This document shows positions 1 through 37,101 of a DNA stretch of 37,101 nt, in pieces. The translations under genes were made by a program, and so were the position numbers. This stretch comes from an uncultured delta proteobacterium. GTDB lineage: Bacteria; Myxococcota_A; UBA9160; JAFDET01. Position 1 is the stretch's first letter, and each line of letters begins with the position of its first letter. The stretch covers positions 1 to 37,101 of the forward strand of contig CAMYLJ010000056.1 of assembly GCA_947259215.1 (NCBI GenBank). Reading direction: 5' to 3'. Below the pieces are notes generated by a model. That model saw only the letters and a program-made list of their open reading frames with translations, was not told the DNA's origin and did not search any database.

Positions 1-1
1 C

Positions 2-385
2 GCCGACGGGGCCCACCTGGGCTTCGACGCGCCCGAGGCCGCCGATGCCCGCCAGCTGCTCGGTCCGGACGCCCTGCTGGGGGTCTCGTGCCACGAGCCG
101 GACGAGGTGTTCCGGGCTGCGGCCGCCGGGGCGGACTACGCCCACCTGGCGCCCATCTTCGATCCGCTCTCGAAGCCCCGGGAGCGCCCCGCCCTGGGCC
201 TCGAGGCCCTGCGCCGGGCCGCCGGGGCCGGGATCCCGGTGCTGGCCCAGGGCGGGATCGATGCCCGCTCGGCGGCTCGCGCGCGGGACGCCGGGGCGGC
301 CGGCGTGGCGGTGACCGGCGCGATCCTGGGGGCCGAGGACCCGGCCGCCGCCGCCGCCGCCCTGCGCGGAGCCCTCGGGAGCTAG
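2..385 (+). CDS. thiE: Thiamine phosphate synthase, C-terminal part (5' end outside window)
   Basis: The frame is open from the window edge and ends in TAG at 383-385. It reads ADGAHLGFD, then GVSCHEPDE, then GADYAHLAPIFDPLSKP, and ends with VLAQGGIDA and AGVAVTGAI. These match the second half of the ThiE/TenI TIM barrel: the phosphate- and pyrophosphate-binding GxxxSxH and GPxFxTxSK-like segments and the C-terminal GGI phosphate clamp. ThiE joins the thiazole phosphate and the HMP-pyrophosphate to give thiamine phosphate in the cytoplasm. About 127 residues are visible of a usual 200 or so. TenI paralogues share this fold and cannot be excluded without the N-terminus. The next gene begins about 40 bases downstream on the same strand. 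Confidence 0.85.
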   Translation, partial: ADGAHLGFDAPEAADARQLLGPDALLGVSCHEPDEVFRAAAAGADYAHLAPIFDPLSKPRERPALGLEALRRAAGAGIPVLAQGGIDARSAARARDAGAAGVAVTGAILGAEDPAAAAAALRGALGS

Positions 386-425
386 ACTCAGCCAGGGCCG
401 GCGGAGTGCCGACACGGAGGCGATG

Positions 426-1817
426 ATGGCCCGCCGCACGATGCTGCTCTTCACGCTCGCGGCGCTGCTCGCGCCGGTGTCGGCCCACGCCGCGGCGCCG
501 GAGGCGGCCGCCACGCCCGACGCGTCCACCTATGCGGCCCTCCAGGCGCGCATCATCGAGGTCTCCCGCCGGGTCACGCCGTCCGTGGTCCACATCGAAG
601 CCATCGTGCGCCACAACGATCGCCGCCGGCAGGTGACGGGCTCGGGGCTGATCGTGCGGCCGGACGGCCTGATCCTGACCAACGAGCACGTGGTGGAGAA
701 GGCCGAGAAGGTGACGGTCGTGGTTCCCGGCCAGAAGCGGCGGCATCCGGCGCGGGTCCTCGGCATCGACAAGCAGACCGACATCGGCGTGCTCCGCATC
801 GAGACGGGGGCCCCGCTACCGGCGGCGGAGATCGGCGAGTCCCGCGAGCTCGAGGTGGGCCAGTGGGTGCTCGCCGTGGGCAACCCCTACGGGCTCGAGG
901 GCACGGTCTCCTTCGGGATCGTCTCCGCCATGGGCCGCAATCTCCAGGTGCCCCACCTGTTGAACGACTTCATCCAGACCGATGCCATGATCGACCGCGG
1001 CTCCTCCGGCGGCCCTCTGGTGGACCTCGACGGCCGCGTCGTCGGCATCAACTCCCGCGGACAGGGCCGCGGGATCGGCTTCACGATCCCGATCGACACG
1101 GCCCTCGACGTGCTGGCGCAGATCGAGCAGGGCCGGGTCGAGCGCGGCTACCTCGGCGTCACGGTCCAGCCGCTGGACCGCGAGCTGGCCGCCTACCTGG
1201 GGCTCGACCAGGCAACCGGGGTCGTGGTGAACGGGGTGGCGGAGAACTCGCCCGCAGCGCGCGCCGGGATCGAGCCCGGGGACGTCCTCACCGAGGTGGC
1301 TGCGATCCCGCTGGAGGCCGAGAAGGAAGAGGACCTGCGCGCCTTCCAGCGCCAGATCGCGGCCCTGGAGCCGGGCACGTCGGTGGACCTGCGCCTGCTG
1401 CGGGACGGCCGCGAGCGCAAGCAGGTCGCGAAGATCGGCGTGCAGCCGAAGGTCGTGCCCGACGAGGCGGAGAGCGAGGCGGGCTTCCACGTGCAGGAGA
1501 TCACGGATCACCTGTTCCGGGTGGAGCGGCTCGCCACGCGCCAGGGCGCCTACGTCTCCTTCGTCGAACGGGGATCACCGGCAGCCGAGGCTGGCCTGCG
1601 CCGGGGCGACGTCGTGGAGCGGATCGAGGCCGAGGGCGTGGGCGACCTCGACGACTTCCGCAGCGCCATCCGCGGCGCCCAGATCCGCTCGCGCTTCCTG
1701 ATCACCGTCCGCCGCGGCGACGACCGCCGGCTCGTGCTGGTGAAACGGCGCGCGGGCGAGCAGGAGCCCCCGGACGAGGACCCGGCCACGGCCGCCTCAC
1801 ACGAGAGCGACGACTAG
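426..1817 (+). CDS. HtrA/Deg-type periplasmic serine protease with two PDZ domains (first of three)
   Basis: Trypsin-like HtrA protease of about 463 residues that should degrade or refold damaged envelope proteins. An N-terminal signal peptide (RRTMLLFTLAALLAPVSAHA) is followed by the protease domain: His in LTNEHVV (about residue 88), Asp in KQTDIGVLRI (about 119), Ser in DRGSSGGPLVD (about 194). Two PDZ domains follow, at about 235-340 and 365-440. The active-site motif is GSSGGPL rather than the usual GNSGGPL, and the preceding residues are IDR, not INP. Two ATGs are adjacent at 423 and 426. GGAGG at 416-420 lies 2 bases from the first and 5 from the second, so 426 is preferred. The gene converges on galK across two hairpins. 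It is clearly a distinct paralogue from the two HtrA genes downstream. Confidence 0.92.
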   Translation: MARRTMLLFTLAALLAPVSAHAAAPEAAATPDASTYAALQARIIEVSRRVTPSVVHIEAIVRHNDRRRQVTGSGLIVRPDGLILTNEHVVEKAEKVTVVVPGQKRRHPARVLGIDKQTDIGVLRIETGAPLPAAEIGESRELEVGQWVLAVGNPYGLEGTVSFGIVSAMGRNLQVPHLLNDFIQTDAMIDRGSSGGPLVDLDGRVVGINSRGQGRGIGFTIPIDTALDVLAQIEQGRVERGYLGVTVQPLDRELAAYLGLDQATGVVVNGVAENSPAARAGIEPGDVLTEVAAIPLEAEKEEDLRAFQRQIAALEPGTSVDLRLLRDGRERKQVAKIGVQPKVVPDEAESEAGFHVQEITDHLFRVERLATRQGAYVSFVERGSPAAEAGLRRGDVVERIEAEGVGDLDDFRSAIRGAQIRSRFLITVRRGDDRRLVLVKRRAGEQEPPDEDPATAASHESDD

Positions 1818-1820
1818 CAG

Positions 1821-1849
1821 GCCGACCCAAGACGAAGTCTTGGGTCGGC
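1821..1849. terminator. Perfect 13-bp hairpin between convergent htrA and galK
   Basis: A 13-base arm GCCGACCCAAGAC, a 3-base loop GAA and an exact inverted copy lie 3 bases after the htrA stop. There is no T-tract on either strand, so this is a probable bidirectional stem-loop at the 3' ends of two converging genes rather than a textbook intrinsic terminator. Confidence 0.55.
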
Positions 1850-1860
1850 TTGCGCCGCAA

Positions 1861-1881
1861 ACGGAGCCCTTCGGGCTCCGT
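1861..1881. terminator. Second hairpin between htrA and galK
   Basis: ACGGAGCCC, loop TTC, GGGCTCCGT: a perfect 9-bp stem ending 3 bases before the galK stop codon (minus strand TAG at 1885-1887). With the hairpin at 1821-1849 it fills almost the whole 67-base gap. It probably ends or stabilises the galK transcript. No T-tract is present. Confidence 0.5.
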
Positions 1882-1884
1882 CAG

Positions 1885-3057
1885 CTAGGCAGGCGCGGAG
1901 AGCAGGGACGCGCCTTCGCTCGGCGCCGCGCGCAGCACGGGCGGACGCCGCCCGAATCGCTCGGCGAAGCCCGCGGCCAGCGCCTCGGCCGCCGCGTCCG
2001 CACGCTCCGGATCGGCCAGGTGCACGCTGCAGCCCCCGAACCCCGCCCCCGTGAGCCGCGAGCCGTACACGCCGGGCAGCGCGTCGCCGATGGCGCAGAG
2101 CGCGTCGAGCTCGGGCGTGCTGACCTCGAAGTCGTCGCGCAGGCTGCGGTGGCCCTCGCGCAGCCGGGCGCCTGCCGCCGCCAGGTCGTCCTGGGCGAGC
2201 GCCGCGCAGAAGGCCTCGACCCGGGCATTCTCGCTGATGACGTGCCGAGCCCGCCGCAGGGCCACCGGCGCGAGGGCGCGCTCCAGCGCGGGCAGGTCGT
2301 CCAGCCCGAAGTCGCGCAAGGAGCGGGCCTCCGCGGCACCGATCCCGGCGGCGCGCGCCTCGGCCAGCGCGGCCTCGCACTCCGCGCGGCGATTCCCGTA
2401 GCTCCCGGAGGCCAGCTCCCGGCGCACCCCGGAGTCCGCCACCAGCAGAGCCGCCCGGCCCTCGGCCAGCGGCACCCGAGTCACCTGCAAGCTCCGGCAG
2501 TCGATCCGCAGGGCGCAGCCCGCGCGGCCGAGGGCGCTGGCCATCGGGTCCATCACGCCGCAGGGAACCCCGACGAACTCGCTCTCGCCCCGCCAGGCGA
2601 GGACCGCCGCGTCCCGCGGCTCGAGCGGCTCCCCTCGCAGCGCCGCGAGCGCGTGGACGAGCGCCACCCCCAGGGCCGCCGAGCTGGAGAGGCCCGATCC
2701 GGTGGGCACGTCGCTCGCCACCAGCAGGTCGGCGCCGGGGACCGATTCCGGGCCCAGGGCGAAAACCGCGCCCTGGACGTAGTCCACCCAGGCGCCGCGA
2801 CGCGCCAGGGCGCCCGTCTCGAACTCCGCCGTCTCGCCGTTGGTGAGGGAATGGATCCGCACGCGCCGGCCTTCGCCCGGCGCCGCCCACACCACGGTGT
2901 CGCGGTCGATGGCGCAAGGGAGCACCAGACCCTCGTTGTAGTCCGTGTGCTCTCCGATCAGGTTGACCCGCCCCGGTGCCCGGGCGCCCACGCGGGGCGG
3001 CCGCCGGAACCGCTCCGTGAACGCGTGGGCCGCCTTCACCCGCTCCTCATGCCGCAC
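1885..3057 (-). CDS. galK: Galactokinase
   Basis: GHMP-family sugar kinase of 390 residues, the normal length, which phosphorylates galactose at C1 using ATP in the Leloir pathway. Seen in the sequence: the galactose-binding signature GRVNLIGEHTDYNEG near the N-terminus, the ATP-binding glycine/serine loop PTGSGLSSSAALGVA at about residues 120-135, and the C-terminal GAGFGGC motif near 330. The GTG start at 3057 has GGAGGT 9 bases upstream; a second GTG at 3039, preceded by GAGGAG, is also possible. The reading frame extends further upstream, but that part overlaps the divergent htrA promoter region and has no family similarity. No other galactose genes are in the window, and the gene sits inverted inside a protease block. 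Confidence 0.93.
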   Translation of the reverse strand: MRHEERVKAAHAFTERFRRPPRVGARAPGRVNLIGEHTDYNEGLVLPCAIDRDTVVWAAPGEGRRVRIHSLTNGETAEFETGALARRGAWVDYVQGAVFALGPESVPGADLLVASDVPTGSGLSSSAALGVALVHALAALRGEPLEPRDAAVLAWRGESEFVGVPCGVMDPMASALGRAGCALRIDCRSLQVTRVPLAEGRAALLVADSGVRRELASGSYGNRRAECEAALAEARAAGIGAAEARSLRDFGLDDLPALERALAPVALRRARHVISENARVEAFCAALAQDDLAAAGARLREGHRSLRDDFEVSTPELDALCAIGDALPGVYGSRLTGAGFGGCSVHLADPERADAAAEALAAGFAERFGRRPPVLRAAPSEGASLLSAPA

Positions 3058-3120
3058 GCTCCGCTGACCTCCCGAGGGGGAGCACGGTATCCGGGCGTCC
3101 TGCCGCCCGGCAAGCCCGGA

Positions 3121-3149
3121 TTGCCCCTCACACCCCCCACCCCTACTTT
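3121..3149 (+). promoter_or_regulatory. Possible sigma70-type promoter for the second htrA
   Basis: TTGCCC at 3121-3126 and TACTTT at 3144-3149 are separated by 17 bases, in the gap between divergent galK and htrA. It lies 50-80 bases before the GTG start at 3202. The match to consensus is modest (4 of 6 and 3-4 of 6), so this is a suggestion only. Confidence 0.3.
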
Positions 3150-3201
3150 CGATCGTTCCCGGTGAATCCCGGGACCCGTTCCAGCGTCTAGAGGAAGCAA
3201 C

Positions 3202-4551
3202 GTGAGAGGGACGCTCCAGATCCTGGCAGTGGTGTGTGTCGTGGCGGCCAGCTGGCCCGCAGCCGCCGAGGAGCCCTTCCTGCGGCGAACCGCGGCGGTG
3301 CGCGCGGTGGAGAAGGTGGGACCCGCGGTGGTCAACATCACGACCGAGCAGATCGTCTCGACCCCGAATCCGTTCGGCTCGCTGCTGGGCAACGATCCGT
3401 TCTTCGAGCGCTTCTTCCGCGACTTCTCCGAGCGCGGCGGCCCCCGTACCGAGAACCGGCGCGGCCTGGGCTCGGGCGTGCTGATCGACGCCGATCGCCA
3501 CGTGCTGACCAACGAGCACGTGGTGGCTCGCGCGAGCCGCATCCTGGTGACCCTGGCGGACGGCCGGGAGTTCGAGGCGAGCCTGCTCGGCGCCGACCCC
3601 AACCACGACCTGGCGGTGCTACGGGTCGAGACCGAAGCGCAGCTGCCCTGGGTGGCGCCGGGACGCTCGGGCGACCTCCAGGTGGGCGAGCCGGTGATCG
3701 CGATCGGCAACCCGTTCGGGCTCTCGAACACGGTCACCACCGGCGTGATCTCGGCCCTCGACCGCTCGCTCCGCAGCGGCGGCCACGCCTACCACGGCTT
3801 CCTCCAGACCGACGCCTCCATCAACCCGGGCAACTCCGGCGGCCCGCTGCTGAACGCCCACGGCGAGCTCGTCGGGATCAACACGGCCATCTACCGCGGG
3901 GCCGACGGCATCGGCTTCGCGATCCCCATCGACGCCGCGCGCCGCGTGGTGGGCGAGCTGATCGAGCACGGCGAGGTGCTGCCCGTGTGGCTGGGGCTCC
4001 AGTTCCAGGACCTGGAGCCGGAGCTGCGCGACGCCCTCGGCCTGCCAGAGCGCACGAGCGGTGCGCTCATCGCCGACGTCCGTGCCGGTGGGCCCGCCGC
4101 CGTCGGCGGCGTCCAGCGCGGCGACGTAGTCACCCACGTGGACGGACGTCCGGTCCAGAATGCGCGCGCCTTCTACGAGATCCTCGCCCTCACCACCGAG
4201 GGCCAGCGGCTCCGGCTCACGATCGTGCGCGACGGGGCCGAGACCCCCGCGCGGGTGACGGCCCGCGCGATCCCCGCCGACCTGGTGGACGAACTGACGC
4301 AGAGCCTGCTGGGGCTGACGCTCGGGTCCCATCCCCAGGGCGGCTTCGCGATCGCGTCGGTCGCCGGCGGGGGCAGTGCCGAGCGCATCGGGCTGCAGAC
4401 CGGTGACCGGGTGCTGCGCATCAACGGCCAGCCCCTGAGCGACCCGGAAGCCCTGCGCCGCTCGGTGCTGGACTTGCGCGGCCGCTCTCGGGCGATCCTC
4501 GTGGTTGCCCGCGGGTTCGGCCGATACCATGTGACGATTCCCCTGGCGTGA
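3202..4551 (+). CDS. HtrA/Deg-type periplasmic serine protease with two PDZ domains (second of three)
   Basis: A 449-residue HtrA-family protease. A signal peptide (LQILAVVCVVAASWPAAA) targets it to the periplasm. The catalytic residues are visible as His106 (LTNEHVV), Asp136 (NHDLAVLRV) and Ser212 ([12 protein letters not shown]). PDZ domains follow at about 255-345 and 360-445. Its length and organisation resemble DegP/DegQ. The long Phe/Gly-rich loop after the first strand (NDPFFERFFRDFSERGG) corresponds to the LA loop of DegP. The start is GTG with a GAGG element about 8 bases upstream. It is followed after 16 bases by a third HtrA gene, so the two are probably co-transcribed. The substrate is unknown. 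Confidence 0.94.
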   Translation: MRGTLQILAVVCVVAASWPAAAEEPFLRRTAAVRAVEKVGPAVVNITTEQIVSTPNPFGSLLGNDPFFERFFRDFSERGGPRTENRRGLGSGVLIDADRHVLTNEHVVARASRILVTLADGREFEASLLGADPNHDLAVLRVETEAQLPWVAPGRSGDLQVGEPVIAIGNPFGLSNTVTTGVISALDRSLRSGGHAYHGFLQTDASINPGNSGGPLLNAHGELVGINTAIYRGADGIGFAIPIDAARRVVGELIEHGEVLPVWLGLQFQDLEPELRDALGLPERTSGALIADVRAGGPAAVGGVQRGDVVTHVDGRPVQNARAFYEILALTTEGQRLRLTIVRDGAETPARVTARAIPADLVDELTQSLLGLTLGSHPQGGFAIASVAGGGSAERIGLQTGDRVLRINGQPLSDPEALRRSVLDLRGRSRAILVVARGFGRYHVTIPLA

Positions 4552-4567
4552 GAAATCGGAGACGAAC

Positions 4568-6127
4568 ATGACCTTCGGCAAGTGGATCCTCTTCATCGCG
4601 GCCGCCTTCATCCTGGCCGTGTGGTCGGGCGCGCTCGACGTGCGCGTCGACTGGCGCGCCCCGGCGGCGGACGCGATCGACCTCTTCGGGAGCGACGACG
4701 AGGAGAAGGGGGAGGAGGAGCAGAAGACGGCGTCGCAGGACGACGCCGCAGCCGGCGAGCCCTTCTGGTCCGAGAAGGGCGGCGGGCCTGATATCAGCCT
4801 GCCGGGCATGCCCCGGAGCTTTGCGGACCTGGCCGAGCGCGCCTCGCCGGCCGTGGTCAACATCCGCACCTCGAAGACGGTGAAGCGCGGCAAGGCCCAG
4901 CTTCCGCGCGGCTTCGAGGAGTTCTTCGGCAACCCCTTCGAGGAGTTCTTCAACCTGCCCGAGCAGTTCAAGGTGCCGAGCCTCGGCAGCGGCTTCGTGA
5001 TCTCCGAGGAGGGCTACATCGTCACCAACAACCACGTGGTCGAGGACGTGGACAAGATCACCGTGGCCTTCCATGACGACGTGGAGCTGGAAGGCGAGAT
5101 CGTGGGGCGGGACCCCAAGACCGACATCGCGCTGATCCGCGTCGAGACCGACAAGAAGCTCACCGCGCTACCCCTGGGCGACTCCAAGGGCGTGCGGCCG
5201 GGCGACTGGGTCGTGGCCATCGGAAATCCCTTCGGCCTGGAGCACACCGTGACGGCGGGCATCGTGAGCGCCAAGCACCGCATCATCGGCCAGGGCAGCT
5301 ACGACGACTTCATCCAGACGGACGCGGCCATCAACCCCGGCAACTCGGGCGGCCCGCTCATCAATCTGAAGGGCGAGGTGATCGGGATCAACACCGCGAT
5401 CAACCCCCGTGCCAACACGATCGGCTTCGCGGTGCCGATCAACATGGCCAAGAACATCCTGCCGCAGCTGCGGGCGACGGGATCCGTCACCCGCGGCTGG
5501 CTGGGCGTCGTGATCCAGCGCATCACGCCGGAGCTGGCGGAGCAGTTCGAGCTTCCGGACAAGGAGGGCGCCCTGGTCTCCAAGGTGGAGCCGGACGGCC
5601 CCGCCGACCAGGCGGGCCTGCGCCGGGGCGACGTGATCGTGGAGTTCAACGGCCAGCCCATCGACGAGATGGAGAAGCTGCCGCGGGTGGTGGCGGCCAC
5701 CGGCGTGGGCGTCTCGGTGAAGGTCGTGGTGCTGCGCGAGGGCGACCGCAAGACCCTCGACGTCACCGTGGGCCGCTTCCCGGAAGAGGCGCAGGTCGCG
5801 TCCACGCCGGGGCCGGCGCAGGAGAGCGTCGAGGCCTGGGGGCTGCGGGTGCAGGACCTGACCCCGGAGCTGGCCGAGCAGCTGGAGATCGAGGGCGCCG
5901 AGGGCATCGTCGTGACCCAGGTGGCGCGCGGCGGCGCGGCCGGTGAGGCCGGCCTGCGCCGGGGCGACGTGATCCTGGAGGTGGACAAGCAGTCGGTCGC
6001 CAACGTGGGCGAGTTCGAGAAGGCCCTGGCCGGCTCGGGCTCGGGCACCCTGCTGCTGGTCCGGCGGGGCGACAACACCCTCTTCATGGCCATGCAGCGG
6101 CCGGAGGAAGAGGAGGGGGACGAGTAG
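4568..6127 (+). CDS. Membrane-anchored HtrA/Deg serine protease with two PDZ domains (third of three)
   Basis: A 519-residue HtrA-family protease. The N-terminus carries one hydrophobic segment ([18 protein letters not shown]), best read as an uncleaved signal anchor, then an acidic low-complexity linker ([10 protein letters not shown], about residues 43-52). The protease domain has His156 (VTNNHVV), Asp186 ([10 protein letters not shown]) and Ser260 ([10 protein letters not shown]). PDZ1 spans about 310-400 and PDZ2 about 415-510. The GNPFGLE and [15 protein letters not shown] stretches are typical of DegP/DegQ/Do. GGAG lies 7 bases before the ATG. It follows the previous htrA closely and precedes clpB, consistent with an envelope-stress and protein-quality-control unit. 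Confidence 0.95.
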
Positions 6128-6130
6128 CCC

Positions 6131-6154
6131 CCGGGGCCCCTGCGGGGGCCCCGG
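6131..6154 (+). terminator. GC-rich hairpin after the third htrA
   Basis: A 10-bp arm CCGGGGCCCC, loop TGCG, then the inverted copy, starting 3 bases after the htrA stop. The following bases (TTCG) include only two Ts. It may act as a weak or factor-assisted terminator, or may tune read-through into clpB. Confidence 0.45.
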
Positions 6155-6201
6155 TTCGTACCCCGGTTGCCAGCCCGGAATCGGTGCACAGTTTCCCCGC
6201 C

Positions 6202-8796
<2,595 letters not shown>

Positions 8797-9099
8797 CGCC
8801 GGGCGCCTCCCCGCCGGGCGGCCGGCCGCGAGCCATCTTGGGCGCCGGCTGCGGTCTCCTCACGGGCCGGAAGGCAGCGCCCGAAGCTCTCGTCCTCCCA
8901 CCGGACTCGGGCCCTCGGAGCGGCAGCCCCGTCACCCCCACCCCCGATCCGGGCCACCCACCATGCGTCGGAGGCGCGCAGGTCCCCGGAATCCCTGGCG
9001 GAACCGGGGCAAACCCGGAGGGCTTCGGGTAGACTGAAGAGCTTTCTCCGCCGGGAGGTGGCGCCTTGAAGTGCGCGCACCTCACTGGAGTGGTTTGCC
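8797..9099. other. 303-base gap between clpB and the decarboxylase
   Basis: No convincing gene on either strand. An imperfect inverted repeat (CCCCGG about 14 bases from CCGGGG, near 8983-9008) could be a terminator stem. The short in-frame stretches here are GC-driven shadow reading frames. GGAG about 9 bases before the ATG at 9100 is the ribosome site of the next gene. Confidence 0.5.
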
Positions 9100-10557
9100 A
9101 TGGACGGATCCGCGCACAAGCGCCTCCGGAGCGCCTTCGACCCCGCGCGTTTTCGCGACGGCGGGCACGAGCTCGTGGAGCGGCTCGCGGACTACCTCGA
9201 GGACGCTCTGGGCCGACGCATACCGAGCGTGCTGCCCTGGAGCGAGCCGGAGACGCAGCTCGACCGCACTCCCAGCTTCGGCGAGGAGCCGAGCGCCGAG
9301 GTCAAGGAGGTGGCCGACGACCTGCTGCGCCGTGCCTTCCACCTGCACGACCCGCGCACCATGGGCCACCAGGACGGCCTCCCCGTCCCCGCCGCGTCCC
9401 TCGCCGGGCTCCTGATCTCGCTCCTCAACAACGACCCGTCGGTCTACGAGACCGCCCCGGCCGTGGTGCCCATCGAGGTGCGCATCCTGCGCTGGCTGGC
9501 CGACGAGATCGGGCATCCCCAGGACGGCGGCGGCGTCCTCACCAGCGGCGGCTCCCTGGGCAACCTGACGGCGCTGCTCGCCGCGCGCCAGGCCAAGGCC
9601 GGCTTCGACGTCTGGCACCACGGGCAGCGCGAGGGCGACGAGCTGTGCGTGCTGGTCTCGCAGCAGGCGCACTACTGCGTCACCCGCGCCGTGCGGATGA
9701 TGGGCTGGGGCGATGGCGGCATCGTGAAGGTGGCCGTGGACCGCGACTACCGGCTCGACCCGACGGACCTTCCCGCCGCTCTCGAGCGCGCCCGCGCTGC
9801 GGGCCGGCGGCCGATCGGGGTGGTGGCCAGCGCGTGCACCACGGCCACCGGCAGCTTCGACCCGCTGCCGGCGATCGCCGACTTCTGCGAGGCCCACGAC
9901 CTCTGGCTGCACGTCGACGGCGCCCACGGCGCCAGCGCCGCCCTGAGCCCGCGCTACCGCAAGCGGGTCGAGGGGATCGGCCGCGCGGACTCGGTGGTCT
10001 GGGACTGCCACAAGCTGATGATGATGCCGGCACTCCTCACGGCGGTGCTCTTCAAGGACCGCCGCGCCTCCTACGAGAACTTCCGCCAGGAGGCGACGTA
10101 CCTGTTCGAGGAGCGCCCGGACGAGGAGTGGTACAACCCCGGCAACCGCACGATCGAGTGCACGCGCCCGGGGATGGCGGTGCTGCTGTACACCGGCCTC
10201 CGCGTTCACGGCGTCGGGCTCTACCGGGACTACGTCACGCGTTGCTTCGACCTCGGCCGGCTGCTGGCCGAGAAGGTGCGGGCCGCCCCGGACTTCGAGC
10301 TGGCGTTGGAGCCCGAGGCCAACATCGTCTGCTTCCGCCACGAGCCGCGCGGCGCGGACGATCTCGACGCGCTTCAGGCGCGTGTGCGACGGGATGTGGT
10401 GGGCGACGGGCTCTACTATCTGACGCAGGCCGAGCTCGACGGTGGACTCTACCTGCGTTGCACGCTCCAGAATCCGTTCACGACGGAGGAGGATCTCGAG
10501 GGCCTCCTGAACGCGATCCGTGAACGCGCCGGCGCCCCGGGCGCGGCTCTCGAGTAG
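9100..10557 (+). CDS. PLP-dependent amino-acid decarboxylase, group II (fold type I)
   Basis: A 485-residue member of the glutamate/aromatic-L-amino-acid/tyrosine decarboxylase family. The cofactor site is visible: the Schiff-base lysine Lys305 in WDCHKLMM, the PLP-contacting HVDGAHGAS segment upstream, and the glycine-rich TSGGSLGNLTALLAAR near residue 150. The substrate cannot be read from the sequence. The enzyme would turn an amino acid into an amine. Fifteen bases downstream is an adenylate-forming ligase and then an exosortase gene, all in the same direction, so the product is probably used in cell-surface or exopolysaccharide chemistry rather than catabolism (inference). Exosortase A loci carry a PLP decarboxylase too, but as I recall of the unrelated fold-III (DAP/ornithine) type. 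Confidence 0.88.
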   Translation: MDGSAHKRLRSAFDPARFRDGGHELVERLADYLEDALGRRIPSVLPWSEPETQLDRTPSFGEEPSAEVKEVADDLLRRAFHLHDPRTMGHQDGLPVPAASLAGLLISLLNNDPSVYETAPAVVPIEVRILRWLADEIGHPQDGGGVLTSGGSLGNLTALLAARQAKAGFDVWHHGQREGDELCVLVSQQAHYCVTRAVRMMGWGDGGIVKVAVDRDYRLDPTDLPAALERARAAGRRPIGVVASACTTATGSFDPLPAIADFCEAHDLWLHVDGAHGASAALSPRYRKRVEGIGRADSVVWDCHKLMMMPALLTAVLFKDRRASYENFRQEATYLFEERPDEEWYNPGNRTIECTRPGMAVLLYTGLRVHGVGLYRDYVTRCFDLGRLLAEKVRAAPDFELALEPEANIVCFRHEPRGADDLDALQARVRRDVVGDGLYYLTQAELDGGLYLRCTLQNPFTTEEDLEGLLNAIRERAGAPGAALE

Positions 10558-10572
10558 GCCCCGAACGCGCAG

Positions 10573-11991
10573 ATGCTGTACCGACTCGGCCGAGACTTCT
10601 TCAGCCAGCGCCCGCGCCTGATGGCGGGGCCGCTCGGCGCCGCCGCGCGGCTGGTGCCGCTGTCGATCCGGCACGGCGCGGACTACCGCCGCACCCGGCG
10701 CTTGCTGCGCGAGAGCCAGTGGTGGACCGGGGAGCAGCACGCAAGCCACCAGCTCGCCCAGGTGAGGCGGACGCTGGAGTGCGCCGGGCGTACGCCCTTC
10801 TACCGCGAGGCCTTCGCGCAGCACGGCATCTCGCCGGACGACTTCCGCTCCCTCGACGACTTGCGGCGCTTCCCCACGCTGGACAAGGTGACGCTGCGGG
10901 AGAACCTGGAACGGATCATTCCCGAGGAGATCAACCGGAGCCGCCTGATGTACTTCTGTACGGGGGGAACCACGGGCTCGGGGATCGTGCTGCCCTTCGA
11001 AGAGGGCTATCGCAACCGGAGCCGCGCGTTCATCCAGCACCTGTGGGAGACGGTCGGCTACAAGCCCGGCATGCTGGCGGCCATCCTGCAGCACCGGGAG
11101 TGCCCCGCGGATGTGAACGAGGGCATCTGGTACATGGACCAGCCGTCGAATGCCATGGTGCTGTCGGCGCACCGGCTGTCGCCCAGGACCATCGAGCGCT
11201 ACCTGGAGGCGGTGGAGCGGAATCGGCCGCGGGTGCTGGTCGCCTACCCGTCCCTGGCGCACCTGTTCGCCGCCTACGCGCGCGACGCGGGCTGGAAGGG
11301 CAAGATCTTCGACCTGGTGGTGCTCGGCTCCGAGACCCTCTACGACTTCCAGCGACGCGAGCTCGAATCCGTGTTCGAGGCGGACGTCCGGATTCACTAC
11401 GGACACGTGGAGGCGTGTGCGCTCTTCGGGTATTGCGACCGTTCCACCGTCTACCACGTGCAGCCCGAGTACGGGTACGTCGAGTTCCTGAACGAGTCCG
11501 GCGAGCCCGCGGCGCCGGGCGAGGTGGGCGAGATCGTCGCCACCAACTTCGAGAACAACATCGTGCCCATGGTCCGCTATCGCACGGGTGATCTGGCCCA
11601 GGTGTCGGACGCGACCTGCGAGTGCGGACGAAGCTATCCCCTGGTGGAGAAGATCGAGGGGCGGGCCGGCGACTTCATCCGTACCCCCTCGGGCATCGAG
11701 CACAGCCCGATCCTGATCGAGCTCCTGATGGACGAGATGCTGCTGGCGGGCTGCGATGGCTTCGCGGACCTCCAGATCGTGCAGGAGAAGCTCGACGAGG
11801 TGGTGGTGTGCGTGGTTCCCGGCAAGAACTTCCGCGAGGAGGACGTGCACCGCTTCAGCACGCTGCTGGCCCGCAGACTGGAGTCCGAGGTCCGGATCCG
11901 ACACGAGATCCTGCCCCACATCCCGCGGACGGAGCGCCAGAAGAAGAGCCTCGTGGTGTCCCACGTCAATGCTCCCTCCGAGACCCGCTGA
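10573..11991 (+). CDS. PaaK/CapK-like adenylate-forming ligase
   Basis: A 472-residue protein of the phenylacetate-CoA ligase/CapK branch of the ANL superfamily, which activates a carboxylic acid as an acyl-adenylate. Motifs: phosphate loop CTGGTTGSGIVLPF (about residues 132-145), the A5-like YGHVEACALFGY (about 276-287), and the adenine-ribose motif MVRYRTGDLA (about 335-344). A Cys-containing stretch (CECGRSYP) sits at the point where PaaK-type enzymes carry a zinc-binding Cys segment. The C-terminal sub-domain ends IPRTERQKKSLVVSH, where the catalytic lysine of the family is expected. CapK-type members occur in capsule and exopolysaccharide loci. Its position between a decarboxylase and an exosortase supports a surface-polymer role over phenylacetate degradation. 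Acyl substrate and acceptor are unknown. Confidence 0.85.
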   Translation: MLYRLGRDFFSQRPRLMAGPLGAAARLVPLSIRHGADYRRTRRLLRESQWWTGEQHASHQLAQVRRTLECAGRTPFYREAFAQHGISPDDFRSLDDLRRFPTLDKVTLRENLERIIPEEINRSRLMYFCTGGTTGSGIVLPFEEGYRNRSRAFIQHLWETVGYKPGMLAAILQHRECPADVNEGIWYMDQPSNAMVLSAHRLSPRTIERYLEAVERNRPRVLVAYPSLAHLFAAYARDAGWKGKIFDLVVLGSETLYDFQRRELESVFEADVRIHYGHVEACALFGYCDRSTVYHVQPEYGYVEFLNESGEPAAPGEVGEIVATNFENNIVPMVRYRTGDLAQVSDATCECGRSYPLVEKIEGRAGDFIRTPSGIEHSPILIELLMDEMLLAGCDGFADLQIVQEKLDEVVVCVVPGKNFREEDVHRFSTLLARRLESEVRIRHEILPHIPRTERQKKSLVVSHVNAPSETR

Positions 11992-12005
11992 ACCCGACCC
12001 AAGGC

Positions 12006-13010
12006 ATGCCGAAGCCGACGCGGAACGACATCCTCCTCGGACTGGCGGTCGGGCTGTTCGTCGCCGTGAGCCCGTTCGCCCCGACCGCCTGGGAGCCGTC
12101 TCTCGCATTCGCGGCCGTCGCGGCGGTCGCCACGATCGCCTGGCGGATCTGGCAACGACGCAAGCCACGCCCCGAGGAGCCCCTTGCGCCGAAACTCCAC
12201 GTGCCCGTCCCGGTCTGGGGGGCGTTCGCCGCCTTCGCGCTGACGGCTACCCCGACCGCCATCTGGCTCTACCGCGACTGGACCGGGAACGTCTGGAACA
12301 ACGCCCACGGCATGCTCGTGCCGGTGGCGATCGGGTACATGGTCTACAAGACCCTGCGCCGGGAAGACGACACCGCGACCGAGAGCTCTCCCTGGGGATT
12401 GCTCTTCCTGGCGATCGGACTCTCGCTGATGGTGGCAGAGAGCGCGCTCCAGACCCGCTTCCTGGGCGCGCTGGGGATGCTGATCTGTCTGCCCGGGCTG
12501 TCGCTCGCCTTCCTGGGCGCCCGACGCACCCGCAAACTCACCCTCCCGTTCGTGCTCGGGGTGTTCATGGTCCCCGTGCCGATCGGCATTGCGACCCATC
12601 TGTATCTGCGCGAGATCACGGCGCTAAGCGTGGCGCCCATCCTCTCCCAGCTGGGGATCCCGGTGCTCCGCGAGGGAACGGTCCTGGTGCTGCCAAATGC
12701 GACCTTCCTAGTGGCGAACGAATGCAGCGGATTCTCGGCCCTGTACGCGGCCGTGGGCATCTCGATCGTGCTGGCGGCCACCGCCCGGACCCACACGCGA
12801 CGAATCCTGCTACTCCTGGCCGCGCTCCCCCTGGCCATCCTCTGCAACGTCGCGCGCGTCACGCTGCTGGTCGGCCTGGCGAACCGCTTCGGACTGGGCC
12901 TCCTCGACACCCCGTTCCACACGGCCTCCGGAGTCGCCACCTTCTGGGCTGTCCTCGTGCTGCTGTTTGCCATCGCGGACCGGGACGGTCTGCGAGACGC
13001 CTACGCGTGA
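12006..13010 (+). CDS. Exosortase (EpsH/Xrt family integral-membrane transpeptidase)
   Basis: A 334-residue polytopic membrane protein with about eight hydrophobic segments. The three invariant exosortase positions are present in order: Cys240 in NECSGFSAL, Arg284 in CNVARV, His305 in FHTASG. Exosortases cut proteins carrying a C-terminal sorting tail (motif, transmembrane helix, basic cluster) at the outer face of the inner membrane and are linked to extracellular polysaccharide production. The ATG at 12006 gives a sensible N-terminus (MPKPTRND) 14 bases after the ligase stop. An upstream extension of this frame overlaps the ligase and is rejected. The stop overlaps the next start by 4 bases (GTGA). 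The subtype cannot be assigned. No classical PEP-CTERM substrate gene is adjacent. Confidence 0.9.
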   Translation: MPKPTRNDILLGLAVGLFVAVSPFAPTAWEPSLAFAAVAAVATIAWRIWQRRKPRPEEPLAPKLHVPVPVWGAFAAFALTATPTAIWLYRDWTGNVWNNAHGMLVPVAIGYMVYKTLRREDDTATESSPWGLLFLAIGLSLMVAESALQTRFLGALGMLICLPGLSLAFLGARRTRKLTLPFVLGVFMVPVPIGIATHLYLREITALSVAPILSQLGIPVLREGTVLVLPNATFLVANECSGFSALYAAVGISIVLAATARTHTRRILLLLAALPLAILCNVARVTLLVGLANRFGLGLLDTPFHTASGVATFWAVLVLLFAIADRDGLRDAYA

Positions 13011-13654
13011 TCACGCTCTCCCGCCGTTACGCCGCCATCGTCGCGATCCTGTGCCTGGTCGCCGCCCTGCCCATCTACCTGCACAGCTCGGGCCGGCTGA
13101 CGCGAGACGACTGCGCCCACCCCGCGGCGCTCCGGGCCACGCTCCCGATCGCAGGTACGCGGGCGACGCCCTCAGCGGACGGGCTGCCGCGCGGAATGAT
13201 CCAGCGCAGCGAGGGAACCATCGAGTGGTCCGTGAAGGACGATCCGCTCCGCTTCGCGATCCGCCGCACCTACCAGCCCGTCCATCTCCTGAACCCGCCC
13301 CAGCGGATCGCGGACAGCTTCGAGGCGGGGACCCAGGAGGTGAGGCGGATCCCGCAGGAAGACGGCGAGGTCCCGATCCACTGGGCCGTCGACCGCACCC
13401 GGGCGAAGCTCCAGTTCTCCGCCTACATGGTCGTCTTCCGCGGCAAGCCGCGGCAGCAACCGCTGCTCTCGCTGTTCGGGTCGTCCCTGGCCCAGATCAC
13501 GGGCGGCGCGCGCCCCTTCACGCTCTTCGTGGTGGGCGGCACGATCCCGCGAGGCAGACTGGACGAAGCCCGGCGGGCCTCCGAGGACTGGCTGGTCGCG
13601 GCCTGGCACCACTACGACGCGGTCTGCAACCCGGAGCCTCCCGCGGCGGAGTGA
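13007..13654 (+). CDS. Exosortase-linked protein with one N-terminal membrane segment, function unknown
   Basis: A 215-residue protein whose GTG start overlaps the exosortase stop (GTGA), so it is translationally coupled. One hydrophobic segment at residues 7-24 (YAAIVAILCLVAALPIYL) would anchor it with the rest in the periplasm. The body has no motif I recognise; it includes VPIHWAVDRTRAKLQFSAYM, a GSSLAQITGG stretch, and a C-terminal helix rich in Trp and His (DWLVAAWHHYDAVC). In many exosortase loci this position is held by EpsI (DUF3485), a periplasmic partner of similar size. The membrane topology fits that role, but the characteristic EpsI HSP..C.PG segment is not visible, so the relationship is inference only. 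Confidence 0.75.
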   Translation: MITLSRRYAAIVAILCLVAALPIYLHSSGRLTRDDCAHPAALRATLPIAGTRATPSADGLPRGMIQRSEGTIEWSVKDDPLRFAIRRTYQPVHLLNPPQRIADSFEAGTQEVRRIPQEDGEVPIHWAVDRTRAKLQFSAYMVVFRGKPRQQPLLSLFGSSLAQITGGARPFTLFVVGGTIPRGRLDEARRASEDWLVAAWHHYDAVCNPEPPAAE

Positions 13655-13750
13655 GCCGCAGCGGACCCGTGTCGCCGAGGGCCCGCTTTGGGGTAGCGTG
13701 GGGGTTCGCGGACGCAGGCACGCTTGCCGCGGCCGTGCCGGGGGTGAGAA

Positions 13751-14160
13751 GTGAAGGGGATTGCGCGTCGCGCGGGCCTTTTGGTCCTGGCGCTGGCGTT
13801 CGCGGCGGGAGACGCCGGGGCCGAAGGGGTGTTCTGGTTCCTGGCGACGGACACGCCGCTGCCGATCCCGCAACGCGGCGCGCTCGGCGCGGGGGCGAGC
13901 GAGAGTCGGATCCTGGCTCCGCGGACCCTGCCGGGAACCCTCGTGGACGTCGACGTGCGGGTCGACCTGAATCACACCTTCACCGGCGATCTCGACCTCT
14001 TCGTCCACCACGCGGGGAAGCAGGTCCAGCTCTTCGACCAGCTCGGCGGCGGCGGACAGGACATCCGCGACGTGACCTTCGACGACGAGGCGCGCCGGGC
14101 CATCGACGACCCCGGCCTGGCGGCGCCCTTCGGCCCGGGGCGGCGCCGCCCGAGCCCAGG
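13751..14160 (+). pseudogene. Secreted proprotein-convertase P-domain fragment, frame broken before the barrel
   Basis: A GTG start, signal peptide (GLLVLALAFAAGDAGAEG) and then a P-domain-like beta sandwich: TLVDVDVRVDLNHTF, TGDLDLFVHH, QVQLFDQLGGGG, VTFDDEA. The C-terminal half expected of a P domain (the GTWTLRVRD strand) is absent. After PGLAAPFGPG, about 14135, the frame dissolves into Arg/Pro-rich shadow sequence, although it happens to stay open. A good coding frame resumes in another phase and reads ATAAPLFVPDHANP into an outer-membrane barrel. The simplest reading is one autotransporter-like gene carrying an indel or internal deletion near 14130-14160. A sequencing error in the GC-rich stretch is equally possible. 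Confidence 0.6.
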
Positions 14161-14180
14161 CCACCGCAGCCCCGCTCTTC

Positions 14181-15389
14181 GTGCCGGACCACGCCAACCC
14201 GGTGGCGCGGGCGGCCGCCGCCAGCGTGAACAGCATCATCCCGGCGGAGTTCCTGGGCCCCGATCCCGACCTCTTCGACGCGCTGAGCGCGCTCGTCCTC
14301 GGCCCGGAAGACTCCACCGGCGAGCTGCGCGCCCTGGCGCCGGACGAGGTCTTCGCGCGCAACGCCCTGGCCCTGAGCAGCCTCGCCGCCCACCACCGCA
14401 GCTTGCGCGACCGCCTCCGGAGTGTCCGTCCCGGCTGGGAGACGTCCGCGGCCGGATCCGCCACGGCGTCCCGAGGCTGGCTCCAGACCGCCTCGCTGGG
14501 CGGCCTGCCGGTTGCCGCCGCGCCGGACCGCGACCCGCCGCGGGCGCGCGGATCCGCCTGGGTGGCGGGGCGCGGCTTCACCGGCAGCCGGGACACGACC
14601 GATCGCGAGCTGGGCTACGACGTGGACGGCGGCGGCGGCGCGGCGGGCCTCGACGTCGCGCTGGGCGAGCAGGTCCTGCTCCGCCTGGCCGGCGGCGGTT
14701 CGGGCGCCAACGCCGACTTCGATCACGCCAGCGGACGTCTCGACGCCGACGCCTTCTTCGCCAGCCTGTACGCCCAGGTGCGCCCGTTCGAGCGCCTCAG
14801 CCTGGACGCCACCGGATCCTGGGCCTGGAACCAATACAACTCGCGCCGCGACGTGGTCCTCGGCGACTTCCGCGCCAGCCCGAGCGACGACTCCGACGGG
14901 CGGACCTTCGGGTTCGACGGCTACGCCTTCTACGAGCTGCGCGCCGGACGCGCCGTCTTCGGGCCGGCGTTCGGCTTCAGCTACCTCGACGCGCGCGCCG
15001 ACGGCTTCGCCGAGAGCGGCGGCTCGATCGCCGACCTCGAGCTGGACCCGCACAGCGCCCGCTCGACCACGACCCGCCTGGGCGGCGAGCTGCGTCTCGA
15101 CCTGGGCCTGGCGGAGCGCGTGCGCATCGCCCCGGAGCTCTTCGCCTACTGGGTTCACGAGTACCAGGACGACCCGCCCTCGCTCAGCGCCGGCTTCCGC
15201 CGCTACCCCTCCGCGCTGCCGATCCGGCTCGACGGCGACCGGCCCGACGGCGACTTCCTGGAGCTGGCCGCCGGCGTCGGCGCGAGCGTGGGCAACCGGG
15301 TCCACGCCTGGCTGCGCTACGAGACCGCGCTCTCTGTCCGCGACTGGGACGTGCATCACTTCACCGGCGGCGTCGACTACCGCTTCTGA
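14181..15389 (+). CDS. Autotransporter-type outer-membrane beta-barrel domain (C-terminal part of a split gene)
   Basis: About 402 residues. A linker rich in Ala and Leu leads into a region of alternating hydrophobic and polar strands: SAWVAGRGFTG, LRLAGGGSGANADF, SLYAQVRPFERLSLDATGSW, GFDGYAFYELRAGRAVFGP, TTRLGGELRLDLGLAERV, HAWLRYETALSVRDWD. It ends GGVDYRF with a terminal Phe, the usual signal for insertion by the BAM complex. This matches autotransporter translocator domains, here about 280 residues. The frame has no good start of its own: the annotated GTG is internal and no signal peptide precedes it. It is most likely the second half of the gene starting at 13751. The passenger would be the P-domain. 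Length and terminal Phe suggest the barrel itself is complete. Confidence 0.75.
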   Translation: MPDHANPVARAAAASVNSIIPAEFLGPDPDLFDALSALVLGPEDSTGELRALAPDEVFARNALALSSLAAHHRSLRDRLRSVRPGWETSAAGSATASRGWLQTASLGGLPVAAAPDRDPPRARGSAWVAGRGFTGSRDTTDRELGYDVDGGGGAAGLDVALGEQVLLRLAGGGSGANADFDHASGRLDADAFFASLYAQVRPFERLSLDATGSWAWNQYNSRRDVVLGDFRASPSDDSDGRTFGFDGYAFYELRAGRAVFGPAFGFSYLDARADGFAESGGSIADLELDPHSARSTTTRLGGELRLDLGLAERVRIAPELFAYWVHEYQDDPPSLSAGFRRYPSALPIRLDGDRPDGDFLELAAGVGASVGNRVHAWLRYETALSVRDWDVHHFTGGVDYRF

Positions 15390-15395
15390 CGCGGT

Positions 15396-15460
15396 CCTAA
15401 GAAACGGGGACGGTCCTAAGAAACTGCAGCAGTTTCTTAGGACCGTCCCCGTTTCTTAGG
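15396..15460. repeat. 65-base perfect palindromic repeat, copy 1
   Basis: Two perfect 32-base arms around a single central A. Each arm is CCTAAGAAA, CGGGGACGGT, CCTAAGAAACTGC. The same arm sequence recurs at 30986-31058 with a central T, and a decayed half-copy lies at 36435-36457. It begins 7 bases after the autotransporter stop and ends next to the GGGAGG ribosome site of the aromatic leader peptide. It is AT-richer than the surroundings. Such dispersed intergenic palindromes resemble REP/RAYT-type elements. No transposase is in the window. Confidence 0.85.
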
Positions 15461-15473
15461 GAGGTTCCTTGGG

Positions 15474-15557
15474 GTGTCGCACGCGAGCACCCGTTTCTAC
15501 GCCTTCTTCTTCGGCTTTTCCTGGCAGGGCGCCTGGGGCGAGGGCTCCACCGCGTAG
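15474..15557 (+). CDS. Aromatic-rich attenuator leader peptide for DAHP synthase
   Basis: A 27-codon reading frame, GTG to TAG, with GGGAGG at 15459-15464, 9 bases before the start. It encodes MSHASTRFYAFFFGFSW followed by QGAWGEGSTA. Residues 8-17 contain five Phe, one Tyr and one Trp, and a second Trp follows at 21, so 8 of 27 residues are aromatic. A strong intrinsic terminator starts 25 bases after the stop and the DAHP synthase start lies 83 bases after it. This is the layout of a ribosome-mediated attenuator like the pheL and trpL leaders. When charged tRNA-Phe (or Tyr/Trp) is scarce, stalling in the Phe run should free the G-rich segment 15534-15546 to pair with the left terminator arm. 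The peptide composition and positions are seen directly; the mechanism is inferred. Confidence 0.8.
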   Translation: MSHASTRFYAFFFGFSWQGAWGEGSTA

Positions 15558-15581
15558 GCACGCACGGCACGAGCGGAACCC

Positions 15582-15611
15582 AGCCCCGAGACGACCTCGG
15601 GGCTTTTTTTT
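15582..15611 (+). terminator. Intrinsic terminator (attenuator) upstream of DAHP synthase
   Basis: A 9-bp stem AGCCCCGAG / CTCGGGGCT around loop ACGAC, running directly into eight Ts (15604-15611). It is the only classical T-tract terminator in the window. It sits between the aromatic leader peptide and the DAHP synthase ribosome site, not after a gene, so it must be conditional. The segment TGGGGC at 15534-15539, or GGGCT at 15542-15546, inside the leader can pair with AGCCCCG of the left arm and would serve as antiterminator. Confidence 0.88.
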
Positions 15612-15639
15612 GGTCTCGGGGTCGAGGAGGTCGCATCCG

Positions 15640-16701
15640 ATGGAGCGCATCGAAGACCGCAATCTGACCGGGATCGAACCCCTGGAGCCCCCGCGGCGCG
15701 TGAAGGCGGACCTGCCCGCCGACGACGACGTGCGCGCCCTGGTCGGCGACACCCGCCACGCGATCCGCGACCTGCTGCACGGGCGCGACCGCCGACGCCT
15801 GCTGGCGGTGGCCGGCCCCTGCTCGATCCACGACCCAAGCGCCGCCCTCGAGTACGCCGAGCGCCTGGCGCGCCTGGCGACGGAGCTGCGCCCATCGCTG
15901 CTGGTGGTGATGCGGACCTACTTCGAGAAGCCGCGCACGACCGTGGGTTGGAAGGGCCTGATCAACGATCCGCTGCTCGACGCCAGCTGCCACATCGATC
16001 GGGGCCTGCGGCTGGCGCGGGAGACGCTGCTCGGAATCAACCGCCTGGGCGTGCCCTGCGGCAGCGAGCTGCTGGATCCGATCTCCCCCCAGTACACCGC
16101 GGACCTGCTGGCGTGGGCCTCGATCGGCGCGCGCACGAGCGAGAGCCAGACCCATCGCGAGCTCGCCAGCGGCGTCTCGATGCCGGTCGGGTTCAAGAAC
16201 GCCACCGACGGCAGCGTGGTGGCCGCGCGCGACGCCATGGTGGCGGCGGGGCACCCCCACCGTTTTCTGGGCATCGACGCCGACGGGGCCTCGGCCTCGG
16301 TGGCGACGGCCGGGAACCCGGACCGACACCTGATCCTGCGCGGCGGAACCGGCGGCCCCAACTACAACGCCGAGCACGTGGTGGCGGCCGCCGAGCTGGT
16401 GGCGGACCTGGCGCTGGCGCGCCCCGTGCTGGTGGACTGCTCGCACGCCAACTCGGGCAAGGACCCGTCGCGGCAGCCGGCGGTCTGCCGCGACGTCCTC
16501 GCCCAGCTGCGCGCGGGCGAGCACCGGCTGCTGGGCGTGATGCTGGAGAGCCACCTCGAGGGCGGAAACCAGGCCTGGCAGCCCGGCGCGCCGCTCCGCT
16601 ACGGGGTCAGCATCACCGACGCCTGTCTCGGCTGGGGCGAGACCGAGGCGCTGCTGTACGAGATGGCCGACGCGGTGGCGGGCGCCCCCGAGGCCGCCTG
16701 A
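15640..16701 (+). CDS. aroG: 3-deoxy-7-phosphoheptulonate (DAHP) synthase, class I
   Basis: A 353-residue class I alpha (AroF/G/H-type) enzyme that condenses PEP and erythrose 4-phosphate in the first step of the shikimate pathway. Signatures: AVAGPCSIHD (about residues 48-57), MRTYFEKPRTTVGWKGL, GFKNATDGS, the metal-ligand region VLVDCSHANSGKD, and MLESHLEGG. The ATG at 15640 has GAGGAGG 9 bases upstream and begins MERIEDRN. A longer in-phase frame from 15469 runs through the attenuator in a non-leader frame and is rejected. Expression is probably controlled by the upstream leader-terminator. Which aromatic amino acid inhibits the enzyme cannot be told. The gene converges on the rapA-like gene with only 6 bases between the stop codons. 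Confidence 0.95.
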   Translation: MERIEDRNLTGIEPLEPPRRVKADLPADDDVRALVGDTRHAIRDLLHGRDRRRLLAVAGPCSIHDPSAALEYAERLARLATELRPSLLVVMRTYFEKPRTTVGWKGLINDPLLDASCHIDRGLRLARETLLGINRLGVPCGSELLDPISPQYTADLLAWASIGARTSESQTHRELASGVSMPVGFKNATDGSVVAARDAMVAAGHPHRFLGIDADGASASVATAGNPDRHLILRGGTGGPNYNAEHVVAAAELVADLALARPVLVDCSHANSGKDPSRQPAVCRDVLAQLRAGEHRLLGVMLESHLEGGNQAWQPGAPLRYGVSITDACLGWGETEALLYEMADAVAGAPEAA

Positions 16702-16715
16702 GCGCGCTCAGGCGG
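16694..16715. terminator. 22-base perfect palindrome covering the stop codons of two convergent genes
   Basis: CCGCCTGAGCG followed at once by its exact complement CGCTCAGGCGG. The TGA of DAHP synthase (16699-16701) and the TGA of the rapA-like gene (complement of 16708-16710) lie symmetrically in the two arms. It could form a cruciform or a tight stem in either transcript. It is a candidate bidirectional 3'-end signal, though without T-tracts and with no natural loop. Confidence 0.5.
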
Positions 16716-19047
16716 TGGGGCGCGCCCGGAAGAAAGCCACGGCCTCCGGAGTGAGCCCCTCGGGCAGGGCCTCGGCGAGGGCGCGAACCGCGTCGCCGAA
16801 CGCCGTGCCAAGATCCCGCGCGCTCCGCGCCAGGTCGACCGCCGCCGGCAGGGCCGCCAGCAACGGCTCTCGCCACTCGGGCCGCAGCGCGCCGTCGGCG
16901 TCGACCACGTCCGCGCGCAGCGCGCCGTCCTCCCGGGAAAGGACCAGCAGCCCCGCGGCGGGCGCGAAGGGCGCCTCCACCTCGACCAGCACCGCGCGGC
17001 CGCGGCGTCCGTCCTCCAGCTCGAGCAGGAGTCCCTCCACCAGCGGGTGACCGCTGGCGAAGAAGTCCATCTCGTCCTTGCGCACCGCTTCGGCGCGATC
17101 GAAGCTGCCGAGGTAGCGGGCGCCGCCGGGCACGCCCGGGAGCGAGTCGACGGTGGCGCTCGCGCCGAGCTCCAGGTAGTAAAGCGCCACCCCGCCCTTC
17201 TCCACCACCTCGAAGTTCAGGCCTTCGCAGGCGCCGACGCAGACCGCCCGCGTCAAGGTCTCGAGCTCCGGCGGAACCCGGTCCAGGATCGCGGCGTCCC
17301 GCTCCGGGTCGAAGCCGTCGCGGTAGAAGACCCGTGCGATCTCCGCGCCCGCACGGGCGCGCGCGTCGGTCAGGCTCGCGGCCAGCGCGTCCTCGTCGAG
17401 GGGCGCGTCGCCTGCCGCCGCCAGCGCCCGCGTCACCTCCGCCAGGGCCAGGTCGAGGCCGGCCGCCGGGCGCCCGAAGAGGTCCAGCCGTTCGTACAGG
17501 CGCGCCAGGTCAGGCGCGGCCCCCGCGAGCCGGAAGTACACGATCTCCACCGGCGTGCGGCGCCCGATGCGGTCGAGCCGACCGATGCGCTGCTCCAGCA
17601 CCACGGGATCCCGCGGCAGGTCCCACAGCACCAGTCGATCGCAGAACTGGAAGTTCCGGCCCTCGCTGCCCGCGTCGGAAGACAGCAGCACCGGCAGTCC
17701 CGTGTCGCGGAAGGAGGCGACCTCGATGTCGCGGGCCGCGACGGACATCTCCTCGTGGAAGCTGGCCATGCGGGTCGTCGTCTCGGACTCCAGGAACTCC
17801 TTCAGCGCCTGCAGGGTCTCGAGTTCGTGGACGAAGACCAGCGCCTTCTCGCCCGCCCGCGACCAGGCGCGCACCCGCTCCGCGATCCAGCGCGCCCGGG
17901 GATCCGCGCGCAGGTCATCGCGGGCCGCCGGCAGGTCCACGGGGGAAGGCACCCGCGGCGGGAGTCCACCGACGTCCGCGCGGCGCACCGCGCTCGTGCA
18001 CGGAACCACCGCCTCCCCGCGCTCGAGGCTGGCCACGAAGTCCGCGTAGGACGGGAAGGCGTCCGGGTGCAGGAGCGAGAGCAGCCGGTGGAAGCCCTCG
18101 CGATCGGCCGAGAGCGGCGTGGCGGTGAGCAGCAGGGCGTGCCGGGCCTGGGCCACCAGGGGCGCCAGGGCCTCGTGCTGCTCGCGGGTGGCCAGGCGAT
18201 GGGCCTCGTCCAACACGATCAGGTCCGGCGGCGCCTCCGCCGCCACCGCCAACAGCTCCGGGTCGCCCGCCAGGGTCTCGAGCTCCATCACCCCGTGCGG
18301 GTGCACCTCGAAGGGATTGGCGTCTTCGCCGATCGTGGTGGCGACGCTCTCCAGCCGCTCGCGATCCAGCAGCACGAAGACCTGATGGAACTTGCGATAG
18401 AGCTCGCCCAGCCACTGGATCACCAGCGTCCCCGGCGCCACCACCAGCACGCGTTCGGCGCGCCCGGTGCGCACCAGCGCCGAGAGGATCAGGCAGGCCT
18501 CGACCGTCTTGCCGAGCCCCACCTCGTCGGCGAGGAGCCAGCGCACCGGGTCGCGCCGGGTGGCCTCGACCGCGGTGTGGAGCTGGTGGGCGAAGAGCTC
18601 GATCCGCCCGCCGAGGAAGCTCCCCAGCCCCCCGGCCTCGCGCAGGCTCGCCAGGCGCAGCGCGTCCAGGCGGTTGCGGAAGTCGGCGAGCGCCTCGACC
18701 CGGCCGGCGGCGAGCCGCTCGAGGGGCGTGTCGGGCGGCGTCAACGGCCAGACGTCGGCCTCGTCCACCAGCCGTCCGTCGACCAGCCGGTAGCCGCCCT
18801 CCAGGCTCTCGGCCACGGCCACCACCTCGTCGGTCTCGAGCACCCGCACACGGCCGCCCGGACGCAGCACCAGGCGCTGTACGACGCCGCCCTCGGCGGT
18901 GAAGGTCAGCTCCTGCTCGGCGTCGGGAAACCACACCTGGAGGTGGCGGCCGTCCACGCGCCGCACCACGCCCACCCCGAGCTCCGGATTGAACGGATGG
19001 AAGAGCTTGCTGCCGGGGCGCCACACGGAGGCGCGTGGGTAGCGCAC
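16708..19047 (-). CDS. RapA/HepA-like SNF2-family ATPase
   Basis: A 779-residue Swi2/Snf2 ATPase resembling RapA, which binds RNA polymerase and promotes recycling after transcription. The N-terminus has a Tudor-like barrel (WRPGSKLFHPFNPELGVGVV, then VDGRHLQVWFPDAEQELTF) as in RapA. Motif I is ADEVGLGKTVEA (about 173-184), motif II LDEAHRLA, motif III LLLTATPL, then the second RecA lobe with SSDAGSEGRNFQFC and motif VI QRIGRLDRIGR. E. coli RapA has 968 residues, so this version is shorter in the C-terminal region. A GTG start lies 22 bases after hpnH. Being the last gene of the hopanoid operon is odd and suggests chance operon growth rather than a hopanoid function. Confidence 0.9.
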   Translation of the reverse strand: MRYPRASVWRPGSKLFHPFNPELGVGVVRRVDGRHLQVWFPDAEQELTFTAEGGVVQRLVLRPGGRVRVLETDEVVAVAESLEGGYRLVDGRLVDEADVWPLTPPDTPLERLAAGRVEALADFRNRLDALRLASLREAGGLGSFLGGRIELFAHQLHTAVEATRRDPVRWLLADEVGLGKTVEACLILSALVRTGRAERVLVVAPGTLVIQWLGELYRKFHQVFVLLDRERLESVATTIGEDANPFEVHPHGVMELETLAGDPELLAVAAEAPPDLIVLDEAHRLATREQHEALAPLVAQARHALLLTATPLSADREGFHRLLSLLHPDAFPSYADFVASLERGEAVVPCTSAVRRADVGGLPPRVPSPVDLPAARDDLRADPRARWIAERVRAWSRAGEKALVFVHELETLQALKEFLESETTTRMASFHEEMSVAARDIEVASFRDTGLPVLLSSDAGSEGRNFQFCDRLVLWDLPRDPVVLEQRIGRLDRIGRRTPVEIVYFRLAGAAPDLARLYERLDLFGRPAAGLDLALAEVTRALAAAGDAPLDEDALAASLTDARARAGAEIARVFYRDGFDPERDAAILDRVPPELETLTRAVCVGACEGLNFEVVEKGGVALYYLELGASATVDSLPGVPGGARYLGSFDRAEAVRKDEMDFFASGHPLVEGLLLELEDGRRGRAVLVEVEAPFAPAAGLLVLSREDGALRADVVDADGALRPEWREPLLAALPAAVDLARSARDLGTAFGDAVRALAEALPEGLTPEAVAFFRARPTA

Positions 19048-19069
19048 CCGCGCGAAGCTGGCATCCGGA

Positions 19070-20392
19070 TCAGGCGCTGACGGCGGCGTCGCGCCCGCTG
19101 AGCTCGACCCGCCGGATGCGAGCCAGGGGAATGCTCCGGTCCGGCCCTCGGTCGGGCGGCAGCAGGCGCAGGCTGCGGGCGTCGAGCGCGGACACGTAGC
19201 CCGCCACCCGGTCCCCGTCGTCGAGGGTCAGGGTCACGTCGCCCCGGTAGGCGAACGCGCTGCGCAGCGCCTCCGGGCTGGCATCCCCACTCCAGCCCTC
19301 GGGCTGGAGGCCCTCGTCCTCGGCTCGGCACGGCGACGCCGGCGCGCCGGCCGGCATGCCCTCGGGTGCCGGAACCCGCGGCCCGAAGAGCGCGGCCCGC
19401 GCCATGGCGGCAAGGCCTCGCCAGCTGGAGAAGCCCTCGGACACCGAGCTGGGCTCGAAGCCGCTGTGCACCATGCAATCGCGGCAGGCCGGATTGCCGC
19501 TGGCGTGGCCGTACTCGGACCAGGCGGTGTCGCGCATCAGCTCCTCGAAGCTCCGGGCATAGCCCTCCTGGAGCAGGTAGCAGGGACGCTGCCAGCCGAA
19601 GACCGAGTACGTGGGGTTGCCCCACGGCGTGCAGTCGAAGTGGCGTGCCCCGGTCAGGAACTCGAGGAAGAGCGGCGACTGGTTGAAGCGCCAGCGGCGA
19701 CGCCCCCCGCGGCCGAGGACGCGCCGGAAGAGATCCACGGTGCGCTCCCGCGCCAGGAAGTGCTCCTGGTCCGGCGCCTTCTCGTAGGAGTAGCCCGGGG
19801 ACACCATCATGCCCTCGACTCCCAGCTCCATGGCCGCGTCGAAGAAGTCCGCCACGCGCTGCGGGTCCGCGCCCTCGAAGAGCGTGGTGTTCGTGGTGAC
19901 GCGGAAGCCGCGCTCGAGCGCCGCGCGGATCGCGCGCACCGCGCGCTCGTACACGCCGTCCAGGCACACCGCCGCGTCGTGGTCCGCGCCCTCGCCGTCG
20001 AGGTGCACGCTGAAGGAGAGGTACTTGCTCGGCTCGAAGAGCGGCAGCTTCTTCTCCAGCAGCAGCGCGTTGGTGCAGAGGTAGACGTACTTGCGGCGCT
20101 CGACCAGCCCCGCCACGATACGGTCGATCTCCGGGTGCAGCAGCGGCTCGCCGCCGGGGATGCTCACCACGGGAGCCGGGCACTCGTCCACCGCCCGCAT
20201 GCAGTCCTCGAACGAGAGCTGGCGCTTCAGCACGTGGCTCGGGTACTGGATCTTGCCGCAGCCCGCGCAGGAAAGGTTGCAGCGGTAGAGCGGCTCCAGC
20301 ATCAGCACCAGCGGATAGCGCTCGCGGCCGGCCAGGCGCTGGCGCAGCACGTAGCTGGCGACGGTCCACATCTGGGAGACGGGTACGGGCAC
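19070..20392 (-). CDS. hpnH: Adenosyl-hopene synthase HpnH (radical SAM) with a C-terminal extension
   Basis: Radical SAM enzyme that adds a 5'-deoxyadenosyl group to hopene, opening the route to extended hopanoids. The 4Fe-4S cluster motif is Cys38, Cys42, Cys45 in [14 protein letters not shown], diagnostic for Hpn[13 protein letters not shown] is the SAM-binding GGEP segment. [20 protein letters not shown] and [13 protein letters not shown] are typical of the C-terminal family core. The core ends near residue 335. About 100 residues follow: a Pro/Gly-rich linker, then a compact segment ([20 protein letters not shown] ... [15 protein letters not shown]) that looks like a small SH3-like barrel. 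The GTG at 20392 has GAGGAG 6 bases upstream and gives MPVPVSQMW, the family start. It lies 10 bases after hpnG. Confidence 0.94.
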
Positions 20393-20402
20393 GCTGGGCT
20401 CC

Positions 20403-21044
20403 TCACAGCAGGGCGTAGACGGGCGAAGACTCGGAGCGGACGGGCTCGCCGGCGACCTCGCCGACCCAACGCGCCAGCCCGGGGCCTGCGGCACGCAGGC
20501 TCCTCAGGGCGATCCGCAGCTGGCCGAGGACGGCGGGCCGCCACAGCTCGTGGTTCGGGCCGTCGAGCACGACGCGCACGACGGCCAGCGGCCGCTCGCC
20601 GGCCGCCTCGGCCAACCAGGCCGATTCCATGTCGACGGCGCGAGCGCCGGTGTCCCGCAGGCGTCGGCGCTCGGCCCCGCGCACCACGTGGTCCACGCTC
20701 GCGAGGGGCGCCGCCCGGACCCGCAGGCCGAAGGCGACGAGCTGCTCGTAGAGGGCGTCGCAGTCCAGCTCGCGGCGCTCGCCGTCGGGCCCGACCAGCG
20801 CCGAGGCGACGACCACGTCGCCGGGCAGGAGCCCGGGATCGAGCGCGCCGCAGAGGCCGGCCACCGCCAGCGCCCGGGCGGGGTCCGACACCAGCTGCTG
20901 CGCGGCCCGGCGCGCGCGCGTGGCGCCCACGCCCGTGCGCACCACCCGCAGCCCCGGCGCCCCGCGGCGGAGCGTGCGCGCCTCGAGACGCAGCGGCGCC
21001 GCCACCACCAGGGCCTCCGCCAGCGCGCCAGCCAGGGGAATCAC
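20403..21044 (-). CDS. hpnG: Hopanoid-associated nucleoside phosphorylase HpnG
   Basis: A 213-residue member of the MTA/SAH nucleosidase-purine nucleoside phosphorylase superfamily. HpnG removes adenine from adenosylhopane, giving a ribosyl- or phosphoribosyl-hopane. Seen: a start [20 protein letters not shown], a glycine motif [21 protein letters not shown] (the LxGxAGGLxxxLxPGDVV pattern of the family), and [16 protein letters not shown], the nucleoside-binding VDMES motif. A GTG start overlaps the shc stop by 4 bases (GTGA), so translation is coupled. hpnH follows 10 bases later, the gene that makes its substrate. Confidence 0.92.
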
Positions 21045-22918
21045 GGCGCCTGCCTCAGGTAGCGGCCGAGGGCCATCAGCGGGAAGTTCAGGCGGTAGAG
21101 GTGGTAGCGGATGTAGAAATCGCGCGGAAAGCCGGTGCCGGTGAACTGCGGCTCGTCCCAGTCGCCGTCCTCGCGTTGCGCCGCCACGAGCCAGTCGATG
21201 CCGGGCGTGACCGCCGCGGACTTCCCGTCCGCCGCCAGCAAGGCCAGCAGCGCCCAGGCCGTCTGGGACGGCGTCGATGCGCCGCGTCCCGGCACGCCTC
21301 CGGCGTCGTAGGAGCGCAGGTCCTCGCCCCAGCCGCCGTCCGGGTTCTGCACGGACTCGAGCCAGGTCACTGCGCGCCGCAGGGCGGGGTGCGAGACGGG
21401 AATCCCTGCGGCCACGAGCGCCGGCACGACCGCGCCCGTGCCGTACAGGTAGTTGGCACCCCAGCGACCGAACCAGGATCCGTCCGGCTCCTGCTCGCGC
21501 AGGATCCAGTCGACCCCGGCGCGGGTCCGGGGATCGTCGGCCAGCCCCTCGTGGGCCAGCATCTCGACCACGTGGGCGGTGACGTCGGCGCTCGGCGGGT
21601 CGATCACCTCGCCGAAGTCGCAGAAGGGCAGCTGGTTGCAGAGGCTGCGGGTGTTGTCGACGTCGAAGGCGGCCCAGCCCCCGTCGCTGCACTGCATCCC
21701 GAAGGTCCAGCGCAGGGCGCGGCGGATCGCCGCCTCGCGCGCCTCCGCGTCGTCGGACTTGGCGGCGCGCAGCGCGAGCACGACCTCGGCGGTGTCGTCG
21801 AGATCCGGGTAGTTGTCGTTCTCGAACTCGAAGGCCCAGCCGCCGGGCTCGAGCTCGGGACGCCGCACCGCCCAGTCGCCCGGGACGCGCACCTCCTGCC
21901 CTGCCAGCCAGCCGCCGCCGCGCACCAGCGCCGCGTGCTCGGCCGGCAGGCCGGCGTCGCGCAGCGCCACCATCGCCAGCGCGGTGTCCCAGACCGGCGA
22001 CTGGCAGGCCTCGAAGCGGCGCACGCCGTCCTCCTCGATGGCGAACGTGTCGAGCCCGGCCAGGCCGCGGGCCATCACCGGGTGGTCGAGGGGGTAGCCG
22101 AGCAGGCGCAGCGCCATCAGCGAGTACACCCAGGGCGGCTGGATGCCGCCCCACGAGCCGTCCGCCTCCTGCCGGCGCACGATCCACTCGGCGCACAGGC
22201 GCAGCGAGCGGCTGCGCAGTCCCGCCAGCGGGCGGCGCTCGTAGAGGTGGAGCGCGCGGTCCAGGGCCTGGAAGCGTCCGCCCCAGCTCGAGAGCGGCCG
22301 GCGATCGTCGCGCCGCTTGCCCGTGCGCAGCTCGTCCAGTCCGAACGGCAGCGCGTGCACGGGCCGGTGCGCGGCCACCACCAGCAGCGGAACGATCGTC
22401 TGACGCGCCCAGCAGCCGAAGTCGTAGATGTTCAGCGGGAACCACTTCGGCAGCAGGATCAGCTCCGGCGGCAGCGCAGGCAGGTCGCGCCAGGACCAGA
22501 GCCCGAAGATCGCCAGCCAGATGCGCGTGAAGACCCGCGTCTCCTCGATGCCGCCCAGCTCGCGCACCCGCGCGGCCGCGCGCCGCATGTGCTCCGCATC
22601 CTCGGGATCGCCGCACAGGCGAAGCGCCCAGTACGCCTCGACCGTGGCCGAGAGGTCCGACGGTCCGCCGTGGTAGATCGACCAGGCTCCGTCGGCGTTC
22701 TGCTGGGAGCGGATCCAGGTGGCGGTCGGCGCGCTCACGGCCTCGTTGCGGATGCCGAGGAACTCGCGCAGCAGCAGATCCTCCGCCTCCATGGTGACGT
22801 TGGTCTCGAGCTCCGCCTTCCACCAGCCGGCCTCGTCCTGGCTGGACAGCAGATGATCGCGGGCGCGCTCGAGAGCACGCTCGGCAGGGGACGTGGGGAC
22901 GATGCTCGGGGTCGACAC
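21041..22918 (-). CDS. shc: Squalene-hopene cyclase
   Basis: A 625-residue class II triterpene cyclase (HpnF) that protonates squalene and folds it into the pentacyclic hopene at the membrane. The general-acid motif DLDDTAE is at residues 372-378, matching the family DxDDTA. QW-type repeats are spread through the chain: QDEAGWWKAELETN, QNADGAWSIYHGG, QEADGSWGGIQPPW, QCSDGGWAAFDVDN, QEPDGSWFGRWGANY, QNPDGGWGEDL. The C-terminus carries GTGFPRDFYIRYHLY, also typical. The length is normal. The GTG at 22918 has GAGGAG 5 bases upstream. The stop overlaps the hpnG start. This is the central enzyme of the cluster. Confidence 0.97.
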   Translation of the reverse strand: MSTPSIVPTSPAERALERARDHLLSSQDEAGWWKAELETNVTMEAEDLLLREFLGIRNEAVSAPTATWIRSQQNADGAWSIYHGGPSDLSATVEAYWALRLCGDPEDAEHMRRAAARVRELGGIEETRVFTRIWLAIFGLWSWRDLPALPPELILLPKWFPLNIYDFGCWARQTIVPLLVVAAHRPVHALPFGLDELRTGKRRDDRRPLSSWGGRFQALDRALHLYERRPLAGLRSRSLRLCAEWIVRRQEADGSWGGIQPPWVYSLMALRLLGYPLDHPVMARGLAGLDTFAIEEDGVRRFEACQSPVWDTALAMVALRDAGLPAEHAALVRGGGWLAGQEVRVPGDWAVRRPELEPGGWAFEFENDNYPDLDDTAEVVLALRAAKSDDAEAREAAIRRALRWTFGMQCSDGGWAAFDVDNTRSLCNQLPFCDFGEVIDPPSADVTAHVVEMLAHEGLADDPRTRAGVDWILREQEPDGSWFGRWGANYLYGTGAVVPALVAAGIPVSHPALRRAVTWLESVQNPDGGWGEDLRSYDAGGVPGRGASTPSQTAWALLALLAADGKSAAVTPGIDWLVAAQREDGDWDEPQFTGTGFPRDFYIRYHLYRLNFPLMALGRYLRQAP

Positions 22919-22943
22919 GGCTTCTCCTCGTTCGCAGGTCGGT

Positions 22944-24296
22944 TCAGGCGGCGGCCCGGGCGGATGCGGTCCCGCGCGCCGAGGTCAGGGCGTGCTGCGC
23001 GGCGAGGGCGCCGCTCTTCACGGCACCTTCCATCGTGGCCGGCCAGTCGGTGTCGGTCCACGCGCCGGCGAGATGCACGCCGCGCCACGCGAGGTCCGGG
23101 CCCGGCCGCAGGGCCGCCGTGCCGGGCCCCTGGTAGAAGGTGGCCGCGCGCTCGCAGGTCACGAAGAAGCGCTCCACCGTCGCGGCGCGCGCGGCCGGAA
23201 AGAGCGCCTCGAAGGCGGGCAGGAAGACGCGCCGCAGCTCGTCCCGGGCGTGGCCGACCCAGGCGTCGGCCGCCGAGAGCGACACGGTCAGGTACTGGCC
23301 GCGCGCGAGCCCCGACGAGCGGGTGCGGTCGAAGATCCACTGCAGGGGCGTGCCGAGACCGGCGGCGAATGCCAGCTCGGTGACCGGGCGGTCGAACACC
23401 ACGTGCAGGTTCACGATGGGAGACGCGCCGAGCCGCGCCAGCGCACCCGCGTCGACGCCGGAGGTCGCGGGCAGGAGCTCCGCCGCGGCGTCGTGGGGCA
23501 CCGCCACGACGACCGCGTCGGCCGTCAGCCGCTCGCCATCGGCCAGCAGCGACGGCGCGCCCTCCAGCGAGCCCTCGACGGCGTCCACTCGCGCGCGCAG
23601 GCGCACGTCGGCACCGCGCTCGCGCAGGAGCCGCGCGGCTGGCTCGGCGTGAAGCTCCGCCAGGGGGACCCCCGCCCAGCCGATGTCCGCCGCGTCGGGC
23701 GCGGAGAGGAGACCCGTCTGGAAGACCTTCGCGGCCAGCGCCAGCGAGGAATCGCGCGCGGAGAGATTCAGGGTGGGGCGCACCAGCAGGTCCCAGAAGC
23801 CGTCGATGGCGGCGTCGCTCTCGCCCTGCTCTGCCAGCCAGTCTCCGAAGCGGCGCGAGTCCACCTGGGGCGCGAGCCGGTCGAGCGCCGCCAACCGCCG
23901 CGCCGTGCGCGCCACCGCCAGCCGCTGGCCCAGCGCCAGCGGCGCGAAGCGCAGCAGGCTCGGCGCCAGGTGCGCCGGCGCCGGGAGCCGGTGGCGGCGG
24001 ATCCAGGCCGGCGCCCGACCCGGCACCAGCACCGGCACCTCGAGCCGCTCCTGGAGCACCACGCGGTCTTCCACCCCGAGATCTGCGAGGAAGCCGCGGT
24101 AGGCCGTGCAGCAGCGCAGGAAGACGTGCTGGCCATTGTCGACCTGCAAGCCAGCGCGCGTGGTGGACCAGGTCGCACCGCCGAGTCGCGCCCGCGCCTC
24201 GAGCAGGGTGACCCGCGCGCCGGCGTCGCTGCACGCCAGGGCCGCCCGGAGCCCGGCCAGCCCGCCGCCGACGACGATCACGTGGGGCCGACTCAC
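22944..24296 (-). CDS. hpnE: Squalene-forming FAD-dependent oxidoreductase HpnE
   Basis: A 450-residue amine-oxidase-like flavoprotein. It opens with a dinucleotide-binding fold HVIVVGGGLAGLRAALA and ALLEAR-type acidic residue (VTLLEARARLGG), then NGQHVFLRCCTAYRGFL, which marks HpnE among desaturase-like proteins. The C-terminus has the FAD-binding motif GVHLAGAWTDTDWPATMEGA. With HpnC and HpnD it converts farnesyl diphosphate to squalene: HpnE reduces hydroxysqualene in the last step. A GTG start overlaps the hpnC stop by 4 bases. The stop is 25 bases before shc, so the enzyme and its product's consumer are neighbours. Confidence 0.93.
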   Translation of the reverse strand: MSRPHVIVVGGGLAGLRAALACSDAGARVTLLEARARLGGATWSTTRAGLQVDNGQHVFLRCCTAYRGFLADLGVEDRVVLQERLEVPVLVPGRAPAWIRRHRLPAPAHLAPSLLRFAPLALGQRLAVARTARRLAALDRLAPQVDSRRFGDWLAEQGESDAAIDGFWDLLVRPTLNLSARDSSLALAAKVFQTGLLSAPDAADIGWAGVPLAELHAEPAARLLRERGADVRLRARVDAVEGSLEGAPSLLADGERLTADAVVVAVPHDAAAELLPATSGVDAGALARLGASPIVNLHVVFDRPVTELAFAAGLGTPLQWIFDRTRSSGLARGQYLTVSLSAADAWVGHARDELRRVFLPAFEALFPAARAATVERFFVTCERAATFYQGPGTAALRPGPDLAWRGVHLAGAWTDTDWPATMEGAVKSGALAAQHALTSARGTASARAAA

Positions 24297-25123
24297 GCGC
24301 GCCTCCGCTGCCGCCACAACACCGCGAGCGCGTGGCGCGCCATGTCGCGTCGGCGCGCCCGCGGCGCGCCCGCACTGACGTCGTAGCCGGCGCGCACCAA
24401 CGCGTCGCGCGCCGCGTAGCCGCCGGCCACGAAGCCGGCCACGGCGATCCGCGCAGCCCCGCGCAGGCGCGCCACCAGCGGCTCGCCGTCGGCCAGCAGC
24501 CGCTGCGCGCGCGCCGCCTGCTCGGCCACCGCCGCGCGCAGGGCGGGCGTGGCGGGTGTCGACGCCAGATCCACCTCGCTGCAACCCGCCCGGGCCAGGT
24601 CTTCAGCCGGCAGGTAGACGCGGCCGCGCGCGCGGTCTTCCGCCACGTCCTGGCAGTGCTCCAGCAGCTGGAGCGCCGTGCAGATCGCGTCGGAGAGGGC
24701 CACGCGCTCGGGCGTGGCAGCGCCGACCAGATGCAGAACCAGCTCGCCCACCGGGTTCGCCGAGAGCGCGCAGTAGTCGGCGAGATCGGATCCGCTCGCG
24801 TAGCGCGTCACCCGTTGGTCCTGGCGGTTGGCCTCGATCAGCCGCACGAAGGGCGCGCGCGGGAGGTCGCGCTCCCGCAGGACCGGCGTGAGGTCGCGCA
24901 GCAGCGGATGCTGCGCGCGGCCGGCGAAGGCGCAGTCGAGGTCGGCTTCCAGCGCGTCGAGCGCGGCCAGGCGGTCGCCCGGGATCTCGTCGCCCAGGGC
25001 GTCGGCCAGGCGCGCGAAGCCGTACAGGGCCAGCAGGTCGCGGCGCAGCCCGCGCGGCAGCAGGCGCAGGGCGACGGGGAAGTTCTCCGCGCTCGCCCGG
25101 CCGAGGATGACCTCGGGGGCCAG
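24293..25123 (-). CDS. hpnC: Hydroxysqualene synthase HpnC (start codon uncertain)
   Basis: A squalene/phytoene synthase-fold protein of about 276 residues. RASAENFPVALRLLP is the HpnC hallmark near the N-terminus. The first Asp motif is FARLADALGDE (DxxxD), and the second is CQDVAEDRARGRVYLP. HpnC converts presqualene diphosphate to hydroxysqualene. The start is a problem: between the tetR stop (25135-25137) and the conserved ENFPVA there is no in-frame ATG, GTG or TTG. The nearest options are CTG at 25123 (used here, 11 bases after tetR, no clear ribosome site) or an undetected indel. The upstream extension of this frame merely shadows tetR. The stop overlaps hpnE (GTGA). Confidence 0.85.
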   Translation of the reverse strand: MAPEVILGRASAENFPVALRLLPRGLRRDLLALYGFARLADALGDEIPGDRLAALDALEADLDCAFAGRAQHPLLRDLTPVLRERDLPRAPFVRLIEANRQDQRVTRYASGSDLADYCALSANPVGELVLHLVGAATPERVALSDAICTALQLLEHCQDVAEDRARGRVYLPAEDLARAGCSEVDLASTPATPALRAAVAEQAARAQRLLADGEPLVARLRGAARIAVAGFVAGGYAARDALVRAGYDVSAGAPRARRRDMARHALAVLWRQRRRA

Positions 25124-25134
25124 CGCGGGCGCGT

Positions 25135-25767
25135 CTAGGGGCGATCCAGGGTGGAGAGCAGCCGCTGCGTCACGCGCCGCAGACCCTCGCGGTGCAGCTC
25201 CTCCGAGCTCGGACTCCCGTCCAGGAAGGAGAGCATCAGGTTGCCGTTCAAGAGCGACACGATGCCCGCCGCGAGCGCCCGGGCCTCCCGCGGATCCGGC
25301 ACCAGCTCCTCCAGCGCTTCGCACACGTCCCGCACGAACTGATCCAGCAGCGCCAGCAGCGGCTTGCGCAACGACGAGCGCAAGGTCGGCGACTCCAGCA
25401 CCCAGCGCACGATGGGCTCGATCTCGCTGCGGTGCTCCGCCACGAAGCCCTCGTACACGTCGAAGAGCTCGAACAGCAGCCGGCCGGGATCCTGCCGCTC
25501 CAGGCTCGCCTTGAACTGCTCGGCGAACGGCACCAGCATGCGCCGGAACGCCTCCTGGAAGAGCGCCTCCTTGTCGCCGAAGTGCCAGAAGACCGCCGAG
25601 CGCGAGACCCCCGCCCGCTCGGCGAGGGCCGAGATGCTGGTCCGCTCGTAGCCCCGCTCCGCGAAGAGGCCGATGGCCGCCTCGAGGATCCGCGCCTGCG
25701 TCGCCTCCTTGCGGCTGCGCATGGGCTTGGGCGCGCTCGCGCTCCGCTCCGCCGCCTTCGCGTCCAC
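25135..25767 (-). CDS. TetR/AcrR-family transcriptional regulator
   Basis: A 210-residue regulator, first gene of the minus-strand hopanoid operon. The N-terminal helix-turn-helix is clear: ILEAAIGLFAERGYERTSIS, then ALAERAGVSRSAVFWHFGDK and EALF (about residues 26-68). The C-terminal ligand domain is all-helical and typical in length. The GTG at 25767 has GGAGG 6 bases upstream. ATG at 25722, before RSRKEA, is an alternative. It probably represses its own operon and perhaps dxs-hpnD-fni, since the sequence ATCGGTCAGT occurs upstream of both units. The ligand is unknown; a membrane lipid, isoprenoid or stress compound would fit, but that is a guess. Confidence 0.9.
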   Translation of the reverse strand: MDAKAAERSASAPKPMRSRKEATQARILEAAIGLFAERGYERTSISALAERAGVSRSAVFWHFGDKEALFQEAFRRMLVPFAEQFKASLERQDPGRLLFELFDVYEGFVAEHRSEIEPIVRWVLESPTLRSSLRKPLLALLDQFVRDVCEALEELVPDPREARALAAGIVSLLNGNLMLSFLDGSPSSEELHREGLRRVTQRLLSTLDRP

Positions 25768-25875
25768 TCGAGTCCTCCGGATCCCGACGCGGAGCGCCGC
25801 CCGTGGCCGGCGGCGAAGACTCCCCCCTGGCGGCGTGACGATCCCATAGCGTCCCGCCCGCCACAACCCGAACCG

Positions 25876-25902
25876 CTGACCGATCCCCGGGAATCGGTCA
25901 GT
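25876..25902. promoter_or_regulatory. 26-base inverted repeat upstream of tetR, candidate operator
   Basis: CTGACCGAT and its exact inverted copy ATCGGTCAG are separated by 8 bases (CCCCGGGA). It overlaps the fni stop codon and lies 109 bases before the tetR start, in the only real gap of the hopanoid cluster. The 10-mer ATCGGTCAGT (25893-25902) recurs upstream of dxs at 29614-29623. The spacing suits a dimeric TetR regulator. A hairpin at the end of fni is the alternative reading. Confidence 0.5.
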
Positions 25903-26956
25903 CCCCCCGCGCGTCCGGGGGGGCTTCCGCCCAGGCGCGCAGGCGCGGCCCGAGCACCCGGGGAGCCCGTGCCAGATCGCACACGCGGCGGGCCCCCGCA
26001 AGCAGCATGGCCGCCTGGATGCCCTCCACCAGCTCCTCGCCGGCCCGGAGCACGCCCGCCGCGCCCCCCTGGGCATGGGCGCGCAGGAACGGCAGCGCCA
26101 GGCCCACGGCCGAAGCGCCCAGAGCCAGGCCGCGCACGGCGTCGAGGGCGCTGCGGATCCCGCCCGAGGCGATCGCGGGCAGTCCCGCCCGCTGCGCGTA
26201 GACCAGGGCCGCGGCCGTGGGGACACCCCATTCGCGCAGCACGCGGCCCAGGGCCTGCTGACGCTGCGAGCCGCGCAGCGACTCGACACCGGTCCAGCTG
26301 GTGCCGCCACGACCGGCCACGTCCACGGCCGCCACCCCCGCGGCCCGCAGCCGAGCCAGGGTGCCGGGCGCGAGACCGCAGCCGGTCTCCTTCACCACCA
26401 CGGGCACGCCGAGCGAGCCGGACAGCGTGGCGATCGCCTCGAGGGCGCCGCGGAAGTCGCGGTCGCCGTCGTCCTGCACCAGCTCCTGGGCGGGATTCAG
26501 GTGGATGCAGAGCGCGTCCGCGCCGACGCCGGCCACCAGCTCCGCGACCCGCTCGGGACCCGCGTCCCGGGCCTGCACGGCGCCGAGGTTCGCGAACAGC
26601 AGGATGTCCGGCGCCACCTCGCGCACGGCGTAGGTCGCAGCGCAGGACGGGTCCACCAGCATCGCGCGCTGGGAGCCGAGCCCCATGGCGAGCCCCAGCT
26701 TCTGGGCGGCGCCCGCCAGCGCCAGGTTCACGTCGCGCGCCTCGGGCGCGCCGCCGGTCATGCCCGAGATCACGAGCGGCGCCAGCAGCCGCCGCCCGAA
26801 GAGCTCCACCGACGGGTCCACCTGGTCCCACGAGAGCTCCGGCAACGCCTCGTGCAGCAGGTGCACCTCGTCGAGCAGCGTGCCCTCGTCCGACTCCACG
26901 TCGGAGCCGACGCAGAGCTCCAGGTGCTCGAGCTTGCGGCGGGAGAGGCCGCTCAC
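25898..26956 (-). CDS. fni: Type 2 isopentenyl-diphosphate isomerase (FMN-dependent)
   Basis: A 352-residue IDI-2 that interconverts IPP and DMAPP in the cytoplasm using FMN and NADPH. Motifs in order: SRRKLEHLELC (the N-terminal RKxxH substrate site), ISGMTGG, GLGSQRAML, FANLGAVQ, the signature CIHLNPAQELVQDDGDRDF with its acid-base Gln and Mg-binding Glu/Asp region, VVVKETGCG, VAGRGGTSWTGVE and ASGGIRSALD. The GTG start overlaps the hpnD stop by 4 bases. It is the last gene of dxs-hpnD-fni and feeds the synthesis of farnesyl diphosphate. Its stop lies inside the palindrome proposed as the tetR operator. Confidence 0.95.
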   Translation of the reverse strand: MSGLSRRKLEHLELCVGSDVESDEGTLLDEVHLLHEALPELSWDQVDPSVELFGRRLLAPLVISGMTGGAPEARDVNLALAGAAQKLGLAMGLGSQRAMLVDPSCAATYAVREVAPDILLFANLGAVQARDAGPERVAELVAGVGADALCIHLNPAQELVQDDGDRDFRGALEAIATLSGSLGVPVVVKETGCGLAPGTLARLRAAGVAAVDVAGRGGTSWTGVESLRGSQRQQALGRVLREWGVPTAAALVYAQRAGLPAIASGGIRSALDAVRGLALGASAVGLALPFLRAHAQGGAAGVLRAGEELVEGIQAAMLLAGARRVCDLARAPRVLGPRLRAWAEAPPDARGD

Positions 26957-27816
26957 GCGACACCCCCCAGGCCGAGCCAGGTGCCCGCCGCGATGGCCAC
27001 GCGCCGCGGCCGCGAGAGGCGCAGCGGCTCGCCGAGGCACGGGAAGCCGCGCGTCGCCAGCTCCTCGAGCAGCGTCCGGTAGATGCGTCCCATGGCCTCG
27101 GCGGGCCGCAGGGCGCGCCGCTCCTCCTGGGGCAGGCTGCGCGCCGCGCGCTCGAAGTAGATGCGCGCCCGCTCGGCGTAGAGCGCCAGCAGCAGGCGCA
27201 CCTCGTCGGTCATGGCGCCGTCGCGCAGGCGCTCGGGCGCGACGCCCATGCGCTCCAGGTCCTCGCGCGCCACGTAGATGCGACCGGCGGCGGCGTCCTC
27301 GCCCACGTCGCGCAGCACGTTGGTCAGCTGGACCGCGATGCCCATGCTGCGGGCGTACTCGCGCGCGCGCGGGCTGTCCGCTCCGAGCACGCCCACCACG
27401 AGCAGCCCCACCGTGGAGGCGACCCGGTAGCAGTAGCGCTCCAGGTCCTCGAAGGTCTCGATGGGCTCGCCCGCGAGGTCCGACTCGATCCCGCGCAGGA
27501 GATCTTCGAAGACCGTCTGGGGCAGCCGGTAGCGGTGGACCGTGTCACCGAGGGCCAGCCCCACCGGGTGGTTCGCCTTGCCCAGGTAGGCGGCGTCGAG
27601 CTCGGCGCGCCAGCGCTCGAGCAGCCGCCCGCGGTCGCCCTCCACCTCGGGCGCGTCGGCGATGTCGTCGGCCAGGCGGCAGAAGGCGTAGATGGCGTGG
27701 AGCGCGCGACGCCGCGGTCGCGGGAGCATCCAGAAGGCCGCGGCGAAGCTCGAGCCCGCGCGGCGGGTCACCTCCGCGCAGTGGCTGTAGGCGGCGTCGA
27801 GGGCCGGATCGGTCAC
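26953..27816 (-). CDS. hpnD: Presqualene diphosphate synthase HpnD
   Basis: A 287-residue head-to-head prenyl synthase that joins two farnesyl diphosphates into presqualene diphosphate. FWMLPRPRRRALHAIYAF leads into the first Asp motif CRLADDIADAP (about residues 41-51). YCYRVASTVGLL and the second Asp motif AVQLTNVLRDVGEDAAAGR follow. These are the standard squalene/phytoene synthase signatures and fit HpnD better than HpnC, which is present separately. A short phytoene synthase is the alternative, but the hopanoid context decides. The GTG at 27816 overlaps the dxs stop (GTGA). Upstream in-frame residues (MARRRHGRG) are a shadow of dxs. Confidence 0.92.
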   Translation of the reverse strand: MTDPALDAAYSHCAEVTRRAGSSFAAAFWMLPRPRRRALHAIYAFCRLADDIADAPEVEGDRGRLLERWRAELDAAYLGKANHPVGLALGDTVHRYRLPQTVFEDLLRGIESDLAGEPIETFEDLERYCYRVASTVGLLVVGVLGADSPRAREYARSMGIAVQLTNVLRDVGEDAAAGRIYVAREDLERMGVAPERLRDGAMTDEVRLLLALYAERARIYFERAARSLPQEERRALRPAEAMGRIYRTLLEELATRGFPCLGEPLRLSRPRRVAIAAGTWLGLGGVA

Positions 27817-29549
27817 CCGAGGCCCTCCTCCACACTCCGGACCACCGCGTCCACGTCCATGCCTTCGGCGCGCCACTGCTCGGCGGCGTCGCCGTGGTCC
27901 ACGAAGCGATCACCGATGCCGAGGCAGCGCACGCGCAGGTTGCGGCGCCGTGGCTCCAGGCACTCGAGGACCGCGCTCCCGAAGCCGCCCGCGCGCACGT
28001 GGTCCTCGACGGTGACGACGAGCCGGCTGGCTTCGGCCACGTCCCACAAGAGCTCGTGGTCCAGGGGCTTCGCGTAGCGGGCGTCCACCACCGCCACGGA
28101 GATCCCGCGGCAGGCCAGGCGGTCGGCGGCCTCCCGCGCCACGTCCACGGCCTTCCCGAGCGCCACGATGGCAGCGTCGCTCCCGGCGCGCAGTCGCTCG
28201 CCGCGCCCGAGCGGCAGCGGCTTCGGCTCGGGGTCGAGCGCCGCACCCGGCGCCGCCCCACGCGGGAAGCGCAGCGCGAAGGGACGCCCGCAGTCGACCG
28301 CGGTGGCCAGCAGGTGCTGGAGCTCGTTCTCGTCCCGGGGCGCGGCCACCACCAGGCCCGGAATCGCGCGCAGGTAGGCGAGGTCGAAGACGCCGTGGTG
28401 CGTGGGGCCGTCGCCGCCCACGAGACCGGCGCGGTCCAAGGCGAACGTCACCGGCAGGTCCTGGAGCGCCACGTCGTGGACGATCTGGTCGAAGGCCCGC
28501 TGGAGAAACGTCGAGTAGATGGCGCAGACCGGACGCAGGCCCTCGGCCGCCAGTCCGGCGGCGAAGGTGACGCCGTGCTGCTCGGCGATCCCGACGTCGT
28601 AGACGCGCTTCGGGTGGCGCCGCGCGAAGCGGTCGAGCCCGGTGCCGTCGGGCATGGCGGCCGTGATGGCCACGACCCGGGGATCGCGGTCGGCGATGCG
28701 GGCCAGGGCGTCGGCGAAGGCGACCGTCCAGCTGGGCGCGCCAGCGCCGCCGCCGCGCGTGCCGCCCGCCACCTCGAAGGGACCGGTGGCGTGCCAGCCG
28801 AAGGGGTCGGCCTCGGCGGGCGGATAGCCGCAGCCCTTGCGGGTGCGCACGTGCAGCAGGCTCGGACCCGAGGCGTCGCGCAGCTGCTGGAGGGCCGGGA
28901 CCAGGGCGGAGAGGTCGTGGCCATCCACCGGTCCGCGGTACGCGAGACCCAGCGCCCGCACCAGCCCGGCCACGTCGCCGGTGCGCGCCAGGCCGCCGAC
29001 ATTGGGCGCGATCGCCATGCCGTTGTCGTTCCACACGACCCGGACGTCGCTGCCCAGATGCCCGGCGTGGTTCAAGGCCTCGAACGCCATCCCGGCGGTG
29101 GCGCCGCCGTCGCCGATCACCGCCACCACCCGGCGCGGCTCGCCCAGGCGCCGCGCCGCCTCGGCCAGCCCCAGGGCCGCCGAGATCGAGGTGCCCGCGT
29201 GGCCCGCGCCGAAGACGTCGTGGGGACTCTCCACCCGGCGCAGGAAACCGCTCGGACCGTCCGCCCGCTTGATCCGGCGCAGGCCCTCGCGCCGGCCCGT
29301 CAGCGCCTTGTGGCCGTAGGTCTGGTGACCCACGTCCCAGACGATGCGATCGCGCGGCGTGTCGAAGACCCAGTGGAGACCGACCGTGAGCTCCACCGCA
29401 CCCAGGCTGCCGGCGAAGTGCCCGCCGACCTCGGCGCCTACGGAGACCAGCTCCTCACGCAACGCTGCGGCCACGCCCGGCAGCGCCTCGCGCGGCAGCC
29501 GGCGCAGGTCCGACGGATCCTCGATCTCCCGGAGCGGGTCCACCCCCAT
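27813..29549 (-). CDS. dxs: 1-deoxy-D-xylulose-5-phosphate synthase, short form
   Basis: Thiamine-diphosphate enzyme that makes DXP from pyruvate and glyceraldehyde 3-phosphate, the first MEP-pathway step. Seen: WDVGHQTYGHK (His for substrate), FGAGHAGTSISAALG, the ThDP motif GDGGATAGMAFEALNHAG ... NDN, YRGPVDGHD, and the transketolase central domain with DVGIAEQHGVTFAAGLA and GLVGGDGPTHHGVFDL. At 578 residues it is about 40-60 shorter than usual. The loss is between NDNGMAIAPNVGG and GPVDGHD, a flexible loop in normal DXS. GDGGATAGM replaces the common GDGALTGGM. The ATG at 29549 has only a weak ribosome site. First gene of dxs-hpnD-fni. Confidence 0.93.
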   Translation of the reverse strand: MGVDPLREIEDPSDLRRLPREALPGVAAALREELVSVGAEVGGHFAGSLGAVELTVGLHWVFDTPRDRIVWDVGHQTYGHKALTGRREGLRRIKRADGPSGFLRRVESPHDVFGAGHAGTSISAALGLAEAARRLGEPRRVVAVIGDGGATAGMAFEALNHAGHLGSDVRVVWNDNGMAIAPNVGGLARTGDVAGLVRALGLAYRGPVDGHDLSALVPALQQLRDASGPSLLHVRTRKGCGYPPAEADPFGWHATGPFEVAGGTRGGGAGAPSWTVAFADALARIADRDPRVVAITAAMPDGTGLDRFARRHPKRVYDVGIAEQHGVTFAAGLAAEGLRPVCAIYSTFLQRAFDQIVHDVALQDLPVTFALDRAGLVGGDGPTHHGVFDLAYLRAIPGLVVAAPRDENELQHLLATAVDCGRPFALRFPRGAAPGAALDPEPKPLPLGRGERLRAGSDAAIVALGKAVDVAREAADRLACRGISVAVVDARYAKPLDHELLWDVAEASRLVVTVEDHVRAGGFGSAVLECLEPRRRNLRVRCLGIGDRFVDHGDAAEQWRAEGMDVDAVVRSVEEGLG

Positions 29550-29598
29550 GCCGCGCGCAGGATCCGTTCCGGGCGCGCAGCCCGCAAGCAGAATCGCT

Positions 29599-29631
29599 GC
29601 ACCAAAAGCCGGTATCGGTCAGTTTCGGTGC
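29599..29631. promoter_or_regulatory. Candidate operator between divergent dxs and sugar dehydrogenase
   Basis: The 10-mer ATCGGTCAGT (29614-29623) is identical to one half of the palindrome upstream of tetR. It lies between imperfect inverted arms GCACCAAAA (29599-29607) and TTTCGGTGC (29623-29631), which match at 8 of 9 positions. Distance to the dxs start is 64 bases and to the sugar dehydrogenase start 86 bases, so it could affect either gene. Confidence 0.4.
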
Positions 29632-29709
29632 CTGCCGGGCCGTTTCCGTGACGGGGATCGCAGCGCGGACGCTCCCGCGCCGCCATCCTCGCAGGTGGAG
29701 GAACCACCC

Positions 29710-30981
29710 GTGCTGCGAGCCATCTCCCTGCTGATCATCCTGCTCACGTCGCTGGCAGCGGGCGCGCCGGCGCGCGCCCAGCTCGCATCGACCCCGGTCG
29801 CGTCCGGGCTCGACCAGCCGATCTTCCTGGATGCGCCAGCCGGCGATCCGCGCCTGTTCGTGCTGGAGCGCGACGGGCGCATCGTCCTGATCGTCTCCGG
29901 CGCCGTCCGCACCACCCCGTTCCTGGACATCACGGATCGCGTCGGCACGGCCGGCGAAGGTGGACTCCTCGGGCTCGCCTTCGATCCGGACTACGCCACG
30001 AGCGGCCTCTTCTACGTCTACTACACCGATCTGGCCGGGGACTCGCTGCTCTCCCGTTTCAGCGTGTCCGCGGATCCCGACGTCGCGGACCCGTCCGAGC
30101 AGGTCCTGCTGGTGGTGGACCAGCCCTACTCCAACCACAACGGCGGCACGATCGCCTTTGGACCCGACGACTTCCTCTACCTGGGCCTCGGTGACGGAGG
30201 CTCCAGCAACGACCCGCTCGGCGCGGGCCAGGACCCCCTACGGCTGCTGGGAAAAATGCTGCGTCTGGATGTAGGGACCCCGCCCGCGCCGGGCTCGACT
30301 CCCGTGCCGGGAACCGGCTACGCCGTCCCGGCCGACAACCCCTTCGTGAACGACCCGAGCACCCGCGACGAGATCTGGGCCCTGGGGCTGCGCAACCCCT
30401 ACCGCTGGAGCTTCAACCCCTTGACCCGGAATCTCTGGATCGCCGACGTCGGCCAGGGTCAGCGCGAAGAGGTGAACTTCGAGCCATGGACGAGCCCTGG
30501 CGGGCGGAACTACGGCTGGAAGGTCTGGGAGGGCAACCGCTGCAACACGACGTCCGCCGCCTGCGCGGCCCCCGGCTTCACGCCCCCGCTGCTCGACTAC
30601 GATCACTCGGCCGGCAACTGCTCCATCACCGGCGGCTACTCGTACCGCGGGCGCCTGATTCCCCACGCCTTCGCTCAGTACTTCTTCGGTGACTTCTGCT
30701 CCGGCCGGATCTGGACCTACGACACACGGACCGGCACGGTCAGCGACGTGAGCACGCAGCTCGGCCCCGCCGCGAACGCGGGCTTCCAGCTGGTGTCCTT
30801 CGGCGAGGACGGGATGGGCGAGCTCTACGTGGTGCACCAGGGCGTCGAGATCTACCGCGTGGTGAGCAGCATTCCGATCGTCCCCGCCGGCTGCGGCAGC
30901 GACTTCGTCCAGGCCGCCTGGCTCCCGCCGGCGCTGTTCGTCGTGGGACGCTGGCGCCGCCGTCGGCGAGCAGCCGCCTGA
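29710..30981 (+). CDS. Secreted PQQ-dependent glucose/sorbosone dehydrogenase-like protein
   Basis: A 423-residue protein with a signal peptide (LRAISLLIILLTSLAAGAPARAQ) and the six-bladed propeller of soluble aldose sugar dehydrogenases (GSDH family). Characteristic stretches: GLDQPIFLDAPAGDPRLFVLE, GEGGLLGLAFDPDY, YSNHNGGTIAFGPDDFLYLG, LGDGGSSNDPLG, EIWALGLRNPYRWSF, WIADVGQGQREEVNFE and YGWKVWEG. These cover the PQQ and calcium site (His, Asp, Asn and Arg residues). It would oxidise a sugar in the periplasm or outside. The C-terminus ends AGCGSDFVQAAWLPPALFVV then GRWRRRRRAAA: a short hydrophobic stretch followed by five Arg, which looks like a sorting tail. The GTG has GGAGGA 7 bases upstream. 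Which sugar is used is unknown. Confidence 0.9.
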   Translation: MLRAISLLIILLTSLAAGAPARAQLASTPVASGLDQPIFLDAPAGDPRLFVLERDGRIVLIVSGAVRTTPFLDITDRVGTAGEGGLLGLAFDPDYATSGLFYVYYTDLAGDSLLSRFSVSADPDVADPSEQVLLVVDQPYSNHNGGTIAFGPDDFLYLGLGDGGSSNDPLGAGQDPLRLLGKMLRLDVGTPPAPGSTPVPGTGYAVPADNPFVNDPSTRDEIWALGLRNPYRWSFNPLTRNLWIADVGQGQREEVNFEPWTSPGGRNYGWKVWEGNRCNTTSAACAAPGFTPPLLDYDHSAGNCSITGGYSYRGRLIPHAFAQYFFGDFCSGRIWTYDTRTGTVSDVSTQLGPAANAGFQLVSFGEDGMGELYVVHQGVEIYRVVSSIPIVPAGCGSDFVQAAWLPPALFVVGRWRRRRRAAA

Positions 30982-30985
30982 GAAA

Positions 30986-31058
30986 CGAGCCTAAGAAACG
31001 GGGACGGTCCTAAGAAACTGCTGCAGTTTCTTAGGACCGTCCCCGTTTCTTAGGCTCG
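30986..31058. repeat. 73-base perfect palindromic repeat, copy 2 (overlaps the trpS 3' end)
   Basis: Perfect 36-base arms around a single T: CGAGCCTAAGAAACGGGG, then ACGGTCCTAAGAAACTGC. The inner 32 bases of each arm are identical to copy 1 at 15396-15460. It sits between convergent sugar dehydrogenase and trpS, and supplies the last codons and the TAA stop of trpS (complement of 31031-31033). It can fold as a long hairpin in both transcripts and so could act as a bidirectional end signal. Confidence 0.88.
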
Positions 31059-32032
31059 GCGCGCGGCGGGGCGCCGAGCCCCGCGGCCTCGCGCACGGCG
31101 GCGAAGACGGGCTCGGCGATGACGCGCGCGCGGCGCACCCCGTCCGCCAGCACGTCCTCCACCTCGTCCGGTCGGGCCGCCAGGGCCTCGCGGCGCTCGC
31201 GCATGGGCTCGAAGTAGGCCTGGAGCCGCGCCAGCAGGTCCTTCTTCACGTCGCCGTAGCCGAGCCCGCCCGCGCGGGCGCGCTCGAACATCTCCTCTCG
31301 CTCCGGCTCGCTGGCGAAGAGCGACCACAGCTGGAAGACCGGTGTATCCGTCTTCTTGGGCGCCTCCACCGGGGTCGAGTCCGTCACGATCCCCATCACG
31401 GCCTTCTTGGTGGCCTTGTTCGCGGCGAACATCTCGATCGTGTTGCCGTAGGCCTTGCTCATCTTGCGCCCGTCGGTGCCCGGTACCACCGCCACCGCCT
31501 CCTCGATCAGGGGCTCCGGCAGGCGAAAGACCTCGACGCCGTAGGTGTGGTTGAAGCGCTGGGCCATGTCGCGGGCCATCTCCAGGTGCTGCTTCTGGTC
31601 CTGGCCGACCGGTACCCCGTCCGGGTTCACCTGGAGGATGTCCGCCGCCATCAACACCGGGTACGCGAAGAGCCCATGATCGGGCTGGAGGCCCTGGGCG
31701 ACCTTGTCCTTGAACGAGTGGGCGCGCTGGAGCAGGCCCATGGGCGTCACGGTGGAGAGGATCCAGGCCAGCTCGCAGGTCTCCGGCAGGTCCGACTGCC
31801 GGTAGAGGATGGCGCGCGCGGGATCGAGGCCGCAGGCCAGGTAGTCCAGGGCCATCTCGCGGGCGAAGCCCCGGCGCGCATCGGCGTCGCGGACCGAGGT
31901 CATGGAGTGGTAGTCCGCCAGGAAGTAGATGGCCTCCCCTTGGTCCTGCAGCGCCACGTGCTGGCGCAGCGCGCCGAAGTAGTTGCCGATGTGCAGGGTG
32001 CCGGAAGTCTGGATGCCCGAGAGGATGCGCAC
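31031..32032 (-). CDS. trpS: Tryptophanyl-tRNA synthetase
   Basis: A 333-residue class I synthetase that charges tRNA-Trp. The HIGH-type motif is SGTLHIGNYFG (about residues 10-20) and the KMSKS-type motif is KMSKAYGN at 190-197, with Ala in place of the last Ser. IYFLADYHSMT, YPVLMAADIL and PVGQDQKQHLE are standard TrpS stretches. The GTG at 32032 begins MRILSGIQ and lies 2 bases after the aminotransferase stop, so the two are coupled. The C-terminal PKKRGRS and the stop codon are encoded by the palindromic repeat at 30986-31058, so the native end was probably altered by its insertion. The catalytic core is intact. Confidence 0.95.
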   Translation of the reverse strand: MRILSGIQTSGTLHIGNYFGALRQHVALQDQGEAIYFLADYHSMTSVRDADARRGFAREMALDYLACGLDPARAILYRQSDLPETCELAWILSTVTPMGLLQRAHSFKDKVAQGLQPDHGLFAYPVLMAADILQVNPDGVPVGQDQKQHLEMARDMAQRFNHTYGVEVFRLPEPLIEEAVAVVPGTDGRKMSKAYGNTIEMFAANKATKKAVMGIVTDSTPVEAPKKTDTPVFQLWSLFASEPEREEMFERARAGGLGYGDVKKDLLARLQAYFEPMRERREALAARPDEVEDVLADGVRRARVIAEPVFAAVREAAGLGAPPRAEPKKRGRS

Positions 32033-32034
32033 CG

Positions 32035-32979
32035 CTAGGCCTCGTCGACGTAGCGGAGCCAGTGCTCGAAGTCCGGGTCCTGGCCGTGGGTGACGACGTG
32101 GAAGCGGTCGCGCAGCGCGCGGGTCACGGAGCCTGTGGCACCGTCGGCCACCGCGCGGTCGTCGATGGAGACGACCGGCAGCACGTTGGCGGTGGTGCCC
32201 GTGAGGAAGACTTCCGCGGCCTCGAAGAGCGCCTCCGGCGCGAACGCCTCCTCGCGCACCGGCCGGCCGTCGTGCTTGGCGAGCTCCATCACCGAGCGCC
32301 GCGTGACCCCGTGCAGCACGTTCGCCGGCGGCGGCGTCACCAGGCTGCCGTCGGCGTCCACCAGGAAGATGTTGGTCGTCGGTCCCTCCGCCACGAGGCC
32401 GTCCGCGTCGAGGAGCAGCACCTCGTCGTAGCCCGCGGCCTTGGCCCGGGCCTTGGCCAGCATGGGCGAGGTGTAGTTGGCCGCCACCTTCGCCTGGGGC
32501 TCCACGATGTCGGCGCGCCGGTTGCGCCGCTCCTTCTCCACCCAGACCCGGTACTCGAGCCGCAGCTCGGGCTTCACGTCCTTGTGCGCGACGATGTCGC
32601 GGCCCGGGTCGTAGGCGGCGATGGCTACGGACACCCGCGGGTCGAGGGGCACCACGTCCACCTCGATCGACGGCAGGTAGGCGCTGATCTTCACCGCCTT
32701 GGCGCCCGGGTTCGCCCGCACGGTCTCGCAGACGGCTGCCGCCAGCTCGTCGGCGGAGTGGCGGAGGTCCAGCCCGACGAGCTCCGTCGAGAGCCGGAGG
32801 CGCTCCAGGTGCTCGCCCAGGCGGAAGACCGCGGTCCCGCGCCGCGCGGGATGCACGCTCATGTAGTCGAAGACGAGCGAGCCCCGCTGGAGGCTGTGGG
32901 ACAGCACGTGCACCGTGGCATCCGCCCACGGAACCAGCGTGCCGTCGACCCAGATGCGACGGTCGTTGGAGTCGGACAC
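32035..32979 (-). CDS. ilvE: Branched-chain amino-acid aminotransferase-like protein (class IV PLP)
   Basis: A 314-residue fold-IV aminotransferase that would transfer amino groups between branched-chain 2-oxo acids and glutamate. The N-terminus IWVDGTLVPWADATVHVLSH is typical. The PLP lysine region reads QAKVAANYTSPMLAKARA, then GYDEVLLLDADGLVAEGPTT, NIFLV and HGVTRRSVMELA, all family signatures. D-amino-acid aminotransferase and aminodeoxychorismate lyase share the fold, but length and the EGPTTNIF motif favour IlvE. The GTG at 32979 has no clear ribosome site. It is followed by trpS after 2 bases; the pairing has no obvious metabolic logic. Confidence 0.88.
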   Translation of the reverse strand: MSDSNDRRIWVDGTLVPWADATVHVLSHSLQRGSLVFDYMSVHPARRGTAVFRLGEHLERLRLSTELVGLDLRHSADELAAAVCETVRANPGAKAVKISAYLPSIEVDVVPLDPRVSVAIAAYDPGRDIVAHKDVKPELRLEYRVWVEKERRNRRADIVEPQAKVAANYTSPMLAKARAKAAGYDEVLLLDADGLVAEGPTTNIFLVDADGSLVTPPPANVLHGVTRRSVMELAKHDGRPVREEAFAPEALFEAAEVFLTGTTANVLPVVSIDDRAVADGATGSVTRALRDRFHVVTHGQDPDFEHWLRYVDEA

Positions 32980-33028
32980 GGCCGAAACGTAGCGTGGGGC
33001 CGCGGAGCGAGCGACCGAGGTTCCCCCG

Positions 33029-33277
33029 CTAGGTTCTGAGCTTGCGGTAGCCCCAGAGCAGGATCAGGGCGCCGCCGATGGCGACCACCATGCTGCCCAC
33101 GTTGAAGCCGCCGAAGGTCCCGAGGCCGAGAAACGAGGCGATCGATCCCCCCACGAAGGCGCCCGCGATCCCGATCAGCATGGTGACGACGATCCCGCCG
33201 GGATCGTCCCCCGGCATGATCCACTTGGCGAGAGCCCCGACGATGAGCCCGAACAAGATCCAGGACAAGATGCCCAT
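33029..33277 (-). CDS. GlsB/YeaQ/YmgE-family small membrane protein
   Basis: An 82-residue protein of the transglycosylase-associated family (GlsB/YeaQ/YmgE). It starts MGILSWILFGLIVGALAKWI and continues PGDDPGGIVVTMLIGIAGAF, FVGGSIASFLG and LILLWGYRKLRT: three hydrophobic segments with the family's Gly-rich loops. Members are linked to envelope and stress responses; no enzymatic activity is established. The ATG has GGAGG 10 bases upstream. It appears to be a single-gene unit, since 49 bases separate it from ilvE on the same strand. Confidence 0.92.
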   Translation of the reverse strand: MGILSWILFGLIVGALAKWIMPGDDPGGIVVTMLIGIAGAFVGGSIASFLGLGTFGGFNVGSMVVAIGGALILLWGYRKLRT

Positions 33278-33412
33278 GCGCGATCCACCTCCATCTCAGC
33301 CCCGCGCCAGGGTACCCCGCGGCGGTGTCCCGAGTCGATCCGAAAGCGCGCCCCGGGACGCTATGCTGCGATCCGTGCGGGCCGTGCTCGTCGTCCCCGG
33401 AGAGGACCGCTC

Positions 33413-35311
33413 GTGAGCGACGTCCGCCCGGTCGCCGCGGCGCGCGCCGTGCTCGCGCTGGCGCTGGCGGGCCTGCTGGGGTTCCTGCTGCTGGCGCGGA
33501 AGCCCTGGACCCTGGCGGACGGGGGCTCGTTCTACGGTCCCGTCGAGCGCAGCCTGGGCGACGCCGTGGTGGCGGGCCTCTGGTGGGCGGCGCTCGTGAA
33601 CGCGCTCCTCTGCGGCCTGCTGCTGGCGACCGCCGGACGCTGGACGCGCGCGAACCCGGAGCCCGACACGCCGCTCGCGCCGCCCGCCCGGGGCCGCCTC
33701 TTCTGGGCGCTGCTGCTGGTGGCCGCGCTCCTCGGCCTAGGCCTGCGCGCCAACCTGGCGCGCTCGGGCCTGTGGTCCGACGAGGCGTGGACCGCGCGCT
33801 ACACCATGGTGGGTAGCTACCGCCCGGTCCAGGACAACCCCGCCCACCTGCGGCTGCGCGTCCCGCCCTGGCGCGACACGCTGTGGCGCTACAACCAGCC
33901 CACCAACCAGGTGCTCTACAGCGTGCTGGGCCGCATCACCCTGGCGGGCTGGCGGGCGGCGACGGACCGTGTGCCGCCGGCCTTCAGCGAGCCCTGGCTG
34001 CGCGCCCCCGCGCTGGCGGCCTCGACCCTGGCCGTGGTGCTGGCGGCCCTGCTGCTGGCCGAGTGGGGCCTGCCACGCGCGGGCCTGGCCGCCGCCTTCT
34101 GGCTGGCGATCCATCCCTGGTACGTGCAGTGGGGCACGGCCGGGCGCTCCTACAGCCTGGCGGTGATGTTCTGCCTGCTGGCGGCCTGGCTGCTGACCCG
34201 CGCGCTGCGCAGCGGCGCCTGGCGCTGGATGCTGGCGTGGGGCGCCACGGCCTTCGCCATGCTCTGGGCCCACTTCTTCTCCTTCTGGATGGTCGTGACG
34301 CTCGGCGCGAGCGGTCTCGTGGCCATCGCCGCGGGCCCGGGGTCGCGGGAGACGCGCGGGCTGCGCGCGACCCGCCTGTTCGTCGTGACGCTCGCCGCCG
34401 GGATGCTGCTGCTCCAGCTGATGGCCCCGAACTTCGCGCAGCTCCGGCGCTGGGAAGGCGTCTTCATCCGCAACGTCCCGAGCGCCCACCTCACCACGGC
34501 AGGCGTGGGGCACGCCCTCACGCTGGTGACGACCGGGATCCCCGCACGCCTGCCGGACGTTCCCGAGGCGCCGCCCGGGACCTATCCGAGTCTCGCCACC
34601 CGCTCCCCCGCGGCGTACGCGATCCCGCTGGCTGTGGTGCCGCTGCTGGTCGCGGTGGGTGCTCTGGTGATGTGGCGACGCGGCGGGGCGCCGCGCTGGC
34701 TCGCGCTCGGTCTGGCGTCGGGGCTGCCCCTCGGCATGCTGGTGAACGCGATCAACCAGGACCAGTGGTACCCGCGCTTCGCCCTCTATCTCGTGCCGCC
34801 CGTGGTCGTGCTCGGGGCGGCCGGCCTGGACGCGCTGCTGGCCGCGCTGCCCTGGCGCAGTGCGCGCGCGCGCCAGCTCGGCGTGGCGGCGGGCCTCGCG
34901 GCGGGGCTGGCGGGCTTCCAGCTCTTCGTCTGGCCCCAGACCCGAATCCTGCTGGAGCGCGAGCTCCAGCCGAGCGGCCGCGCCATCGAGCGCATGCAGG
35001 CCGAGCCGCGCGCAATCCTGGCGGGCTTCAGCCGCGTCGACGGTGGAATCACCCTGCGGGCCTACGAGCCGCGCCTGCGCGCGCCGGTGAACGCGGAGGA
35101 GGTCGCCGCCCTCACCGCCGAGGCACGCGCGGCCGGGCGTTCCCTGCTGATCGCCTACGCCCATCCCGATCGCCACCGGCGCGGCCATCCGCAGGTCTTC
35201 GAGTGGTTCGACGATCCCCTGCTGTTCGAGGAGATCGCCACCTACCACGCCGTGGTGCAGCCGCAGCTCGTGCGCATCGTCCGCTACACCGGCCGCCCCC
35301 TCCCCCAATAG
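33413..35311 (+). CDS. GT39/ArnT-like polytopic membrane glycosyltransferase
   Basis: A 632-residue membrane protein with about ten or more hydrophobic segments. After a first TM pair, SGLWSDEAWTARYTMVG carries the acidic DE pair on the first periplasmic loop that marks GT-C enzymes such as protein mannosyltransferase and ArnT. PTNQVLYSVLGRITLAGW, AAAFWLAIHPWYVQWGT and GRSYSLAVMFCLLAAWLLTR match the typical dolichyl-phosphate-mannose-mannosyltransferase-like core. The last 120 residues form a soluble periplasmic tail. It would move a sugar from a polyprenyl phosphate to a lipid, glycan or protein. The GTG start has AGAGGA about 6 bases upstream. Donor and acceptor are unknown. Confidence 0.82.
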   Translation: MSDVRPVAAARAVLALALAGLLGFLLLARKPWTLADGGSFYGPVERSLGDAVVAGLWWAALVNALLCGLLLATAGRWTRANPEPDTPLAPPARGRLFWALLLVAALLGLGLRANLARSGLWSDEAWTARYTMVGSYRPVQDNPAHLRLRVPPWRDTLWRYNQPTNQVLYSVLGRITLAGWRAATDRVPPAFSEPWLRAPALAASTLAVVLAALLLAEWGLPRAGLAAAFWLAIHPWYVQWGTAGRSYSLAVMFCLLAAWLLTRALRSGAWRWMLAWGATAFAMLWAHFFSFWMVVTLGASGLVAIAAGPGSRETRGLRATRLFVVTLAAGMLLLQLMAPNFAQLRRWEGVFIRNVPSAHLTTAGVGHALTLVTTGIPARLPDVPEAPPGTYPSLATRSPAAYAIPLAVVPLLVAVGALVMWRRGGAPRWLALGLASGLPLGMLVNAINQDQWYPRFALYLVPPVVVLGAAGLDALLAALPWRSARARQLGVAAGLAAGLAGFQLFVWPQTRILLERELQPSGRAIERMQAEPRAILAGFSRVDGGITLRAYEPRLRAPVNAEEVAALTAEARAAGRSLLIAYAHPDRHRRGHPQVFEWFDDPLLFEEIATYHAVVQPQLVRIVRYTGRPLPQ

Positions 35312-35326
35312 CCGGGACGCAACAAA

Positions 35327-35410
35327 AGGGGACGTTCCTCGACTCTTGCACTTGGGGACAGTCCTTGGCGCAAGAGTGTCCCCAAGCGCAAGACTCGAGG
35401 AACGTCCCCT
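35327..35410. repeat. 84-base near-perfect palindrome, divergent member of the GGGGAC repeat family
   Basis: Two 37-base arms differ at only three positions and enclose a 10-base loop. Each arm holds two modules, AGGGGACGTTCCTCGA and CTTGGGGACA, built on the same GGGGAC core as the repeats at 15396 and 30986, but with different flanks (CTCTTGC in place of CCTAAGAAA). It starts 16 bases after the glycosyltransferase stop and lies before an unrelated membrane protein gene. A REP/RAYT-type element is the likely class (inference). Confidence 0.8.
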
Positions 35411-35487
35411 AGTCTGCCCTGAGCCGCAGCGCGCCCGATCCAGTCTCCCCTTCGTCCGGCCGATGGGTGCTGGACAGGGGGCTCCCG

Positions 35488-36228
35488 GTGCAGGCTTTCG
35501 CGGCGCTCAGCATGCTCGGCATCACGATCGTCACGCTCGTCGTCGGCGTGCGATTGGTGCTGACCTGGCGTCGCACCCGGGGCCTCCCCGAGCTCCTCTT
35601 CGGGATCGCCTTCGTCGGCGGCGGCGTCGGCATGGCCGGTATCCAGCTCGGCCAGCGCATGCTCTGGGGCGGCACGACCTGGGCCGCCCCCATGAACACC
35701 TTCCTCTACGCCTTCCAGATCGCCGGCACCGTGGCGCTCTACACCGTGAACTGGCGGCTCTGGCGCCGGGGTGCCCGCTGGGCGCAGGCGCTCTGCGCAG
35801 CGGGCTGCACGCTGGCGCTCGTCGTCTACGGGATCCGCATCGTCGATGGGGACTTCGCCAGCAACAACGTCCATACCCGCGGTGTGGCGCTCTTCCAGGT
35901 GATCCGCTTCGGGGTGATGGCCTGGGCCTGCGCCGAGGCCTTCGCCCACTACGCCCAGCTCCGCCGGCGCCTGCGCCTGGGCCTGGCGGACCCGGTGGCC
36001 ACCAACCAGATCCTGCTCTGGGGCGTGGCCGGGACCGCCACGGCCAGCACCACCCTGATCATCTCCTGGTGCCTCTTCGGGCTGGGGGCGCACCCCCTGG
36101 ACGTGCCGGTCGCCCTGGTGGCGCTGACGGTCCTGGCGTTCCTGCTCTCGGCCAGCATGTGGTGCGCCTTCTTCCCGCCGACCGCCCTCCGCCGCCGCCT
36201 CGAGGCCCACGCCGCCGCCACCGTCTGA
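35488..36228 (+). CDS. Seven-transmembrane protein of unknown function
   Basis: About 246 residues with seven predicted membrane segments (FAALSMLGITIVTLVVGVRL; LLFGIAFVGGGVGMAGIQLG; TFLYAFQIAGTVALYTVNW; ALCAAGCTLALVVYG; FQVIRFGVMAWACAEAF; LLWGVAGTATASTTLIIS; VALVALTVLAFLLSAS) and short loops. No enzymatic motif is recognised. The arrangement resembles stand-alone 7TM sensor modules, but no output domain is attached. GTG at 35488 has a G-rich AGGGGG stretch about 6 bases upstream. GTG at 35467 would add seven residues (MLDRGLP) and is the alternative. Neighbours give no functional hint. Confidence 0.72.
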   Translation: MQAFAALSMLGITIVTLVVGVRLVLTWRRTRGLPELLFGIAFVGGGVGMAGIQLGQRMLWGGTTWAAPMNTFLYAFQIAGTVALYTVNWRLWRRGARWAQALCAAGCTLALVVYGIRIVDGDFASNNVHTRGVALFQVIRFGVMAWACAEAFAHYAQLRRRLRLGLADPVATNQILLWGVAGTATASTTLIISWCLFGLGAHPLDVPVALVALTVLAFLLSASMWCAFFPPTALRRRLEAHAAATV

Positions 36229-36314
36229 CCTGGCCCCGCGGGGGCTGCATCTTCTCTGCCACCTTTTGTGGGACCGGGGGTACTCCCTGAAGAGAGGGAA
36301 GAGGAGCTCCCAGC

Positions 36315-36428
36315 GTGAAGCGCATCTTTCGCAAGGCGACCGAGCTGGCCCGGCTCTCCGCGGGCCTCTACCTGGAGCTGGCCGAGTCCGCCGCCAGCCT
36401 GCTGCCCGGCCGCCGCCAGCCCGCCTAG
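36315..36428 (+). CDS. Small 37-residue protein, unknown function
   Basis: GTG to TAG, 38 codons, with GAGGAG at 36301-36306, 8 bases before the start. The peptide begins MKRIFRKATELARLSAGLYL and continues with ELAESAASLLPG and RRQPA: a basic N-terminus, then an amphipathic helix, then a short basic tail. It is the only good reading frame in the gap between two membrane-protein genes and is followed at once by a decayed repeat half. Composition and ribosome site are convincing; there is no family assignment. Confidence 0.5.
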   Translation: MKRIFRKATELARLSAGLYLELAESAASLLPGRRQPA

Positions 36429-36434
36429 CCCCGA

Positions 36435-36457
36435 GAATCGGGGACGGTCCTGAGAAA
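36435..36457 (+). repeat. Decayed half-copy of the palindromic repeat
   Basis: GAATCGGGGACGGTCC then TGAGAAA matches one arm of the repeats at 15396 and 30986 (GAAACGGGGACGGTCC then TAAGAAA) with two changes. No matching second arm follows. It lies 6 bases after the small-protein stop and 41 bases before the 3' end of the next gene. Confidence 0.65.
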
Positions 36458-36498
36458 TCCGCCCTCCGGGACGCGCGCCGCCCCGGAGCCGCCGCGGT

Positions 36499-36822
36499 CT
36501 ACGGCCGGTTCAGGGCCGCGCGATCGGGGTCCGCGGCCAGGACCTGCGGCGGCGCCCCCGCCTCGGGCAGCTCCACCTCCCGCGCCCGCCGGCGCCGGCG
36601 CGCCATCAGCTCGGGCTCGTGGTACTTGACCCAGGTCCGGGCGGCGAGCGTCAGCGCGAAGAACAGGCAAATCCCCGCAAACAAGACGAAATCCAGCGGC
36701 GACATCCCCACGACCAGCGGCCGGTAGGCGGTGGTCAGATAGACGGCCTTCAGCAAGAAGCCGCCCATCAGGCTGGTCCACCCCACCATGATGAGCAGAT
36801 CGATCAACGGGAGCACGGGCAC
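36499..36822 (-). CDS. Small membrane protein of unknown function
   Basis: About 107 residues. Two or three hydrophobic segments (LPLIDLLIMVGWTSLMGGFL; FVLFAGICLFFALTLAAR) are followed by a basic stretch (RRRRRAREVEL) and a Pro/Ala-rich cytoplasmic-looking tail. No motif is recognised. The GTG at 36822 (MPVLPL) is preferred because GGAGG lies 8 bases upstream. GTG at 36837 overlaps that element and would add MEDAA. The gene converges on the small protein at 36315 and reads away from the tRNA gene. Confidence 0.7.
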   Translation of the reverse strand: MPVLPLIDLLIMVGWTSLMGGFLLKAVYLTTAYRPLVVGMSPLDFVLFAGICLFFALTLAARTWVKYHEPELMARRRRRAREVELPEAGAPPQVLAADPDRAALNRP

Positions 36823-37023
36823 GGCAGCATCCTCCACCCCACCCGGCAGGGGTCCCGCGGGCGGGGCCTCTCCATCCTACGAAGAGCGGGGCCGGCGGGT
36901 CAAATCCGGCCGCCGGCGCTCCAAGGCGACCCCGCCGGGCGCCAGCGGGCCGTCCCGGGGACGCCACCCGCCCCGTTCGACGCTACATTCCGCCGCCCGG
37001 ACGAGGCATCCGCCGCGTCCCGA

Positions 37024-37099
37024 GCCGACGTAGCTCAGCTGGTAGAGCAGCTGATTCGTAATCAGCAGGTCAGCGGTTCGAATCCGCTCGTCGGCTCCA
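37024..37099 (+). tRNA. tRNA-Thr(CGT)
   Basis: A complete 76-base cloverleaf. The acceptor stem GCCGACG pairs with CGTCGGC, followed by discriminator T and an encoded CCA. The D-arm is GCTCAGCTGGTAGAGC. The anticodon stem GCTGA / TCAGC encloses TTCGTAA, giving anticodon CGT for threonine codon ACG. The T-arm is AGCGG-TTCGAAT-CCGCT. No integrase or attachment-site duplication is seen at this edge. Confidence 0.96.
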
Positions 37100-37101
37100 T
37101 T

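Follow-up and report, generated by a model that had tools for sequence, protein, structure and literature searches.

The stretch of DNA analysed here (the window; 37,101 nt from an uncultured delta proteobacterium) carries nearly the same long palindrome at two distant intergenic sites, which raises the question of where such an element comes from and why its arms are perfect. The first-pass annotation described two perfect palindromes sharing 32-nt arms, and this was borne out: copy 1 has mismatch-free arms of 32 nt and copy 2 mismatch-free arms of 36 nt, in each case around a 1-nt centre (Table 1). Over their common 65 nt the two copies differ only in the central base, and the outermost 4 nt of each arm of copy 2 exceed copy 1. 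The decayed half that had been placed near 36435 is a real half of the same family (family 1); no partner arm was seen for it. The arm core matched five times in the window, compared with no match in 100 dinucleotide shuffles of the window, and from base composition about 1e-11 palindromes with such an arm length are expected there; a chance origin of the window palindromes is excluded. Both window copies, the only two that were folded, formed complete DNA hairpins (z -15.0 and -16.2), and copy 1, the only copy scanned for terminators, scored as terminator-like on both strands. A search of the window for RNA families (Rfam) gave a tRNA as its sole match.

Table 1. Coordinates, within the window, of the family-1 palindromes and the genes that adjoin them.
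Feature	Coordinates	Strand	Basis or remark
Palindrome copy 1, family 1	15396..15460	.	arms (15396-15427 and 15429-15460), folding
Palindrome copy 2, family 1	30986..31058	.	arms (30986-31021 and 31023-31058), folding
Single decayed half, family 1	36434..36457	+	22/24 identity to the arm
Autotransporter beta-domain gene	14181..15389	+	frame end 6 nt before copy 1
Glucose/sorbosone dehydrogenase-like (GSDH-like) gene	29344..30981	+	frame end 4 nt short of copy 2
Class I (Trp/Tyr type) aminoacyl-tRNA synthetase frame	31031..32929	-	convergent toward copy 2; frame start predicted

Copy 1 is flanked by the autotransporter gene and a DAHP synthase gene, and copy 2 by the GSDH-like gene and the convergent aminoacyl-tRNA synthetase gene, whose frame runs into the palindrome and takes its stop codon from it. 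At 15474-15612, in the space that separates copy 1 from the DAHP synthase gene, lies a short Phe/Trp-rich frame, VSHASTRFYAFFFGFSWQGAWGEGSTA, followed by an intrinsic-terminator-like site at 15582-15604 plus a T run. Judged by its sequence, this arrangement looks like an attenuator leader; there was no Rfam match at 15474-15612. A palindrome of a third family (GGGGACGTTCCTCGACTCTTGC...), with 37-nt arms that are 92% complementary, is located at 35327-35410. This family gave 24 genome matches at up to two mismatches (reversed control, 12 at up to three), and its copies look less perfect. Its ends are borne by neither of the two RAYT genes described below; similar-looking ends surround a RAYT in the relatives G002 and G003 (L096, L097).

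Counting the arm across the host genome (G000; 5.70 Mb, 128 contigs, estimated 95.74% complete) confirmed that it is repeated. The family-1 core, GGGGACGGTCCTAAGAAA, had 45 matches at up to three mismatches and 43 at up to one, and its reversed control had none. The 43 matches correspond to 19 two-armed palindromes and five halves, of which two enclose a transposase gene and three are others, so that the two copies first noticed, while both real, understated the number. Palindromes also lie at or near contig ends (C30:11, C40:61179, C43:33399, and C39:547), and copy number may be underestimated because such palindromes may break the assembly. When one free position and at most one mismatch were allowed, the core was found in three of the 60 genomes searched, the relatives among which are all outside the host genus: the host itself (43) and, from another genus of the same family, G003 (18) and G002 (6). 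With the same settings it was absent from the other 57, including the same-family genome G001. A second family, defined by the ends of a second RAYT gene, yielded 56 half matches (control, 0) and 25 two-armed copies in the host genome.

Three Y1_Tnp genes were found in the host genome. RAYT1 (contig C26; L034 1080-1955, minus strand; 291 aa) is enclosed by inverted halves of the family-1 palindrome, the very arrangement that the first-pass annotation had associated with an element of this kind. The inverted repeats of the RAYT1 unit are 32 nt long with one mismatch, and their inner tips (AAACGCTTC) recur in the two-armed palindrome at C15:64059, as one would expect if the palindromes were transposase units that lack the gene. 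RAYT2 (L035 1260-2231, plus strand) has different ends (GGGGACGTTGGTTNAGAAGTTCA), with inverted repeats of 23 nt and one mismatch, and these match family 2. The end motifs, GGGGACGG for RAYT1 and GGGGACGT for RAYT2, fit GGGGWS, without A at position 7. Both proteins passed the Pfam Y1_Tnp cut-off of 23 bits (39.9 for RAYT1 and 44.0 for RAYT2). NCBIfam REP_Tyr_transpos was the best model for both, at scores (65.8 and 62.0) under its cut-off of 80, and the Bac_DnaA_C match at the C-terminus of each was weak (E 0.19 and 0.28) and under the Pfam cut-off. The HUH and tyrosine motifs are intact: HVH (60-62) and Y119, which we take to be the catalytic tyrosine, were invariant in 11 of 11 aligned homologues. 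The third Y1_Tnp match, C58:5613-5912, has the best Pfam score (99.7 bits) and an open frame of 115 aa, and is perhaps an ordinary IS200-type transposase.

A 53-nt direct duplication with three mismatches (L034 1008-1060 and 2048-2100) meets both ends of the RAYT1 unit within 1 nt, and from its sequence looks like a long target duplication. To our knowledge, such a duplication is unexpected for Y1 transposases, and IS200/IS605 elements are not known to make one. Among the 41 transposase units tested (RAYT1, RAYT2, and 39 drawn from the 63 named inverted-end loci considered below), RAYT1 alone had a target-site duplication, the other 40 having none; at 18 family-1 and 25 family-2 palindromes, no shared direct word longer than 9 nt was present in the 70-nt flanks. 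With one of 41 units and no palindrome showing it, target-site duplication is unsupported as a general rule.

Homologues of RAYT1 occur in 21 of the 60 genomes searched, the host included. A contig scan with RAYT1 alone returned 84 pattern matches and no confirmed relative. An alignment-based scan of named genomes, from which the best 80 of 517 loci were kept, led to records titled Deltaproteobacteria, Myxococcota, Desulfobacterales, Methylomirabilota, Nitrospirae, Chloroflexi, and others, and some of these 80 loci seem identical to places in the 60-genome search. Of the best 80 of 517 loci, nine with an incomplete flank, 63 had terminal inverted repeats whose score exceeded the 99th percentile for 472 cross-locus pairs, and in 56 of those 63 the ends carried GGGACG followed by a locus-specific stretch. 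Many ends in this set (L196-L275) also carry two similar 7-nt words just inside GGGACG. At some spacing the words matched at 6 or 7 of 7 positions in 26 of the 56 loci, and in 23 of the 26 the spacing was 8 or 9 nt; the mean match was 5.50, compared with 4.65 in shuffles, and p < 0.05 was reached singly in 9 of 56 loci, the loci being related. These paired words are possible binding sites.

The closest known kind is the TIRYT/TIRtron, with REPIN-like dimers, the transposases probably belonging to TnpAY1 subclass 2.1. In the available parts of Di Nocera 2013 (PMC3733652), TIRYTs and TIRtrons are RAYT-like genes within long terminal inverted repeats, some with GGGGWSAS, and dimeric TIR families are described. 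The elements reported here likewise have a RAYT-like Y1 transposase enclosed by long inverted repeats whose core is GGGG(A)(C) and dispersed as well as dimeric copies of the end repeats in the genome. To judge by the weak Bac_DnaA_C match, the transposase may also have an extra C-terminal region akin to the DnaA_C/HTH-like domain of subclass 2.1. They depart from the TIRYT consensus at position 7 in RAYT1 and at positions 7 and 8 in RAYT2, and their dimers are near-loopless palindromes. In the accessible portion of Quentin et al. 2018 (PMC6006769), subclass 2.1 is given as the probable equivalent of TIRYTs and TIRtrons, and no REP-like sequences are identified for it, whereas in this genome each of two such genes has ends that are matched by a repeat family of its own.

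Resemblances to other REP-related systems are more partial. As in REPINs (the available parts of Bertels and Rainey 2011, PMC3116915), two inverted ends form one hairpin that is dispersed as a unit and linked to a RAYT; unlike REPINs, the palindromes have no GTAG-type tag, the family-1 arms of about 30 nt are fully paired around a very short tip, and two-armed copies number 19 and 25 rather than hundreds. By eye, a constant GTAG tag is absent from the arms of both families, which pair along their full length in most copies; in some family-2 copies AGTAG occurs within the arm rather than as a tag. A classical GTAG REP is rejected for want of this constant tag, so that of the earlier proposal, a REP element moved by a RAYT, the link to the RAYT stands and the TIRYT/TIRtron branch fits better. 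In CGTC-tagged REPs, as far as the accessible sections of Di Nocera et al. 2013 describe them, head-to-head dimers also occur, and the opposite strand of GGGGACG contains CGTC; in those REPs the stem measures 8-9 bp, the tag is unpaired, and no transposase is associated, whereas here the motif forms part of the paired arm and the elements are linked to a transposase. With IS200/IS605 elements the units share the Y1 HUH transposase family but not the long inverted ends or the 53-nt direct duplication that flanks RAYT1.

We consider it highly probable that the palindromes are non-autonomous, REPIN-like miniature elements belonging to a Y1 transposase of TIRYT type (RAYT family). Each palindrome would consist of both terminal inverted repeats of a transposase unit, joined head to head with a very short loop, and would fold as single-stranded DNA. 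The RAYT would recognise the GGGGACG-containing end and move or copy the palindrome into gene junctions, often convergent ones.

Occupied and empty sites were compared in three genomes of the same family (G001, G002, and G003). Most junctions could not be scored because these relatives belong to another genus; at the remaining family-1 sites there was a single flank, the flanks lay on different contigs, sequence or genes intervened, or the site fell outside the search. At C5:183165 and C5:187089, both flanks were found and the palindrome was absent in three of three relatives. It was absent from all three at C12:72742 as well, and at C15:64059 from both relatives that have both flanks, G001 matching the tRNA side only. 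The site of window copy 2, judged by its right-hand gene, has no palindrome in any of the three; G001 and G002 have about 1 kb extra between this gene and the homologue of the left gene, which is without a match in G003. At C45:3918, both flanks are present in all three relatives and the family-1 palindrome in none. The counterpart in G002 holds a palindrome that has 43-nt arms and a 32-nt loop and belongs to another family, that in G003 one of a third family (31-nt arms, 9-nt loop), and that in G001 no palindrome; of four genomes, three thus carry a different palindrome family each at this convergent junction (L183, L184), and one carries none. Palindromes with arms of at least 14 nt occurred in 4 of the 39 stretches taken from the relatives (L121, L183, L184, and L189). 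From the occupied and empty junctions we infer that the palindromes are mobile, and absence in the relatives could partly reflect loss.

The two arms of a copy are coupled. At inner-arm positions, the arms of one copy differed at 1 of 399 in family 1 and at 4 of 647 in family 2, compared with 6.2% and 9.7% for arms of different copies; no re-pairing out of 20,000 gave a value as low as that within copies (permutation p 5e-5 for each family). Deviations from the consensus were mirrored rather than one-sided in 17 vs 1 cases in family 1 and 30 vs 3 in family 2, that is 47 vs 4 in all, counted over copies and not as independent events. Eleven of the 47 are tip variants, and these are the 11 of the 17 family-1 deviations that fall at two tip columns; because several copies carry the same variants, they count subfamilies, not events. 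Without the tip columns, family 1 still had six mirrored deviations and one one-sided, with differences at 1 of 361 positions within copies vs 3.0% between them, and again none of 20,000 re-pairings was as low. The test left out (i) the family-1 halves C40:14377 and C56:36440, the extra half C38:17620, and two matches with three mismatches; and (ii) the one-armed family-2 places C17:57313, C40:61179, C43:32495, and C43:33399, together with both RAYT units. One family-2 copy, C5:71432, includes a stretch of N. In REPINs, changes on one side of the hairpin that compensate for those on the other have already been noted, in the available parts of Bertels and Rainey 2011 (PMC3116915).

Perfect arms had been read initially as a sign of recent mobility or active maintenance. 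Mobility agrees with the junction comparison, but youth alone is insufficient, because the copies differ with both arms altered alike. It is doubtful, in our estimation, that the insertions simply started perfect, with variants issuing from several perfect sources and no copying between arms in place. In keeping with such youth, one-sided differences are few (one in family 1 and, depending on the columns compared, three or four in family 2), much of the family-1 variation is concentrated in few tip variants, and the core is commonest in the host and rarer in or absent from the other genomes. The source variants, however, must themselves have altered both arms alike, and the four-combination patterns at columns 12/20 and 19/20 (family 1) and 13/21 and 16/21 (family 2) would need repeated coupled changes or recombination. 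Ends parted by a transposase gene also count against youth alone. Over the 63 loci among the best 80 of 517, such ends differ at 83 of 1723 positions, a loose comparison because a single alignment served both to delimit the ends and to compare them; at least one difference occurs in 37 of the 63 loci, 22 of the 83 lie in two related loci, and both RAYT units of the host have unequal ends. These differences fit a coupling that needs the arms close together. Under the transposase reading, one arm would template the other, at transposition or by template switching during replication, and the arms would stay identical. Template switching has been proposed to create and mend hairpins (the accessible part of PMC8794818).

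Family-1 arms run past the core into copy-specific bases, by a mean of 10.63 nt vs 6.83 in cross-paired flanks (p 5e-5), and family 2 shows a small extension (1.28 vs 0.78, p 0.009). An insertion of family 1 into small palindromes that already existed would produce copy-specific extension of this kind, and the available sections of Di Nocera 2013 (PMC3733652) give a precedent in that some GTAG and CGTC REP families sit inside small palindromes. At C15:64059, by eye, the outermost CCA/TGG seem to lie in native sequence on either side, as that explanation would have it. Against it, family 2 is scarcely extended, and C5:183165 has no palindrome in three relatives. There the left gene ends Trp-Arg-Pro, and in the relatives Trp-Lys-Pro (by eye), so the left outer arm, GCGCCCC, is native coding sequence; for GGGGCGC, its mirror image in the right arm, nothing corresponding is visible in the short spacer of the relatives. 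We regard insertion into existing palindromes as rather unlikely. The extra arm at C5:183165, the one clear site, looks like an inverted copy of the end of the neighbouring gene. Together with the mirrored changes, this host-flank copy suggests hairpin-templated copying, which would sometimes overrun the edge of the element and lengthen the palindrome with host sequence. We offer only tentatively, as a proposal that may well be wrong, the extension of this to a self-perfecting, outward-growing palindrome, in which each round of hairpin-templated copying from arm to arm would keep the arms alike, overrun would add inverted host flank, each copy would gain longer arms of its own, new families would arise in this way, and RAYT recognition would stay fixed on GGGGACG. 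In the open-licence literature, we noticed no report of outward growth of such elements.

The palindromes might instead be bidirectional terminators, or stabilisers of mRNA 3' ends, that selection keeps between convergent genes; the mirrored changes could then also stem from selection for an RNA hairpin, as compensatory RNA changes. Orientation was called at 18 family-1 palindromes (C30:11, at a contig start, was omitted) plus RAYT1 and at 25 family-2 palindromes plus RAYT2, using a coding-frame score trained on four window genes that themselves flank the window copies. Of 33 sites with a confident call, 25 were convergent (a share that stands without a genome-wide baseline for junctions), 8 co-directional, and 0 divergent, the convergent share being 8 of 10 in family 1 and 17 of 23 in family 2. 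Calls at 9 of 19 and 3 of 26 sites were uncertain and uncounted, among them both RAYT units, a divergent call at C39:547 that would run counter to a terminator role, and window copy 1, labelled convergent though the DAHP synthase gene on its right shares the strand of the gene on its left. Most elements have stop codons no more than about 40 nt away. REPs favour convergent and unidirectional junctions, according to the available parts of PMC3733652. The sequence outward of the inner stem is T-rich (at least 5 T in 8 nt) on 30 of 38 sides in family 1, which together with the two-strand score of copy 1 favours termination, but on only 1 of 50 in family 2, whose arms are mirrored too. At C10:4990 (L190-L192), where the gene is sigma-factor-like by eye, the relatives seem to have ordinary GC hairpins at its 3' end, as terminators kept by selection might lead one to expect. 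Termination leaves unexplained the RAYT genes inside the same ends, the two RAYT-family pairs, and the orthologous absence, and we judge it quite unlikely as the reason for the palindromes; as a putative side effect of the transposase-derived elements, two-way transcription termination may occur. A conserved regulatory role as the sole explanation, with the window copies standing alone at conserved sites, is rejected because the scored junctions of relatives lack the palindrome.

What the locus offers is two TIRYT-type genes tied to two palindrome families in one genome, a kind of element described in 2013 and little studied since. Two RAYT-family pairs, together with occupied and empty junctions, make the origin and the perfection of REPIN-like elements testable. 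That one convergent junction is occupied by a different palindrome family in each of three genomes suggests that gene 3' ends are used repeatedly, and this junction, the coupled arms, and the host-flank copy are of interest to specialists.
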